DNA from: Stagnihabitans tardus
GTDB lineage: Bacteria > Pseudomonadota > Alphaproteobacteria > Rhodobacterales > Rhodobacteraceae
Direction: 5' to 3'
DNA length: 64,000 nt
NCBI RefSeq assembly: GCF_009925085.1
Contig: NZ_JAABNR010000003.1
Location: 1-64,000 of the forward strand
Shown: piece by piece, positions 1 through 64,000 of the stretch
Numbering within the stretch: position 1 is the first letter of the stretch
Layout: each line of letters starts with the position of its first letter
Program-made: the position numbers and the translations under genes
Notes under the pieces: model-generated
What the model was told of the DNA's origin: nothing
What the model saw: only the letters and a program-made list of their open reading frames with translations
Databases searched by the model: none

Positions 1-257
1 CTGACACCTTGATCATCGGTCCATCAGGTCTCCCCAACTTCCCTACAAGGCCGATATGCTAGCTTTCAGACGCCGATGCGCCCAAACCGCCCGCATATCC
101 CTTCGTTCATTACAGTTTCAAAGAGCAGCAGACACAAAAATCACCAGACCGCCAATCCCTTGGCGCGTCCCGCAACCTCGTATCCAGTAGTTCAACCTCA
201 CTTCGTTCGCCGCTTCCCGTCGCTTTCGCTTCGTTCCGTCCGCACCGTCGTTCGGTG
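1..257 (-). other. Leader region of an rRNA operon (16S gene beyond left edge)
   Basis: Read on the minus strand, this stretch has the hallmarks of a rhodobacterial rrn leader: an rRNA-type promoter just upstream, a GC-rich spacer, then GTCTGCTGCTCTTTGAAA, which contains a boxA-like antitermination element at 116-127. A segment GATATGCGGGCGGTTTGG follows (about 81-98). No credible protein frame fits. Transcription points out of the window, so the 16S gene should begin shortly left of position 1. The leader is seen directly; the 16S gene itself is inferred from family knowledge. It also accounts for most of the gene-free 1-422 region. Confidence 0.75.
116..127 (-). promoter_or_regulatory. boxA-like antitermination element of the rrn leader
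   Basis: The minus strand reads TGCTCTTTGAAA, one or two changes from the E. coli boxA TGCTCTTTAACA. Binding of NusB/S10 at boxA gives processive antitermination of rRNA transcription. Its distance from the promoter, about 130 bases, fits an rrn leader. Confidence 0.6.
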
Positions 258-263
258 AAGCGG

Positions 264-292
264 TGTTTAGGCCCACACCAAAAAACCCGCAA
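264..292 (-). promoter_or_regulatory. Probable rrn promoter
   Basis: On the minus strand a -35 hexamer TTGCGG (287-292) is separated by 17 bases from a -10 hexamer TAAACA (264-269), predicting a start near 257. The surrounding text (CTCTTGCGG, then CCTAAACACCGCTTCACCGAACG) resembles the promoter segment ahead of 16S genes in Rhodobacteraceae. It lies downstream of msrQ on the same strand, so some read-through from msrPQ is possible. Confidence 0.6.
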
Positions 293-422
293 GAGGAAAA
301 AAGCACGGTTGTCGCATTTTCTTTGCTTTTCCCGATTTTCCCGCGAAATCCGATGGTTGACGAAATCTTAACCATTTGGTCAGGGGGTTTGCCGCAACTT
401 TCTTTCGCAGTCGCAGCATGGC

Positions 423-1016
423 CTAGCCCCAAACCACCCGACTCGGACCGAACTTCCAGACCCTTGCGGCCAGGAGCCCTGCCAGGATCGCGGCATAGAT
501 CAGAATCTCTGCCCCCCAGACCTTTTGCACCATGATGAAATGCACCACGGCCAGGATCGCCGCCGGATAGGCCAGCTTGTGCAGCCGAACCCAGGTCTTG
601 CGCAGCCAGCGGATCGAGCGGTCGTTCGAGGTCACGGCCAGGGGGATCAGCAAGACAAAGCTCGCCATGCCGATCATGATATACCAGCGCTTCACCAGGT
701 CGTCGGCGATCTGGTCCCAGCGCAGGCCCATGTCCAGCACCAGCCAGGTCAGAAGGTGCAGCACCACGAGGCCGAAGGCCACAAGGCCGATCTGCCGCCT
801 GAAGCGCAGCGCATTCACCCCCACCCAGCGCAGCGGCGTGATCATCAGCCCCAGGAGAAGGAAGCGCACGGCCCAGAGGCCGAGCCCCCTTTCGATGTCC
901 CGCACCGGGTCGATGGCCGATAACCCCGGCACCACGACCCATGCGGCAACGGCCAGCCCGACGACATAGAGGCTCCAGGTCGGGATGCGGCGGAGCCCCT
1001 GGTTCAGCGCCTCCAT
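423..1016 (-). CDS. msrQ: MsrQ, haem-binding membrane subunit of the MsrPQ system
   Basis: 197-residue integral membrane protein of the ferric-reductase-like transmembrane family (YedZ/MsrQ). It passes electrons from the respiratory quinone pool to periplasmic MsrP, which reduces oxidised methionine in envelope proteins. The sequence shows about five to six hydrophobic helices and conserved histidines (LVVLHLL, WVRLHKL, VVHFIM) as likely haem b ligands. The ATG chosen overlaps the msrP stop codon by one base (TGATG), a classic translational coupling. An upstream in-frame extension was rejected because it runs through msrP. The next feature leftward is the rrn promoter. Confidence 0.9.
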   Translation of the reverse strand: MEALNQGLRRIPTWSLYVVGLAVAAWVVVPGLSAIDPVRDIERGLGLWAVRFLLLGLMITPLRWVGVNALRFRRQIGLVAFGLVVLHLLTWLVLDMGLRWDQIADDLVKRWYIMIGMASFVLLIPLAVTSNDRSIRWLRKTWVRLHKLAYPAAILAVVHFIMVQKVWGAEILIYAAILAGLLAARVWKFGPSRVVWG

Positions 1017-1894
1017 CAGTAATTCTCCGCCAGGTCCATCCCGGCATAGAGGCTGGCAACCTGGTCCCCATAGCCGTTGAACATCAGCGTGTCCTGGCGG
1101 CCGCCGAAGAGCCCCGCCCCGATGACGCGCTCGGAGGCCTGGCTCCAGCGCGGGTGATCCACCGTCGGGTTCACATTGGCATAGAACCCGTATTCGTTGG
1201 CGGCCATCATGTTCCAGGTCGTCTGCGGCATCTGGTCGACCAGCGATATCCGCACGATCGCCTTGATCGACTTGAAGCCGTATTTCCACGGCACCACCAG
1301 CCGGATCGGAGCGCCGTTCTGGTTGGGAAGCGGCTTGCCGTAAAGCCCGGTGGCCATCAGCGTCAGGGGATGCATCGCCTCATCCAGCCGCAGACCCTCG
1401 CGATAGGGCCAGTCCAGGATTCCCATCTTCTGCCCCGGCATCTCTTCCGGTCGCACCAGGGTTTCGAAGGCGACATACTTGGCCCCGGGCTGCACGCCGA
1501 GCTTGCCCAAGAGCGCTGCCAGCGGCACGCCGTTCCAGGGGATCACCATCGACCAGGCCTCGACGCAACGGAAGCGGTAGATGCGCTCTTCGACCGTCAG
1601 GCCCGTCAGCAGCTCGCCCAGGTCATAGTCGCCGGGCTTGTCCACCAGCCCATCGACCTTCACCGTCCAGGGCTGCGTCGTCAGCATCGAGGCATTGGCG
1701 GCAGGGTCCTCCTTGCCGGTGCCGAACTCGTAGTAATTGTTGTAGCCGGTGATCTCTTCCCAAGTGTTGGGCGTCAGCTCTTCGGCCCGGGCTAGGCCGG
1801 GCGTCAGGCCCAGGGCCAGCCCCCCCGCCATGATCTGGCGGCGGTTCAGATACAGTTTCTCGGGGGTCACATCGGACCAGCTCAGGGTCTTCAT
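1016..1894 (-). CDS. msrP: MsrP, periplasmic molybdopterin methionine sulfoxide reductase catalytic subunit
   Basis: 292 residues, of the sulfite-oxidase-like molybdopterin family (YedY/MsrP). It reduces methionine sulfoxide in periplasmic proteins using electrons from MsrQ. Residues 1-37 form a Tat-type signal (NRRQIMAGG, then a hydrophobic run ending at ARA). The molybdenum-ligating cysteine is Cys110 in RFRCVEAW. The motif [12 protein letters not shown] is typical of the family. It starts 29 bases downstream of a possible ECF-type promoter and is coupled to msrQ. Length matches the family. Confidence 0.93.
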
Positions 1895-1923
1895 CGGCGG
1901 CTCCTCCTTGGGGTGCTAAGGAG

Positions 1924-1951
1924 GATACGTTGAAAACCGCCGTTTGTTTCA
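1924..1951 (-). promoter_or_regulatory. Candidate ECF-sigma promoter for msrPQ
   Basis: The minus strand reads TGAAAC (1946-1951), 16 bases, then CGTATC (1924-1929), followed 29 bases later by the msrP ATG. The AAC/CGT pattern with 16-base spacing resembles extracytoplasmic-function sigma promoters. msrPQ is under ECF SigF control in some alpha- and betaproteobacteria. The -35 overlaps the antiporter stop codon. This is a weak pattern match only. Confidence 0.25.
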
Positions 1952-3148
1952 TTTCACCGCGTCACGGTGGCGTGAAAGATCGGGCCGTGACAGCAGCCGC
2001 GTGACGACGGGCATGGTCAGGACCGTGGAGCCGACCGCCATCAGCAAAAGCGCGGTAAAGGCGGCGGGCGAGATGATCTCCTTGTCCAGGAGGATATTGG
2101 CGAAGATGATCATGATCAGCGCCTTGGTCTGCAAGAGCCAGCCGATCACCCAGGTCTCGCGGCCCCAGCCCAGTTGCCGCCCCGCCAGCCAGACGCCGAG
2201 GAGCTTGCCGCCGACCGAGGCCACCAGGAGCAGGAGAGCCGCCGCCAGCACAACCCAGCCTCCGGCCTGGAACCCGGTCCGCAGCCCGGTCGACAGGAAA
2301 AAGACCGGCATCATGACCAGAAGCCAGGCCTCGCGCAGGCGGTCGACGCGGGTCACGTCGAACCACCGCGCCTCCAGCACCGCGCCAGCCAGGAAGGCGC
2401 CGACCATGAAATGCAGCCCCGCCCAGTCCGAGACGAAGGCCAGCGCGATCATCCAGACCAGGGCCACGGGCCAGCGGTCCGTCGGCCTCAGCCGGGGGAC
2501 CAGCCGCCGAACGAGGGGCGACAGGGTCAGAAGGATCAGGACAAAGCCCAGTTGCCGGCTGACCCGCGTCCAGTCCAGAAGGATCAGCGCCAGCACCGCC
2601 CAGATCGCGATATCGTCCAGCGAGGCATAGCGCAGGATGCGTTGCCCCAGGGGTCGGCGGAGCAGGTCCAGTTGATCCAGGAACAAGATCAGGATCGGCA
2701 GGGCCGTCACGGCGCAGGCCATGCCGATGCCCAATGCCGTTTGCCAAGGATGGCCCGCCGCGCCCATCCAGCCCTCGGTCTGCAAAAGCACCCCACCCGC
2801 CAGCGTCCCCAGCACCAGCGGCACGCCCAGCGCAAAGCCCGCCGCCGTCACTGTCTCGCGCCGGTTGGCGAGCGCTTCGGATATGTCCAGTTCCAGACCG
2901 GCGATGAAGACAAAGACCGTGACCGCCCAAAGCCCCAGCGCGTTCAGCGACGCGATGACCTGAGGGGTGAATATCTCGCCATGCAGCCCGGGGGCCACTG
3001 CGCCGAAGACGCCAGGCCCCAAGAGGATGCCGCCGACGATCTGAACCACGACCAGCGGCAGCGTGATCTTGCCCCACAGCCGCCAAAGCGCCCAGGGCAG
3101 GGCGAAGATCACCAGAAGGGCCAGAAGCAGGGTCTCGTTCGGCGTCAT
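1949..3148 (-). CDS. Monovalent cation/proton antiporter, CPA2 (KefB/NhaS-like) type
   Basis: 399-residue polytopic membrane protein with about 11-12 hydrophobic helices, of the Na/H exchanger (CPA2) fold. It presumably exchanges K+ or Na+ for protons across the inner membrane. Start [11 protein letters not shown] was chosen because hydrophobic helix 1 begins right there; an in-frame extension of 19 residues (MIDAGLG...) is possible but not membrane-like. Features include FIAGLELD, typical of helix 4 of this family, and [12 protein letters not shown] near the end. No TrkA-N/RCK regulatory domain is attached, so it is shorter than KefB/KefC. The cation cannot be called from sequence. Confidence 0.8.
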
Positions 3149-3301
3149 CGCGCGTCCTTGTGCAAAGCGCCTCAGACTAGCGTGACCAAGGCCCGCGTCA
3201 ATCACGCGCTCATCACTTTGAATTCAGGCGGAAAAGGTGAACCGGGTGAAACTTTCGCCCGTAAACTCCGTGCCAATCCCGGCAGATACCAAGGTGACCC
3301 C

Positions 3302-3781
3302 ATGATCCGCAGAACCTTTCTGGCCCTGACCGCTTCCGTCTCGCTCCTGTCTGCCCCGGCCTTCGCCCAGGACAAGGACATCGTCGACACCGCCGTCGGC
3401 GCGGGCAGCTTCACCACGCTCGTCGCGGCCGTTCAGGCCGCCGGCCTGGTCGAGACCCTGAAGGGCCCCGGCCCCTTCACCGTCTTTGCGCCGACCGATG
3501 CCGCCTTTGCCGCCCTGCCCGCGGGCACGGTGGAAGACCTCTTGAAGCCCGAGAACAAGGACAAGCTGGTCGCCATCCTGACCTATCACGTCGTCCCGGG
3601 CAAGGTGATGGCCGCTGATCTGACCGAGGGCATGAAGGCCGCCTCCGTGCAGGGTGGCGAGCTGACCTTCACGCTGGAGGGCGGCGCGAAAGTCAACGGC
3701 GCGGTGATCTCGACCGCCGATATCGCGGCGACCAATGGCGTGATCCACGTCATCGACAGCGTCATCCTGCCGCCGATGTAA
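3302..3781 (+). CDS. Secreted fasciclin (FAS1) domain protein
   Basis: 159 residues: a Sec signal peptide (residues 1-22, cleavage after APAFA) followed by one complete FAS1 domain. The domain has its family H1 block ([16 protein letters not shown]) and the YHVVPGKV block. FAS1 proteins are extracellular or periplasmic adhesion-type proteins; the bacterial role is usually unknown. The gene stands alone, divergent from the antiporter and convergent with clpB, with a strong hairpin terminator just downstream. The ATG follows AAGGTGACCC. An upstream in-frame extension crosses the antiporter gene and is not real. Confidence 0.9.
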
Positions 3782-3810
3782 GCCGAACCGGTGGGCCTTG
3801 CCAGCCCGCC

Positions 3811-3848
3811 AAAAACGGGGGGAGCCTTCTGGCTCCCCCCGTTCCTTT
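3811..3848. terminator. Bidirectional intrinsic terminator between fasciclin gene and clpB
   Basis: A 12-bp GC-rich stem (3815-3826 with 3831-3842, ACGGGGGGAGCC and its complement) has a TTCT loop. It is flanked by AAAAA on the left and TTCCTTTT on the right. The two convergent genes end at 3781 and 3882, so it can serve both. Confidence 0.85.
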
Positions 3849-3881
3849 TGGACCTTCTGGTCCCATCCGTTTGCACGGACC

Positions 3882-6494
3882 TCAATGCACCCGCACTTCC
3901 GCAGGCCTTTCCTTGGTCGAGCGCAGGACGCGGTCCCCGATCACCAGCCCATCGGGTGCCGCCGAGATCGTGACGGTGGACCCGTCCAGCACCTCGCCCC
4001 CCAGGATCATCTGCGCCAGTTGATCCTGCAGATGCCGCTGGATCACCCGCTTCAGGGGCCGAGCGCCATAGACCGGGTCGTAGCCCTCATCCGCCAGCCA
4101 CTGCCGCGCCGCCGCGTCGGTCTCCAGCGTGATCTTGCGCGCCGCGAGCCGGGCCTCCAGCTTCTTCAGCTGGATGTCCACGATGGCGCCCATGTCACCC
4201 CGGCCCAGGCGCTCGAAGATGATCGTCTCGTCCAGGCGGTTCAGGAATTCGGGGCGGAAGTGACCCCGCACCGCCTCCATCACCTCGGCCCGGGCGCCAG
4301 TCGGGTCAGCGCCCTCGGGCAACTGGGACAGGGAATAGGCCCCCAGGTTGGACGTCAGGATGATCAGCGTCTGCTTGAAGTCCACCGTCCGGCCCTGGCC
4401 ATCGGTCAAAACGCCATCATCCAGCACCTGCAACAGCACGTTGAAGACATCCGGATGGGCCTTTTCCACCTCGTCGAAGAGGACCACCTGGTAGGGCCGC
4501 CGCCGCACGGCCTCGGTCAGCACCCCGCCTTCATCGTAACCGACATAGCCCGGAGGCGCGCCGATCAGACGCGAGACGGCATGTTTCTCCATGAACTCCG
4601 ACATGTCGATGCGGACCATCGCGCTATCGTCGTCAAAGAGATACTCGGCCAGGGCCTTGGTCAGCTCGGTCTTGCCCACGCCGGTCGGGCCGAGGAAGAG
4701 GAAAGAGCCCAAAGGCCGCCCCTCATCGTTCAGCCCGGCCCGCGCCCGCCGCACGGCGTTCGAGACAGCGGTGACCGCCGCCTTCTGGCCGACAACCCGC
4801 TTGCCGATCTGCTCTTCCATCTTCAGAAGCTTTTCCTTCTCGCCCTCCAGCATCTTGGAGGTCGGGATGCCGGTCCAGCGTTCGACCACTTCCGCGATCT
4901 GTTCAGGCCGCACGGCTTCCGAGACCAGGGCCTGGCCCTGCCGCGTCTCGGCCTCGGCCAAGGCCTTCTCCAGCGCGGGGATGCGCCCATATTGCAGCTC
5001 CCCGGCCTTGGCGAAGTTGCCCTCGCGCTTGGCGCCGTCCAGTTCGGCCCGGGCGCGGTCCAGCTGCTCCTTGATATCCCGCGCCTTCTCCAAGGAGTCG
5101 CGCTCGGCCTGCCAGGTCGCCGTCATCGAGGCCGAAGCCTGCTGCAGATTGGCCAGCTCCTTCTCCAGCTTCTCCAGCCGGTCACGAGAGGCGGCATCGT
5201 CTTCCTTCTTCAAGGCCTCGGCTTCGATCTGCAGCTGCAGGATCTGGCGGTCGAGGGCGTCGAGTTCCTCGGGCTTGGAGTCCACTTCCATCCGCAGACG
5301 GGAGGCTGCCTCGTCCATCAGGTCGATCGCCTTGTCGGGCAGGAAACGGTCGGTGATGTAGCGATGCGACAGGGTCGCCGCAGCCACCAGCGCCGCATCG
5401 GCGATCCGCACGCCGTGGTGCAGCTCGTACTTCTCCTTGATGCCGCGCAGGATGGAAATGGTATCCTCCACCGTGGGCTCGGAGACCATCACCGGCTGGA
5501 AGCGCCGGGCCAGGGCCGCGTCCTTCTCCACATACTTGCGATACTCATCCAGCGTCGTGGCGCCGACGCAATGCAGCTCCCCGCGCGCCAAGGCCGGCTT
5601 GATCAGGTTGGCCGCATCCATCGCGCCATCCGATTTCCCCGCGCCCACCAGAGTATGCATCTCGTCGATGAAGAGGATGATCTCCCCTTCCGCCGAGGTC
5701 ACCTCGTTCAAGACCGCCTTCAGCCGTTCTTCGAACTCGCCGCGATACTTCGACCCGGCAATGAGCGACCCCATGTCGAGCGCCATCAGCTTCTTGTTGC
5801 GCAAGCTTTCGGGCACATCGCCATTGACGATCCGCAGCGCGAGCCCTTCGGCAATCGCCGTCTTGCCCACGCCGGGCTCGCCGATCAGGACCGGGTTGTT
5901 CTTGGTCCTGCGGCTCAGGACCTGCATGGTCCGCCGGATCTCGTCATCGCGGCCGATGATCGGGTCGATCTTGCCTTGCTCCGCCGCCTCGGTCAGGTCG
6001 CGGGCATATTTCTTCAGCGCATCATAGCCCTCTTCGGCCGAGGCCGTATCCGCCGTCCGCCCCTTGCGGATGTCGTTGATCGCCGCATTCAGCTTCTGCG
6101 CCGTCACCGCCCCCGCATCCAGAGCGCTCTTGGCCGCCGAAGTGACCAGGCACAAAGCCATCAGCACCCGCTCGACGGGCACGAAGGAATCCCCCGCCTT
6201 CTTGGCGACCTTCTCGGCCTCGTCCAGGACCTTGACCAGCCCCGGATCGGTGAAGGGCTGCGCATCGCCTGTGACCTTGGGGAGTTTCCCCAGGGCCAGG
6301 TCCAAAGCCTCGACCACGCGGGCGGGCTCGCCCCCGGCGCGGCGGATCAGGTTGGACGAGAGCCCCTGTTCGTCATCCATCAGGGCTTTCAGCAGGTGTT
6401 CGGGCGCCAGCCTCTGGTGGCTTTCCCGCATCGCGATGGTCTGGGCGGCCTGCAAGAAGCCGCGCGACCGTTCCGTGAATTTCTCCAAATTCAT
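3882..6494 (-). CDS. clpB: ClpB protein disaggregase (AAA+ chaperone)
   Basis: 870 residues, full length for ClpB. This hexameric cytosolic disaggregase works with DnaK to rescue heat-aggregated proteins. Domains in order: N-terminal Clp repeat domain (about 1-145); first AAA+ module with Walker [10 protein letters not shown] near residue 205; the long coiled-coil middle domain (about 400-520), which distinguishes ClpB from ClpA; second AAA+ module with Walker [10 protein letters not shown] near residue 600; and C-terminal D2-small domain. Start [10 protein letters not shown] matches the family N-terminus and has AGGAGAG just upstream; the 15-residue upstream extension is not family-like. Divergent from queG. 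Confidence 0.97.
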
Positions 6495-6636
6495 CGTTAC
6501 TCTCCTTTGAAGCACCGTCCGAAGCGCCCAAAGTGGCACGCTTCATCGGCCTTGCCCTTGATCTGGGATAAGACCCCGCCCGCTGCAAGACCGCCAAGAG
6601 GTCGCGGGGCGAAAATTCCCGTGCTATGCCTTTGGG

Positions 6637-7674
6637 ATGACTCTGAAAGACAAACTCCACGCCCGGGCCATGGAGGAGGGTTTCTCCGCCATGGGCATCT
6701 GCGCGCCCGATGCCATCCCGCAGGCCTCCGAGCGGCTGGCGGCTTTCGTGGCCCAGGGCGCGCATGGGCAGATGTCCTGGATGGCCGAACGGATGGAGTG
6801 GCGCGGCAACCCCGCCGCTTTGTGGCCCCAGGCGCGCTCGGTCATCATGCTGGCCGAGGTCTATCCGGGTGCCCGCAGCCCAACGCCGCCCGATCATGGC
6901 GAGATCTCGATCTATGCCCAGGGCAAGGATTACCACGACCTGGTCAAGCGGCGGCTGAAACGGCTTGGCGGCTGGCTGGTGGCCGAGGCGAAAAAGGCGG
7001 GGGAGGTGCCCGAGATCAAAGTCTTCGTCGACACCGCCCCGGTGATGGAGAAGCCGCTCGCCCAGGCCGCGGGCCTGGGCTGGCAGGGGAAACACACCAA
7101 TCTCTTGTCCCGCGACCTTGGCAACTGGTTCTTCCTCGGCGCGATCTTCACCACGCTCGACCTGGAGAAAGACGCCCCCGAGGTCAGCCATTGCGGCTCC
7201 TGCACCGCCTGCCTGGAGGCCTGCCCGACGAAAGCCTTCCCCGCGCCCTATCAACTCGACGCAAGGCGCTGCATTTCCTATCTGACCATCGAGCACAAGG
7301 GCCCCGTCGACCTCGACCTGCGCGAGGGCCTGGGGAACCGCATCTACGGCTGCGACCTCTGCCTCGCCGCCTGCCCCTGGAACAAGTTCGCGGCCGAGGC
7401 GAAGGAAATCGGCTATGCCTCCCGCACCGGCAACCCGCCCCTGGCCGAGTTGGCGAGCCTGGACGATGCCGCCTTTCGGGAGCGTTTCGCGGGCAGCCCG
7501 ATCAAGCGGATCGGCAGGGATCGCATGGTCCGGAACGTGCTTTACGCCATCGGGAACTCGGGCGACCCTTCGCTTGCCGCCTCCGCCGAGGCCCTGCGGG
7601 AGGACCCCGACCCCACGGTGGCCGAAGCCGCCGCCTGGGCGCTCAGCCGGCTAGCCGGTCCCGCAGCGCGGTGA
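6637..7674 (+). CDS. queG: Epoxyqueuosine reductase QueG
   Basis: 345 residues. Catalyses the last step of queuosine formation in tRNA (epoxyqueuosine to queuosine), using cobalamin and two [4Fe-4S] clusters. The cluster motifs are visible: [12 protein letters not shown] near residues 186-197 and [10 protein letters not shown] near 239-248. The C-terminus carries a HEAT-like stretch. The 3' end overlaps the convergent ohrR gene by 32 bases. It is divergent from clpB with a 142-base spacer. Confidence 0.95.
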
Positions 7675-8068
7675 TCTGGTCGCGGAGCGCGGTCAGCCTC
7701 TCGACCTCCAGCCCGCAGGCGTCGAAGATGCAGCGGCTGATATGGCCCGCCTCGGCCTTCAGCCCAGCGCCCTTTTCGGACAGCGTCACCCGCACCTGGC
7801 GTTCGTCCTGCTCATCCCGCGCCCGCGCCACCAGGCCCTGCGCCTCCATCCGCTTCAAGAGCGGGGTAAGGGTGTTGGACTCCAGCCCCAGCGCCCGGCC
7901 AAGGTCGGTGACGCGGCGGCCGTCCTCCTCCCACAGCGCCATCAGCACCAGGAACTGCGGATAGGTCAGGCCGAGGGGGGCAAGCAGCGGTTGATAGACC
8001 CTCTGCATGGCGTGGTTGGCCGAATAGAGGGCAAAGCAGATCATGTCAGGCAGGGTCAGCTGGCTCAT
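7643..8068 (-). CDS. ohrR: OhrR-type MarR family peroxide-sensing repressor
   Basis: 141 residues with a MarR winged-helix fold ([27 protein letters not shown] is the recognition region). The N-terminal segment around Cys11 ([13 protein letters not shown]) and [16 protein letters not shown] are hallmark OhrR blocks. Cys11 would be the hydroperoxide-reactive residue, and Cys113 and Cys118 are candidate partners, suggesting the 2-Cys class. It is divergent from ohr, the standard target, with palindromic operator-like sites between them. It should repress ohr and itself until oxidised by organic peroxide. It ends inside queG. Confidence 0.9.
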
Positions 8069-8081
8069 GCAATCTGATTAA

Positions 8082-8095
8082 ATCGCGCGCGATTA
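8082..8095. promoter_or_regulatory. OhrR operator-like palindrome
   Basis: AATCGCGCGCGATT is a perfect 14-bp palindrome, 13 bases upstream of the ohrR start. Two related imperfect copies sit near the ohr promoter (8133-8144 and 8148-8160). MarR dimers bind such sites. Its placement predicts ohrR autoregulation. Confidence 0.6.
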
Positions 8096-8104
8096 AAAAG
8101 CAAG

Positions 8105-8160
8105 TTGACCGAATCGAAGGGGAGGGATATTCAATCGCTAACGACTTAATCGCAAACGAT
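8105..8160 (+). promoter_or_regulatory. ohr promoter with two tandem OhrR operator-like repeats
   Basis: A -35 TTGACC (8105-8110) and -10 TATTCA (8128-8133) are 17 bases apart. Immediately downstream lie AATCGCTAACGA (8133-8144) and AATCGCAAACGA (8148-8159), direct repeats on a 15-base period. Both resemble half or degenerate forms of the ohrR-side palindrome. Repressor bound here would cover the transcription start. Confidence 0.6.
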
Positions 8161-8170
8161 GGAGATTCCC

Positions 8171-8599
8171 ATGACGGTCGATCCGAAGTATTTCACCGAA
8201 GCCACCGCGACGGGCGGCGGCCGCAATGGCCTGGCCAAACTGGCCAATGGTCAGCTGACCGTCACGCTGGCGACCCCGAAAGAGCTTGGCGGGACGGGCC
8301 TCGGCCACAATCCCGAAGAGCTCTTCGCGCTTGGCTATGCCGCCTGCTACCTGGGTGCCATGCGCTTTGCGGCGCAGTCCGAAAAGCTGGGGACGGTGCC
8401 CGAGGATGCGACGGTGACGGCCAAGGTCGGGATCGGTCCGCGCTCGGAGGGCGGCTTCGGCCTGGCCATCACGCTCGAGGTCAAGATGCCGGGCGTCGAC
8501 AAGGCCGTGGCCGAAAAGATCGCCGAGCGCGGCCATTTCATCTGCCCCTATTCGCACCTGTCGCGCGGTGGCGTGCATGTGGCGACCGTGGTCGCCTGA
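8171..8599 (+). CDS. ohr: Organic hydroperoxide resistance protein Ohr
   Basis: 142-residue OsmC/Ohr-family thiol peroxidase that reduces organic and fatty-acid hydroperoxides with lipoamide as electron donor. The catalytic pair is present: Cys59 in GYAACYLGA and Cys125 in CPYSHLSRG. The start at 8171 was chosen because GGAG sits six bases upstream and MTVDPKYFTE fits the family N-terminus. An ATG at 8159 is possible but overlaps the second operator repeat. Paired with the divergent ohrR. Confidence 0.95.
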   Translation: MTVDPKYFTEATATGGGRNGLAKLANGQLTVTLATPKELGGTGLGHNPEELFALGYAACYLGAMRFAAQSEKLGTVPEDATVTAKVGIGPRSEGGFGLAITLEVKMPGVDKAVAEKIAERGHFICPYSHLSRGGVHVATVVA

Positions 8600-8710
8600 G
8601 GTTGGCCGCAGGGGGTTGCGCGCCCCCCGCACCCACCCGAAGAGCGGGGGCTTCACACCCCCGCCGCGTTCATCGGTGCTCGGACCCATGGCGCAGCGAT
8701 GGACGCACCC

Positions 8711-8767
8711 GTGGGATATTTTTGGACCAATGAACAAGGGGCGGCTTCGGTCGCCCCTTTCCTTTTG
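8711..8767 (+). terminator. Terminator downstream of ohr, overlapping an intergenic repeat copy
   Basis: An AAGGGGCG stem (8736-8743) pairs with CGCCCCTT (8752-8759), followed by TCCTTTT. The left part (8711-8735, GGGATATTTTTGGACCAATGAA) resembles the dispersed GGGATATTTGGGCAAGTATGAAAG element found elsewhere in this window. The remaining bases from 8600 hold no gene I can support. Confidence 0.65.
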
Positions 8768-8807
8768 CCGGGGCCTTGCTAGCCTTTCGGGAAACAGGGA
8801 GGCTGAC

Positions 8808-9572
8808 ATGGGTCGTTTGGCGGGCAAGGTTGCGATCATTTCGGGCGGGGCGACCGGGATCGGCGAGGCCTCGGTGCGGTTGTTCGCCGCCGAGGGAGCT
8901 GCCGTCGGAATCATCGATCGCAACGTCCAGGCCGGACAGGCCCTGGCGCAGGACTTGCAGTCGGCAGGGCACCGGGTGGTCTTTGCCGAGGCCGATGTCA
9001 GTCGGCGGGGCCCCGTGGAGGCTGCTGTCGCGCAGGTGCGCGCCGCGCTGGGGCCGGTGAACGTCCTCTTCAACCATGCCGGCACCATCGTCATCAAACC
9101 CTTCCTCGAGACCAGCGAAGAGGACTGGGACGGGCTTTTCGATATCAACGTCAAGTCCATGTACCTGATGACCCGCGCCGTCCTGCCCATGATGCTGGAC
9201 CAGGGCAAGGGCGCCATCGTCTGCACCGCTTCGATCTCCGGCTTCTACGCCACGCCGAACGAGGTGCTTTACGACGCGACCAAGGCCGCCTGCGCCATGT
9301 TCTCCAAGGCCATCGCCATCGAGTTCCGCGACCGTGGCATCCGCTGCAACGCCGTCTGCCCGGGCTTCATCCTCACCCCCCATGGCCGTCGCGAGGTCGC
9401 CGACCTGACGGCGCTTGGGGTCGATGTCTCGGAGGCTGCGATGAAGGCCGCCCAGGGGCGCTTCGGCCTGCCCGAAGATATCGCAAGGGCGGCGCTTTAC
9501 CTCGCCTCGGATGATGCGGAATTCGTCAACGGGACAGAACTCTTCGTCGACAACGGCTTCTCTGCGGTCTGA
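8808..9572 (+). CDS. Short-chain dehydrogenase/reductase (SDR)
   Basis: 254 residues, classical SDR length. The NAD(P)-binding glycine motif is GGATGIGEA near residue 13. Catalytic Ser, Tyr and Lys appear as TASISGF, then Y-DATK, and the NHAG block is present. An acidic residue after the second strand (IIDRN) favours NAD+ over NADP+. GGGAGG precedes the ATG by eight bases. The substrate cannot be assigned. Neighbours (ohr before, cytochrome c peroxidase after) give no pathway hint. Confidence 0.85.
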   Translation: MGRLAGKVAIISGGATGIGEASVRLFAAEGAAVGIIDRNVQAGQALAQDLQSAGHRVVFAEADVSRRGPVEAAVAQVRAALGPVNVLFNHAGTIVIKPFLETSEEDWDGLFDINVKSMYLMTRAVLPMMLDQGKGAIVCTASISGFYATPNEVLYDATKAACAMFSKAIAIEFRDRGIRCNAVCPGFILTPHGRREVADLTALGVDVSEAAMKAAQGRFGLPEDIARAALYLASDDAEFVNGTELFVDNGFSAV

Positions 9573-9649
9573 CCAAGCCGATCTCGGACGTTAGGGGAAT
9601 ATTCAGGAGCGGTTCCTAGACTGACTCGGTCTTGTTTCAGGAAACCGCC

Positions 9650-10651
9650 ATGCGCCGCGCCATCCTTGCCCTCTGTCTTGTCGTGCCCTGCGCGAGCGTC
9701 TCAACCGCCGAAGTCTCGAAAGAAGTCAAGGAAAGCTACCGCCGCCCCTTGACCGTGCCCTTCCCGGCCGATGCGCCCTATGATCCGCGCATCGCCACCC
9801 TGGGCAAGATGCTCTATTTCGACCCCCGACTCTCGGGGGCGCAGAATCTCAGCTGCGCCTCCTGCCACAATCCCTCCTTCGGATCAGAGGCGCCCTCGGC
9901 CCGGTTCATCGGCGCGGCGGGTGTGCCGCTTGGCCGCCACACGCCGACGACGATCAATGTTGCCTGGGTCAGCCCGCTCTTTTGGGATGGTCGCGCCGCC
10001 ACGCTGGAGGAACAGGCCAAGGGACCGATCACCAGCCCGGTCGAGATGAACGCCACGATGTCCCAGGTGGTCGAGCGGCTCTCCCGCGTGCCGCAATATG
10101 CCGAGACCTTCGACAAGCTCTTCCCGGGTGAGGGGTTGAGCGAAGGCTCGATCCTGAAATCCATCGCGATGTTCGAACGCACGCTGGTTGCGGGCTGGGC
10201 GCCCTTCGACCGCTGGATCGAGGGCAACGAGAATGCGATCTCGGCCGAGGCCAAGCGCGGATTCGAGCTCTTCATAGGCCAGGGCGCCTGTGCCAACTGC
10301 CATACGGGCTGGAACTTCACCGACAATCAGTTCCATGACATCGGCCTGCCCGGGAATGATCCGGGCCGCCTGGCAATCGATCCGTCCAACCCCTTGAACG
10401 AACACGCTTTCAAGACACCAGGCCTGCGCAACATCGCGCTTCGCGCGCCCTTCATGCATGACGGAACCCTGAAAGACCTGGGCGCGGTCCTGGACCACTA
10501 CGCGAAGAAGGTCATCCAGAGACCCAGTCTCAGTCCCTCGATGGCACAAATCACCCTGTCACCGGAAGACAGCAAGGCCATCATCGCCTTTCTCGAAACC
10601 CTGACCGAAGAAACCAGCGCCATCTCCACTCCTGTATTGCCGGCGAACTGA
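9650..10651 (+). CDS. Di-haem cytochrome c peroxidase (MauG/CcpA superfamily)
   Basis: 333 residues with a Sec signal peptide (1-20, cleavage near VSTA). Two c-type haem motifs are present: CASCH (Cys69, Cys72, His73) and CANCH (Cys214, Cys217, His218). This is the layout of bacterial periplasmic peroxidases that reduce H2O2 with cytochrome c electrons. HDIGLP and FKTPGLRNIALRAPFMHDG are family blocks. The start at 9650 follows CAGGAAACC; a slightly longer form from an upstream TTG is possible. One base separates its stop codon from the chemoreceptor start, so the two are almost certainly one operon. Confidence 0.92.
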   Translation: MRRAILALCLVVPCASVSTAEVSKEVKESYRRPLTVPFPADAPYDPRIATLGKMLYFDPRLSGAQNLSCASCHNPSFGSEAPSARFIGAAGVPLGRHTPTTINVAWVSPLFWDGRAATLEEQAKGPITSPVEMNATMSQVVERLSRVPQYAETFDKLFPGEGLSEGSILKSIAMFERTLVAGWAPFDRWIEGNENAISAEAKRGFELFIGQGACANCHTGWNFTDNQFHDIGLPGNDPGRLAIDPSNPLNEHAFKTPGLRNIALRAPFMHDGTLKDLGAVLDHYAKKVIQRPSLSPSMAQITLSPEDSKAIIAFLETLTEETSAISTPVLPAN

Positions 10652-10652
10652 C

Positions 10653-12464
10653 ATGCTCTCCATCCAGACCCGACTTCTGATCGTCATTTTCCTGCTTGGC
10701 ATGACCGCCATCATTGGCAGCCTCGGCATGGGATATACCGCCTGGGCCATCTCGCTTGAGAAGGACAAGGTGGTGTCCGCCTCGTTGAACGCCTTGAACG
10801 CGGCCAATACCCTGACCCAGGGCTTGAACGATGCCCGCAAGGTCGTTGAAAAGGTCGAGGCCATGACCGAAATGGTCGACATGGCCAAGGTGCGCAAGGA
10901 TTTCACGATCAAGACAGCCCTGATCGACACCTCGATCACCTCGATGAAATCCGCGACACTGTCCGAACAGATGCAAAAGGCCATCGAGACGTTCGAGGCG
11001 GCCAAGACGCAATGGGTCGAAGGGGCCAAGATCTTGCTCGGCTTCACCAAATCGGCCGAGATTCCGACATCCGAGCTCTTGCACCGCCAGGCGCAAGAGG
11101 TTCTGGCCCAGGCGTTGAAGATTGCGACAATCGCGCAGACCGATGCCAATGCCTATGTGTCAAAGGCCCGCGCCGACATGAAGACCAAGCTGATCCTGAC
11201 GGCGGGCCTGATGTTGGCGGCCATCCTGCTTGTGGCGGGGATCGTTCTCTTCTTCTCGCGCCGCGTGGCGAAGTCGGTCGCCCAACTGGCGGCCCGGCTC
11301 AGGGCCATGTCGGGCGCCGGGGACAGCGGGTCTTCGCGGGACGAGGTGGCGCAGATGCGCTTTGCCGCCGAACGGCTCGAGCAAGAGTTCTCTGCCTTTC
11401 AGGCTGCACTTGGTCGGGCGACCATGGCGGCAGCCGCGGGCGATCTGACCGTGAGGATGGAAGAAACCGCCGCCCAGGAAGACCTGCGCGGGATCGCCGT
11501 CCAGATGAACCAGGTCTTCACTGCGGTCGAGGGCGCGACGGGGGCGATTTCCTCTGTCCTGCGCGACTATGCGGCGGGCAATCTCTCTGCGCGGATGACG
11601 GGCGATTACCAGGGGGTCTTTGCCGACCTGCAACGCGACGGCAACTCGACCGGAGAGAAGCTGGCCGAGCTGGTCGATCAGATCAAGGAAACCGCCGACC
11701 GCATCCGGATCGAGCTGCAACCGATCCAGAACGGCGCGCGCGACCTGTCCTCGCGTGCAAAGCGCCAGGCCGAACGTCTGCATGAGACGGCTGCAACCAT
11801 GGTCGAGCTTTCCGCCACGGTCGAGGCCAATGCCAGCAATGCCTCAAGGGCGACCCAACTCTCCGAGGGCACGTCCGGCGCGGCGGTGAATGGCGGCAAC
11901 GTGGCCTCCGAGGCGATTTCGGCGATCCGGCTGGTGTCGGAAAATGCTCGCCAGATCAACGAGATCACTGGCTATGTCGATGACATCGCCTTCCAGACCA
12001 ACCTCTTGTCGCTGAATGCCGCGGTGGAGGCCGCGCGGGCGGGCGATGTCGGCAAGGGCTTTGCCGTCGTCGCGCATGAGGTGCGCATGCTGGCCAACAA
12101 GGCCGCCGATGCCTCGTCCGAGATCAAGAACCTGATCGGCCAATCGACGCGCAATGTGGGCAATGGCGTGAAATTCGTCGAGGCGACCGGCAAATCCCTG
12201 GTCGAGATTCACGACTCGGTCGACCAGGTGGTGGAGGCGGTCGGCCAGATCTCCACCGCCGTCAAGGAACAGGCGGCGGGCATCACGGCGGTGTCCGACA
12301 TCGTCACCAGCTTGGAGCATGAGACCGGTCAGAACGCCCGCCTCGCCTCGGATTCCGCCTCGGCCGTCGATGGGCTGATGGCCGAGATCGCGCGGCTGAA
12401 CCGGCTGATCGCCTATTTCAACACCCAGGCCGGGGTCGAGGCGCCCACCGCGCTTTCCGCCTAG
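10653..12464 (+). CDS. Methyl-accepting chemotaxis protein, co-transcribed with the peroxidase
   Basis: 603 residues. Topology is classical: TM1 about 8-30, a helical periplasmic sensor about 33-178, TM2 about 180-202, HAMP-like segments, and a long cytoplasmic coiled coil. The signalling tip is [21 protein letters not shown] followed by KGFAVVAHEVR (residues about 447-480). It relays a periplasmic signal to CheA/CheW. The ATG begins one base after the peroxidase stop codon. No C-terminal CheR-docking pentapeptide is visible. The ligand is unknown; the operon suggests a redox or peroxide-linked cue, which is inference. Confidence 0.92.
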   Translation: MLSIQTRLLIVIFLLGMTAIIGSLGMGYTAWAISLEKDKVVSASLNALNAANTLTQGLNDARKVVEKVEAMTEMVDMAKVRKDFTIKTALIDTSITSMKSATLSEQMQKAIETFEAAKTQWVEGAKILLGFTKSAEIPTSELLHRQAQEVLAQALKIATIAQTDANAYVSKARADMKTKLILTAGLMLAAILLVAGIVLFFSRRVAKSVAQLAARLRAMSGAGDSGSSRDEVAQMRFAAERLEQEFSAFQAALGRATMAAAAGDLTVRMEETAAQEDLRGIAVQMNQVFTAVEGATGAISSVLRDYAAGNLSARMTGDYQGVFADLQRDGNSTGEKLAELVDQIKETADRIRIELQPIQNGARDLSSRAKRQAERLHETAATMVELSATVEANASNASRATQLSEGTSGAAVNGGNVASEAISAIRLVSENARQINEITGYVDDIAFQTNLLSLNAAVEAARAGDVGKGFAVVAHEVRMLANKAADASSEIKNLIGQSTRNVGNGVKFVEATGKSLVEIHDSVDQVVEAVGQISTAVKEQAAGITAVSDIVTSLEHETGQNARLASDSASAVDGLMAEIARLNRLIAYFNTQAGVEAPTALSA

Positions 12465-12938
12465 CCCCCCGTGGCCTGAAACGCCCAGGTGCAACGAGAT
12501 CGGTCAGGGGGCGGAAGGGAGACAAGAATACACTGCGGACAAGGTCCGAAATGGCGGGTTCATCACCAGGCCCGCTGCGATCCTTCGCTCGGTGAGAGAT
12601 CGTGCCTCACCCAGGGTTGCGGCCTGGATCAAGCCGGAATGCGGGGGCGCCTCCCTGCCCCCACAAGAAGGTGCCCAAGGCCCGGGAAGCGCGCCTTTCA
12701 CCCTGGGCCCTGTTCCAAAGAGGCCGGCGCGCCCCTTCGCAACACGGGCTGCAGGAAAATCCCCTTCTTGCACCAGGGGATTGCGCGGCAATTCCAAGCG
12801 GTTTCCCGTTCGAAAAGGGCTGAAATTCAACACGCAGCCCGCCAATCGTTGCCGTCAGGCTTGGGGGCAAGACCTCCGCGCCCGGGAAGGGATTTGCGTC
12901 CGCTCGCCGGACACGCCAAAGCCCCCCGCAAATCCGCC
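12465..12938. other. 474-base gene-free gap between convergent genes
   Basis: This lies between the chemoreceptor stop and the CoA-transferase stop. Open frames on both strands exist but have low-complexity, Arg/Pro/Gly-rich shadow composition and no usable ribosome site. It holds several small hairpins, for example AATCCCC (12758-12764) with GGGGATT (12776-12782). No T-tract terminator, tRNA or known riboswitch motif was seen. Confidence 0.5.
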
Positions 12939-14048
12939 TCAGTCGTCGCGGCCGAGCCTTGGCGCCGGGCGGTCCAGCGCCAGGTCGGCGCCCGAGAAGG
13001 TGATGGGCGTCCGCACTCCCGGCACGCCATCCGGCGCAATCTGCATCCCGCGCGCCACGACCTGCGGGTCGGCGAAGACCTCCTTCAGGTCGTTGATCGG
13101 CCCGGCGGGGACGCCTCTCGCCTCGCAAGCCGCCAGGAGGTCGGCCTTGGTCATCGCCTTGGTCGCCTCGGTCAGGCGGCGGGTCATCTCGGCGCGGTTC
13201 TGCACCCGCAGCGCATTGGTCAGGAAATCGGGGTGTTCGGCCATCTCGGCCAGCCCCAGGATGCCGCAGAGCTTGGCGAATTGCCCGTCATTCCCGGTCG
13301 CCAGGATGATCCAGCCGTCCTTGCAGTCGAAGACCGCATAGGGCGCCAGGTTCGGATGCGCATTGCCCATCTTCTGCGGCGCCACCCCGGTGGCCAGGTA
13401 ATTCATCGCCTGGTTCGCCATGATCGAGGTCGCCACATCCATCAGCGCCATGTCGATATGCTGACCCTTGCCCGTCGTCGCCCTCTGCACCAGGGCCGCG
13501 AGGATCGCGGTGGCCGCATAGACGCCGGTAAAGACATCCGTCACCGCGACGCCGACCTTTTGCGGCTGGCCCTCGGGCTCTCCGGTCACCGACATCAGGC
13601 CCGCCATGCCCTGGATGATGAAGTCATAGCCCGCCCGATGCGCATAGGGCCCGGTCTGACCAAAGCCGGTGATCGAGCAGTAGATCAGCCGCGGGTTCAC
13701 CTTGGCCAGGCTGTCATAGTCCAGCCCGTATTTCGCCAGGCCCCCGACCTTGAAATTCTCGATCACCACATCCGCATCGGCGACCAAAGCGCGGACCTGG
13801 GCCTGCCCCTCCGGCGTGCGGAAGTCGCAGGTGACCGACTTCTTCCCCCGGTTGGTCGCATGGAAATAGGCGGCCGAAGTCTCGCCGTCATGGGTGATGA
13901 AGGGAGGCCCCCAGCGGCGGGTGTCATCGCCCTCGGGCGCCTCGACCTTGATGACCTCGGCGCCCAGGTCCGAGAGCGTCTGGCCGGCCCAGGGGCCCGC
14001 CAGGATCCGCGCCAGCTCGACGACCTTCAACCCATGCAGCGGAGTCAC
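12939..14048 (-). CDS. CaiB/BaiF (family III) CoA-transferase
   Basis: 369 residues. Family III CoA-transferases move CoA between carboxylic acids via an aspartyl-CoA thioester. Recognisable blocks are VVELARILAGPWAGQTLSDLGAEVIKVE at the N-terminus, RGKKSVTCDF, and YDFIIQGMAGLMSVTG. The GTG start overlaps the stop codon of the dsbA-like gene (GTGA), so it is translationally coupled. Longer in-frame extensions run through that gene. The substrate is not predictable, and its place after dciA and dsbA looks unrelated functionally. Confidence 0.88.
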   Translation of the reverse strand: MTPLHGLKVVELARILAGPWAGQTLSDLGAEVIKVEAPEGDDTRRWGPPFITHDGETSAAYFHATNRGKKSVTCDFRTPEGQAQVRALVADADVVIENFKVGGLAKYGLDYDSLAKVNPRLIYCSITGFGQTGPYAHRAGYDFIIQGMAGLMSVTGEPEGQPQKVGVAVTDVFTGVYAATAILAALVQRATTGKGQHIDMALMDVATSIMANQAMNYLATGVAPQKMGNAHPNLAPYAVFDCKDGWIILATGNDGQFAKLCGILGLAEMAEHPDFLTNALRVQNRAEMTRRLTEATKAMTKADLLAACEARGVPAGPINDLKEVFADPQVVARGMQIAPDGVPGVRTPITFSGADLALDRPAPRLGRDD

Positions 14049-14683
14049 TTCGCGAGTTCCGCCTCGATGATCGCCTTCAGGGCCTCGTAGTCCATGCCCT
14101 CGAAGATGTCCTTGTTGACCACGCCGTTCAAGAGGAACGAGGGCGTGCCCTCGAAGCTGTCGTTCGGGAAGGCGGTCGCGATCGACTCCTGGTAATGCGC
14201 GACCATGGCTTCGGCCATGGCCTGATCCTGCAGGCATTTGTCGATATCGGCCTCGGTCATGCCAGCGGCCACGCCGAATTTCTTCATCTCGGCCACGGCG
14301 GCTTGCAGATCGCCCGCCCCGGCCCAGTCACGCTGTTTTTCCAACAGCATGTCGGTGATGCCGAAATACTTCATCTCGCCGCCGCAACGCGCCATCATCG
14401 CGCCCAGAAGCCCCAGCTGGTCGAAATAGACCTCGTGGTAGACCAGCCGCAGCTTGCCGGTGTCGATATAGTCGGCCTTGAGCTTGGCGTAGAAGGCATT
14501 GTGGAAATTCGCGCAATGCGGGCAGGTGAAGGACAGGAACTCGTCGATCACCACCTTGGCGTCGGCGGAACCGATGCTCATGTCGGTGATGACCGGGGCC
14601 GCCGGGGTCTCGCCCTCGGCCAAGGCGGGGAGAGCGATCGTGGCGGCGCCTGCGGCGAGCAGGTTGCGGCGGGTGAGGATCAT
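14045..14683 (-). CDS. DsbA-like periplasmic thioredoxin-fold oxidoreductase
   Basis: 212 residues. The signal peptide is Tat-like (TRRNLLAAG, then a hydrophobic run, cleavage near ALAEG). A thioredoxin-fold DsbA/DsbG-type domain has active site CPHC (Cys54-Cys57) in FLSFTCPHCANF and the cis-proline region FEGTPSFLLNG. It probably introduces or isomerises disulfides in exported proteins. It overlaps dciA by four bases (ATGA) upstream and the CoA-transferase by GTGA downstream, giving a tight three-gene operon. Confidence 0.9.
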   Translation of the reverse strand: MILTRRNLLAAGAATIALPALAEGETPAAPVITDMSIGSADAKVVIDEFLSFTCPHCANFHNAFYAKLKADYIDTGKLRLVYHEVYFDQLGLLGAMMARCGGEMKYFGITDMLLEKQRDWAGAGDLQAAVAEMKKFGVAAGMTEADIDKCLQDQAMAEAMVAHYQESIATAFPNDSFEGTPSFLLNGVVNKDIFEGMDYEALKAIIEAELAK

Positions 14684-15207
14684 GTCGGTCCTTTCTGCGG
14701 ATTGCGGCGAGTTAAGATGTTCCGGCCCAGAAGTTCAAGCGCGGACCTGAGGCCCTCGTCATGAACCGGGGCGGCGAGGTCTTGCGCCTTTTCGACCACG
14801 ACGGGATCGGGGGCGCGTTTGGGGGCCTGGAAGGGGGTCTGGCCCTCGGCAAAGCCAGAGGCCGCCGTCTGGGTCAGGATGATGCGGGAAATCGCGGCAT
14901 AGCCATAGGCGGCGTTCACCCGCTCGATCAGCTTGGGGATCAGCATCTGCACCATGGGCGCATGGGCGGTCTGAACCAGAAGCGTCAGCGTGCCGCCCAG
15001 GCCCTCGCGGCCATAGCCGACCTTGACCGGCCGGGTCATCGGCGCGGCATCGCCCGCAATCTCGTCCCAGGCGGTCAGAAGGCGCGCCACGGCAAAGCCC
15101 CGCGTCTCGCCCGCCGCGCGGATGCGGCTGGTCAGCAATTGCCCAGCCGCTTCGAACCCGCGCATCCGGCGGGAGATCTTGGGTGGGGAATCGGGTTTAG
15201 GGGCCAT
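14680..15207 (-). CDS. dciA: DciA-like protein (DUF721), putative replicative helicase loader
   Basis: 175 residues. The DUF721/DciA domain occupies the N-terminal half; WDEIAGDAAPMTRPVKVGY is the characteristic block (W-x-I-V-G-x-x-A-x-H-x-x-P type), and the tail is poorly conserved. DciA is thought to load the DnaB helicase in bacteria lacking DnaC. The start MAPKPDSPPK was chosen because upstream codons run into the mutY promoter region. It overlaps the dsbA-like gene by four bases and is divergent from mutY. Confidence 0.8.
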   Translation of the reverse strand: MAPKPDSPPKISRRMRGFEAAGQLLTSRIRAAGETRGFAVARLLTAWDEIAGDAAPMTRPVKVGYGREGLGGTLTLLVQTAHAPMVQMLIPKLIERVNAAYGYAAISRIILTQTAASGFAEGQTPFQAPKRAPDPVVVEKAQDLAAPVHDEGLRSALELLGRNILTRRNPQKGPT

Positions 15208-15288
15208 CTGGTCCTGCGCAAGTGTTGACCTATTGTAAACGGCAGGGCAGGCGAGGGGCCAGAGGAATGCGGCTTGGGGGGCTGAAAC

Positions 15289-16299
15289 TTGCGTGATGGG
15301 GTTGTGAGCGCGGAAAGCCTGCTGGCCTGGTACGACGCCCATGGCCGCGACCTGCCCTGGCGGGTGAAGGGCGCTTTGGCGGACCCTTACCGGGTCTGGC
15401 TATCCGAAGTCATGCTGCAACAGACGACCGTGGCGGCGGTGAAGGCCTATTTCGCGCGGTTCACGACGCTTTGGCCGACGGTCCAGGCCCTGGCCGGTGC
15501 CGAAGATGGCGATGTGATGCGCGAATGGGCGGGGCTTGGGTATTATGCGCGCGCCCGGAACCTTTTGGCCTGCGCCCGGGCGGTGGTGGCGCGGGGCGGT
15601 TTCCCCTCGGACCTCGAGGGGCTCCGGTCCCTGCCCGGCATCGGGCCCTATACGGCGGCGGCTGTGGCCTCGATCGCCTTCGGGAGGCCCGAGGTCGTGG
15701 TGGATGGCAATGTCGAACGCGTCATGGCGCGGGTCTTTGCGATTGAGACTCCCCTGCCCCAGGCCAAGCCCGAGCTGGTCGCAGCGGCGGCCCGGCTGAC
15801 GCCCCCGGAGCGTCCCGGAGACTACGCCCAGGCCGTGATGGACCTGGGCGCCACGGTCTGCACCCCCAGGTCTCCGGCCTGCACGATCTGCCCCTGGGTC
15901 CAAGGCTGCCAGGGCCGAGAGATCGCAGCGACCCTGCCGCGCAAGCTGGCCAAGCCGCCCAAACCCACGCGGGAGGGGGTGGTCTGGGTTCTGTGGAACG
16001 GCGACGCGGTTCTGCTAGAACGTCGGCCGGACAAGGGCCTTCTGGGCGGCACCCTGGGCTTTCCGGGCGCGGGCTGGGACGGGTCGGACCCGGGGCCTCC
16101 GGCCGAGGCGGATTGGCAGGAGGCCGGGACGGTGACGCATACTTTCACCCATTTCCACCTGAACCTGCGGGTCCTGGTGGCGCGGGATGCCGCCCCGACG
16201 CGCGGAGAATTCCACGGGTCCAACGCATTTTCGCCGCAAGACCTGCCTACGCTGATGCGCAAGGCCCATGCCCTGGCCCTGCGGCAAAGCGGCGCTTGA
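15289..16299 (+). CDS. mutY: Adenine DNA glycosylase MutY
   Basis: 336 residues. Removes adenine mispaired with 8-oxoguanine. The catalytic Glu lies in WLSEVMLQQT, the helix-hairpin-helix is LPGIGPYTAAAV with VVDGNVERV after it, and the [4Fe-4S] cluster ligands are Cys191, 198, 201 and 207 (C-x6-C-x2-C-x5-C). A C-terminal Nudix-like 8-oxoG recognition domain follows (about 225-330). The TTG at 15289 has GGGGGG seven bases upstream; a GTG at 15304 is the alternative start. Confidence 0.95.
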   Translation: MRDGVVSAESLLAWYDAHGRDLPWRVKGALADPYRVWLSEVMLQQTTVAAVKAYFARFTTLWPTVQALAGAEDGDVMREWAGLGYYARARNLLACARAVVARGGFPSDLEGLRSLPGIGPYTAAAVASIAFGRPEVVVDGNVERVMARVFAIETPLPQAKPELVAAAARLTPPERPGDYAQAVMDLGATVCTPRSPACTICPWVQGCQGREIAATLPRKLAKPPKPTREGVVWVLWNGDAVLLERRPDKGLLGGTLGFPGAGWDGSDPGPPAEADWQEAGTVTHTFTHFHLNLRVLVARDAAPTRGEFHGSNAFSPQDLPTLMRKAHALALRQSGA

Positions 16300-16347
16300 T
16301 GCCGCGGGGCTGGGGCGTAATCTGGCGGCAAACAGAAGGTTGCACCC

Positions 16348-17496
16348 ATGTCGATCATCCCTGCGGAACAGATGGCCAGCTTCAAACAGGCGGCGCCCTT
16401 CTGGCTGTCGCTCGGCACCCTTCCCATTGCGCTGTTTGGCATGGCGCATGGCGGTTGGGCGGTTCTCGTGATGCCGCTTTACACCTGGGGGCTCTACAGC
16501 TTCCTCGACATGGTCCTGGGCGAGAACCCGGACAATGCCGACCTTGAGACCCCGGAGGAGGATCTGACCTTCTACCGCCTCATCACCCTGGTCTGGTTCC
16601 CGGTGCAGTTCCTGATCCTTCTGGTCATGCTCTGGTATGTCCCCCAAGCCGATCACCTGAACTGGGCCGAGAAGCTGGCGCTCTTCTTCGGCCAGGGCAT
16701 CATGTCGGGCACCATCGGCATCGTCTATGCCCATGAGCTGATGCATCAATCCGACCGGCTGGAGCGCTGGTTGGCCGATCTCCTCCTCTCCACGGTGCTG
16801 TATTCGCATTTCCGCAGCGAGCACCTGCGGGTCCATCACCTTTACGTCGGCACCCCGCGCGACACCGTGACCGCGCGCTATGGCGAGGGCTTCCACGCCT
16901 TCTTCGCCCGGGTCCTGCGCGAAAGCCCGGTCTCGGCCTGGCGCGCCGAAGCCTCGATGCTGCGGCGCAAGGGCAAGGGGCCCTTCACCCGCGAGAACCC
17001 TTTCCTGATCTATGCCGCCCTGCAAGGCGCCATGCTGCTTTTGGCGCTGTGGGTCGGCGGCTGGGCGGGGCTTGGGCTGTTCATCTTCCAGGCCCTGGTG
17101 GCGATCTGGCAGCTGGAGATCACCAATTACATCGAACACTACGGCCTGACCCGCCGCCACCTGGGCGATGGGAAATACGAACATGTCCTGCCGCAGCATT
17201 CCTGGAACGCCAGCCACAGGGCGTCCAACTGGCTCTTGATCAACCTGCAACGCCATTCCGACCACCATTACAAGCCCGACCGCCGCTTTCCCCTGTTGCA
17301 GAACTACGGCGCCGAGGCCGCGCCTCAGCTGCCCTATGGCTATCCGGTCATGGGGGTCCTGGCGCTTTATCCGCGCAAGTGGCGCTCGGTGATGAACCGC
17401 CGCGTGCGGGAATGGCGCAAGCAGTTCTACCCGGATATCACCGATTGGACGGAGTATAATGAGGGGCGGACTCCGCTTCCCAAGGGCGCTCCGTGA
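16348..17496 (+). CDS. alkB: AlkB-type alkane/fatty-acid omega-monooxygenase (membrane di-iron)
   Basis: 382-residue integral membrane non-haem di-iron hydroxylase. The histidine boxes are present: HELMH (about 129-133), EHLRVHH (about 158-164), NYIEHYG and LQRHSDHH. The last is the signature separating AlkB hydroxylases from desaturases. Usual length is about 400. It would hydroxylate the terminal methyl of medium-chain alkanes or similar chains using rubredoxin electrons, but no rubredoxin or reductase gene is adjacent. The start is 48 bases after mutY. Confidence 0.9.
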   Translation: MSIIPAEQMASFKQAAPFWLSLGTLPIALFGMAHGGWAVLVMPLYTWGLYSFLDMVLGENPDNADLETPEEDLTFYRLITLVWFPVQFLILLVMLWYVPQADHLNWAEKLALFFGQGIMSGTIGIVYAHELMHQSDRLERWLADLLLSTVLYSHFRSEHLRVHHLYVGTPRDTVTARYGEGFHAFFARVLRESPVSAWRAEASMLRRKGKGPFTRENPFLIYAALQGAMLLLALWVGGWAGLGLFIFQALVAIWQLEITNYIEHYGLTRRHLGDGKYEHVLPQHSWNASHRASNWLLINLQRHSDHHYKPDRRFPLLQNYGAEAAPQLPYGYPVMGVLALYPRKWRSVMNRRVREWRKQFYPDITDWTEYNEGRTPLPKGAP

Positions 17497-17506
17497 GGAA
17501 AGCGGG

Positions 17507-17572
17507 GCCTCCGGCGGGGATATTTGGGCAAGTATGAAAGCCGAAAAGCCCCGCCTTGAGGACAAGGCGGGG
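17507..17572 (+). repeat. Intergenic repeat copy (GGGATATTTGGGCAAGTATGAAAG type) with adjoining hairpin
   Basis: GCCTCCGGCGGGGATATTTG begins at 17507 and continues as GGCAAGTATGAAAG. It is followed by a 9-bp hairpin (17549-17557 with 17564-17572, CCCCGCCTT and its complement). The same sequence recurs near 26731-26765 and 40190-40228. It sits between convergent alkB and ccrM. Confidence 0.75.
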
Positions 17573-17610
17573 GAGTTGGCCGCACGGGCGGACCGCGCAG
17601 CAGGCATGTG

Positions 17611-17660
17611 GTAGGGTGGGTGAAACCCACCGCCGGGGGTAGGGTGCGCTTCAGCGCACC
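17611..17660 (+). repeat. Two tandem palindromic REP-like units
   Basis: GTAGGGTGGGTGAAACCCACC (17611-17631) and GTAGGGTGCGCTTCAGCGCACC (17639-17660) are each GTAG followed by a self-complementary hairpin. The second is identical to units at 32132-32184. They lie just downstream of the ccrM stop codon and probably form a transcript-end hairpin. Confidence 0.75.
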
Positions 17661-17668
17661 GCCCGGGG

Positions 17669-18868
<1,200 letters not shown>

Positions 18869-18880
18869 ATGTTATTTAAA

Positions 18881-19501
18881 TCAAGCACTTGCAGAATGTT
18901 CTTGATACAAGATATTGTGGACGGGCTTGAACGAACGCCTATGAAACGGGGTGACCCCCAAATCTAGAAGCGCCCTTTTGTGCGCCGGGCTGGGGTAACC
19001 TGCGTTCTTCTCCCAGCCATAGCCTGGGTATTGTTGCGCCAAATCCACCATGATCCGATCACGCTCCACCTTGGCCACGATCGAGGCGGCGGCGATCGAC
19101 AATGACCGCGCATCGCCCTTCACCAGCGCCTGGCCGGTCAGACCCTTGGGGATGAACTTGCCATCGACCAGGACGTGATCGGCGCCCAGGGCATCGACCG
19201 CCCGACGCATGGCCATAAGCGCGGCCTGCAGGATGTTCAGGGCGTCGATCTCCTCGACGCTGGCATGGGCGATGGCGACCTGGGCCGAGGCATGGATCGC
19301 GGCCGCTATCCCCGGGAGGGCGGCTTTCGAGATCGTCTTGCTGTCGCGCAGCCCCTTGGGAATGCGGTCAGGGTCCAGGATCACCGCCGCCGCCGTCACC
19401 GGCCCGGCGAGGGGGCCGCGCCCGACCTCGTCGACGCCGGCGATGCGCAGGAAGCCGCGCGCGCGAGCTTCGGTCTCGAAGGAGAAATCGGGAAGGTCCA
19501 T
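18881..19501 (-). CDS. rnhB: Ribonuclease HII
   Basis: 206 residues. Cleaves RNA in RNA-DNA hybrids and initiates removal of single ribonucleotides from DNA. Catalytic residues sit in GVDEVGRGPLAGPV (Asp24, Glu25 and the GRG motif), with further family blocks SKTIS, ASIVAKVERDR and YGWEKNAGY. It is 87 bases upstream of ccrM on the same strand, an order also seen in Caulobacter-type genomes. Confidence 0.96.
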   Translation of the reverse strand: MDLPDFSFETEARARGFLRIAGVDEVGRGPLAGPVTAAAVILDPDRIPKGLRDSKTISKAALPGIAAAIHASAQVAIAHASVEEIDALNILQAALMAMRRAVDALGADHVLVDGKFIPKGLTGQALVKGDARSLSIAAASIVAKVERDRIMVDLAQQYPGYGWEKNAGYPSPAHKRALLDLGVTPFHRRSFKPVHNILYQEHSASA

Positions 19502-19532
19502 GGCCCGAGGTAACGGGCCGGGGCCCAGGGGG

Positions 19533-19838
19533 TCAAGAGCCCGAGGTCAGGGACACCGCCAGGGGTGCCGTCAGGGCGGAGGTCATGGGCTCATCCAGGG
19601 GGGTCGCCAGCGGCAAAGTCTCGATGCAGTCGATGACACAGTTGGCGGTGACCATGGGGCCCGGCGCGGTCTGAACCGGGGCGGGGCCTTCGGGCTGGCC
19701 CATCCACAAAAGCCCCGCGACCAGGGCCAGGGCGGTCATGTCCAGTGCGGCCTGGGCAAAGCCCGCCGCATGGTCCAACAGGTCTTCGGCCCAATCGCGC
19801 AGGGCCGAGCCGGTGTCTTGCAAGGGCAACTCCGTCAT
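19533..19838 (-). CDS. Small single-span membrane protein of unknown function
   Basis: 101 residues from MTELPLQDTGSALRDW. I do not recognise a family. An amphipathic N-terminal helix (DWAEDLLDHAAGFAQ) precedes one hydrophobic span (about 30-48, LDMTALALVAGLLWM), then a Pro/Ala/Thr-rich tail with a Cys pair (NCVIDC). GGAG lies six bases upstream of this ATG. An in-frame extension of 36 residues lacks a ribosome site. It is 31 bases upstream of rnhB on the same strand, so it may be co-transcribed. Confidence 0.5.
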   Translation of the reverse strand: MTELPLQDTGSALRDWAEDLLDHAAGFAQAALDMTALALVAGLLWMGQPEGPAPVQTAPGPMVTANCVIDCIETLPLATPLDEPMTSALTAPLAVSLTSGS

Positions 19839-20012
19839 CACAACTCCACCATTCAACAGGCCGATTCCCCGGACCACGCCCCCTTTGCGGATCGGACCCT
19901 GTTCGGGCGACGATTGGGGGGCGGGATTGTGGCAGGATGTGGGCAAAACCCTTTGCTATTGTATAACAGCCCGGCGATGCGCAAGGTTCCGCCCAAGAAG
20001 CGGAGAACGCAC

Positions 20013-20294
20013 ATGAGCAGAATCATTCTTTTCGCGCTGGTCCTCTTGGCCAGTCCCGTGCAGGCGGAATGCTATGCCGATTACAAGGCAAAACAGGACG
20101 ATCCCCTGAAGCTGGCTTACGGCGTCAGCCAGATCAGCGACGCCGCCTGTGGCAACACGGGCGCGGCAGAGGCCGAACTGGTCGGGCGGCTCCAGGCCGC
20201 TGGCTGGACTTTGCTGCAAATCCTCTCCACTTTCGGGCCCGAGGGCCTGTCCGAAAGGCAATCGAGTGCCGGTGAATTCTTCCTCCGTTTCTGA
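20013..20294 (+). CDS. Small exported protein conserved in the family, function unknown
   Basis: 93 residues with a Sec signal peptide (1-18, cleavage after PVQA) and a mature part beginning ECYADYKAKQ. The mature protein contains two Cys (in ECY and DAACG), which could form one disulfide, and a conserved-looking tail (LSTFGPEGL, then AGEFFLRF). I recall similar short proteins in other Rhodobacteraceae, but no function. Its 3' end overlaps the next gene by 29 bases, so the pair is an operon and may be functionally linked to the membrane regulator. Confidence 0.7.
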   Translation: MSRIILFALVLLASPVQAECYADYKAKQDDPLKLAYGVSQISDAACGNTGAAEAELVGRLQAAGWTLLQILSTFGPEGLSERQSSAGEFFLRF

Positions 20295-20967
20295 CAGCCT
20301 GAAGGCCGGACAGCGCGTCGTGGCGATTGGCATCGGCGCGGTCGTGGCCATCGTCCTGGCGGCGGCGCTCTTCGTCTACCTGGGCCTGCCCGATGCCGAT
20401 GCCTTCAACCGGTCGATCGAGCGGCTCTTCGTCGAAAGCGACCTGCGCGACAATGCCGAGATCAAGCTGTTGGAGATCCTCGCCCAATCCGGCACGATCT
20501 TTGCCGAGGTGCAGCGGACCTACCTGGTCGTCATCTTCATCCTCATGGCCTTCTCAGCCGGGCTTCTGGTCGCCGTCGTGGTCTTCCTGGCCTCCATCGT
20601 GACGCTGAACCGGCGGATTTCGCTGATCCAGAAGTCGGGGATCCAGGTGGCGCGGATGGTGGTCAACCGCGAGACAAGGGCCGTGACGATCAACGACCAC
20701 GAATTCCAGCTGACCGATGCGGCGCTGGAGACCCTGGCCGTGCTGGCCGAAGCGCGGCTGGACGACGAGGTCCTGACCGGGGCGCAGATCGAGGCGGTGA
20801 TCTCGGGCCGGGCCGAGCATGATTGCGAAGAGGCGGCGGGGGCGACGCGGATCAAGCGGCTGCGCGATGCGCTTGGCAACCAGCTCGTGGCCGAGCTTCT
20901 GGTCAAGACCGTGGCGCGGCGCGGCTATGCTTTGTCGGTGGGCAAGGACGTCATCAAGATGGTCTGA
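20266..20967 (+). CDS. Membrane-anchored winged-helix (OmpR/ToxR-like) transcriptional regulator
   Basis: 233 residues from GTG 20266 (a second GTG at 20272 is possible). Order: TM1 (about 17-40), a short presumed periplasmic loop (about 45 residues), TM2 (about 85-113), then a cytoplasmic C-terminal domain. That domain has winged-helix features: FQLTDAALETLAVLAEA, then TRIKRLRDALG and VKTVARRGYALS, the last being the recognition-helix/wing pattern of OmpR-type effectors. The DNA-binding domain is C-terminal to the membrane anchor, the reverse of ToxR and CadC. No receiver domain is present. It overlaps the exported 93-residue protein gene, a plausible signal partner. Confidence 0.6.
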   Translation: MPVNSSSVSDSLKAGQRVVAIGIGAVVAIVLAAALFVYLGLPDADAFNRSIERLFVESDLRDNAEIKLLEILAQSGTIFAEVQRTYLVVIFILMAFSAGLLVAVVVFLASIVTLNRRISLIQKSGIQVARMVVNRETRAVTINDHEFQLTDAALETLAVLAEARLDDEVLTGAQIEAVISGRAEHDCEEAAGATRIKRLRDALGNQLVAELLVKTVARRGYALSVGKDVIKMV

Positions 20968-20970
20968 CCC

Positions 20971-21330
20971 TCAGCCCGCCCGCAGGAAGAAATCGTCCTC
21001 GGCCTCCCAAAAGCCCAGAAGGTCGCGGGCCTTCTGCCCCTTGGCGTGATGCCCCGCCATCAGGTGCAGGTCCACCGCCAAAAGCGCCGCGATGCGCCAG
21101 GCGTCCACCGCCTGGGCCCGCGCCTCGGCATTTGAGAAGGTGCTCTCCAGCCCGGAGGCGGCCGAAGAGAGGATCAGGACGAGCTCCAGCACCGGCAGAT
21201 CGGGATAGGCCTTGACCATGGTCGCAGCAAGTTGGCGGGCGTCGCCGCGCCCCGTGATCAGATAACCGAGCGCGAATTCACATAACTCTTCAAAATCGGG
21301 ACAGCCGGGTGCCATGGCTTCTTTTCGCAT
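20971..21330 (-). CDS. Conserved hypothetical soluble protein
   Basis: 119 residues, mostly helical, no signal or membrane segment and no family recognised. Notable blocks are CPDFEELCEFALGYLITGRG near the N-terminus and WEAEDDFFLRAG at the C-terminus. Codon use matches its neighbours, supporting a real gene. The start may be the first Met or the Met at residue 6; neither has a strong ribosome site. Its stop codon is three bases from the convergent regulator stop. Confidence 0.5.
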   Translation of the reverse strand: MRKEAMAPGCPDFEELCEFALGYLITGRGDARQLAATMVKAYPDLPVLELVLILSSAASGLESTFSNAEARAQAVDAWRIAALLAVDLHLMAGHHAKGQKARDLLGFWEAEDDFFLRAG

Positions 21331-21388
21331 GCCCCGAGATCAGGGTCACGGATTATTTACCACCATTCAATAGCCTTGCCTTCAGACC

Positions 21389-22138
21389 TTAGGACCGGTC
21401 GCGCAAAAAAAGATGGCCGGGGGTGCGGGCATCGACCTCGAAGCGCGGCAAGCGGCGGACCAGGTCCGAAAGCTTGGGCGCGCCAAAGCTGCGCGGGTCG
21501 AAGTCGGGGTAAAGCCGGTTCAGGAAGTTGCCGATCACGCCCAGCGAATACCAGTCGCCCTCGGGGTCGATCTTCTGCATCGCATCGAGGATCAGCGGCA
21601 GCGCCTCCAGCGCCGGACGCTTTTCAGGGCGCGGCTCACGGGGTTCTTGCCTCTCTTGCGCGCGCGGCTCGTCCTTGGGTTCTGCGCCCGGGGCGGCATT
21701 GCCGACGAAATTCTCGATCAGAAGGAAGCGGTTGCAGACCTTGCGGAGGCTGTCGGGCGTCTTGGCCTCGCCCACGCCGATGACCTGGAGCCCGTCTTCC
21801 CGGATCCGGCTGGCGAGCCGGGTGAAGTCGCTGTCCGAACTCACCAGCACAAAGCCATCCACCTTGCCCGCATGCAGGATGTCCATGGCGTCGATGACGA
21901 GGCCGATATCCGAGGCGTTCTTGCCCTTGGTATTGGCCGATTGCTGATGCATCACCAGCCCCAGGTCGCGGGCCTTTTCCTTCCACTGGCCCAGGGCCTG
22001 GCTGGACCAGTCGCCATAGACCCGCCGCACCGTGGGCTCGCCAAAGGCCGCGAGCTCTTCCAGGATTGCGCCGATATGTCGCGCCGGGATGTTGTCGGCG
22101 TCGATCAGCAGGGCAAGGCGCGGGGTGCGGTCGGCCAT
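21389..22138 (-). CDS. NYN-domain (LabA/PIN-like) protein with C-terminal OST-HTH/LOTUS domain
   Basis: 249 residues. An N-terminal NYN nuclease-like domain (1-150) has the acidic metal-binding residues LIDADN and SSDSDFTRLA, GYGD-like VYGDWSS, and NASDIGLVIDAMD. An acidic/basic linker (EPRAQERQEPREPRPEK) leads to an OST-HTH domain (about 180-245, PEGDWYSLGVIGNFLNRL and FGAPKLSDLVRRL) that usually binds RNA or G-rich nucleic acid. Likely an RNA-processing or RNA-surveillance factor; its targets are unknown. It starts 11 bases after the YbaK gene, so the two are an operon. Confidence 0.88.
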   Translation of the reverse strand: MADRTPRLALLIDADNIPARHIGAILEELAAFGEPTVRRVYGDWSSQALGQWKEKARDLGLVMHQQSANTKGKNASDIGLVIDAMDILHAGKVDGFVLVSSDSDFTRLASRIREDGLQVIGVGEAKTPDSLRKVCNRFLLIENFVGNAAPGAEPKDEPRAQERQEPREPRPEKRPALEALPLILDAMQKIDPEGDWYSLGVIGNFLNRLYPDFDPRSFGAPKLSDLVRRLPRFEVDARTPGHLFLRDRS

Positions 22139-22149
22139 TGGTCTCTCCT

Positions 22150-22620
22150 TCAGGCGATGAGGGGCAGGGCCCCCGCGCCACATGCGCCGAGGGCGTCGCC
22201 CGGCGCGATGCCCAGCAAAAGCCCCCTCTGTCCTGCATTGATCCACACCCGGGGGGCTTGGCAAGCCGAAACCTCGAAAGCCGTCGGAACCGCCCGCTTT
22301 TGTCCAAAAGGAGAGATGCCGCCGACCTTGTAGCCGGTCATCTTCTCGGCCTTTGGCACCGCCATCATCTCCGCCGCCTTGCCCCCGAAGGCCGAGGCGA
22401 CCTTCTTCATGGAAAGCTGCCGGTCGCTTGGGATCACGCAGCAGCAGGGCTTGCCATCCACCTCGACCATCAGGGTCTTCAGCATGACCCCGGGAGAGAT
22501 CCCCAGCGCAGCGGCGGCCTGGAGCCCCACGGCTTCGGCCTTGGGGTCATAGTCATAGGGGTGGAGCGTGAAGCCCACGCCCTTTCCCGTCAAGAACACC
22601 AGCCCAGGGGTCGAAGCCAT
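22150..22620 (-). CDS. ybaK: YbaK/EbsC-type aminoacyl-tRNA deacylase (Cys-tRNA(Pro) deacylase)
   Basis: 156 residues. Hydrolyses Cys-tRNA(Pro) mischarged by prolyl-tRNA synthetase. Family blocks present: FTLHPYDYDPKAEAVGLQAA, KTLMVEVDGKPCCCVIPSDRQL with the catalytic-type Lys, and KVGGISPFGQKR. The start MASTPGLVFL was chosen. The frame stays open 45 bases further upstream, but that extension (MKIPVDIWANVKGEG) is translated from a dispersed intergenic repeat and is unlikely to be protein. Confidence 0.9.
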   Translation of the reverse strand: MASTPGLVFLTGKGVGFTLHPYDYDPKAEAVGLQAAAALGISPGVMLKTLMVEVDGKPCCCVIPSDRQLSMKKVASAFGGKAAEMMAVPKAEKMTGYKVGGISPFGQKRAVPTAFEVSACQAPRVWINAGQRGLLLGIAPGDALGACGAGALPLIA

Positions 22621-22660
22621 CCCCTCCCCTTTCACATTTGCCCAAATATCCACGGGGATT
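22621..22660 (-). repeat. Intergenic repeat copy abutting the ybaK start
   Basis: The minus strand carries CGTGGATATTTGGGCAAATG then TGAAAGGGGAGGGG, nearly identical to the copy at 40303-40335. The GGGGAGGGG end lies directly at the ybaK ATG and probably provides its ribosome site. Confidence 0.75.
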
Positions 22661-22734
22661 TTCAAGGGTTTGCCACTTGGTTCGCCACTGGTTCAAGAAA
22701 CAAGTGGCATGGTGCTCCCCTTGAAGCGGGGGGT

Positions 22735-22756
22735 CCGGGGGGCGGCAGCCCCCCGG
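22735..22756 (-). terminator. Hairpin at the end of the adhI transcript
   Basis: An 8-bp stem, CCGGGGGG (22735-22742) with CCCCCCGG (22749-22756), and a CGGCAG loop lie seven bases past the dehydrogenase stop codon. There is no T-tract, so termination strength is uncertain. Similar G/C-block hairpins sit beside other repeat copies. Confidence 0.45.
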
Positions 22757-22763
22757 CCTCCGG

Positions 22764-23900
<1,137 letters not shown>

Positions 23901-24075
23901 GAATGGATCTCCCAATTGGTTTGGGCCCAAATTCCCGCAGAAGCCCCGGAAAAGCAACGCCGTTCCCGCCACTTTGCCGGGGATTTCCCGACATCGCCGG
24001 CCAGGCGCCCGGGCCCGGCTTGCGCTACCCTGAAATTTCGCAGAAAATTCGGCACCCTTCGGAGATGAGGTCACG

Positions 24076-24339
24076 ATGCGCCGCTTGATCCTGGCCTTGC
24101 CCCTGCTCGCTTCCTGCGCTCCCGCGCCGAGCACTTGGGTGCTTTATCCCCCCACGGGCAAAGATTGCGGCGCGGCCAGCCTGCAATCCCTGCTGGGCCA
24201 GCCCCTCTCGGCCCTTGGCCCGCAAGAGAACCTGCGGGTCATCCGCCCCGGAGATGCCGTGACCGAAGATTTCTCGGAAAGCCGCCTGAATGTCAGCCTT
24301 GACTCAGGTGACCGCATCATTGCCCTGACCTGCGGATAA
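24076..24339 (+). CDS. Inhibitor I78-like lipoprotein
   Basis: 87 residues. The signal peptide ends in a lipobox (LLASC, Cys14), so the protein is probably membrane-anchored in the periplasm. The mature part fits the Inhibitor_I78 family: GKDCGAASLQSLLGQPLSAL, then LRVIRPGDAVTEDF, RLNVSLDSGDRI and the terminal LTCG. Family members inhibit serine proteases; two cysteines likely form a disulfide. It is divergent from adhI and convergent with the cytochrome c' gene. Confidence 0.85.
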   Translation: MRRLILALPLLASCAPAPSTWVLYPPTGKDCGAASLQSLLGQPLSALGPQENLRVIRPGDAVTEDFSESRLNVSLDSGDRIIALTCG

Positions 24340-24366
24340 AAAGAGGCCCCGGGTCAAGCCCGGGGC
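24338..24366 (-). terminator. Intrinsic terminator of the cytochrome c' gene
   Basis: GCCCCGGG (24346-24353) pairs with CCCGGGGC (24359-24366) around a TCAAG loop. On the minus strand the stem is followed by CTCTTTTTAT, a good T-tract. The T-tract overlaps the stop codon of the convergent I78 gene. Confidence 0.8.
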
Positions 24367-24403
24367 ACCTTGTCACTGGTAAAGAACGGCTGCGAGATTC
24401 GGC

Positions 24404-24838
24404 TCAGGAGGCCTTGTAGGCGGTGTGGCAGGCTTTGCAGGCGCCGCCGATGCCGCCCATGCCCGCACCGATCGACTCGGCGCTGGTCACGTCCAGGGCG
24501 CCCGCCGCGGTGTTCAGGTCGCCCGCCTTGGCCACGAAGTCGTCCCAAGCGGTCCAGACTTCCGGCTTGGCCTTGCCGGCCGGGTCGGTGGCGTTGTTCT
24601 TGAAGGCGGCTTCGATGCCGGCCGAACCGTCGACCAGGGCCTTCTTGGCAGCTTCGGCCGCAGCGGCGTCATAGGCCACCTTGCCACCCGCCATGTCGCC
24701 CAGCGCCTTCATCGCACCGCCAAAGGTGCCCATCAGCTCCTGGCGCGCCTTGACGTCCGGGTCATTGGCGCCTTCGGCAAAGGCGATACCACCGGCCAGA
24801 ACGGCGCCCAGCACCATGAGTTTGGTTGCGAATTTCAT
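24404..24838 (-). CDS. cycP: Cytochrome c' (class II c-type cytochrome)
   Basis: 144 residues with a Sec signal peptide (1-21, cleavage near IAFA). The single haem motif CKACH (Cys134, Cys137, His138) lies near the C-terminus, the layout of class II four-helix cytochromes c'. These are periplasmic and bind NO or CO at a five-coordinate haem, and are linked to NO tolerance. Alanine-rich helical content and length fit the family. Monocistronic between a terminator and the divergent imuB gene. Confidence 0.9.
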   Translation of the reverse strand: MKFATKLMVLGAVLAGGIAFAEGANDPDVKARQELMGTFGGAMKALGDMAGGKVAYDAAAAEAAKKALVDGSAGIEAAFKNNATDPAGKAKPEVWTAWDDFVAKAGDLNTAAGALDVTSAESIGAGMGGIGGACKACHTAYKAS

Positions 24839-24991
24839 TGTTTGCTCCCTGCAGGAATGATGGTTCGACTATAAGTCAGGCCCTGTGACAGTTGATACGG
24901 ACTTTAGTCTGAAAGCCGGGCCCTCACGCGTTTGTCATTGGAAAAATCCACGCCGCGCCACAGAGACAGGCGGCGGGGCTTGGAAAATTTG

Positions 24992-25006
24992 GAACGAAAT
25001 GAGAAC
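24992..25006 (+). promoter_or_regulatory. LexA (SOS) box upstream of imuB
   Basis: GAAC-N7-GAAC: GAAC at 24992-24995, seven bases, GAAC at 25003-25006. This is the alphaproteobacterial LexA operator (GTTC-N7-GTTC) read on the other strand. It ends seven bases before the imuB ATG, so bound LexA would block transcription or initiation. Confidence 0.8.
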
Positions 25007-25013
25007 ATGTGGC

Positions 25014-26648
25014 ATGTCCCATCGCCGAATCCTCTCGCTCTGGTTCCCCCGCCTCGCCGCCGAACGCTGCCTCCGCCAGCGGCGCGAGACCTTGCCCATG
25101 CCCTTCGCCGTGGTGGCCGATCAGAACGGCGCCCAGGTCCTGGTCTCGCTTTGCCCCCTGGCCGAGGCGGCGGGCCTGCGGCAGGGTCAGCCCCTGCGCG
25201 ATGCAACGGCCATGTGCCCGGGGCTTTCGACCCAGGCGGCAGACCCCCTGGCCGAGGCCGATTTCCTGACTCATCTGCGGCGTTGGGCGGGCAAGTTCTC
25301 GCCTTGGGTCGCCGAAGAGGCGCCCGATGCCCTGGTCATTGACCTGACCGGCTGCGCGCATCTCTTTGGCGGAGAGGCGGCGCTTCTGGCCCAGGCCGAG
25401 CAGGATTGCGCCGACCTGGGGCTCACGGTGCGGGCGGCGGTGGCCGATACGCGAGGCGCGGCCTGGGCGCTCGCGCGGTTTGCCGGGAGCGACCCACGCC
25501 CGCACAGGAACGGCGACGCCATCGCGCAAGAGGCCCGGGCGACGCGGTCGCGCGCGGCCAGGCGCCGGGCCGAGGGTGAGGCGCTCTCGCTGGCCCAGGG
25601 CGTGATCGCGGCGCCCGGCCAGATGCGCGGCGCCTTGGCCGACCTGCCCCTGCCCGCGCTGCGGCTTTCGCCCCAGGTGGTCGAATCGCTGCACCGCCTG
25701 GGGCTGCGCCGGGTGCGCGACGTGATCGACCTGCCGCGCGCCGCCTTTGCCCGCCGCTTCGGCGCCGACAGCCTGCGCCGCCTGGACCAGGCGCTCGGGC
25801 TGGAGATCGAGCCCGTGGCCCCCGCCCGCGCGCCCCTGCATTTCGCGACAAGGCTGACCTTCCCCGACCCGATCGGCCTGACCGAGGACATCACGGAAGG
25901 ATTGGACCGCATCCTGCCGCCGCTTTGCGAGAAGCTGCGCGGCCAGGCCAGGGGCGCCCGTCGCCTGCGGCTGGAGGCCTGGCGCGCGGATGGCCGCGTC
26001 GAGCGTCTGGACATCGGCCTCGCCCGCCCCACCGACGAGGCCCAGGCCATCCGCCCGCTGATCCTCTTGAAGCTGGACAAGATCGACCCCGGCTTCGGCA
26101 TCGACTGCCTGCGGCTGGAGGCCCTGGAGACCGAGCCCCTGCATGCCGTCCAGCACCGCGGCCAGGTCGCCGCAACCGAGGCGGCGGGGCAAAGGAACGA
26201 CCCCTCCCATGCCCTGGCCGACCTGGTGGGACGGCTGGGCGCCCGACTGGGGACCGAGGCGGTGACACGGCTCCACCCCTCCGAAAGCCATATCCCGGAA
26301 AAGGCGGCCCAGACCCTGGCCGCGGCCTGGTCCGAGCCCCATCCCGCGCCCTGGCCCAAATCCCGCGCCCCCCGCCCGCTCCTGTTGTGGAGCCCCGAGC
26401 CCGTGCAGGCCCCCGATGACCCCACGCCCCCCGCCCGCTTCCGCTGGCGCCGCCGCGATCTGACGACCCGCGTCGCAGCAGGCCCCGAGCGCATCGCGCC
26501 GGAATGGTGGTTCGACGACACCCACTGGCGCAACGGCCCGCGCGACTATTGGCGGGTCGAGGTCGAGGGCGGCGAAAGGCTCTGGCTCTATTACGCCCAT
26601 GGTGCCGACATCCCCGGCGGCTGGTTCTGCCAGGGCGGCTTTTGCTGA
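25014..26648 (+). CDS. imuB: ImuB, Y-family polymerase-like mutagenesis protein
   Basis: 544 residues. ImuB is a catalytically impaired Y-family polymerase homologue that bridges the beta clamp, ImuA and the error-prone polymerase DnaE2. N-terminal blocks SLWFPRLAAERC, CPLAEAAGLRQGQPL, DATAMCPGL and DLTGCAHLFGGE match DinB/ImuB. The usual catalytic acidic pair is not intact, as expected for ImuB. The C-terminal PEWW/RDYWRVEVEGGERLWLY block is ImuB-specific. Start MSHRRILSLW was chosen because it is family-like and lies just after the LexA box. No imuA or dnaE2 lies beside it, which is unusual. Confidence 0.9.
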   Translation: MSHRRILSLWFPRLAAERCLRQRRETLPMPFAVVADQNGAQVLVSLCPLAEAAGLRQGQPLRDATAMCPGLSTQAADPLAEADFLTHLRRWAGKFSPWVAEEAPDALVIDLTGCAHLFGGEAALLAQAEQDCADLGLTVRAAVADTRGAAWALARFAGSDPRPHRNGDAIAQEARATRSRAARRRAEGEALSLAQGVIAAPGQMRGALADLPLPALRLSPQVVESLHRLGLRRVRDVIDLPRAAFARRFGADSLRRLDQALGLEIEPVAPARAPLHFATRLTFPDPIGLTEDITEGLDRILPPLCEKLRGQARGARRLRLEAWRADGRVERLDIGLARPTDEAQAIRPLILLKLDKIDPGFGIDCLRLEALETEPLHAVQHRGQVAATEAAGQRNDPSHALADLVGRLGARLGTEAVTRLHPSESHIPEKAAQTLAAAWSEPHPAPWPKSRAPRPLLLWSPEPVQAPDDPTPPARFRWRRRDLTTRVAAGPERIAPEWWFDDTHWRNGPRDYWRVEVEGGERLWLYYAHGADIPGGWFCQGGFC

Positions 26649-26659
26649 CAGGTAGCACG

Positions 26660-26765
26660 GGGGGCGCTGCCCCCCCGCCTTCGGCTCCCCCCGGGATATT
26701 TGGTCAGTGTGAAAGGGAAAGAGCGCCTCTCCTTTCATACTTGCCCAAATATCCCCGCCGGAGGC
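26660..26765. repeat. Two intergenic repeat copies in inverted orientation, with G/C hairpin
   Basis: A G/C-block hairpin (GGGGGGCGCTGCCCCCC, about 26659-26675) is followed by a plus-strand repeat copy at 26690-26722 (CCGGGATATTTGGTCAGTG then TGAAAGGGAAAG). A minus-strand copy sits at 26731-26765 (reverse of GGGGATATTTGGGCAAGTAT then GAAAGG). The pair lies between convergent imuB and the glycerate kinase gene and could fold into a larger hairpin. Confidence 0.75.
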
Positions 26766-26782
26766 TCCTGCCCCTGCCGCCT

Positions 26783-27985
26783 TCACCCCGGGATCAGAAT
26801 GGCGCGGAAGTCGTTCACATTGGTCAGGGTGGGCCCCGTGATCACCTGGTCGCCAAGCGCCGCGAAGAAACTGTGGGCGTCGTTGCGGTCCAGGAAGGCT
26901 TGCGGGTCCAGGCCCAGCGCGCGGGCGCGGGTCAGGGTGTCGGGGGTGACGATGGCGCCCGCCACCTCGGCCGCGCCATCCACACCGTCGGTGTCGCAGG
27001 CCAGGGCGTGGATCGGCAGGCTCTCCATCGCCAAGGCGAGGGCGAATTCGGCATTGGGGCCGCCGATGCCGTCTCCACGCTTGGTCACGGTCAGCTCCCC
27101 GCCCGAGAGGAGGAGGAGCGGCCCCTTTTCCCGCGCCAGGCGGGCCATCTGGCGGGCGACCTCGCGGGCCTCGCCCTCCAGCGCATCACCGAGGATACGG
27201 GTGGGGATTCCTTCGGCCTCGGCCAGGGTCTTGGCGGCGGCCAGCGATTGCGAGGGGGCGGCGTAGATGCGGTTCGTCACCCGGGCCAGGCGCGGGTCTC
27301 CCGGGGGGACCACACCCGACCGCTGGAGGGCCACAGGCACCGGGATGCCCCAACGCGTCAGGATCGCCGCCGCCTCCCGGGCTGTCGAGGCATCGCCCAC
27401 CGTCGGCCCCGAGCCGATCAGCGCCATGTCATCGCCCGGCACGTCCGAGATCATCAGGGCCAGCATCGGCGCCTTGCAGGCGGCGGCGAGCTGGCCGCCC
27501 TTCACCCGGCTCAGGTGCTTGCGGACCAGGTTCATCTGCCCGATCGGCGCGCCCGAGGCGAGGAGGGCCGCATTCACCGCCTGTTTCTCGGCCAGGGTCA
27601 TTCCGGGCGCCGGGGCGCACAAAAGCGCCGAGGCCCCGCCCGAGATCAAGGCCAGGACGAAGTCCTGATGTGTCAGGCTGGCGACAAGCTCCAGCATCCG
27701 CGCCGTGGCGGCCACCCCGGCGGCATCGGGCACCGGATGGGCGGCTTGGACGATCTCGATCCCCCGGCATGGCCGCTGATAGCCATAGCGCGTGATGACC
27801 AGGCCCTCGCAGGGGCCCCAGGCCGCCTCCACCGCCTCGGCCATCCTTGCGCTGGCCTTGCCCGCGCCGATCACGACCACCCGGCCCTTGGGCCTTGGCG
27901 GGAGATGGGCGGCGAGGCTCGCCATCGGGTCGGCGACCTCGACCGCCCGGGCGAAAAGGGCGCGGAGAAGGGATTCTGGCTGCAT
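26783..27985 (-). CDS. Glycerate 2-kinase (GckA/TtuD, MOFRL family)
   Basis: 400 residues. Phosphorylates D-glycerate to 2-phosphoglycerate; older annotations call it hydroxypyruvate reductase. N-terminal glycerate-kinase domain (VVVIGAGKASARMAEA, LISGGASALLCAPAPGMTL, KHLSRVKGGQLA) and C-terminal MOFRL domain (LLLLSGGELTVT, GGPNAEFALALA, DTDGVDGAA). Full length. It is last of a minus-strand set after the GMC oxidoreductase and Dabb genes, suggesting a small oxidative route from a sugar or polyol toward glycerate, which is inference. Confidence 0.92.
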   Translation of the reverse strand: MQPESLLRALFARAVEVADPMASLAAHLPPRPKGRVVVIGAGKASARMAEAVEAAWGPCEGLVITRYGYQRPCRGIEIVQAAHPVPDAAGVAATARMLELVASLTHQDFVLALISGGASALLCAPAPGMTLAEKQAVNAALLASGAPIGQMNLVRKHLSRVKGGQLAAACKAPMLALMISDVPGDDMALIGSGPTVGDASTAREAAAILTRWGIPVPVALQRSGVVPPGDPRLARVTNRIYAAPSQSLAAAKTLAEAEGIPTRILGDALEGEAREVARQMARLAREKGPLLLLSGGELTVTKRGDGIGGPNAEFALALAMESLPIHALACDTDGVDGAAEVAGAIVTPDTLTRARALGLDPQAFLDRNDAHSFFAALGDQVITGPTLTNVNDFRAILIPG

Positions 27986-28019
27986 CGCCTCTGGGTTCCC
28001 GAATGAGCGCTTTTATATT

Positions 28020-28322
28020 TCAGAACGACAGGTCGAAAACCAGGATGCCCTCGATCCCGCCCTCGGCATGGGCCACCAATTGCCCGCCGAAAGCCTTGTG
28101 CTCGGGGTCATTGGCATAGGTCGCCAGGGCCTCCCAATCGGCAAAGTCGATGGTGAAGCCATGCATATAGCCGCGCTCGATCTTTTCCGGGCTTTCAGAC
28201 CGCCCGGCGGCAAAGGTCACGCCAAGCCGGGCACACAGCGGGGTCAGGGCGGTGAGGATGCTGCCGATCTTGTCTTCGGAAACCTCCTTGCGGAAGCGGA
28301 TCAGGACGATGTGGCGGATCAC
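28020..28322 (-). CDS. Dabb-family (stress-responsive A/B barrel) protein
   Basis: 100 residues, a dimeric alpha/beta-barrel of ferredoxin-like fold. It begins IRHIVLIRFRKEV and ends GILVFDLSF, both typical of the Dabb family; HGFTIDFADWEAL and YANDPEHKAF are the other conserved blocks. Biochemical roles in this family are mostly unknown. It overlaps the GMC oxidoreductase gene by four bases (ATGA) and precedes glycerate kinase by 34 bases. Confidence 0.88.
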   Translation of the reverse strand: MIRHIVLIRFRKEVSEDKIGSILTALTPLCARLGVTFAAGRSESPEKIERGYMHGFTIDFADWEALATYANDPEHKAFGGQLVAHAEGGIEGILVFDLSF

Positions 28323-29767
28323 GATTGGGCTCCGATATGGGCGGCAGCGCGCAGGGCCAGCGCCGCGATGGTCAAGGAGGGGTTCACGGCGGCAGAGGTC
28401 GGCAGGACCGAGGCATCGACGATGTAGAGGTTCTCCAGGTCATGCGCCTTCAGGTCGGGCGTCACGACCGAGGTCCGGGGGTCGAGCCCCATCCGCGCCG
28501 TGCCCATCTGGTGCGAAGGCAGCTTCTTCTCATAGGTCTTCGAAAGCACCAGGGGCCAGCCCGCCTTGCGCAGCACGGATTTCAAACGATCGGTCAGGAT
28601 CTGGTGCGCCTTGAAGTTGCTGCGCTTCCATTGCAGCACGATCCGCCCGTTTTGCCAGAGCACCCGGCTGTCGGGCATGGGCAGGTCTTCCGACATGGTC
28701 ATCATATGCATGGAATGATCGGCATAATGCCCGGCGAACCAGCGCGGCAACCCCGCCTCTGCTGCCATGATCGGCCCGGTGATCCGGCCCAGCATCTGCA
28801 CATTCCCCAAAGGCGCGCCTCCCGGCCCGCCCGTCAGGTACCAATCGTTGAAGCCGATGGTCTTCTCATAGACGGAGGTATTCCGCCGGAAGGGCGAATA
28901 GGCGATCACGGCCGAGATATTGTGGTTCATGAAGTTCCGACCCACCTGGTCGGAGGAGTTCGCAAGCCCGCTCTCCAAGAGCAGCACCGTCGACTGCACC
29001 GCCCCGGCGCAGAGGCAGACCACCGGAGCCCGCAGCACCTCCGCCCCAAGCTGCACCCCCGTCACCCTTCCCTTCTCGGCCAGAAGCCGCGTCACCCGCG
29101 CCCCCGTCCGCAGGGTCACATTCGGCGACAAAAGCGCCTTGTTCAGCACCCCCTCCGCATCCTTCTTCGCCCCCGTCGTATCGGGAAAGGCGTCCCAGGT
29201 CGTCGGCGCCCGCTTCAGCCATTTGTCGATATCCACCGCCAGGGGCACAGGACCCACGTTCAGCCCCTGGGCCCGCAACCGCCGGGCCAGGTCGGCCACC
29301 GAGGGCTCATCAGGAACCGGCGGGAAGGGATAGGGTTCGGAATGGGGCGGCTCGGTCATATCGTGATACAGTGCGCCGCGCACCTCGTAGAGCTTCTCGG
29401 CCTTGCAATACCAGGGCTCCAGCTCTTCATAACCATAGGGCCAGCCCGGGGTCGTGCCCTCCAGGTGCTTCAGGGGCCGAAAGTCCTCGGCCCGGTAACG
29501 CAAGACCACGGCGCCGTAGAACTTCGTGTTCCCCCCGGCCATGTAGTAATTGCCGGGGTGGAAGCTGCGGCCCTCGGGGTCATACCAATGCTCGTCCGAC
29601 TTGAAATGGCTGCGGCCGAAGATCGCCTCGGCGTCCCGCGCCTCGGGGCTGTCGGGCAGGCGTTCCCCGCGTTCCAGCACCAGCACCTTCTTGCCCGAGC
29701 CCGCCAGCCCCGCCGCGAGGCTCGCCCCGCCCATGCCAGAGCCTATGATGATCACATCCGCGTCCAT
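28319..29767 (-). CDS. GMC-family FAD-dependent oxidoreductase
   Basis: 482 residues. The FAD-binding dinucleotide fold is at the N-terminus (VIIIGSGMGGASLAAGLAG, LVLERG), with substrate-binding domain later (GGNTKFYGAVVLRYR). The GMC C-terminal region has HQMGTARMG and the terminal DASVLPTSAAVNPSLTIAAL block with the conserved Asn. Members oxidise alcohols or sugars and pass electrons to a cytochrome or oxygen. No signal peptide is seen. Start MDADVIIIG was chosen as the natural N-terminus of the FAD fold. First gene of the GMC-Dabb-glycerate kinase set. Confidence 0.9.
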   Translation of the reverse strand: MDADVIIIGSGMGGASLAAGLAGSGKKVLVLERGERLPDSPEARDAEAIFGRSHFKSDEHWYDPEGRSFHPGNYYMAGGNTKFYGAVVLRYRAEDFRPLKHLEGTTPGWPYGYEELEPWYCKAEKLYEVRGALYHDMTEPPHSEPYPFPPVPDEPSVADLARRLRAQGLNVGPVPLAVDIDKWLKRAPTTWDAFPDTTGAKKDAEGVLNKALLSPNVTLRTGARVTRLLAEKGRVTGVQLGAEVLRAPVVCLCAGAVQSTVLLLESGLANSSDQVGRNFMNHNISAVIAYSPFRRNTSVYEKTIGFNDWYLTGGPGGAPLGNVQMLGRITGPIMAAEAGLPRWFAGHYADHSMHMMTMSEDLPMPDSRVLWQNGRIVLQWKRSNFKAHQILTDRLKSVLRKAGWPLVLSKTYEKKLPSHQMGTARMGLDPRTSVVTPDLKAHDLENLYIVDASVLPTSAAVNPSLTIAALALRAAAHIGAQS

Positions 29768-29892
29768 GGTCCCCCCCCCGTTTCCCACCACGCTAGCGCA
29801 AGCCAATCCCCCTGTCTGCGCCCTATCCGCCCCGGCACCAAACCCGAACCGCCCCCTTGGCCTTGGCGATGGCTTGGGCCAAGGTGGCGGGC

Positions 29893-31296
29893 ATGACGAT
29901 TGCCCTTCCCCCAGCCGCCATGAAGCGGGTCGTGCCGCTGATCGTGGCCGTGGCCCTGCTCATGGAGAATATCGACAGCTCGGTCCTCTCGACCTCGCTG
30001 CCCGCCATGGCCTTGGATCTTGCGACCGATCCGATCCATCTGAAACTGGTCCTGACCTCTTACCTGCTGGCGCTGGCGGTCTTCATCCCGGCCTCGGGCT
30101 GGGCGGCGGACCGCTTCGGGTCGCGGCATGTCTTTCGCGCGGCCATCCTGGTCTTCACCCTGGGCTCCATCGCCTGCGGCCTGTCCCAGACCCTGTGGCA
30201 ACTGGTCTTCGCCCGCACCCTGCAGGGCATCGGAGGCTCGATGATGGTGCCCGTGGGCCGCCTGATCGTCCTGCGGTCGGTGCCCAAGGCGGGGCTGGTC
30301 AGCGCCATGGCCTGGCTGACCGTGCCCGCGCTGATGGGGCCGGTGATCGGGCCGCTCCTGGGCGGCTGGATCACCACCTATTGGAACTGGCGATGGATCT
30401 TCTGGATCAACATTCCGCTTTCCGTGGTGGGCCTCATCCTCGCCACGCTCCTGATCCCCGACATCCGCGAAGAGGCCACGAGCCGCTTCGACTGGAAGGG
30501 CTTCCTCATGGCCGGCCCGGGTCTGGCCTTCTTCCTGACCGGAGCCACCTTGGCCGGCCTGAACCTGGCGCCAGGGGTCCTGGTGGCCTCCCTCCTGGTC
30601 GGAGGCCTTGCCCTGCTCATCGCCTTTGTCGCCCATGCCCGCCGCGCGTCCGAGCCCTTGATCGACCTGCGGTTGCTCCGCCTGCCGACCTTCCGCATCT
30701 CGGTCACCGCGGGCACGCTCTTTCGGGTCGGAGTCGGCGCCCTGCCCTTCCTTCTGCCACTGATGTTCCAGCTGGGCTTCGGCCTGTCCGCCTTCGCAAG
30801 CGGCGCCCTGACCTTCGTCTCCGGCTTCGGCGCCATGGCGATGAAGTTCGCCGCCCAACCGCTGCTCAGGCGCTTTGGCTTCCGGGGCGTCCTCATCGGC
30901 AACGCCCTGGTCTCCGCCGCCCTCGGCCTTGCGCCCGCGCTCTTCACCCCCCTGACCCCCGCCCTGGTCATCCTGATGCTGCTTCTGATGGGCGGCCTGT
31001 CGCGCAGCCTGCAATTCACCGCGCTCAATGCCATCGCCTATGCCGATGTGCCGAAAGAGCAGCTCTCCTCCGCCACCTCCTTCACGGCGGTCCTGCAACA
31101 ACTGAGCGGGTCTTTGGGCATCACCCTCGCCGCCATGGGGCTGGAGGCCGCTGGCTGGTGGCGCGGGGTCGAGGCCACCGACCTTGGCAACTTCCCCTTC
31201 GTCTTCGTCCTTCTGAGCGCGCTTGGCCTGACCTCCGCCGCGCTTTTCCTGACACTGGACCGCCGCGCCGGAGAGGCCTTGGTCGACCGGAATTGA
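29893..31296 (+). CDS. MFS multidrug exporter, DHA2 (14-TMS) type
   Basis: 467 residues, highly hydrophobic, about 14 transmembrane helices. Motif C-like region (ALMGPVIGPLLGGWI) marks a drug/proton antiporter, WRWIFWINIP is the DHA2 signature, and GWAADRFGSRHVF is motif A. Acidic ENIDSSVL in helix 1 is the usual D1-type motif. The ATG at 29893 has AAGGTGG five to six bases upstream; start codons at 29857 (TTG) or 29869 are possible. No TetR-type regulator is adjacent, so the substrate is unknown. Confidence 0.9.
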   Translation: MTIALPPAAMKRVVPLIVAVALLMENIDSSVLSTSLPAMALDLATDPIHLKLVLTSYLLALAVFIPASGWAADRFGSRHVFRAAILVFTLGSIACGLSQTLWQLVFARTLQGIGGSMMVPVGRLIVLRSVPKAGLVSAMAWLTVPALMGPVIGPLLGGWITTYWNWRWIFWINIPLSVVGLILATLLIPDIREEATSRFDWKGFLMAGPGLAFFLTGATLAGLNLAPGVLVASLLVGGLALLIAFVAHARRASEPLIDLRLLRLPTFRISVTAGTLFRVGVGALPFLLPLMFQLGFGLSAFASGALTFVSGFGAMAMKFAAQPLLRRFGFRGVLIGNALVSAALGLAPALFTPLTPALVILMLLLMGGLSRSLQFTALNAIAYADVPKEQLSSATSFTAVLQQLSGSLGITLAAMGLEAAGWWRGVEATDLGNFPFVFVLLSALGLTSAALFLTLDRRAGEALVDRN

Positions 31297-31341
31297 CATT
31301 GCAGGCCGGGGGCGGTCATCTCGCGGAAAAAGGAGATTTCC

Positions 31342-32115
31342 GTGGAAATCAACGTCACCTTCGACCGCCCCGAAGAGGGCCCGCGCTCTGGCCCCGTGAC
31401 GGTCGGCTGGTTCCTGACCTCGGACAAGGGGGCGGTGCTTTATGACCCGCCGGAGCGGTTGATCTTCCGCCAGACCAACAAGGCGCATTCCAAGTCGGCC
31501 AGCCGTTGCCCGGCGGTGATCCAGATGGAGAGCCGGTATTTCGTGGTGAAATGCCCCTTCGATCTGCACATCGGCTTTGGCCGCGACGACAAGGGCAAGC
31601 CGCACCTGGTCAACCGCCTGGGCGCGGCCTCCCCGGTGCGCGGCAACAAGCTGAACGAGCTTCTGACCCTGGTGTCAGAGGCCGAGTGGCGCTATCCTGA
31701 CCGCCCCACGGTGCAGATGTCGCTGCCCTACTGCTTCATCGCCGACGAGCTGGTCTATATCTCTCAAATCGGCACCTTTGCGCATTACCGGCCCAATCCG
31801 CTCCCGGGGACGATCTTCGGCGGCCGCTTCCCGCTGAACGCCTGGCCGAGGCCGCTGATGTGGGCCTTCGAATGGCACGAGCCCGAGAAGGACATCATCC
31901 TGCGTCGAGGCGAGCCCTTGTTCTATTGCCAGTTCGAGGCCGAGGGGCCGGACAGGCCCGTCCAAGTGGTCGAGGCCGAACGCACCCCGGAGCTGGCGAA
32001 ATACATGGAGCAGATCGGCGGCGTGGTGAACTATGTCAACCAGACCTTCGGGCTCTTCAAGGCGGCAGAGGCCCTGCGACCCGCGAAGCTCCTGACGCCC
32101 AAGGTTCGGGAGTGA
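31342..32115 (+). CDS. Conserved hypothetical protein (257 residues)
   Basis: Starts at a GTG with AGGAG six bases upstream. No family recognised. It is soluble, without signal or membrane segment, rich in aromatic residues and prolines, with blocks SRCPAVIQMESRYFVVKCPF, QMSLPYCFIADEL, GGRFPLNAWPRPLMWAFEWH and GEPLFYCQFEAEG. The repeated Phe/Trp/Pro pattern suggests a beta-rich fold. It begins 45 bases after the MFS gene on the same strand and may be co-transcribed. Codon use is like the neighbours. Confidence 0.7.
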   Translation: MEINVTFDRPEEGPRSGPVTVGWFLTSDKGAVLYDPPERLIFRQTNKAHSKSASRCPAVIQMESRYFVVKCPFDLHIGFGRDDKGKPHLVNRLGAASPVRGNKLNELLTLVSEAEWRYPDRPTVQMSLPYCFIADELVYISQIGTFAHYRPNPLPGTIFGGRFPLNAWPRPLMWAFEWHEPEKDIILRRGEPLFYCQFEAEGPDRPVQVVEAERTPELAKYMEQIGGVVNYVNQTFGLFKAAEALRPAKLLTPKVRE

Positions 32116-32130
32116 AGGGTTCGGGGGTTA

Positions 32131-32185
32131 CGGTGCGCTGAAGCGCACCCTACTCGTGTGGCGTAGGGTGCGCTTCAGCGCACCG
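32131..32185. repeat. Inverted pair of REP-like palindromic units forming a perfect 23-bp stem
   Basis: 32131-32153 (CGGTGCGCTGAAGCGCACCCTAC) and 32163-32185 are exact reverse complements separated by nine bases. Each arm also contains its own small hairpin. The unit matches the copy at 17639-17660. It sits between convergent genes (stops at 32115 and 32192), a typical REP position, and can act as a bidirectional transcript end. Confidence 0.8.
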
Positions 32186-32191
32186 CTCCGC

Positions 32192-32962
32192 TCACGCCCT
32201 CCGCCGCGCCATCCAATCGCCATGCAGCCCCGGCGGCGCCACCAGAAGCCCCTCCGCCTGCGGATGCGCCGCGTTATAGACCAAGGGCCGCCCGGACGGA
32301 TCGCTGACCACCACCCCCACCCGCTCCGCGATCAGGGCCCCCGCCGCGGTATCCCATTCCCAGGCCGGCCGCATCGAGATCAGCCCGTCGAAAGCCCCCT
32401 CCGCCACCAGGCAGAACCTCCAGGCCAAGGAGGCGCGGAAGTTGCGCTTGCAGGGCGGCACGCCGCCCGGCCAGAACTCCGGCTCCAGCGCGGTGCGGTT
32501 GGTCAGGACCTGCGGCAACGGCGGCGTGGCCCTGGGCGCAATCCCCTTGCCGTTCCTCGTCGCAGGCCCGCCCGCATGGGCCGCATAGGTCACACCGGTC
32601 GCGGGCAGATGCACCACGGCGGCAACGGGGCGACCCTCGGTCACCACGGCCAGCGAGATCGAAAAGCTCTCCGCCCCCTCGATGAAGGACCGCGTCCCAT
32701 CGATCGGATCCAGCACGAAGACCGTGGCACAGTCCAGCCGCGCCGGGCTGTCGGTGCTTTCCTCCGACAGCCAGCCATAGCCCGGCCGCGCCGCCCGCAG
32801 GACCCGCTCCAGATGCGCGTTCACGGCCAGGTCGGCCTCGGTCACCGGGCCCTGGGCATCGGGCTTCTCCCAGACCTTGGGAGACTGCCGCCAGAAGCCC
32901 AGGGCGATCCGCCCCGCAGCCTCTGCCGCGCCCAGGATCAAGGCGAGGTCATTCTCCGGCAA
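32192..32962 (-). CDS. cysQ: 3'(2'),5'-bisphosphate nucleotidase, CysQ-like (IMPase superfamily)
   Basis: 256 residues. Dephosphorylates PAP formed during sulfate assimilation, or acts as an inositol monophosphatase. Lithium-sensitive phosphatase motifs are present: GPVTEADLAVN, WLSEES (the LSEES form favours CysQ), VLDPIDGTRSFIEG and PAWEWDTAAG. Its start overlaps the end of the upstream pmbA gene by 14 bases, so both are one operon. Confidence 0.88.
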   Translation of the reverse strand: MPENDLALILGAAEAAGRIALGFWRQSPKVWEKPDAQGPVTEADLAVNAHLERVLRAARPGYGWLSEESTDSPARLDCATVFVLDPIDGTRSFIEGAESFSISLAVVTEGRPVAAVVHLPATGVTYAAHAGGPATRNGKGIAPRATPPLPQVLTNRTALEPEFWPGGVPPCKRNFRASLAWRFCLVAEGAFDGLISMRPAWEWDTAAGALIAERVGVVVSDPSGRPLVYNAAHPQAEGLLVAPPGLHGDWMARRRA

Positions 32963-34286
32963 GCATCAACCCCTGCACCAGAAGCGAGGGCACGCGGGTG
33001 CCGTGGTGGTCCTTGGCGTCATTGGCGGCGATGAGGCCTCCCAGCATCTCGATCAGGTTGCCCGCGATGGTGCATTCGTTGACCGGGCGGATGATCTGGC
33101 CGTTTTCCACCCAGAACCCACTGGCGCCGCGCGAATAATCCCCCGTCGTCGGGTTGATCGTCGAACCGATGAGCGAGGTCACCAGAAGCCCCGTCCCCAT
33201 CTGCGCAAGCAAGTCCTCGCGGGTATATCCCCCCGGCGTCAGGTCGATATTCGTGGTCGAGGGCGAAGGCGGCGCCCCCGTCCCGCGCGAGGCATTCCCG
33301 GTCGATGCCATCCCCAGCTTGCGCCCCGTCGCCAGGTCCAGCGTCCAGCCGGCCAAGACGCCGTCATCCACGATCACCCGCCGCTTCGTCGCCAGCCCCT
33401 CCCCGTCGAAGGGCCGCGAGCCGGGGATGCGCTTGCGCAAAGGGTCCTCGATCACCGACATACCCTTGGGCAGGACCTGGGCGCCAAGCTTGTCGCGCAG
33501 CCAGGAGGTCCCCCGCACGATCATCGACCCATTCACCGCCTGGATCAGGTGGCCCACCAGCGACGAGGCCACCCTTTCGTCAAACACCACCGGATAGGCC
33601 CCGGTCGGCGGCTTCGAGGCCCCCAGCCGCGCCAGCGCCCGCTCCGCCGCCCTTGCGCCGATCTCTTCGGCCCCTGGCATGTCGGCGGCAAAGATCCGCC
33701 CCTCGGCGGCCCAATCGCGCTCCATCCCGGTGCCTTCACCGACAAAGGCCACGGCGGACAGCGAGTGAGAGGTCCGGCCATAGCCGCCGGAAAACCCGTT
33801 CGACATGGCCAGATGGATCGCCCGGCGGGAATAGCCGCCCGAGGCCTCGACCTGCACCACGCCGGGCCGCATCGCGGCAGCCTCCACCGCCCGCGCCCCC
33901 GCCTCCAGGGCGGCGGCAGAGGGTTCCTCGGCGGGGTCCGACAGCTCCAGGGCGGCGGCGTCCCAGTCCCGCGCCAATTGGTCGGGGTCAGCGAGGCCCG
34001 CCGTCGGGTCCTCGGGCGCCTCGCGTGCCATGGCCACCGCCCGCTCCGCCAGCCGCGCCAGGGTCGAGGCCGAGACATCCGAAGCCGAGACGCAGGCCTG
34101 CCGATGCCCGATCAGCACGCGCAGGCCAACCTCGACGCCCTCGGCCCGCTCGGCCTGCTCCAGCGCGCCCTTGCGGATGTCGATGCTTTGGCTTTGGCCA
34201 TGGACCGCGATGGCATCGGCGGATTGGGCCCCGGCCTTCTTGGCCTCGGCCAGAAGACGGGCGGTCAGGTCGTTCAGATCATGCAT
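32949..34286 (-). CDS. pmbA: PmbA/TldD-family metalloprotease-like protein (PmbA type)
   Basis: 445 residues. PmbA (TldE) partners TldD, which carries the catalytic HExxH; the pair degrades unfolded peptides such as microcin precursors and CcdA. This protein lacks HExxH, as expected for the PmbA subunit. Blocks present: AQSADAIAVHGQSQSIDIRKG near the N-terminus, GLRVLIGHRQACVSASD, YPVVFDERVASSLVGH, and the C-terminal GFWVENGQIIRPVNECTIAGN. Start MHDLNDLTARLL was chosen; a partial copy of the intergenic repeat lies directly upstream. Confidence 0.92.
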   Translation of the reverse strand: MHDLNDLTARLLAEAKKAGAQSADAIAVHGQSQSIDIRKGALEQAERAEGVEVGLRVLIGHRQACVSASDVSASTLARLAERAVAMAREAPEDPTAGLADPDQLARDWDAAALELSDPAEEPSAAALEAGARAVEAAAMRPGVVQVEASGGYSRRAIHLAMSNGFSGGYGRTSHSLSAVAFVGEGTGMERDWAAEGRIFAADMPGAEEIGARAAERALARLGASKPPTGAYPVVFDERVASSLVGHLIQAVNGSMIVRGTSWLRDKLGAQVLPKGMSVIEDPLRKRIPGSRPFDGEGLATKRRVIVDDGVLAGWTLDLATGRKLGMASTGNASRGTGAPPSPSTTNIDLTPGGYTREDLLAQMGTGLLVTSLIGSTINPTTGDYSRGASGFWVENGQIIRPVNECTIAGNLIEMLGGLIAANDAKDHHGTRVPSLLVQGLMLAGE

Positions 34287-34288
34287 GG

Positions 34289-34318
34289 GGATTCCCCTTT
34301 CACGTCCAGATATGGGCG
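34289..34318 (-). repeat. Degenerate intergenic repeat copy upstream of pmbA
   Basis: The minus strand reads CATATCTGGACGTGAAAGGGG, a shortened form of GATATCTGGGCAAGTATGAAAGGGG (compare 40201-40225). Its GGGGAATCCCC end abuts the pmbA ATG. It occupies the divergent gap between pmbA and the aminotransferase gene. Confidence 0.5.
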
Positions 34319-34388
34319 AAAGCACCCCGGACCTCAAGGCTTGCGCCTGCCCGAGAAGCCCCCTACCCCTAGGCGGCGGAGGTGCCCC

Positions 34389-35504
34389 ATGACCGGCGAG
34401 AGCTATTTCCTGTATCACTCCATCGGCCAATACCCGGCCAAGGCGCGCGACCTGGCGGCTGCGATGGCCGATTTCGCGGTCTGTTGGGGGACGGCGGATG
34501 ACAGCCAATGGGGCCATGTGCTGCCGCTGCGGCAAAGGTTCATCGACCGGTGGAGCGCGATCATCAACGCGCCGCAGGGGGCTCTGACGACGTTCGAAAG
34601 CGTGACCCAGGCCTTTCATGCGCTGCTGATCTCGCTTCCCCCGGGCCATCTGCGGGGGAAAAAGCTTTTGGTGGCGGCGGATTGCTTTCCGTCGAACCAT
34701 TTCCTCTTGCAGGGCATGGGTCAGAAATACGGCTTCGAGTTGAAGACCGTGGCGCTGCGCCAGGGGGCTGCGGCGGTCGAGGAGGAGGATTTCCTCGACG
34801 CCTGGACGCCGGATGTGGGGCTGGCGCTTCTGACCTGGGTGTCGTCCACGAGTTCGGCGCGGATCGACCTGCCCCGGATGGTGGCCCATGGGCGGCGGAT
34901 GGGGTCGCTGGTGGGGGTGGATATCACCCAGGCGGCGGGGCTTTTGCGCTTTGACGTCATGGCGCCGGAGGTGGATTTTGCGGTCTCGACCTCCCTGAAA
35001 TGGATGTGCGGGACGCCGGGGGCGGGGGTGCTTTACCTCTCACCGCGCCTGATCCCGCATTGCCAGCCCGAGCTGCGGGGATGGTTCAGCCAGGACAATC
35101 CCTTCAACTGGGATATCAGCCGGTTTTCCTATGCGGGCGATATCCGGCGCTTTGACAATGGCACGCCGGGGGTCATCGCTGCGGTGGCTTCGCTGCCCGC
35201 GCTCGATTGGCATGCGGCCCAGGACAAGGCGGCCATCTTGGCCCATAACCGCAAGCTGACGGCGCGGCTGATCGACCTGGCCGATGAATTGAGCCTTTCG
35301 CTGGTCACCCCGCGAGATGAGGCGCGGCGGGGCGGTTCGGTCATGGTGAAACTGCCCGAGACGCAGAACGCCCAAGCCCTGGTCGCTTCGCTGCGCGCCC
35401 AGGGCATCACGACCGACGCCAGGGGTCAGACCCTGCGGCTCTCGCCCGGGGTCATGACGACGGACGCAGGCGTGGACCGCCTTGCCGCCGCGCTGAAGCG
35501 CTAG
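34389..35504 (+). CDS. Class V aminotransferase-fold PLP enzyme (kynureninase/cysteine desulfurase-like)
   Basis: 371 residues. A fold-type I PLP enzyme with VDITQAAGLLRFD (Asp binding the pyridine nitrogen), VSTSLKWMCGTPGAG (Lys forming the Schiff base) and a C-terminal GITTDARGQTLRLSPG block, which recalls kynureninases. The exact substrate is not clear; kynureninase is one candidate, but it is shorter than the usual 400-plus residues. Start ATG 34389 follows GGAGGTGCCCC. It is divergent from pmbA and overlaps the convergent pcaR-like gene by four bases. Confidence 0.8.
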   Translation: MTGESYFLYHSIGQYPAKARDLAAAMADFAVCWGTADDSQWGHVLPLRQRFIDRWSAIINAPQGALTTFESVTQAFHALLISLPPGHLRGKKLLVAADCFPSNHFLLQGMGQKYGFELKTVALRQGAAAVEEEDFLDAWTPDVGLALLTWVSSTSSARIDLPRMVAHGRRMGSLVGVDITQAAGLLRFDVMAPEVDFAVSTSLKWMCGTPGAGVLYLSPRLIPHCQPELRGWFSQDNPFNWDISRFSYAGDIRRFDNGTPGVIAAVASLPALDWHAAQDKAAILAHNRKLTARLIDLADELSLSLVTPRDEARRGGSVMVKLPETQNAQALVASLRAQGITTDARGQTLRLSPGVMTTDAGVDRLAAALKR

Positions 35505-36244
35505 CGGAGCACGCGGCGCAACGCCTCTTGCACCCGCAACAGAGCGGTCACCAGCGCCGCATCCGGCGCTCCCACCGCCGCCATCCCGGTGTTCAGCGCC
35601 GCCACGACCCGGCGCTGTTCGTTCAGAAGCGGCACGGCCAGCGACCTCAGCCCAAGCTCGACCTCCTGCTCGACCCAGGCAAAGCCCTGCACGCGGGCGC
35701 GGGCGACCTCCGCCATGACCTCCCCCGGATCGGTCCGCGAGAACGAGGTCCGGGGGGAGAGGTCGCTTGCCTCCACCACGGCCCGCGCCTGGGCCTCGGG
35801 CAGCGCGGCCAGCAGCACCCGCCCCATCGAGGTGCAATGCGCCGGCAGCCGCGACCCCGGCAGAAGGCCGATCGACATGACCCGCCTTTGCGCCGCACGG
35901 GCGATATAGACGATCTCGGTCCCGTCCAGGATGCCGACCGAGCAGCTTTGGCCGATCTGATCCGACAGCTGATCCAGCCAGGGCTGCACCACCTGCGCCA
36001 GGGGCAAGGCGGCCAAAGCCCCGATCCCCAGCCGCAGCACCCTTGGCGTCAGGGTAAAGAACTTGCCGTCGTAATCGGCGTAACCCTGGTCATGCAGCGT
36101 CAAAAGACAGCGCCGCGCCGTGGCGCGGTCCAGCCCCGTCGCCTCGGCCACGTCGGAAATCGTCCGGCGCGGGTGGTCGCCAAAGCTCTCCAGCACGCGC
36201 AGGCCCTTGGCCAAGGAGGCGATGAGGTCGGTCTTGTTCACCAT
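35501..36244 (-). CDS. pcaR: IclR-family regulator of the beta-ketoadipate pathway (PcaR/PcaU-like)
   Basis: 247 residues. N-terminal winged helix (ISDVAEATGLDRATARRCLLTL) and C-terminal IclR effector domain (SIGLLPGSRLPAHCTSMGRVLLA). It is divergent from pcaIJF, the usual target, with 102 bases between. Homologues sense beta-ketoadipate or protocatechuate and activate pca genes. Start MVNKTDLIASLAKG fits the family; the long in-frame upstream extension crosses pcaI and is not real. Confidence 0.85.
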   Translation of the reverse strand: MVNKTDLIASLAKGLRVLESFGDHPRRTISDVAEATGLDRATARRCLLTLHDQGYADYDGKFFTLTPRVLRLGIGALAALPLAQVVQPWLDQLSDQIGQSCSVGILDGTEIVYIARAAQRRVMSIGLLPGSRLPAHCTSMGRVLLAALPEAQARAVVEASDLSPRTSFSRTDPGEVMAEVARARVQGFAWVEQEVELGLRSLAVPLLNEQRRVVAALNTGMAAVGAPDAALVTALLRVQEALRRVLR

Positions 36245-36295
36245 GCGCACAAGAATGCACGATAAGTGAACAAAGATCAACAGGCGCACAAAATG
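36245..36295. promoter_or_regulatory. Direct repeats in the pcaR-pcaI intergenic region (possible regulator sites)
   Basis: GCGCACAAGAATG (36245-36257) and GCGCACAAAATG (36284-36295) are near-identical and 39 bases apart, roughly four helical turns. IclR/PcaR-type regulators often bind two or three such repeats. Their position between the divergent starts supports a role in controlling both genes. Confidence 0.4.
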
Positions 36296-36346
36296 ACTTG
36301 AGCGAGGGCCCAAGCGGGCGCAATCACAGGGCCAAAGGGGGATTTC

Positions 36347-37063
36347 ATGGACAAGACACTTCCCAGCCTGACCGAGGCCGTTTCGGGCATCCCCGATGGC
36401 GCCTCGGTGATGATCGGCGGCTTCGGCGGATCGGGCTCGCCCATCGAACTGATCCATGCGCTGATCGACCGCTTCCACGCCACGGGGCATCCGACGGGCC
36501 TGACCGTGATCAACAACAACGCAGGCAACGGCCATGTGGGCCTGGCCGCGCTGATCGAGGCGGGGATGGTGGCAAAGCTCATCTGCTCCTTCCCGCGTTC
36601 GGCCGATCCGGTGGTCTTCACCGAGCTTTACCTGGCCGGAAAGATCGAACTGGAGCTGGTCCCGCAAGGGACGCTCGCCGAGCGCATCCGAGCAGGCGGC
36701 GCGGGCATCCCGGCCTTTTACACGCCGACCTCCTATGGCACCGACCTCGCCCAAGGCAAACCGGTCGAGGTCTTCGAAGGCCGTCCCTACGTCCAGGAGC
36801 GCTGGCTGAAGGCTGATTTCGCGCTGATCAAGGCGCAGGTGGGCGACCGCTTCGGCAACCTGACCTATCGGGCCGCGGCGCGCAACTTCTCGCCCCTGAT
36901 GGCCACGGCGGCCAAGGTCACCATCGCCCAGGTCTCGGTCATCGGCGAGATCGACCCCGAAGCCGTCATCACCCCCGGCATCTTCGTGCAAGCCGTGGTG
37001 CAGGTGGAAAACCCCAAGCAGGAAGAGACCCTGAACCGGCAAAAGGCGGCCTATCCATGCTGA
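36347..37063 (+). CDS. pcaI: 3-oxoadipate CoA-transferase subunit A
   Basis: 238 residues. With PcaJ it transfers CoA from succinyl-CoA to 3-oxoadipate, the penultimate step of aromatic-acid degradation. Family I CoA-transferase alpha-subunit features: DGASVMIGGFGGSGSP (glycine-rich CoA-binding loop), ELVPQGTLAERIRAGGAGIPAFYTPT and RAAARNFSPLMATAA. It overlaps pcaJ by seven bases. First gene of pcaIJF, opposite the IclR-type regulator. Confidence 0.94.
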   Translation: MDKTLPSLTEAVSGIPDGASVMIGGFGGSGSPIELIHALIDRFHATGHPTGLTVINNNAGNGHVGLAALIEAGMVAKLICSFPRSADPVVFTELYLAGKIELELVPQGTLAERIRAGGAGIPAFYTPTSYGTDLAQGKPVEVFEGRPYVQERWLKADFALIKAQVGDRFGNLTYRAAARNFSPLMATAAKVTIAQVSVIGEIDPEAVITPGIFVQAVVQVENPKQEETLNRQKAAYPC

Positions 37064-37722
37064 AGCTCTCCAACGCTCAAATCGCCTGGCGCGCGGCGCA
37101 AGACATCGCGGATGGCGCCTATGTCAACCTCGGCATCGGTTTCCCCGAGATGGTGGCCAAGTTCCAGCCCCCGGGCCGCGAGGCGATCTTTCACACCGAA
37201 AACGGCATCCTGAACTTTGGCGAAAGCCCCGAGCCCGGCGAGGAAGACTGGGACCTGATCAACGCCGGCAAAAAGGCCGTGACGCTGAAGCCGGGGGCCT
37301 CGTTCTTCCACCACGCCGACAGCTTTGCCATGGTGCGCGGCGGGCATCTGGATGTGGCGATCCTCGGCGCCTATCAGGTCTCGGAAAGCGGAGACCTGGC
37401 CAATTGGTCGACCGGGCCCAAGGGGGTCCCGGCGGTGGGTGGCGCGATGGACCTTGTCCATGGGGCCAAGCGCGTGGCGGTGATCACCGAACATGTGACC
37501 AAGGACGGCAAGCCCAAGCTTCTGGACCGCTGCACGCTGCCCCTGACCGGGGTGGCCTGCGTGACGCGGGTCTATACCTCCCATGCCGTGATCGACATTG
37601 CGGGCCGCTTCATCCTGCGCGAGAAGCTGGCGGGGGTCTCGCTGGAAGAGCTGCAAAACATGACGGGCGCCAAGCTGCATCTGGACGGCCCCGTCCTTGA
37701 CTTGAACGTCCCGGAGGTCTGA
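37057..37722 (+). CDS. pcaJ: 3-oxoadipate CoA-transferase subunit B
   Basis: 221 residues. Beta subunit of the transferase, carrying the catalytic glutamate, here Glu48 in HTENGILNFGE, which forms the glutamyl-CoA intermediate. Further blocks are VNLGIGFPEMVA and GGHLDVAILGAYQVSE. It overlaps pcaI by seven bases and its stop codon is immediately followed by the pcaF ATG, indicating translational coupling through the operon. Confidence 0.95.
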   Translation: MLKLSNAQIAWRAAQDIADGAYVNLGIGFPEMVAKFQPPGREAIFHTENGILNFGESPEPGEEDWDLINAGKKAVTLKPGASFFHHADSFAMVRGGHLDVAILGAYQVSESGDLANWSTGPKGVPAVGGAMDLVHGAKRVAVITEHVTKDGKPKLLDRCTLPLTGVACVTRVYTSHAVIDIAGRFILREKLAGVSLEELQNMTGAKLHLDGPVLDLNVPEV

Positions 37723-38916
37723 ATGGACGCCTATATCTGCGATTACATCCGCACCCCGATTGGCCGCTTTGGCGGGAGCCTCTCTGCAGTCCGCGCTGAT
37801 GACCTTGGGGCGGTGCCGCTGCGGGCGCTGATGGCGCGCAATGCGGGCGTTGATTGGGAGGCGGTCAGCGACGTGATCTTCGGCTGCGCCAACCAGGCGG
37901 GGGAAGACAACCGCAACGTCGCCCGCATGTCCTCCTTGCTGGCGGGCCTGCCCGTGGGCGTCACGGGGACGACGGTCAACCGGCTTTGCGGCTCTGGCAT
38001 GGATGCCGTCCTGATCGCCGCGCGCCAGATCATGGCCGGAGAGGCCGACCTGATGATCGCGGGCGGGGTCGAATCGATGTCCCGCGCGCCTTTCGTCCTG
38101 CCCAAGGCCGACAGCGCCTTCTCCCGCAACGCGGAGATTTACGACACGACCATCGGCTGGCGCTTCGTCAACCCGCTGATGAAGGCGCAATATGGCGTCG
38201 ATTCCATGCCCGAGACCGGCGAGAACGTCGCCGAGGATTACCGGATCAGCCGCGAGGACCAGGACGCCTTCGCGCTGCGCAGCCAGGCCAAGGCCTCGGC
38301 CGCGCAAGCCAATGGTCGGCTGGGCGCCGAGATCACCCCGGTTGTGATCCCCCAGCGCAAGGGCGATGCTCTGGTGGTGGACCGCGACGAGCATCCCCGC
38401 GCGACGACGCTGGAGGCCCTGTCCAAGCTCGGCACCCCCTTCCGCAAGGGCGGCTCGGTGACGGCGGGGAATGCAAGCGGCGTCAACGACGGGGCGGCGG
38501 CGCTGATCCTCGCCTCCGAAGCCGGAGCCCGCAAGCACGGACTGACCCCCATCGCCCGGGTGCTGGGCGGGGCGACGGCGGGGGTTCCGCCGCGCATCAT
38601 GGGGATCGGGCCTGCGCCTGCCTCGGCCAAGCTCCTGGCGCGGTTGGGGTTGACGGTCGCCGACCTTGCCGTGATCGAGCTGAACGAGGCCTTCGCGTCT
38701 CAGGGTCTGGCGACCCTGCGTCAGCTGGGCATCGCGGATGACGATGAGAGGGTGAACCCCAACGGCGGCGCCATCGCCCTGGGCCACCCCCTGGGCATGT
38801 CCGGCGCGCGGATCACCGGGACGGCGGCCTTGCAGCTGAAGCCGGGGCAGAAGTCGCTGTCGACCATGTGCATCGGCGTGGGCCAGGGCATCGCCATCGC
38901 CCTGGAGCGGGTCTAG
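37723..38916 (+). CDS. pcaF: 3-oxoadipyl-CoA thiolase
   Basis: 397 residues. Cleaves 3-oxoadipyl-CoA to succinyl-CoA and acetyl-CoA, finishing the beta-ketoadipate pathway. Thiolase active site: nucleophilic Cys near residue 90 in NRLCGSGMDAV, His in GGAIALGHPLGMSG, and the second Cys in STMCIGVGQG; NEAFA is also present. Length is normal. Adjacent thiolases of similar sequence act on acetoacetyl-CoA, but the pcaIJ context fixes the role. The stop codon overlaps the end of convergent rsgA by four bases. Confidence 0.94.
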   Translation: MDAYICDYIRTPIGRFGGSLSAVRADDLGAVPLRALMARNAGVDWEAVSDVIFGCANQAGEDNRNVARMSSLLAGLPVGVTGTTVNRLCGSGMDAVLIAARQIMAGEADLMIAGGVESMSRAPFVLPKADSAFSRNAEIYDTTIGWRFVNPLMKAQYGVDSMPETGENVAEDYRISREDQDAFALRSQAKASAAQANGRLGAEITPVVIPQRKGDALVVDRDEHPRATTLEALSKLGTPFRKGGSVTAGNASGVNDGAAALILASEAGARKHGLTPIARVLGGATAGVPPRIMGIGPAPASAKLLARLGLTVADLAVIELNEAFASQGLATLRQLGIADDDERVNPNGGAIALGHPLGMSGARITGTAALQLKPGQKSLSTMCIGVGQGIAIALERV

Positions 38917-39890
38917 CGCCGCCGACCCTTGCCCGGCGCCTTGCGAGAGCGGGAGAGTTTGACCGCATTCTCCTCCGCCTCGGCCACCAGCTTTTGCCAG
39001 CGGGAAACGCGTTCGGGCAGGATCTCTCCGGCCCGAACCGCCGCCTGCACCGCGCAGCCGGGCTCGGAGGCGTGGCGGCAGTTGGTGAACTTGCACTCGG
39101 TGGCGAGCTCGGCCAGGTCCTCGAAGAGGATGTCGATGCCCTCGGCCGCATCGGTCAGCTGGATCTCGCGCATGCCGGGCGTGTCGATCAGCCAACCGCC
39201 GCCCCGCATGGCGACCAAATAGCGCCCGGTCGTCGTATGCCGCCCCTTGGCGTCATCGTCGCGGATGTCCTGCACCGCAGCCTGACCCCCGGTCAGGGCA
39301 TTGGCAATCGTCGTCTTGCCGACGCCCGATGACCCCAACAGCGCCACCGTCCGCCCCGGCCCGCACCAGGGCGCCAAAGCGCTGCCCACATCGCCCCGCT
39401 TGGCATCCAGCACGACGACCGCGATCTGCCGGGCCAGGGCGAGCGCCTGGCGCCGGAAGACCTCCGGGTCGTCGCATTGATCGGCCTTGGTCAGGACGAC
39501 GACCGGCGTCACCCCGGCCTGGGCGGCGAGCACCAGAAACCGCTCCATCCGCCCCGGGTTGAAATCGGCATTGCAGGAGGAGACGACGAACAGCACATCC
39601 AGGTTGGCCGCAATCAGTTGCCGCGCGAGCCCCGTCCCCGCCGCCTTGCGCTGCACCAGGGAGCGGCGGTCCAGCACTTGCAGCGCCACCATGCCCTCGG
39701 CCATGACCCAATCGCCCACCGCGATATCCCCGGTGGAAAGGCTGGAATGCGGGATCAGCTCGACCGCGCCCTCGGGCCCGAGGCCCATCAGCCGCGCCCG
39801 ATGCACCGAGGTCACCCGAAGGGGCCGCCCCGCGCCACCCTGCGCCGCAAAGTCTTCGCCCCATCCCAGGGCGTTCAAGTCAAATGTCAT
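38913..39890 (-). CDS. rsgA: RsgA, ribosome small-subunit GTPase
   Basis: 325 residues. A circularly permuted GTPase acting in late 30S maturation. N-terminal OB fold (about 40-90), then permuted G motifs: G4 VLTKADQ, G1 GSSGVGKTT, G3 DTPGMRE. The C-terminal zinc-binding knuckle is C-KFTNC-RH-ASEPGC. A basic tail (KLSRSRKAPGKGRRR) fits rRNA contact. The start matches the family. Divergent from the region carrying the SRP RNA. Confidence 0.95.
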   Translation of the reverse strand: MTFDLNALGWGEDFAAQGGAGRPLRVTSVHRARLMGLGPEGAVELIPHSSLSTGDIAVGDWVMAEGMVALQVLDRRSLVQRKAAGTGLARQLIAANLDVLFVVSSCNADFNPGRMERFLVLAAQAGVTPVVVLTKADQCDDPEVFRRQALALARQIAVVVLDAKRGDVGSALAPWCGPGRTVALLGSSGVGKTTIANALTGGQAAVQDIRDDDAKGRHTTTGRYLVAMRGGGWLIDTPGMREIQLTDAAEGIDILFEDLAELATECKFTNCRHASEPGCAVQAAVRAGEILPERVSRWQKLVAEAEENAVKLSRSRKAPGKGRRR

Positions 39891-40032
39891 GAAAGATATC
39901 CCGCATCAGGTATCACGCAGACCCCGGATCTTCGTGGGGCGATCTGCAAGCGACAGTCCGGCGGGCCAGGATCTCAGATCCGCCCCGCCAAGGGGAAAGC
40001 AAAGTCGGGCATGGCTCTCTCCGGCGGCTGAA

Positions 40033-40134
40033 GGGGTGAGAGGCTGACATCGACCCAAGTGGGGCTCGTTACGGCTGCTTCCTTCCGGACCTGACCGGGT
40101 TGGCGAGGCACTCGCCCGCGCCAACCTCTCGACT
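40033..40134 (-). ncRNA. ffs: SRP RNA (4.5S RNA, small bacterial type)
   Basis: The minus strand contains GGTCAGGTCCGGAAGGAAGC followed by AGCC, the universally conserved SRP RNA domain IV, including the asymmetric GGAA loop. Flanking arms pair: GAGAGGTT (5', complement of 40123-40130) with AGCCTCTC (3', complement of 40038-40045), and GCGAGTGCCTCGC lies in the distal part. Length about 100 nt fits alphaproteobacteria. It binds Ffh in co-translational membrane targeting. Ends are approximate. Confidence 0.92.
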
Positions 40135-40189
40135 CGTCATATAGTGCGGGCGCAAGTCCGGCGCAAGACAGCGCGGGGGGAGAGGGCGG

Positions 40190-40335
40190 AGCCTCCGGCG
40201 GGGATATCTGGGCAAGTATGAAAGGGGGGGCGCTTGGGGGAAGGGCGAAAGGGAGTATTTGGGCCAAATTGAAAGGAGGGGGGTGGGGGGGCAGATGGCG
40301 CAAGGGAGTATTTGGGCAAATGTGAAAGGGGAGGG
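40190..40335 (+). repeat. Three tandem intergenic repeat copies
   Basis: Copy 1 spans 40190-40228 (AGCCTCCGGCGGGGATATCT then GGGCAAGTATGAAAGG). Copy 2 spans 40250-40280 (AGGGAGTATTTGGGCCAAAT then TGAAAGGAGGGG). Copy 3 spans 40303-40335 (AGGGAGTATTTGGGCAAATG then TGAAAGGGGAGGGG). All point the same way. They fill the gap of about 320 bases between the SRP RNA and the HAD phosphatase gene. No gene is supported here. Confidence 0.8.
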
Positions 40336-40460
40336 GAGCGGCCCTTGTCTTCATCTGTTCAGGAATATCCCCAGCAGAGCTGCGACCGAGCCGGTTGGGC
40401 CGCCTGCGGCCCAGAGGCGAGAGAAAAGACTTGCGCGGCACGCGCTCCTTTTGGCTGCGG

Positions 40461-41102
40461 TTACAGGAGGCCCGCCATTCGGGCGCCAAGCACCAGGTCT
40501 TCAGCCACATGATGGGCCCAGCGGCCTTGCGAGGGGAGCATGTCGGGGACCTGCACGACCGTGCAGCCCGCACGATGGGCGGCCTCGGCACCGGTCTCGC
40601 TGTCCTCGAACACGAGGCAGCGGCGCGGGTCGACGCCCAGCATGCGGGCAGCCAGGAGATAGGGCTCCGGGTCGGGCTTTGGCCTCGTCACGTCATCCAC
40701 CGTCACCACGGTCGCAAAGGACGGCGCCAGCCCCGCAAGCCGGATCTTGTGATGCGCGCCCTCGCGCCCCGAAGAGGTCACGACGGCGCGGTGGATATGG
40801 CCGGGCGTCGCCTCCAGCAATTCGAAGACCCCGGGCTTCAGCGTCAGCCCCCCCGCCATTCCGGCCTGAAATCCCTCGGCCCAGAGCCGGTTCAGCGCGT
40901 CAAGGTCGATGCCCGGGCGGTGGCCCAGAATGATCCCCACCGAGGTCGGCTGGTCCACCCCGATCAGGCGATGCAGGAAGGTCTCTTCCACCGGATGGCC
41001 CACGGCGGCAAAGGCCGCCGCCCCCGAGGCCATGGCGATGGTTTCGGTGTCGATCAGCGTGCCGTCGAGGTCGAAGAGAAGGGCATCGTAAAGCGCGGAC
41101 AT
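40461..41102 (-). CDS. HAD-superfamily hydrolase, phosphoglycolate phosphatase/beta-PGM-like
   Basis: 213 residues, subclass I HAD with a helical cap. Motif I is LLFDLDGTLIDTE, motif II VVTSSG, motif III KPDPEPY with the conserved Lys, and motif IV VFEDSETG. Such enzymes dephosphorylate small sugar phosphates or phosphoglycolate; the substrate cannot be read from sequence. It precedes (on the same strand, downstream of) the nucleotidase gene by 34 bases, so they could be co-transcribed. Confidence 0.88.
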   Translation of the reverse strand: MSALYDALLFDLDGTLIDTETIAMASGAAAFAAVGHPVEETFLHRLIGVDQPTSVGIILGHRPGIDLDALNRLWAEGFQAGMAGGLTLKPGVFELLEATPGHIHRAVVTSSGREGAHHKIRLAGLAPSFATVVTVDDVTRPKPDPEPYLLAARMLGVDPRRCLVFEDSETGAEAAHRAGCTVVQVPDMLPSQGRWAHHVAEDLVLGARMAGLL

Positions 41103-41136
41103 GGCGGGCTCCGGGGTCAGACCCCCTGTTAGCGCA

Positions 41137-43011
41137 TCACAGGTGCAGGCGAAAGCGGCGGAATCCTTCTGGCGTCAGCTCCAGGGCCTCGGGGCGCATC
41201 GCGGAGAGCTCTGCGATGTGGCCGAGCGCCCCGGGCGCGCTGTCGAAGGTCACCGAGGCCCCGGGTTGCGGCCGAAAGCGCCAGGAGGGCGGCGCATCGG
41301 GCAAGAGCGCGCCCAGCCGCGAGATATGCCCGGCCAGAATGGCGCGGCTGGCCGTCGGTCCCTTGATCACCAGGTCCTGAGGGCGCCCGACCGGAAAGCC
41401 GCCGCTGCCCGAGGCGCGGTAGGTGTTGGTGGCCAGGATGAAGCGCTGGTCCGGGTCCAGCGCCTGCCCCTGCCACCGCAGGTCGCAGATTCGCCGCGAC
41501 CCTGGATTGACCATGACCCCGCGCGCATCGTGGCGCGGCGGCGCAGAGAGGTCGACCTCCCAGGTCAGGCCTTCGATCGTGTCGAAGTTGAAGGGGGCGA
41601 AGTCGGCATCCACCAGCTCGGCATCCCGGGCCCCCGGTCCGATGGTGTGGAACTGGCTGAAGGCGCGTTCCAGCCAGTCGGCCAGCCCCGCCCCGGTGAT
41701 CCGCAGGGCCGCAATCGCATTGGGATGGGGGTAAAGGTCGAAGACATGGCGCCGCGTCAGGCGCCCGGCCGCGACATGGACATAGTTCTGGGGCCCGCCC
41801 CGCCCGCCGCAGTGGAAGGGCGCCGCAGCCGAGACCACGGGCAGGTCCTGGTCCGGCGTGCCGCGCAAGAGCTGCGCGACATGCTCGGCCTGGGCCAGGG
41901 CAATCAGCCGCACGGCCGCCGAGGGCGCAACCATGGCAAAGAAGCTGTGGATCGGACGAAGCGTCCGCCCCACGGTCTCGCCCGCCCAGGCGCGCGTTGC
42001 CTGGTGTGCCGGGGCGGCAAGGGCCAGGATCTCGGGGTCCGACCGGGTCAGGGCGCGCAGCCGCCCGCCCGGCCCTCGCGCGGCAATCGCCCGCAGTCCC
42101 GCCGTGGCGGCCTTGACCCGCCAGCCCTTCTCCCCGCGCTCCAGGTCCAGGTCGATCACCCCCAGATGAGACCCGAAGAACCCCGGCATGACCACGGGCT
42201 TGCCATGGATCGTCCCGGCCAGCGGGTCGATCCCGGGCTGAGCTGGCCCGGGCTGCAGCGGAGAGCCCGCCTGCGGAAAGACCAGGTGCGTGTGACCGGC
42301 GACCAGGGCGTCGATCCCCGGCAACCGGGCCAGGGCTGCCGTCGCGTTCTCCATCATCGGCTCGGGCTCCGATCCCGCGATGCCGGAATGCGACAGGGCG
42401 ATCACCAGGTCCGCCCCCTCGTCCCGCAGCGCTGCGGCATGATGCCGGGCGGCCTCGAGGATGTCGCGCACCTCCATCTCTGCCCCCAGCGCCGCACTGT
42501 CCCATTGCACGACCTGCGGCGGCGCAAAGCCCAGGACGCCGATGCGCAGCTCATGGGCCCGGCCCGCCGCATCACGCAGCTCTCGTCGCAGGATCAGCCG
42601 GGGCGCAGCGATGCAGCGGTCCTCGGCCACCGTCGCCCCGCGCGACCGGAGCATGTTGCTCGAGACCACTGGAAAGCGGCAGTCCGCCAGCGCCTCGGTC
42701 AGCGCGGCAAGCCCATGCGAGAACTCGTGATTGCCCAGCGTGGCGGCGTCATAGCCCAGGTGGTTCATCGCCGCGATGACCGGATTTCGCCCGCCCGGAA
42801 CCTCGGCCATCGGGCTGCCGTTCAGGAAATCGCCATTGTCCAGGAGCAGGGCGCCGGGCACCTCGGCCCGGGCCTTGCGGATCAGGCTGGCAGTCCGCGC
42901 AAGGCCCGCCGAGGGGCTGGCACGGTTGGCATGATAGTCCCAGGGCATCACATGGGCATGAAGGTCGGTGGTGGCCAGAATCCGCAGCCTGACACAGGCA
43001 CCCGTCCTCAT
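41137..43011 (-). CDS. 5'-nucleotidase / 2',3'-cyclic-nucleotide phosphodiesterase (CpdB-like)
   Basis: 624 residues. Metallophosphoesterase domain first: ILATTDLHAHVMPWDY, LLDNGDFLNGSP, ATLGNHEFSHG, ALSHSGI and GHTHLVFP give the di-metal ligands. Next a 5_nucleotid_C domain (about 345-600: YVHVAAGRLTRRHVFDLYPH, TNTYRASGSGGFP). CpdB proteins are normally periplasmic, but I see no signal peptide from MRTGACVRLRIL nor in the 45-residue upstream extension, so a cytosolic form is possible. It degrades 2',3'-cyclic nucleotides and 3'-nucleotides. Confidence 0.88.
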   Translation of the reverse strand: MRTGACVRLRILATTDLHAHVMPWDYHANRASPSAGLARTASLIRKARAEVPGALLLDNGDFLNGSPMAEVPGGRNPVIAAMNHLGYDAATLGNHEFSHGLAALTEALADCRFPVVSSNMLRSRGATVAEDRCIAAPRLILRRELRDAAGRAHELRIGVLGFAPPQVVQWDSAALGAEMEVRDILEAARHHAAALRDEGADLVIALSHSGIAGSEPEPMMENATAALARLPGIDALVAGHTHLVFPQAGSPLQPGPAQPGIDPLAGTIHGKPVVMPGFFGSHLGVIDLDLERGEKGWRVKAATAGLRAIAARGPGGRLRALTRSDPEILALAAPAHQATRAWAGETVGRTLRPIHSFFAMVAPSAAVRLIALAQAEHVAQLLRGTPDQDLPVVSAAAPFHCGGRGGPQNYVHVAAGRLTRRHVFDLYPHPNAIAALRITGAGLADWLERAFSQFHTIGPGARDAELVDADFAPFNFDTIEGLTWEVDLSAPPRHDARGVMVNPGSRRICDLRWQGQALDPDQRFILATNTYRASGSGGFPVGRPQDLVIKGPTASRAILAGHISRLGALLPDAPPSWRFRPQPGASVTFDSAPGALGHIAELSAMRPEALELTPEGFRRFRLHL

Positions 43012-43283
43012 GTCGTGCAACCTTGGGTTGTGCTTCGGGCCAGTGTCTGCCCATGCGATCGGCTTGGATAGCCCATCTCTTGCCAGATTCCTTCGCGCTG
43101 TCCCCTGTCTGGCGGTTCGCTCCGCCGACAATTTCTTACAGTCCAACTCTTGGATCCCTGCAACCCAAAAGGATGCATCTTGTTAACCATTTCAACCTTA
43201 GGTGGCAAAACTGCCGCAATTTCCATGGTTTCCAGTTTCCCGCGCTTCGTGAAACTGGCATGACATGCAAAACGGAGGTGCAG

Positions 43284-44219
43284 ATGCGCTTGGGCGAGAC
43301 GGTGACTTTCGGCGGCTCCGGCCTGGACCGCGCGGCCAACCTGCGCGAGACGGCGGCGGCGCTTTGGCCCGGGGCTTGGGTGATCCTCTTGTGGAAGGGG
43401 CGCATCCTTCTGGATGGCGCGGGGCGGCTGGCGCGGCTGGCTTCGGACCATCCCTTGGCCGGGGCGGCGGGCTCTGCGATCTTCCTGGGCGAGCCCGAGA
43501 CCCCGGTCTTCGCGCAAGACATCTCCGCCTGGACGCCCGAGGCCGAGATCACCCCCACGGGCTTCACCGACACCCAGGTGCAGCGCCACCCGGACCTGCC
43601 TGCCGACTGGGGCTTCCACGAGCTCCGCGCCGTGATGGCCGCCCTGACTCCCCGCGAGGCAGAGCTTTCCGCCACCGCCCGCGCCCTGATCGAATGGCAC
43701 CGGACCCATGGCCATTGCGCCAGTTGCGGGGCGAAGTCGGTTCAGATCCTGGCAGGCTGGCAGCGCTCCTGCCCCGATTGCGGCGCCCAGCACTTCCCGC
43801 GCACCGACCCCGTCGTCATCATGCTGATCACCCGCGACAACCGGCTCCTCCTGGGCCGCAACGAGAACTGGCCCGAGGGGATGTATTCCCTGCTCGCGGG
43901 CTTCATCGAACCCGGCGAGACGGTCGAAGCCGCCGTCCGCCGCGAGGTCCATGAGGAATCCGGCATCCGCGTCGGCGAGGTCCGCTACCTGACCTCGCAG
44001 CCCTGGCCCTTCCCCGCCTCCCTGATGCTGGGCTGCCGGGGCGAGGCGCTGTCCGACGAGATCACCATCGACCCCGCCGAGCTGCAAGAGGCGATCTGGG
44101 TGACCCGCGAAGAGCTCCTCTCGGCCTTTGCTGGCACCCATCCCAAGATCAAGCCCTCCCGCAAGGGGGCGATTGCGCAGTTCATCATGCAGCATTGGCT
44201 GTCAGACACGCTTGATTGA
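43284..44219 (+). CDS. nudC: NudC-like NADH pyrophosphatase / RNA deNADding Nudix hydrolase
   Basis: 311 residues. Hydrolyses NADH to NMNH and AMP and can remove NAD caps from RNA. It has an N-terminal domain, then a zinc ribbon (CASCG and CPDCG), then the Nudix box GFIEPGETVEAAVRREVHEE. The SQPWPFPASLM block after the Nudix box is the NudC/NADH-specific signature. GGAGGT lies four bases ahead of ATG 43284, deciding the start; the frame stays open far upstream but overlaps the divergent nucleotidase promoter. Confidence 0.94.
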   Translation: MRLGETVTFGGSGLDRAANLRETAAALWPGAWVILLWKGRILLDGAGRLARLASDHPLAGAAGSAIFLGEPETPVFAQDISAWTPEAEITPTGFTDTQVQRHPDLPADWGFHELRAVMAALTPREAELSATARALIEWHRTHGHCASCGAKSVQILAGWQRSCPDCGAQHFPRTDPVVIMLITRDNRLLLGRNENWPEGMYSLLAGFIEPGETVEAAVRREVHEESGIRVGEVRYLTSQPWPFPASLMLGCRGEALSDEITIDPAELQEAIWVTREELLSAFAGTHPKIKPSRKGAIAQFIMQHWLSDTLD

Positions 44220-44260
44220 TCGACAGGCTCTCGCTACTTTGATATCAAAGGGAGAGCTTT

Positions 44261-45331
44261 ATGACACAGATTCTGATTGGCACGACGAAGGGCGTTTTCA
44301 TCCTGGAAGAGGGCCGGCTGACCGGTCCGCTTTGCGACGGCTGGCCGATCAACCATGTGATCGGCGATCCGGCAACCGGGCGGCTCTACGCGGCGGGGGG
44401 CGGAGAGTTCCACGGCGCGGGCATCTGGCGCAGCGAGGACCGGGGGGCAAGCTGGACGCTGTCCAAGCTCGCCTCGGGCAATGCCGATGAGTGGTTCGCG
44501 CCAGAGGCCCCGAAAGCGCCCTTCACCGGGCAGATCGTGACCTTCTGGTCGCTGGGGATCGTAGGCGGCAAGGTCCTGGCCGGGGCCAAGCCCGCCAACC
44601 TGTTTGAATCGACCGATGGCGAGACATGGACCCTGCAACCCGCACTGGCCAGCTTCCCGGGCCGCGAGGACTGGTGGCCCGGTGCCGCGGGCCTGGTGCT
44701 GCACACCATCGTCGGCGACCCTGCGGCGCCGGAGAAGCTCTGGGTCGGCATCTCGGCCGCCGGGGTCTTCGCCTCCGAGGACGGCGGCCAAAGCTGGGAG
44801 CGGCGCAACCGCGCCTCCAACGCCGCGGCCCATGACGGCCATGACCATGACCCGTCGGAAATCGGCTCCTGCGTGCACAACATGGTGCGGGCGCCGGGCA
44901 GCCCCGACCTGATGTACCAGCAAAACCACCACGGCGTCTTCCGCAGCCGGGACGGCGGGCGGTCCTGGGATGACATCAGCGCAGGCCTGCCCTCGACCTT
45001 CGGCTTCCCCATCGCGGTCCATCCGCAAGACCCGCTGCGGATCTGGACCCTGCCGCTCAACGGCGACAGCGCGGGCCGCTTCCCGCCCGGCGCCTCGGCG
45101 GCCGTCTGGCATTCCCGCGACGGCGGCGAGACCTGGGAGCGGCAAGGCAACGGCCTGCCGCAGGAAAACTGCTTCTTCACCGTGCTGCGCCAGGCCATGG
45201 CCACCGACCGCGCGGGCGGGGTCTATTTCGGCACCAACTCCGGCTCGATCTTCGCCACGAAGGACGGCGGGGCAAGCTGGCAAGAGCTGGCCCAACACCT
45301 GCCCACCATCACCTCGGTGGAGACGCTGTAG
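44261..45331 (+). CDS. BNR/sialidase-like beta-propeller protein
   Basis: 356 residues with repeated Asp-box motifs (S-x-D-x-G-x-x-W): SEDRGASW, STDGETW, SEDGGQSW, SRDGGRSW, SRDGGETW and TKDGGASW, six in all. This indicates a six- or seven-bladed propeller like the VPS10/sortilin or sialidase families. A His-rich loop (HDGHDHDPSE) lies mid-protein and may bind metal. There is no signal peptide, so it is probably cytosolic. No sialidase catalytic Arg triad is obvious. It starts 41 bases after nudC. Function unknown. Confidence 0.82.
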   Translation: MTQILIGTTKGVFILEEGRLTGPLCDGWPINHVIGDPATGRLYAAGGGEFHGAGIWRSEDRGASWTLSKLASGNADEWFAPEAPKAPFTGQIVTFWSLGIVGGKVLAGAKPANLFESTDGETWTLQPALASFPGREDWWPGAAGLVLHTIVGDPAAPEKLWVGISAAGVFASEDGGQSWERRNRASNAAAHDGHDHDPSEIGSCVHNMVRAPGSPDLMYQQNHHGVFRSRDGGRSWDDISAGLPSTFGFPIAVHPQDPLRIWTLPLNGDSAGRFPPGASAAVWHSRDGGETWERQGNGLPQENCFFTVLRQAMATDRAGGVYFGTNSGSIFATKDGGASWQELAQHLPTITSVETL

Positions 45332-45335
45332 CGAA

Positions 45336-45434
45336 GGGAAGTGCCCGGCGCGCGGGTGCGAGGGGAACCGTGGCGCCAGTGGCGCCGCGTAAGTCCCCGA
45401 AGCGGCGCGGGTGGGAGCGTGCCGGGCACTTCCC
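45336..45434. repeat. Long-range inverted repeat between convergent genes
   Basis: GGGAAGTGCCCGGC (45336-45349) and its exact reverse complement (45421-45434) flank 71 bases that include GGCGCCAGTGGCGCC, itself palindromic. The whole segment can fold into a large GC-rich branched hairpin. It fills the gap between the BNR protein and hemY stop codons and may act as a bidirectional terminator. No T-tract is present. Confidence 0.6.
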
Positions 45435-45444
45435 GGCCCGCCAC

Positions 45445-46878
45445 CTAGTTCCCCCGTCGCCCCACGGCCTCCAGGTCGATGGGCTCGGGCTCTTTCAATT
45501 TGGGGCCGTTGACGATCACCGGCAAAAGCTCTGCCCCGGTGGCCGAGGGACCCGAGACCTCGTTCGGCTCGCGCCAGGACAGGGTATCGAAGCCGCCGCA
45601 ATTCTCGCAGGTCGGGCCCCAGGCGGAATGCACCGCCTGGCACTTGTCGCAGCACCACTGCGGGCCGCGCGGAGCGGTCAGCGCCTTGGAGAGCCAGGCG
45701 CGCACGGTGGCCTCGTCACCGCCCTCACCGCGCTCGATGGCGGCCATGATCGCCAGGGACCGCTGCGTAGGCTTCACCACCGCCAGGTCACCTAGCGCCC
45801 GCCTTGCCGCCGGGAAATCCTCCGCCGCGATGGAAAGTTCCGCCAAAAGCTGCCGCGTCTCCGCATCCTCCGGCCGGATCGCGGTCAGGACCTTGAACCG
45901 CTTGACCCTTGCATCCGGGCTCTCCTCCGGCTCGATCTCGGCAAAGGCCGCCGCCAGGTCGGGATGGGGCCGCGCCTCCCAGGCCTTCTTCAAGACCCGC
46001 GTCGCGTTCTTCTTGTCGCCCTTGGCGATATAGCTGCGCGCCGCCATAGCCGCCGCCGGGATCAGGTCCGGAGAGGCCTTGTTGGCCGCAATCGCCGCCT
46101 CCTGCGCCTCGATCGAGGCGCTTTCATCCACGACCACCTTGGCCTCTTGCAAAGCCATCACTGCATCGCGCCGCTTCCAGACCTCTTTCGGCAGAACCCC
46201 CGCCCGCGCCTGGGCCTGCAAGGTCGCCCTCGCGCCCTTCCAGTCGGCGGCGCCGGATTGCAGCTTCAAAAGCACCTCCTGCAAGGCCGCATCGCGCGGC
46301 TTCATCTCGAAGGCCTTTTCGGCCAGCTTCAGCGCCGTCTCCTTGTCGCCCTCGGCGAGCTTCTGGTTCAAGAGGCCGCGGATCCCCACGAACCGCGTCC
46401 GAGGATCAGCCAGAAGCGCCTTGTAGGCCCCCTCGGCCTTGGCCGTATCGCCCGAGACCTCCGCCGCCTGGGCGGTCAAGAGCCCCGTCAAAGCCGGCAT
46501 GTCCAGGTAGCTTTGCGCCCTCTGCGCCTTGATCAGCGCCAGCCGCCCCTCTCCGGCGGCGAGCGCCAGCATCCCATCGGCCAGGGCCTGGAAGCCCCGC
46601 CTTTCGCGGTCGCGGTCCAGGTAGCGGCTGATCGCCGTCTCATCGCCCGAGAAGAACCGGATGACCGCCACGACCAGGCCGAGGACCTTCATCACCAGCC
46701 AGCCTGCCAGGGTGATCAGCAGGACCGCAATCGCCAGCGGCAGGGGCCGCAACGAGATCTCGTAGCCCGCAAAGGACACCCGCATCACCGCATCGGCCTG
46801 CAAGAGGTAATCCGCGCCAAAGGCCAGGACCAGGACCAGGGTGACAAAGAACAATATCCGCAGAAGCGACCAGAGCAT
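45445..46878 (-). CDS. hemY: HemY-like TPR membrane protein with C-terminal zinc ribbon
   Basis: 477 residues. Two N-terminal membrane helices (about 5-25 and 45-68) with HemY_N sequence ([19 protein letters not shown]), then a TPR solenoid (about 85-400). The C-terminus has CDKC and CENC in a rubredoxin-like ribbon (about 408-435). HemY of this type (not protoporphyrinogen oxidase) is linked to late haem biosynthesis by gene context. The ribbon resembles the LapB/YciM rubredoxin domain. Its start is five bases from mic60, in the hemD-mic60-hemY operon. Confidence 0.9.
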
Positions 46879-46882
46879 CGGC

Positions 46883-47905
46883 CTACTCCATCAAGGGGGC
46901 AAGGGCGGCTTCGGCATCGAGCCGCAGCTGCGCCAGGGCCTGCCAGTCGGCCATCGCGGCCTTGCCCGCCTCGGGCAGGGCGCCCAGTTCGGCCACCGCG
47001 CCCGCCACATCGCCCTTGGCCAGGGCGGCCTCGGCGCGCGACAGGACGGCATCGGGGTCGGTGCCCTCTTGCGGGGTCAGGGCGCGCGCCCCGGTCGTCG
47101 CCCGCAGGAAGTTCTTGACCCGCTCGGACCAGGTGGCGCCCATGTCGGCCTTGAGGCTCGCCTCCAGCGCGGCGCGGGCGGCATCCGGGAAAGCGGCCTG
47201 GAGCGCGGGCAGCGAGGGCAGGCCCGTCGCCGCATGTTCGGCGATCACCGACGGCAGGTCGTTCAGATCGACCACGGCGCGGATATAGGGCGCGCCGGAA
47301 TCCATCGCCGCCGCAATCTGGCGCAGAGCCGCCTGGCGGACCCCCTCTGCGGCGGTCTCTTTCGCCTGGGCCTCGATCTGCGCCAGCTTGTCGGCGGTGG
47401 CCTTCACCTGGGCATCCAGCTGCGCCTGAACCTCGGGCGAGACGACACCCGCGCTTTGCGCCTTCATCGCCTCGACCTCGGCCCGCAGGCTGGCCAAGGC
47501 CGCCGGATCGGCCGAAGCCCCCTGCGCCGTGGGCCTTGCTTCCAGCGCGGTCAGACGTTGATCCAGCGCGCCCAGGTCCACCACGGGAGCCGCCTCCAGC
47601 TTGGCGATGCGGTCGGCCAGGCCCTGCGCCGCCTCGAGCTTGGCGCTCAGCTCCTTGACCTGCGCGGTCAGGGTCGCCACCTGCTCCACCGCCTGGGCCA
47701 GGCCGGGATCGGTCGCCGGGGCCTGCAGGGGCCAGCCCTGCGGCACGACCTGGGCCAGGCCGAAGCCCAGGCCCGCCGCGACGACGCCCCCCAGCACCGG
47801 CCACAGGGCCGACCGACGCGGCGCGGGTTTCGGCTTTTCAACCACAGGAGGCGGGACCTCGACCTTCGGCTCTTCTTTGATCTCGATAACCTCGGGTTCG
47901 GCCAT
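46883..47905 (-). CDS. AlphaMic60/mitofilin homologue
   Basis: 340 residues. Cytoplasmic N-terminus with acidic/Pro-rich segment, one transmembrane helix (about 33-52, [20 protein letters not shown]), a long coiled coil (about 65-210), then a C-terminal mitofilin-like domain ([31 protein letters not shown]). Alphaproteobacterial Mic60 shapes intracytoplasmic membranes and contacts outer-membrane proteins. Location between hemD and hemY is its diagnostic context. Co-transcribed with hemY (five-base gap). Confidence 0.85.
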
Positions 47906-47953
47906 GACGTCCTCCTGTACTCCCCCCTAGGTAATGCTGCCCTGCCCCCGGCT

Positions 47954-48646
47954 TCAAGCCAAAGCCAGCCGGTTCCACAAGGTAAGCGTCGCTTCCAGCA
48001 TGGAATCGCCGTCCGGGCGGGCGGCGATCAGGGCCGAGGGGTCGAGGCTGCGGGCCGCCTGAGCCACGGCTTGCGACATGGCCACGACGCGCAAGGGGGC
48101 CGTGGCGCCGATCCGCTTGGCCTCGGCGGCCAGGATCTGGGCGCTGCGGGGCGAGAAAAGCGGAGCGATCACGGGGGTTTGGCCACGCAGGGCGGCCTGC
48201 GCCTCGGCGGTCAGGTCCTGTTCCTCTTGCGCATAGGCCAGGGCCTCGGCGGTGGGCACACCTGCGGCCGTCAGGCGCGCGGCAATCTCTCCCCGCGCCT
48301 CACGCCCGCGCAGGTGCAAAAGCGGCGCGACGGGGGCGGAGAGAATCAGCGCGATCAGCGCCTCGGCATCGCCCGAGGCGCTGGTGGCGTCGAAGCCCAG
48401 GGCCCGCGCCGTGGCCGCCGTCCGGTCGCCCACGCAAAAGGCACGGCAGGGCGCCAGGCCGCGCGCCGCCAGGGCCCCGGTCTCGGAGGTCAGGATCAGC
48501 GCTTCATGCGGGGGGATCGCGGGGAAAAGGAAGCGCGGCGCGATCAGCGGCGAGATCAGGCAATCGAGCCCCAGAGCGGCCGCAAACCTCTCCGACTGCG
48601 GCGCGGGCCGGGTCAAGAGGATCAGGGCTCGCGGTTGTGCGCTCAT
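47954..48646 (-). CDS. hemD: Uroporphyrinogen-III synthase
   Basis: 230 residues. Cyclises hydroxymethylbilane to uroporphyrinogen III, shared by haem and cobalamin routes. The family is weakly conserved; [47 protein letters not shown] and [11 protein letters not shown] support the call, together with the hemD-mic60-hemY context. Start [14 protein letters not shown] is natural for the family. hemC, often next door, is not in this window. It diverges from tsaD with a 45-base gap. Confidence 0.85.
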
Positions 48647-48691
48647 GGCATCGGTGTTACCTCGGGGGCGGGTTTCAAACAAGGACGCGAG

Positions 48692-49756
48692 ATGGTGCTG
48701 ACCCTTCTTGGCATCGAAAGCAGCTGCGACGATTCGGCGGCGGCGGTGGTGCGGTCGGACCGGGCGGTTCTGTCCTCGGTGGTCGAGGGCCAGGCGGCGC
48801 TGCATGCGCCCTTTGGCGGGGTCGTGCCCGAAATCGCGGCGCGGGCCCATGCGGAAAAGCTGGATGGCTGTGTCGCCCGCGCCCTGGCCGAGGCGGGGGT
48901 TGGGCTGGCCGACCTCGACGCCGTGGCGGTGACCTCTGGTCCTGGGCTGATCGGCGGTGTCCTGTCGGGCGTGATGCTGGCGCGCGGGATCGCGGCGGCG
49001 ACGGGGCTGCCGCTGGTGGGGGTCAATCACCTGGCGGGCCATGCGCTGACACCGCGCCTGACCGATGGGCTGGAGTTTCCCTATCTGATGCTCCTGGTCT
49101 CGGGCGGGCATTGCCAGTTCCTGATGGTCAGCGGGCCGGGGGAGTTCCGGCGGCTGGGTGGCACGATCGACGATGCCCCGGGGGAGGCCTTCGACAAGGT
49201 CGCCAAGCTTTTGGCCCTGCCGCAGCCGGGTGGGCCGCCCTTGGAGGCCGAGGCGTTGAAGGGGGATGCGAAGCGGTTCGCCCTGCCGAGGCCGCTCTTG
49301 GACCGTCCGGGCTGTGACATGAGCTTTTCCGGGTTGAAAACGGCGGTTCTGCGGGCGCGGGATGCCTTGATCGCGGAACATGGGGGCCTGCGCCGGCAGG
49401 ACCGCGCGGACCTTTGCGCGAGCTTCCAGGCGGCGGTCGCGGCGGTGCTGGCGGAGAAGACGCGGCGGGCGCTGGCGGAGTCGGAGGCTCCGGTGCTGGC
49501 CGTGGCGGGGGGCGTGGCGGCCAATTCGGTGATCCGCGCGGCCTTGCAGGGGGTTTGCGAGAAGGCGGGGGTGGGGTTCACGGCGCCTCCCTTGCGGCTT
49601 TGCACCGACAATGCGGCGATGATCGCCTGGGCGGGGATCGAGAAGCTGCAGGCGGGGCTGGTGGACCCGGCGGATTTGACCGCCCGGCCGCGCTGGCCCC
49701 TGGACGCCATGGCCGCGCCGATGATCGGATCGGGCAAGAAGGGGGCCAAAGCGTGA
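48692..49756 (+). CDS. tsaD: tRNA N6-adenosine threonylcarbamoyltransferase TsaD
   Basis: 354 residues. Transfers the threonylcarbamoyl group to A37 of ANN-decoding tRNAs with TsaB and TsaE. Metal-binding His113 and His117 in [20 protein letters not shown] at the N-terminus; [20 protein letters not shown] and the C-terminal [12 protein letters not shown] (Asp ligand) complete the ASKHA signature. Its TGA overlaps the GTG of gpsA (GTGA). It heads the tsaD-gpsA-yciI-EVE operon. Confidence 0.97.
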
Positions 49757-50643
49757 TCGGCATTGTCGGAGCCGGGGCCTTTGGCCGGGCGCTCGCTGTT
49801 GCGCTGGCCGCGCGGGGGGTCACGCTTTGGGCGCGCGATCCGGGCTCGGAGCGTCTGCCCGGCGTCGCCCTGCCCGAGGGCGTGCGGCTGACGGGTGACC
49901 TGGATGACCTGAAGGGGGCCGAGGCTCTGCTGCTCGCCCTGCCGATGCAGGCGCTTTCCGGGTTTCTGGCGGAGCATCCTTTGCAAGGGCGGCTTGTCGC
50001 CTGCTGCAAGGGGATCGACCTTGCGACGCTGAAAGGGCCAAGCGCGGTGATCGGCGAGGGCGCCTTTGTCCTGACCGGACCGAGTTTCGCCGCCGATATC
50101 GCGGCGGGGCTTCCGACCGCGCTGACGCTGGCGGGGCCCGATGACGGCGGGCTTCAGGCCCTGCTCTCGACGCCGACCCTGAGGCTTTACCGCACGACGG
50201 ATGTAGTCGGGGCCGAGCTTGGTGGCGCCTTGAAGAATGTCGTCGCCATCGCGGCGGGGGTTGTCATCGGCGCAGGCCTGGGCGAAAGCGCCCGGGCCGC
50301 GCTGATCACCAGGGGCTTTGCCGAAATGCAGCGGCTGGCGGGCGCCCTGGGCGCGCGGCCCGAGACCTTGATGGGGCTTTCGGGCCTGGGCGACCTCGTT
50401 CTGACCTGCAATTCGACCGGGTCGCGCAACCTGCGCTTTGGGCTCGCCTTGGGCCGGGGTGAGGCCTTTGACGCCTCCGTCACCGTCGAGGGCGCCGCCA
50501 CCGCCGAGGCCGTCGCCCGGCTTTCGGCCCGGATGGGCGTCGAGATGCCGATTTCCACCATGGTCGCCCGGCTGATCGCCCATGACCTGAGCTTGCCCGA
50601 GGCGATCCGCCTCTTGATGACCCGCCCCCTGAAGGAGGAATGA
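49753..50643 (+). CDS. gpsA: Glycerol-3-phosphate dehydrogenase [NAD(P)+]
   Basis: 296 residues, somewhat shorter than the usual 320-340. Makes sn-glycerol-3-phosphate for phospholipids from dihydroxyacetone phosphate. Rossmann motif [13 protein letters not shown]; active Lys in [32 protein letters not shown] is the substrate-binding block. The GTG start overlaps the tsaD stop codon. The stop codon abuts the ATG of the YciI-like gene. Confidence 0.95.
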
Positions 50644-50913
50644 ATGCGCGCCGTCCTGATCTGCATCGACAAACCGGGGTCCCTGGACCTGCGCCTCGCC
50701 AACCGTCCGGCCCATGTCGAATACCTCAAGGCCTCGCCTTGCGTGGAACTCGCCGGGCCTTTCCTGGAGGGCGAGACCATGGTGGGCTCCATGCTGGTCC
50801 TGAACGTCGAAAGCCTGGCGGAGGCGCAGGCCTGGGCGGCGAATGACCCCTATGCCAAGGCGGGGCTCTTTGCCTCGGTCGAGATCCGCGAATGGAAGAA
50901 GGTGATCGGATGA
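50644..50913 (+). CDS. YciI-like (YCII domain) protein
   Basis: 89 residues, a ferredoxin-like dimeric fold. Family blocks: RPAHVEYLKA with the conserved His, GSMLVLNVESLAEAQAWAANDPY with the conserved Asp, and a terminal VEIREWKKVIG. YciI proteins have poorly defined, possibly hydrolase or lyase-like roles. It starts directly after gpsA and its stop codon overlaps the next ATG (ATGA), so it is fully embedded in the operon. Confidence 0.9.
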   Translation: MRAVLICIDKPGSLDLRLANRPAHVEYLKASPCVELAGPFLEGETMVGSMLVLNVESLAEAQAWAANDPYAKAGLFASVEIREWKKVIG

Positions 50914-51329
50914 GCTACTGGCTGTTCAAATCCGAGCCCAATGTCATCTCGTTCCAAAGCCTCTGGGACAAGCTGCCCCAGGACGAGGAATGGCACGGCA
51001 TCCGCAACTACCAGGCGCGCAACAACATGCGGTTGATGAAGATCGGCGAGAAGGGCTTCTTCTACCATTCCAACATCGGGAAAGAGATCGTGGGCCTGGT
51101 CGAGGTCACACGGCTTTCGGCACCCGACAGCAAGACCGATGACCCGCGCTGGGATTGCGTCCACTTCCGCCCCATCGCGCATTTCAAGCGGCCCGTGGGG
51201 CTGGAGGAATGCAAGCACACGCCGGGGCTGGAGGAGATGGTGCTGATCAACAACTCCCGCCTGTCGGTCCAGCCGGTGCGGGAAAGCGAATGGCGGATCA
51301 TCTGCGCCCTGGGTGGGGTGGAGCCCTGA
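50910..51329 (+). CDS. EVE domain (PUA-like) protein
   Basis: 139 residues. Begins YWLFKSEPNVISF and contains WHGIRNYQARNNMRLMKIGEKGFFYHS, the EVE signature; the C-terminal VLINNSRLSVQPV matches too. EVE domains bind modified bases in DNA or RNA. The tsaD operon context suggests a link to tRNA or nucleic-acid modification sensing, which is inference. The start overlaps the YciI-like stop codon by four bases; an 18-base upstream start is less likely. Confidence 0.92.
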   Translation: MSYWLFKSEPNVISFQSLWDKLPQDEEWHGIRNYQARNNMRLMKIGEKGFFYHSNIGKEIVGLVEVTRLSAPDSKTDDPRWDCVHFRPIAHFKRPVGLEECKHTPGLEEMVLINNSRLSVQPVRESEWRIICALGGVEP

Positions 51330-51408
51330 GGGCGCCCCGCCCCAGGGCCCGCAAAGCGCTTTGCGCCGGGGGAAAGCAGCGTTAACCTCGCCGAAAAGGG
51401 AGGGTTCC

Positions 51409-51804
51409 ATGCAATATCTCGCCGTGCTTCTGGCCGCAGCCGCCGCCTATGGCTTTGCGGCTTTCTGGTATACGAAGATGTCGAAACCCTGGGCCGAGGC
51501 CGCGGGGATTCCCATGTTCGATGGCAAGCCGCAGGGCAATGGCAGCCCCTTGCCCTTCGTCATCGGCGGGGTGATGCAGCTTTTGGTCGCCGGGATGATG
51601 CGGCATGTCTTCCTGATGGGCGGGCTGGACACAGTAGGCGAGGGCATCATGGGTGGCTTCGGCATCGGGGCCTTTCTCATCACGCCCTGGGTCACGATGA
51701 ACTATGCCTTTGCCGGGCGGCCCTTCAAGCTGACGGTGCTGGATGGGGTCAACAGCGTGGTGGGATGCACCCTGATGGGCCTGGTCCTGTCGCTGTTCCT
51801 GTAG
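51409..51804 (+). CDS. DUF1761-family four-helix membrane protein
   Basis: 131 residues with four hydrophobic segments and the N-terminal block AAYGFAAFWYTKMSKPWAEAAG, typical of DUF1761. No function is known for the family. GGGAGGG lies seven bases before the ATG. The intergenic gap after the EVE gene is 79 bases, so it may or may not belong to that operon. Confidence 0.8.
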   Translation: MQYLAVLLAAAAAYGFAAFWYTKMSKPWAEAAGIPMFDGKPQGNGSPLPFVIGGVMQLLVAGMMRHVFLMGGLDTVGEGIMGGFGIGAFLITPWVTMNYAFAGRPFKLTVLDGVNSVVGCTLMGLVLSLFL

Positions 51805-51923
51805 AGTGATCCTGCCTGTGGCCCTGGACGGCTGGCAGGCGGGCTGTGCAGCCATCCAACCGGGCTGCGGTTGCGATGCCCCTTGCGCGCGACGGCGAAA
51901 TCCTGGGGCCACATCAAGGGGGC

Positions 51924-51968
51924 CAAAAAAAATGAGGGGCCCCCACCCCTAGGGACCCCTCATCCACC
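51924..51968 (-). terminator. Intrinsic terminator (minus strand)
   Basis: ATGAGGGG (51932-51939) pairs with CCCCTCAT (51956-51963). On the minus strand the stem is followed by TTTTTTTT (complement of 51925-51932). It terminates transcription coming leftward from the DUF2853 gene or from a transcript in the 51965-52084 gap. An unrelated gene-free stretch (51805-51923) lies to its left. Confidence 0.75.
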
Positions 51969-52084
51969 CCACGTGCTCCCAGCTCGCACGTGTCTGATAA
52001 AAGGTCCCGGACATGATGCCCATGGACAGAAGCTAGCCCGAATCGTGGGGCTCTGTCCAAGGCCAAGAAGCGAAAGTTTGAGCC
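51965..52084 (-). other. Structured gap between DUF2853 stop codon and terminator; possible small RNA
   Basis: The minus-strand sequence can form a hairpin from GGACAG/CTGTCC arms (52024-52029 with 52053-52058) and another from CACGTGC/GCACGTG arms (51970-51976 with 51986-51992), followed by the terminator. This could be a long structured 3' UTR or an independent small RNA. I see no clear promoter and no protein frame. Confidence 0.35.
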
Positions 52085-52414
52085 TTAACCAGCCTTTGGC
52101 CGGAACAGCGCCTGTTTGCCGAAATGCTGCACCAAGATATAGAACAGCACGGCGCGGTAGCGGGGGCCCGGTGTCTCATAGGTCTCCCAGGCGGCCTGGA
52201 TCGCCTCGTCGACGGCGGGCAGCGGGCCCAGCTTGCGGATCAGGCTCTTGCGGAAGGCGGGGAGGTCCTGGGGCGTCAGCGCCTCGGTCGCGGGGTCATA
52301 GATCAGCGGGCCGCAGGCCGTGACGACGCCGTGCAGCAGGTCCAGGTCGGGATGCATGCCACAGGCCTGGGCCAGGTCGGCGGCATAGCGGGCGATGTGG
52401 TCTTCCTGACGCAT
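52085..52414 (-). CDS. DUF2853-like small protein
   Basis: 109 residues, helical and soluble. Blocks LLHGVVTACGPLIYDPATEAL, SLIRKLG and YRAVLFYILVQHFGK match my memory of DUF2853. Function unknown. It lies between two minus-strand terminators and so is probably monocistronic. Codon use matches its neighbours. Confidence 0.7.
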   Translation of the reverse strand: MRQEDHIARYAADLAQACGMHPDLDLLHGVVTACGPLIYDPATEALTPQDLPAFRKSLIRKLGPLPAVDEAIQAAWETYETPGPRYRAVLFYILVQHFGKQALFRPKAG

Positions 52415-52451
52415 GGGGATAACTTAGGCAGGTCTTGCCGCCCGGAAAAGC

Positions 52452-52478
52452 AAAAACCGGGAATAATCCCGGTTTTTT
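52452..52478. terminator. Strong bidirectional terminator between ahcY and the DUF2853 gene
   Basis: A perfect 11-bp stem, AAAAACCGGGA (52452-52462) with TCCCGGTTTTT (52467-52477), and an AATA loop. T-tracts exist on both strands. It most likely ends the minus-strand ahcY transcript, about 125 bases past its stop codon. Confidence 0.85.
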
Positions 52479-52503
52479 CCCCGTGAGCGGCAAAGGCGCC
52501 CCG

Positions 52504-52600
52504 GTTAACCTGTTCTTCACAGTGCGGTACGATTTGAACCAAGCTTTACGACCCGGTTCGGGATCGGAGAAGGCCCGCCAGTCCCCGGCGGGCCTTTTTC
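52504..52600 (+). other. Possible plus-strand small RNA ending in a terminator beside ahcY
   Basis: TTAACC (52504-52509) and TACGAT (52527-52532) are 17 bases apart. About 40 bases later a GGCCCGCC/GGCGGGCC hairpin (52572-52579 with 52587-52594) is followed by TTTTT, a good plus-strand terminator. No plus-strand gene precedes it, so it implies a transcript of 60-70 nt convergent with ahcY. On the minus strand the same hairpin lacks a T-tract. Confidence 0.3.
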
Positions 52601-52603
52601 GGT

Positions 52604-54004
52604 TCAATAGCGGTAGTGCTCGGCCTTGAAGGGGCCTTCGACCTTGACGCCGATATAATCGGCCTGGTCCTTGCGCAGCTCGGTCAGCTTGACGCCGATC
52701 TTCTTCAGATGCAGGCGAGCGACCTTTTCGTCCAGGGCCTTGGGCAGGATATAGACGCCGGGGGCATAGTCCTTGCCCTTGGTCCAGAGCTCGATCTGCG
52801 CGAGGGTCTGGTTGGTGAACGACGCCGACATCACGAAGGACGGGTGGCCGGTCGCATTGCCGAGGTTCAGGAGACGGCCTTCCGACAGGAGGATGATGCG
52901 GGCGCCCGAGGGCATCTCGATCATGTCGACCTGTTCCTTGATGTTCGTCCACTTGTGGTTGCGAAGGGCCGCGACCTGGATTTCGTTGTCAAAGTGGCCG
53001 ATGTTGCCGACGATGGCCATGTCCTTCATCTCGCGGATATGCTCGATGCGGATCACGTCCTTGTTGCCGGTCGTGGTGATGAAGATATCGGCCGTGGCGA
53101 CTTCGTCTTCCAGGATGGTGACTTCATAGCCATCCATCGCGGCCTGAAGCGCGCAGATCGGATCGACTTCGGTGACCTTGACGCGGGCGCCCGCGCCGCG
53201 GAGGCTTGCCGCCGAGCCCTTGCCCACATCGCCATAACCGCAGACGACCGCGACCTTGCCGGCCATCATCGTGTCGGTGGCGCGGCGGATGCCGTCGACC
53301 AGCGACTCTTTGCAGCCATACTTGTTGTCGAACTTCGACTTGGTGACCGAATCGTTCACGTTGATCGCCGGGAAGGGCAAAAGGCCCTTCTTGTGCAGCT
53401 CGTACAGGCGATGGACACCCGTCGTGGTTTCCTCGGACACGCCCTTGATCGCGGCGCGCTGCTTGGTGAACCAACCGGGCGAGGCCGCCAGGCGCTTCTT
53501 GATCTGGTTGAAGAGGCAAACTTCCTCGTCCGAGGTGGGCACGGCGATCAGGTCGGTCTCACCGGCCTCGACCCGGGCGCCCATCAGGATGTAAAGCGTC
53601 GCGTCCCCGCCATCGTCGAGGATCATGTTGCAAGTGCCACCCTCGCCGCCGAACTGGAAGATCTTGTCGGTGTAATCCCAATAGTCTTCAAGGGTTTCGC
53701 CCTTGATCGCGAAGACCGGGGTGCCATTGGCGGCAATCGCGGCCGCGGCATGGTCTTGCGTCGAGAAGATGTTGCAGGAGGCCCAGCGCACATCGGCGCC
53801 CAGCGCCTTGAGCGTTTCGATCAGGACCGCGGTCTGGATCGTCATGTGAAGGCTGCCGGCAATGCGGGCGCCCTTCAACGGTTGGGAGGCGCCGAATTCC
53901 TCGCGGCAGGCCATCAGGCCCGGCATTTCGGTCTCGGCGATGGTCATTTCCTTGCGTCCGAATTCGGCCAGGCCGATGTCCTTGACGATGTAATCCGCAG
54001 CCAT
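52604..54004 (-). CDS. ahcY: Adenosylhomocysteinase (SAH hydrolase)
   Basis: 466 residues, full length. Reversibly hydrolyses S-adenosylhomocysteine to adenosine and homocysteine, relieving product inhibition of methyltransferases. Blocks: [21 protein letters not shown], the NAD-binding [25 protein letters not shown] and the C-terminal [13 protein letters not shown] with the NAD-contacting Lys-Tyr. GGAGAG lies four bases before the ATG. No SAM or SAH riboswitch could be recognised upstream. Confidence 0.97.
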
Positions 54005-54125
54005 GCGGTCTCTCCTTCACTCGGTGATGGGCGGGCAGATAGCACGGAGCGGGCCCGGCGACAATAAAACCGCTCAAGGTTAACGCCAGACTTCCGACGA
54101 AAGGTCCAATGCGGATTTCTGCGGT

Positions 54126-55706
54126 TCAGAACAGGATGGAGTCGAGATCTTCGGCCATGGCCTCGACTTGGACCTCTTCGCCGGTGAAGAGGGCGTGGAC
54201 CTCGCGCTCGCGGGCCATGGTGTAGAGCGGCAAGAGCGTCGAGAGAAGGCGCGGGTCGGGCCGCCCCGCCGCGCCTTGCCGGATCTCTTGCGCGGCCGAG
54301 GCCATGGTCTGCGCCAACCTCGGCAGGCTGGAAAGCCGTTGCTGGCTGGCCGCCGTCACGGCATCAAGCTGGTCGAGCGTCGCCGAAATCTTGCCCTCGA
54401 CCTCGGACATCCGGGTCTCGCGGTCTTCCGCCTTGGCCAGGGTGCTCTGGATCGCCTCGACCACCTCGGTCAGCTCGGTCAGCTTGGCTGCCATGCCGGG
54501 ATAATCCAGCGCATCCAATTGGCTGCGCAGTTGCCCCATTCCCTTGACCGCCACGGCGATGGTCGAGACCGCCTGGCCCGCGCTTTCGTTCACCGCCATG
54601 GCGATATAGCCCAGCTCCTGCTTGGCCAGCGCCGCATGGGCGGCCTTGACCCGGGCATTGACGGCGGCGAGGCTGATGGCCTGACCGATGTCATCCAAAG
54701 CCTCAAGCCGCAGAAGAACCTCGGAAATCTCCCCCGCGAGCCGGTCACATTGGCCGCTGATCCGCTCCATCGCGGGGCGGGCGGTCTCGGTCGCGGCAGA
54801 GAAGAGACCCTGGATATGGCTTTGCGAGATCAGCATCTTGCGCATCTCTTCCTGGCTCGGGGCAAGGCCCTCGAGCACGGAACGCCCAAGCTGGCCGATG
54901 GCGCCCAGGCTGTCGCCCAGCTCTCGCACGATCGCGGCGAGGTCATCGGCCAGGGCCTGCAACTGCGCAGCGGCCAGGGCAGAATGGGCAGAGCCCGGGG
55001 ACCCCGCAGCCAGAATCGCCTCGACATGCTCCAGCCTCTGGGCGGCGGAATCCGAGAATTGAAAGGCGCTGACCAGTCGCACGATCGCCGCCTCGGCGGT
55101 TTCCATCGCGCGATGCGCCAGCCGGGCCGCATCGGCCGAGGCCCGCTCGGCCGCCTGTTCCGCCTCGACCAGGGTGATCGCGACGGTGCCCAGCTTTTCC
55201 TCGGCCCGGGCCAGGACCTGCGCCCCCGATGAGGCATCGCGGGCCATCAGCTCTTGCGCCTTGCGGAAGTTCTCGACCCCGGTCTGGGCGCGGGCCAGCT
55301 CGACCTCGATCTTCTCAGGCATGGATTTCAGGTCGTCCACGAAGGACATCAGCTCGACCGACTTTTCGCGCGTGATCTGAATGGCCGTGATCGTCGCCAG
55401 GAAATGAAAGAACAGCCGGATTCGGCTGAGCCCGGCAAGGTCGCCCGTGATCCCGTCCAGCAGGAGGCGGCGCGAAGGATCGTTCAGCCGCCTTTCCCAA
55501 TCGGACATGATGGCGACGACTTCGCCCAAAAGGACCCCGAAGCGTCCGATCTTGCCGCCCTGCGCACCCTGAGCCTCGATCACCAGGCGCATCTGGCCCG
55601 CCAGATCGGCCATGAGACGCTGCATTGCCCCCAAAGTATCCGACAAGGAAGCAATGCCATCGATCACGTCCGCCCTGATTTCGCGAACCCGTGTCGTCCA
55701 TACCAT
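54126..55706 (-). CDS. Soluble coiled-coil protein with degenerate receptor-like segment, next to chemotaxis operon
   Basis: 526 residues, no membrane segments or signal peptide, nearly all alpha-helical with long heptad patterns. A segment near residues 365-410 (DDIGQAISLAAVNARVKAAH then VNESAGQAVSTI) resembles the hairpin tip of methyl-accepting receptors (Q-x-x-LLALNAAIEAAR type) but is degenerate. This may be a cytosolic receptor-like or array-associated protein. It is divergent from the STAS-cheY-cheA operon. Start MVWTTRVREIR was chosen; the frame extends upstream but into poor sequence. Confidence 0.6.
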   Translation of the reverse strand: MVWTTRVREIRADVIDGIASLSDTLGAMQRLMADLAGQMRLVIEAQGAQGGKIGRFGVLLGEVVAIMSDWERRLNDPSRRLLLDGITGDLAGLSRIRLFFHFLATITAIQITREKSVELMSFVDDLKSMPEKIEVELARAQTGVENFRKAQELMARDASSGAQVLARAEEKLGTVAITLVEAEQAAERASADAARLAHRAMETAEAAIVRLVSAFQFSDSAAQRLEHVEAILAAGSPGSAHSALAAAQLQALADDLAAIVRELGDSLGAIGQLGRSVLEGLAPSQEEMRKMLISQSHIQGLFSAATETARPAMERISGQCDRLAGEISEVLLRLEALDDIGQAISLAAVNARVKAAHAALAKQELGYIAMAVNESAGQAVSTIAVAVKGMGQLRSQLDALDYPGMAAKLTELTEVVEAIQSTLAKAEDRETRMSEVEGKISATLDQLDAVTAASQQRLSSLPRLAQTMASAAQEIRQGAAGRPDPRLLSTLLPLYTMAREREVHALFTGEEVQVEAMAEDLDSILF

Positions 55707-55873
55707 TGCACAGCCCTTCCCTGACCTGGGTGAAGGCTGACAGACAAGCCCTAACGGAAGGCTAATCCTGCCCGGACGGAGCAATGAAAATTTTCTCGGT
55801 CGGGGCGTGACTGTTAAGCGGCAGTTCACCTTCCGGTCCTATCACCATCTTCGTGCATCTTGGTGAGGTTCGC

Positions 55874-56146
55874 ATGTCGGCGACGCTGTCTGGCGATGAT
55901 CTTCTTCTGATATCGGCCCGCCTCTCGGTGGGTGAGGCGCAGGACAACCGTGCCCGTCTCCTGGGCCTGATGGACGGGCCCGGCCCCTTCACCATCGAAT
56001 TCACCGAGGTCGAAGGATGCAGGCATCCTTCGACGATCTCGCTTCAGCTTTGTCTCGCCGCCGCGGCCCACCTGCGGGCCGAAGGCATCGCGCAGCACTT
56101 CGGGCCAGAGGCACAACGCCTTCTGGCCGCACAAAATCTCTTGTGA
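55874..56146 (+). CDS. STAS-like domain protein, first gene of the chemotaxis operon
   Basis: 90 residues. The pattern of a short beta-alpha domain (DLLLISARLSVGEAQDN, PFTIEFTEVEGCRHPSTISLQLCLAAAAHLRAEG) resembles STAS/anti-anti-sigma folds, which can occur at the head of alphaproteobacterial che operons. The candidate phosphoacceptor region (E-GCRHPST) carries Ser/Thr. GGTGAGG lies five bases upstream of this ATG. It is six bases from cheY, so it is co-transcribed. The family call is tentative. Confidence 0.6.
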   Translation: MSATLSGDDLLLISARLSVGEAQDNRARLLGLMDGPGPFTIEFTEVEGCRHPSTISLQLCLAAAAHLRAEGIAQHFGPEAQRLLAAQNLL

Positions 56147-56152
56147 GGGAAC

Positions 56153-56518
56153 ATGTCAAAGACCGTCCTTTCGATTGACGACAGCAAGGCCATCCGTGAC
56201 ATGGTCGCCTTCACCCTGGGGAATGCGGGTTACCGGGTGATCGAGGCCGAGAATGGCCTTCAGGGGCTGGACAGGCTGCGCTCCGAACCCGTGTCGCTGG
56301 TGATCGTCGACCTGAACATGCCGGTGATGAACGGGTTCGAGTTCATCAAGAAGGCGCGGTCCGACGCCAAGGGCGCCGGCATCCCGATCCTGATGCTGAC
56401 CACCGAATCCCGCCCCGAGGCCAAGGCCGAAGGCAAGGCGCTGGGCGCCACCGGCTGGCTGAACAAACCCTTCGACGCGAACATGCTTCTTACCGTCACA
56501 CGAAAGCTGGCGGGTTGA
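56153..56518 (+). CDS. cheY: CheY, single-domain chemotaxis response regulator
   Basis: 121 residues, receiver domain only. Acidic pair Asp9/Asp10 (SIDDSK), phosphoacceptor Asp53 (IVDLNMP), Thr in MLTTES and Lys in LNKPFD are all present. CheA-phosphorylated CheY would bind the flagellar switch or act as a phosphate sink. Four bases separate it from cheA. Confidence 0.94.
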   Translation: MSKTVLSIDDSKAIRDMVAFTLGNAGYRVIEAENGLQGLDRLRSEPVSLVIVDLNMPVMNGFEFIKKARSDAKGAGIPILMLTTESRPEAKAEGKALGATGWLNKPFDANMLLTVTRKLAG

Positions 56519-56522
56519 CCCG

Positions 56523-58448
56523 ATGCAAGTGAACCCCGCCGTCCAAAGCTATGTGATCGAGGCGCGGGACCTTCTGGCCCAGCTCGAGACCATGCTTCTC
56601 GACCTGGAACAGGCCGCCCCGCCAGAGGCCGTCGACAGCGTCTTCCGCGCCCTGCACACCCTGAAGGGCGGCGGCGGCATGTTCGGCTTCCCGGCGCTCT
56701 CGGCCTTTGTCCATCACTTCGAGGATGCCTTCGACCTCGTCCGCATGGGCAAGATATCCGTGACGCGTCCGCTCTTGGATGCGGCCCTTGCCGGGCGCGA
56801 CCATGTCATTGCCCTTCTGGATGCGGGCGGCGACCCCGAGCGGACGGATGCCCTCGCCAATTCGCCCGAGGCGGCTTCGATCCTGTCCCAGCTTGCCCGG
56901 GCCGCAAACCTCGCCCCCCCGCCCGTCGCCCCGGCGGAGCGGGGCTGGATGGTCCATTTCCGACCCGCCGCCAATGCGCTGATGCACGGGATGCGCCCCG
57001 ACCTCTTGCTGGAGGAGCTGGCCAGCCTTGGCCAGTGCGAGGTGAAATGCCTGGCCCAGGGCCTGGCCCCCCTGGCGACGCTGGACCCGACGCAAAGCCA
57101 TCTGGGCTGGGATGTGACCCTGCACACGACCCAGGGTCGCGCGGCCATCGAGGCTGTCTTCATCTTTGCCGAAGACGCCGAACTGACCATCACAGAGATT
57201 GCCCCGCCCGAGGTCGAAACCAAGGCAGAGGGTCCGGCGCAGGTCCGCAGCACGGCGCCGAGCCGGGCACAGCACAATCCCGAAACCGTGCGCGTTCCCT
57301 CGTTGAAGCTGGATGCCATCCTTGACCAGTTGGGCGAATTGGTCATCGCCCAGGCGCGGCTGAACCAGATCGCCTCTCGCTTTGGCGATTCGACGCTGGA
57401 TGGCCTGGTGGAGGAGTTTCAGCGCCTGATCGGGGGCCTGCGCGACACGACGCTGGCCATCCGGATGCTGCCGATCGAGACGGTCTTCGGCAAGTTCCGC
57501 CGCGTGGTCCGCGACCTGTCGGTCGAACTGGGCAAGGAAGTGATCCTGGAAACCGAGGGCGGCGAAACCGAGATCGACAAGAACGTGCTCGACCGCCTGT
57601 CCGAACCCCTGGTCCACATGATCCGCAACTCGGTCGACCACGGCATCGAATCCACGGCCGAACGCGTGGCGGCGGGCAAGCCGGCCCAGGGCCTCGTCCG
57701 CCTGGCCGCCTGTCAGGATGCCGGGGAAATCCTCATCACGATCGAGGATGACGGCAAGGGCCTGGATCATGAGCGCATCCGGCAAAAGGCCATCGAACGC
57801 GGGATCCTTGCTCCCGAAGCCACGCCGACCGAAAGCCAGCTGGCCGAGCTGATCTTCGCCCCCGGCTTCTCGACCGCCGAAAAGGTCTCCAGCGTCTCGG
57901 GGCGCGGGGTCGGGATGGATGCGGTGATGACGACGATCTCCGCCCTGCGCGGCTCGGTCGAGGTCATGTCGCGCAAGGGCGAGGGCACGCTGATCTCGCT
58001 GCGCCTGCCCCTGACGCTGGCCATCATCGACGGGCTTCTGGTGCAACTGGGCGGCGACATCTTCGTCATGCCGCTGATCGCCGTGGATGAATGCGTCGAG
58101 TTCGACCTGACCGAGCTGAAGCGCGACAGCGGCCGCACCATGCTGGCCATCCGGGACGAGATGGTGCCTTTCGTCGACCTGGCCCATGTCTTCGGCGTGC
58201 CCGTCGATGGCGTGGCCCGGCGCCGCGTCGTCATCGTCCGGGCAGAGGGGCAGCGGATGGGCCTGGTCGTCGATGACATCCTGGGCCAGCACCAGACCGT
58301 CATCAAGCCCATGTCGCCCTTCCACGCCGACCTGGCCGACTTTGCCGGCGCAACGATCCTTGGCGATGGCACCGTAGCCCTGATCCTTGACACAACTTCG
58401 CTGCTGCGGCGCCTGTTGGACAGCCCGTCGCAAGCCCTTGCCGCCTGA
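56523..58448 (+). CDS. cheA: CheA chemotaxis sensor histidine kinase
   Basis: 641 residues. P1 HPt domain with phosphorylatable His45 (RALHTLKGGGGMFGF); a P2-like region (about 140-235); P3 dimerisation (LDQLGELVIAQARLNQI); P4 kinase with N box IRNSVDHGIES, G1 EDDGKGLD, FAPGFSTAEKVS and G2 SGRGVGMDAV; P5 CheW-like coupling domain at the C-terminus (ID-GLLVQLGGD onward). All catalytic blocks are intact. It phosphorylates CheY and CheB. cheW follows seven bases later. Confidence 0.96.
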   Translation: MQVNPAVQSYVIEARDLLAQLETMLLDLEQAAPPEAVDSVFRALHTLKGGGGMFGFPALSAFVHHFEDAFDLVRMGKISVTRPLLDAALAGRDHVIALLDAGGDPERTDALANSPEAASILSQLARAANLAPPPVAPAERGWMVHFRPAANALMHGMRPDLLLEELASLGQCEVKCLAQGLAPLATLDPTQSHLGWDVTLHTTQGRAAIEAVFIFAEDAELTITEIAPPEVETKAEGPAQVRSTAPSRAQHNPETVRVPSLKLDAILDQLGELVIAQARLNQIASRFGDSTLDGLVEEFQRLIGGLRDTTLAIRMLPIETVFGKFRRVVRDLSVELGKEVILETEGGETEIDKNVLDRLSEPLVHMIRNSVDHGIESTAERVAAGKPAQGLVRLAACQDAGEILITIEDDGKGLDHERIRQKAIERGILAPEATPTESQLAELIFAPGFSTAEKVSSVSGRGVGMDAVMTTISALRGSVEVMSRKGEGTLISLRLPLTLAIIDGLLVQLGGDIFVMPLIAVDECVEFDLTELKRDSGRTMLAIRDEMVPFVDLAHVFGVPVDGVARRRVVIVRAEGQRMGLVVDDILGQHQTVIKPMSPFHADLADFAGATILGDGTVALILDTTSLLRRLLDSPSQALAA

Positions 58449-58455
58449 GGTCACG

Positions 58456-58944
58456 ATGGAAGCACTTCCCCCGATGGACGAGACAGAGACAGGGCCGGAA
58501 ATGTCCCTGATCCTGCGATTGAACGGCGAATCCCTCGCGATCCCCGTGCGCCATGTGCACGAGGTGATCAACGCCATCCCGCGCACAAGGGTGCCCAATG
58601 CCTCGGCCATGGCGCCCTGGCTGATCAACGTGCGCGGCGCGGTGGTGCCGCTGGTCGATGTGCGGCGCCGGTTGAAGATGCCGCCCCGCGACCATGACGA
58701 CGGGCGGATCGTCGTGCTGGATATCCCGCGCGGTGCCGAAAGCCACAGGCTGGCCCTTCTGGCCGATGGCGTTGAAGAGGTGATGGAAATCGACCCTCTC
58801 CGCATCGAACCCCTGCCCCCAAGGGGCGCGCCCTGGCCGATCGAGTTCGTTCGCGGCTCGATCCGCCGCGACGGTGACCTGGTCCTGATCCTGGAACCCG
58901 AATCCCTGTTCGAGCCCGAAACCGGCTCCCGTCCCCTCCATTGA
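58456..58944 (+). CDS. cheW: CheW coupling protein (first copy)
   Basis: 162 residues, single CheW domain (about 15-150). Couples receptors to CheA in the array. Blocks: SLAIPVRHVHEVINAIPRT, the conserved NVRGAVVPLVDVRRRL with the receptor-contacting region, and VLDIPRG. An acidic N-terminal extension (MDETETGPE) precedes the domain. It lies between cheA and the receptor gene. This is one of two divergent cheW genes in the operon. Confidence 0.92.
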   Translation: MEALPPMDETETGPEMSLILRLNGESLAIPVRHVHEVINAIPRTRVPNASAMAPWLINVRGAVVPLVDVRRRLKMPPRDHDDGRIVVLDIPRGAESHRLALLADGVEEVMEIDPLRIEPLPPRGAPWPIEFVRGSIRRDGDLVLILEPESLFEPETGSRPLH

Positions 58945-58956
58945 GCGAGACCTGTC

Positions 58957-61119
58957 ATGAAACTGACCATAAAGACCAAGCTTGGCGCGACTTTCGGACT
59001 GATCCTCGTCCTTCTGGGGGCGATTTCCTGGATCGGGCTCAATGCGCTGGAAGACCTGAACACCGAGGTGAACAGACTGGCGACGGTGAACAACCGCCAG
59101 GTCGAGCTGGCGGGGGACCTGCGGCAGATCTGGACGCGGATGGATTACCTGACCCTGCGTCACATCCTGGTGTCCACTGAGGAAGAGATGCTGGCCATCG
59201 AAGAGACTCTCGGTGATCTGCGGACGGAGCAGAATGCCGAACTTGACGAACTGGCCAAGCTGGACGACGGGTTGCTCACCAAGGCGCTGGAGGAACTGGT
59301 TCAGGTCAGCACCCTGATCGCCACCCAGCGCGACGAGGTGCTGAGACTCTCGCGCACGGGCAGCCGCGCCGAATCCGGGGCCCTGGTCGTGGCCAATGTG
59401 GTCAAGGAATCCGAAGAGGTCGGCCGACGCGAAGGCAGCTTGCAGGACGCGGTCATCGCCTCGGGCGCCATGGGGGTCGATCCCTTCATCAACCAGGTGG
59501 ATGTCGTCAGCGATCTGGCCTTGCGGGTCAATCTCAAGACCTCGGTCCTGGATTCGCACAAGGAAGATGGCGCCATCGCCGAGCTTTCGGCCGAATTGCA
59601 GGCCCTGATGACCGAGACCGAGGCCGAATTGCAGCGGCTGAACGAAATGAACGGCGGCCGCTACCGGCTGGAATACGAGGCCTTCGAAAAGGCCATCCAG
59701 GCGGTGCTGACGACCGGTTCCGAGGTGGTTCGCCTCGTCGTGGAGAATTCCGAGAACAAGGCCGAACTCATTCTCTTTGGCGAGTTGGGCAAGCTGGTGA
59801 CGCGCCGCAACACCGTGCTGGCCGATGTCATCACCTCTGTCGACGCCGAAACCGCCGAAACCATCGCCACTGCGGCCGAGGCCTATGGCTCCAGCCGGTC
59901 CCTGATCGTGGCCTTTGCCGGCCTGGCCATCGGGGCGGGCATCATCGGGGCCGTCCTGATCGTGGTCTCGATCACACGCGGGCTGAACCGCGCCGTGGGT
60001 GCAGCCCGCAAGGTGGCACAGGGCGACCTGAATGCCGATGTCCACGCAACCTCGAGGGACGAATTGGGCGACCTGATGACCGCCATGGGCGAGATGACCG
60101 GTTCGCTCAAGGCGATGACCGCGACGGCCGAGGCGATCTCGCGCGGGGATCTGACCGTGACGACCAAGCGTCGGTCGGATGCGGATACCCTGGGCATCGC
60201 GCTGGAGCGGATGCTGACCAAGCTGCGCGACGTGGTGGGCAACATGGCCGTCTCGTCGCAAAGCGTGGCCTCTTCGGCCCATGCCATGAGCTCGACCGCC
60301 GAGGACCTGTCCTCGGGCGCGACCGAACAGGCGGCGGCGGCGGAACAGGCCTCCTCGGCCATGGAGGAGATGAGCGCGAACATCCGGCAATCGGCCGACA
60401 ATGCCGCGCAGACCGAAAAGATCGCGACCCATGCGGCCACCCAGGCCAAGGAAAGCGGCGAGGCGGTGGGCGAGGCCGTGCAAGCCATGCGCACCATCGC
60501 CGACAAGATCACCATCATCCAGGAGATCGCGCGGCAGACCGACCTCCTGGCGCTGAATGCCGCGGTCGAAGCGGCGCGGGCCGGCCAGCATGGCAAGGGC
60601 TTTGCCGTCGTCGCCTCCGAGGTGCGCAAGCTGGCCGAACGCAGCCAGCAGGCAGCGGGTGAAATCAACGAGCTCTCGGGCCGCACGGTCGATGTCAGCC
60701 GCAAGGCTGGCGAGATGTTGACGACCCTGGTGCCCTCGATCCAGCGCACGGCGGACCTGGTGCAAGAGATCTCAGCCGCGATGCGCGAGCAGAACACCGG
60801 GGCGGATCAGATCAACCAGGCGATCCGGCAACTGGATACGGTGATCCAGCGCAATGCCTCGGCCTCGACCGAAGCCGCTTCGGTTTCGGATGGGCTGGCG
60901 GCCCAGTCCGAACAGCTGCACGGCATCATCAGCTTTTTCAAGCTGGATGAGAAGGACGGGCGGCCCGCTGCCGCGCCGCGTTCCGGCCGCCCGGCGCCGT
61001 CCAGCACCGCAGCCCAGTGGCGCGCCCCCTCGCAGCGCGGCGTCATGGACGGGACCACAGGCATGGTTCTGGACCTGACGGAAGGCGACGTGAAGGACTC
61101 GGACTTCGAGCGGTTCTGA
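58957..61119 (+). CDS. Methyl-accepting chemotaxis protein of the che operon
   Basis: 720 residues. TM1 about 9-30, a long helical periplasmic domain (about 33-312) of four-helix-bundle type, TM2 about 313-338, a HAMP region, and a cytoplasmic signalling domain whose tip contains [20 protein letters not shown] with [17 protein letters not shown] (about 522-565). A flexible Ala/Pro/Ser-rich linker of about 60 residues ends in DFERF, resembling the NWETF-type CheR/CheB docking tail. Full-length, intact. It starts 12 bases after cheW. Confidence 0.95.
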
Positions 61120-61173
61120 CACCCAAGGGTGGCGCGACGGGCGCGCCACCCCCTCCTTCCGGCGGATAGACCC

Positions 61174-61728
61174 ATGCAGGCAGTTGACCAGACCTCGAAC
61201 CCACGCCCCGGATTGCGCAGCCGTCTTGGCGCCGCCGTCCCGATCGAGACCGAAACATCGACCTTCGTGACTTTCGACCTGGGCGATCAGACCTTTGCCG
61301 TGGATGTCGCCAATGTGCGCGAGATTCTTGATGCGCAAGAGATTTCGCCGCTGCCCAACGCGACCTCGGACCTGATGGGGATGATCGACATTCGCGGCCA
61401 GGGGATTCCGGTGATGGACCTGAGCTTGCCGCTGGGCCTGCACCGTCGCACCCATGGCGAGGCGGATGAGCGGCTGATCGTGCTCGACTTCGCCGAGGAT
61501 GCCGCACCAACCGTGGCCATCGCAGCCGACCGGGTGCGCAGCGTGATCGAGATCGCGGCCTCGGTCATCGACCCGGTGCCGCAGGTGCCCGGAACCTGGG
61601 CCTCCGGCGCGATGAAAGGCGTCACGCGGCTGGATGGGGCGCTGGTCTATGTGATCGACCTGCGTGAGGCACTGCGCATGGCGCCGCAGGACAGATCAGG
61701 GCTGAAAGGGCCCTTTGACTTCGACTGA
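61174..61728 (+). CDS. cheW: CheW coupling protein (second copy)
   Basis: 184 residues. A CheW domain (about 28-170: FVTFDLGDQTFAVDVANVRE, GMIDIRGQGIPVMDLSLPL) is preceded by about 25 divergent residues. It differs strongly from the first CheW, so it is an old duplicate with perhaps a separate receptor or kinase preference. Start ATG 61174 has only a weak ribosome site; a start at 61129 exists but is less likely. cheR follows. Confidence 0.92.
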   Translation: MQAVDQTSNPRPGLRSRLGAAVPIETETSTFVTFDLGDQTFAVDVANVREILDAQEISPLPNATSDLMGMIDIRGQGIPVMDLSLPLGLHRRTHGEADERLIVLDFAEDAAPTVAIAADRVRSVIEIAASVIDPVPQVPGTWASGAMKGVTRLDGALVYVIDLREALRMAPQDRSGLKGPFDFD

Positions 61729-61783
61729 CATGCCGGACTATGCCCAGACAATCGACGCCCCATTCCCCCAGGAGGGTCGGCGC

Positions 61784-62617
61784 ATGTCGCGCCGCATCGC
61801 GAGGATTCTCGTCGAGCGCTTGAAGGCCGTGGCGGGCATCCGTGTCGATCCGCAGAACGAGCAGTTCCTGACCTTTCGCCTGAACCGGAGGCTCGATGCA
61901 TTGGGCCTGGCAAGCTACGAGGACTATCTCTCGATCCTCGAGGGCCCCAAGGGAGAGGCGGAGACCGCGCGGCTTGTCGAAATGCTGGTCACCCATACGA
62001 CCAGTTTCTTCCGCGAGCCCGCGCATTTCGACTGGCTGGCCAAGACGGGCCTGCCCAGTCTTTGCGACAAGGGCGCAGGGCGCCTGCATCCCCTGACCAT
62101 CTGGAGCGCGGCTTGTTCCACCGGGCCAGAGCTCTGGTCGGCCGGGATCGTGGTCGATCAATTCGCCCAAGCGATCCCGGGCGGGCTGCGCTGGGGGATG
62201 ATCGGCACCGATATCTCGGCAAACGTGCTGCGGCGGGCGGCCGGGGCGGTCTTTAGCGCGACAGAGATGGCGGGCATCCGCGAGGAGGACAAGCGGCAGT
62301 ATTTCCTGCGCTCGCGCCCTGGCGTGGCGACAGAGAACGGGATGCCGATCTTCCGCGTCGCGCCGGAATTGCGCAGCCGCGCCAGCTTTCTTCAGGCCAA
62401 TTTGCTGCAACCCCTGCCCGACTTTCCGCTGGCCGACCTCGTCTTTCTGCGCAACGTCCTGATCTATTTCGCCCTCGAGGATCGCCAGACCTGCCTCGGC
62501 CATGTCTGCGCAAGGATCCGCTCCGGCGGATATCTGCTCCTGGGGCACAGCGACAGCCACCATGGCCTGCCTCCCGGCCTGACCCAATGCGGCCCCTCGA
62601 TCTTCCGAAAGGTATGA
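61784..62617 (+). CDS. cheR: CheR receptor methyltransferase
   Basis: 277 residues from ATG 61784, which has AGGAGGG eight bases upstream; a start at 61730 would add 18 residues but lacks a ribosome site. Methylates receptor glutamates with AdoMet. Visible features: the N-terminal helical domain, [12 protein letters not shown], the AdoMet block [11 protein letters not shown], and [13 protein letters not shown]. Cys replaces the usual Gly/Ser in the AACSTG loop, which is common. Overlaps nothing; cheB begins four bases later. Confidence 0.93.
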
Positions 62618-62621
62618 GCCC

Positions 62622-63728
62622 ATGACCCACCAGCCCACAGCGATCCGACCTGCCGGCGGGAAGAAAGCAGGCGCGATCCGGGTCTTCATCGTCGACGACA
62701 GCGCCGTCGTGCGGCGGGCGCTGACCGATATCCTTGCGGCCGACCCCAGGTTCGAGGTCATTGCCGCCGTCAACGACCCCTTCGCGGCGGCCGAAAGGCT
62801 GCGGCATGTCCTGCCCGACGTGATCGTCCTGGATATCGAGATGCCGCGAATGGACGGCGTCACCTTCCTGAAGAAACTGATGGCGCAGCATCCGATCCCG
62901 GTGGTCATCTGTTCGTCGCTGGTGGCCGACAAGTCCGAGACCTTGCTGGCCGCCCTGGCCGCCGGCGCGGTCGAGGTCATCGCCAAGCCGGAACTGGGCG
63001 TGAAGCAATTCCTGGAAGAGGCCGCCGCCCAGGTGCGGGAAGCGGTCTTTGCCGCCGCCCGCGCCAAGGTCAAGGTGATCCACAGCCCGCCACCCGTCGC
63101 GCCGAAACTCTCGGCCGATGCGATGCTGCCGGCACCCAGCGGCGCGGCCATGCTGCGAACGACCGAGAAGATCATCGCCATCGGCGCCTCGACCGGCGGG
63201 ACCGAAGCCCTGCGCGTCCTCCTGGAAAGCATGCCGATGGACTGCCCGCCCATCGTCATCGTGCAGCACATGCCCGAAAGCTTCACGGCGGCCTTCGCCA
63301 AAAGGCTGGATTCGATCTGCGCCATCACCGTGTCCGAGGCGCGCAACGGTGACCGGCTCTTGCGCGGCCATGCCCTGATCGCGCCGGGCAACAAGCACAC
63401 CCTGCTCGCCCGCTCGGGCGCCCATTACATGGTCGAGGTCCGCGACGGCCCCATGGTCTCGCGCCACCGGCCCTCGGTCGATGTGCTGTTTCGCTCGGTC
63501 GCGCGTTTTGCCGGGTCGAATGCGGTGGGGATCATCCTGACCGGCATGGGCGACGATGGGGCCAAGGGCATGAAAGAGATGCGCGACCTCGGCGCCTCGA
63601 CCATCGGGCAGAACGAGGCGAGCTGTGTCGTCTATGGCATGCCGAAAGAGGCCATGGCTGCCGGTGCCGTCGAGCAAGAGCTGCCGCTGGAGCGGATCGC
63701 GGCGGCAGCCCTGCGCTTGGCAAAATGA
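62622..63728 (+). CDS. cheB: CheB receptor methylesterase/glutamine deamidase
   Basis: 368 residues. N-terminal receiver (Asp25/Asp26, phosphoacceptor Asp71 in [11 protein letters not shown], Lys in AKPEL), then a linker, then the CheB catalytic domain with Ser near residue 190 ([10 protein letters not shown]), His in VQHMP and Asp in [11 protein letters not shown]. Complete. With CheR it sets receptor methylation and adaptation. It is the last gene of the operon; no CheD or CheZ follows. Its stop codon abuts the convergent epimerase-like gene. Confidence 0.96.
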
Positions 63729-64000
63729 TCAGACCAGGTCGCGCCAGTCGTAATTCTGCTTGAACCCCAGGACCTTGCGGATCTTGGCATTGGACAGCGG
63801 CGCGTCGAAGCCCTGCAGCTCCCCCTTGATCGGGGTCTTCGGCGCCACTTTCGCCAGGAAATCCCGCGTGGGCTCCCGCGCGGTGATATTGTCATTCACC
63901 GCGTTGAAGACCTGGTAGCCCAGACCGTCCTTGCGGACACAGAGGTCCACGATCTGGCCGAGGTCGCGGGCGTCGATATGGCTCCAGGCATTGCGCTTGC
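63729..64000 (-). CDS. NAD-dependent epimerase/dehydratase, C-terminal part (cut by window edge)
   Basis: Only the last 90 residues are here; the gene continues past position 64000. Blocks SHIDARDLGQIVDLCVRKDG and GYQVFNAVND are typical of extended short-chain (nucleotide-sugar epimerase-like) dehydrogenases. The tail includes KIRKVLGFKQNYDWRDLV. There is no overlap with cheB: the two stop codons are adjacent. The substrate is unknown. Confidence 0.8.
   Translation of the reverse strand, partial: KRNAWSHIDARDLGQIVDLCVRKDGLGYQVFNAVNDNITAREPTRDFLAKVAPKTPIKGELQGFDAPLSNAKIRKVLGFKQNYDWRDLV

Follow-up and report, generated by a model that had tools for sequence, protein, structure and literature searches.

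Several described systems resemble parts of the locus analysed here. In TorC-TorS and TorT-TorS, the periplasmic domain of a transmembrane kinase receives its signal from a periplasmic c-type cytochrome (TorC) or from a binding protein (TorT) (PMC11727998). TorC, however, is a respiratory multihaem cytochrome and not a peroxidase. To our knowledge, the Tor systems show no output swapping. XylFII-LytS and QseG-QseE, which are among the nearest PDB folds, resemble the receptor in the type of their input fold and in having a partner able to dock on the periplasmic domain, and in MBP-Tar a periplasmic partner docks on a four-helix sensor. The partners in these systems are sugar-binding proteins or lipoproteins rather than redox enzymes. 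DcrA is a haem-bearing extracytoplasmic sensor, and we know of no oxidant-sensing chemoreceptor (TlpD, CZB proteins) that has a peroxidase partner. In sCache_heme sensors, a periplasmic c haem feeds a signalling protein (PMC12889525). The haem of sCache_heme sensors and DcrA is held inside the receptor itself, whereas here it belongs to a separate enzyme. TlpD (HOCl) and CZB proteins serve chemotaxis to reactive oxygen/chlorine species (PMC6715182, PMC13370339); TlpD, unlike the receptor described here, is a cytosolic chemoreceptor (PMC6715182).

On the enzyme side, the closest relatives belong to the MauG/CCP_MauG superfamily (BthA, MbnH), with which the present peroxidase is predicted to share two c haems, the equivalents of Trp93/Gln103/Pro107 and of the distal Glu, and a Tyr ligand of the second haem (PMC6405878). 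Its partner is nevertheless a transmembrane receptor and not an amine dehydrogenase, a phosphatase or MbnP. For uncharacterised CCP_MauG members, genomic context points past detoxification, and the word chemotaxis is absent from the paper that reports this (PMC6405878). Searches of open-access PMC full texts found no description of a MauG/peroxidase-chemoreceptor pair. Periplasmic receptor partners and haem-bearing receptor domains are known kinds; what appears to be new is a MauG-type enzyme as the dedicated, output-independent partner of a receptor.

The window, that is, the whole stretch of 64,000 nucleotides that was analysed, comes from a contig of the 4.6-Mb draft genome of Stagnihabitans tardus. 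The pair and its context are as follows.

7643-8068, - strand: OhrR-type MarR regulator, context only (NCBIfam OhrR model, 136 bits, below the cut-off of 200)
8159-8599, + strand: Ohr organic hydroperoxide peroxiredoxin, context only (TIGR03561, 144 bits, above the cut-off of 88.9)
9650-10651, + strand: MauG-like di-haem peroxidase, 333 aa, predicted to be secreted (Pfam CCP_MauG, 7e-53; NCBIfam TTQ_mauG, 324 bits, cut-off 444; PDB matches to di-haem CCPs and MauG)
10653-12464, + strand: chemoreceptor (MCP), 603 aa, the partner of the peroxidase (Pfam MCPsignal, 4e-39; HAMP_2; 4HB_MCP_1)
56153-63725, + strand: complete che cluster (CheY, CheA, CheW, MCP, CheW, CheR, CheB)

The peroxidase ORF has an ATG start with AGGA 5' of it and ends with TGA at 10649-10651. 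Only one base, C at 10652, separates this stop from the receptor ATG at 10653 on the same strand, and the receptor ends with TAG at 12462-12464. The one-base coupling on which the earlier note had built its proposal was thus confirmed from the sequence, and the identical 1-bp junction was kept in two further genus genomes, whose peroxidases are 72% and 77% identical. Upstream of the peroxidase lie ohr and the OhrR-like regulator gene, with a single SDR gene intervening. The ohrR-ohr-SDR block (7643-9572) is also present in genus members that lack the pair, and it marks the place at which the pair entered or left the genome. The complete che cluster offers a pathway that the receptor could feed. 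The MCP of this cluster (58957-61116) carries a 4HB_MCP_1 domain as well, and CheW-domain matches in the genome number eight. Scans for promoters, terminators and RNA families gave nothing exceeding chance.

The peroxidase was characterised by the following features.

9650-9709, + strand: putative Sec signal peptide MRRAILALCLVVPCASVSTA, read by eye without a predictor
9854-9868, + strand: haem c motif 1, CASCH (C69-H73), invariant in 29 orthologues
9983-9985, + strand: W112, corresponding to Trp93 of MauG, invariant in 29 orthologues
10289-10303, + strand: haem c motif 2, CANCH (C214-H218), invariant in 29 orthologues
10499-10501, + strand: Y284, predicted from its alignment column as the MauG-type Tyr ligand of the six-coordinate haem

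The predicted Sec-type cut, also placed by eye, falls between MRRAILALCLVVPCASVSTA and the E that follows, and the Pfam domains of the protein are CCP_MauG and Cytochrom_C. Residues Q122, P126 and E132 lie at +10, +14 and +20 from W112; the first two are invariant in the 29 orthologues and E132 is found in 28 of them. This spacing equals that of Trp93/Gln103/Pro107 in MauG and of residues 257/267/271/277 in BthA (PMC6405878). In the column where the second haem takes its distal ligand, the orthologues have Tyr (28/29) or Phe (one), while Met is found in all 12 canonical CCPs, which come from the same bacterial family. BthA is reported to require Tyr-His ligation for its bis-Fe(IV) state (PMC6405878), and the residues required for BthA-type bis-Fe(IV) chemistry appear by alignment to be present in the peroxidase. 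Because of the Tyr ligand, the shared MauG/BthA spacing and the reported role of Tyr-His ligation in BthA, we assign the protein on sequence grounds to a MauG-like clade and not to the canonical bacterial cytochrome c peroxidases; in the peroxidase tree, it falls in a clade separate from the latter.

With canonical CCPs it shares two CXXCH motifs and the CCP_MauG domain, but not the Met distal ligand of the high-potential haem. With MauG it shares, by alignment, the putative Tyr-His six-coordinate haem (Y284), while the score of its best NCBIfam model, MauG TIGR03791, stays below the equivalog cut-off (323.8 against 443.85 bits). With this score and with no mau genes seen nearby, identity as a true MauG (TTQ synthase) is not supported. 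The Me-amine-dh_H model had no match in the own genome, and the control genomes likewise had none. Among PDB sequence matches, canonical di-haem peroxidases came top, followed by another di-heme enzyme and by entries for MauG. An AlphaFold model of the peroxidase was set aside at a pLDDT of 59.5. The label di-haem peroxidase given in the earlier note therefore holds, with the CCP_MauG domain, the two CXXCH motifs and the predicted secretion, but it needs refinement to MauG-like, since the Tyr ligand had been missed.

Peroxidase orthologues turned up in 13 named genome records and in 65 plasmids (PLSDB records). Those followed by a sensor gene are 45-77% identical and come from Alpha- and Gammaproteobacteria. 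At an identity of at least 50%, the enzyme occurs in 5/298 family genomes, the window's own included; it occurs in 3/16 genus genomes and, at E <= 1e-70, in 15/385 class genomes. We read 22 non-redundant close loci (the window, L033-L045, L062-L066, L068, one Rhizobium type and L182). In every one of them a transmembrane sensor gene lies immediately downstream of the peroxidase on the same strand, with constant order and orientation and with gaps ranging from small overlaps to ~103 bp. The control set consisted of 36 distinct canonical CCP loci (42 less 6 duplicates) from the same bacterial family, read with 1.5 kb flanks. An MCP was found within 1.5 kb at none of the 36, and any signalling ORF at only three (two kinase-like, one GGDEF-like). 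That the arrangement of the two genes exceeds chance is shown by the 1-bp junction kept in two further genus genomes and by a gene order that holds across two proteobacterial classes.

At six more loci (L069-L073 and L075), enzyme and MCP are separated by one or, in some cases, two cupredoxin genes. This sister clade suggests a three-part module in which the copper protein would either carry electrons or be the substrate. A directly downstream sensor is absent at the more distant homologues L074, L076 and L077. At L074, a protoglobin-MCP-PilZ protein (5768-7393), an oxygen-sensor type of chemoreceptor with a c-di-GMP-binding domain, is encoded two genes upstream of the distant MauG-like peroxidase, with NAD synthase between them. 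No natural peroxidase-receptor fusion was seen among the peroxidase ORFs, most of which are 326-446 aa long, with one longer frame of 545 aa at L061. The earlier note held that its idea would fall if the pairing were unique to this strain; the pair in fact spans two proteobacterial classes (22/22 loci and the six with cupredoxin).

The two partners also come and go together. A profile of the input domain (A1) matched in 5/298 family genomes, the same five that have a close peroxidase; as these five sequences were part of the profile, only the 293 negatives are independent information. Within the genus, enzyme and input domain occur together in the same 3/16 genomes, and neither occurs in the other 13. 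Among the 385 class genomes, the held-out, near full-length profile matches below 1e-7 were those in G422, G591 and G608, all within ~2.5 kb of a peroxidase, and the remaining matches were mostly partial, covering the C-terminal TM2/HAMP part. One hybrid kinase (L103, G087 contig 8, 1-2181, - strand) gave a weak input-domain match with no adjacent peroxidase, and its genome holds another complete pair. The distance matrices of enzyme and input domain correlate at r = 0.86 over 23 pairs, with 0/2000 permutations as high, although such co-divergence is partly expected from the shared ancestry of linked genes. The genes for partner and input domain are thus paired in a conserved way, as looked for in a dedicated periplasmic co-sensor.

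The strongest argument comes from the outputs. By Pfam, most partners are MCPs, but L038 has HisKA-HATPase, L040 and L063 are hybrid kinases with receiver(s), and L064, L065 and L182 carry GGDEF-EAL; the sensor of G591 is another GGDEF-EAL variant, with PAS domains. The output switches at least three times along the peroxidase tree, and still ~200 N-terminal residues of the partners can be aligned across every output type. What is kept beside the enzyme is therefore the input domain and not the output, and this exchange of outputs had escaped the earlier note. Since one input domain stays constant beside one enzyme while outputs are exchanged, we argue for functional coupling, and a functional pairing of peroxidase and receptor is strongly supported. 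The peroxidase-linked MCP of L073 (10756-13155) carries a C-terminal PilZ domain.

The receptor is divided as follows.

10674-10742, + strand: TM helix 1, about residues 8-30 (hydrophobicity by eye; unbroken helix 4-69 in the model)
10743-11186, + strand: predicted periplasmic four-helix input domain, residues 31-178 (AlphaFold2 model), conserved across outputs
11013-11066, + strand: input-domain signature W121-x7-L129-G130-x7-P138 at the modelled membrane-distal apex (conservation and model)
11187-11258, + strand: TM helix 2, about residues 179-202 (hydrophobicity by eye; model)
11481-11648, + strand: HAMP_2 domain (Pfam)
11856-12317, + strand: MCP signalling domain with the CheA/CheW-contacting tip (Pfam; sequence)

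It has what an MCP should have, namely MCPsignal with an intact hairpin tip, HAMP and two TM helices, in a genome with a CheA/CheW pathway. AlphaFold2, run on 13 sequences, predicted the input domain as a four-helix bundle that runs into both TM helices (mean pLDDT 84.9; helices 4-69, 77-100, 105-128 and 140-214). The domain misses the Pfam gathering score of 4HB_MCP_1 (22.1 against 27 bits), but the predicted fold is still that of a four-helix bundle. Its top-conserved periplasmic positions are W121, P138, M71, G130 and L129. Across 13 aligned input domains, L129, G130 and P138 are invariant and W121 nearly so; across 22, P138 and W121 each exceed 90%. The motif W-x7-[LIVF]-[GAST]-x5-8-P was found in 17/25 linked sensors as against 0/30 control 4HB domains. 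In the model, the conserved residues would sit in or just below two membrane-distal loops (70-76 and 129-139). The nearest PDB folds by Foldseek, all with E > 0.01, were Tsr, Tar, PcaY, other helical sensors, LytSN with XylFII and QseE with QseG. Apex conservation is compatible with the docking of a partner protein, but only suggestive of it.

Taken as a whole, the peroxidase and the adjacent receptor rather probably form one sensing module, with the MauG-like enzyme as a dedicated periplasmic co-sensor, probably for peroxide. The exported peroxidase, loaded with its two c haems, would partner the transmembrane receptor encoded beside it. Periplasmic H2O2 or another oxidant would bring the enzyme to a high-valent, MauG-type oxidised state, which the Tyr-ligated haem may make possible. 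This state, or its loss, would alter the contact of the enzyme with the membrane-distal tip of the four-helix domain, and the resulting helix shift would pass through HAMP to the attached output, which would be CheA/CheW here; relatives would instead use a histidine kinase or c-di-GMP enzymes. The contact between the two proteins, the peroxide stimulus and signalling rather than one-time maturation or protection of the receptor are the parts of this scheme that we infer. The redox pathway from peroxidase to receptor that the earlier note suggested is supported in part, as to action through the periplasmic four-helix domain, given a pairing that is widespread, co-occurring and co-diverging with a constant input domain; its oxidant stimulus and protein contact keep the status of inferences. 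A bolder form, in which the MauG-type enzyme would signal by covalently or electronically oxidising a periplasmic residue of the receptor, with taxis, phosphorelay and c-di-GMP as interchangeable outputs, is rather unlikely; the receptor would then report oxidant by way of its own enzymatic oxidation.

Oxidation of the receptor by the enzyme is also the core of the alternative with the most chemical precedent, since tryptophans in a partner protein are the target of MauG (PMC6405878). The peroxidase would in that case modify the receptor once, for example at the near-invariant Trp121, and the matured receptor would sense something else. MauG acts in this way on pre-methylamine dehydrogenase, and MbnH is reported to modify a tryptophan of its partner MbnP. 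The Tyr-ligated MauG-type haem site and the presence of W121 in 21/22 linked input domains suit this reading. However, many four-helix chemoreceptor domains of the ordinary kind have a Trp at this place in helix 3 (roughly half of the 30 controls, for the most part within W-x-x-Y), and L040 is without it. Trp121 is hence not specific to the pair, and it was rejected as specific proof of a MauG-type substrate; one-time maturation is on balance unlikely.

Less likely again is an indirect coupling, in which the peroxidase would make or remove a small molecule that the receptor detects, by consuming H2O2 or forming an oxidised organic compound, and the two proteins would not touch. It would account for the linkage and for the conservation of the enzyme, and small molecules are frequent ligands of four-helix domains (Tsr, Tar and PcaY are among the nearest folds). 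Conservation is strongest at the apex, though, and not along the sides of the bundle, and so strict a one-to-one pairing, with co-divergence, would not be needed for a product that diffuses.

The gene neighbourhood bears on the stimulus. In the Rhizobium plasmids that were read, the pair lies close to katG and to oxyR or its LysR-type equivalent. At these loci (L133-L136), on large symbiont plasmids, the pair shares its surroundings with katG, a gene for an OxyR-type regulator, panBC and a member of the ProQ/FinO family, and in one case among them the pair is directly beside repABC. L142 and L146, genus members that lack the pair, have the ohr-ohrR-SDR flank, and in this genus the ohr-ohrR flank is older than the pair. 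Peroxide-gene neighbours were seen in two lineages only, and most other loci are without them. Such neighbours were accordingly rejected as proof of H2O2 sensing. Peroxide as the stimulus is therefore only plausible, and it follows from the enzyme class together with a suggestive context.

The ohr-ohrR and katG-oxyR neighbours would suit an oxidant regulon, in which peroxidase and receptor are merely co-expressed stress genes with separate jobs. Shared regulation alone, which the earlier note had offered as its alternative, predicts neither the joint presence and absence of domain and enzyme nor a constant input domain with four output kinds; it leaves output swapping unexplained, and we regard it as very unlikely. 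Hitch-hiking of a two-gene cassette held together by horizontal transfer, with no functional dependence, fits the patchy spread (three of 16 genus genomes, five of 298 family genomes) and the many plasmid copies (65 PLSDB records), but it is barely credible when outputs were exchanged while input domain and peroxidase remained linked, with order and orientation fixed in 22 loci.

The proposed co-sensor module should soon be testable, since the tractable hosts Rhizobium etli and R. leguminosarum carry the pair beside katG-oxyR. The four-helix sensor domain with W-x7-LG-x7-P can now be recognised elsewhere. Many non-canonical CCP_MauG proteins have no known job, and one widespread clade of them gains a testable role as an input to membrane signalling. 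If the proposal is true, the pair would represent a general, swappable link through which chemotaxis, transcription or c-di-GMP could be coupled to redox chemistry in the periplasm.
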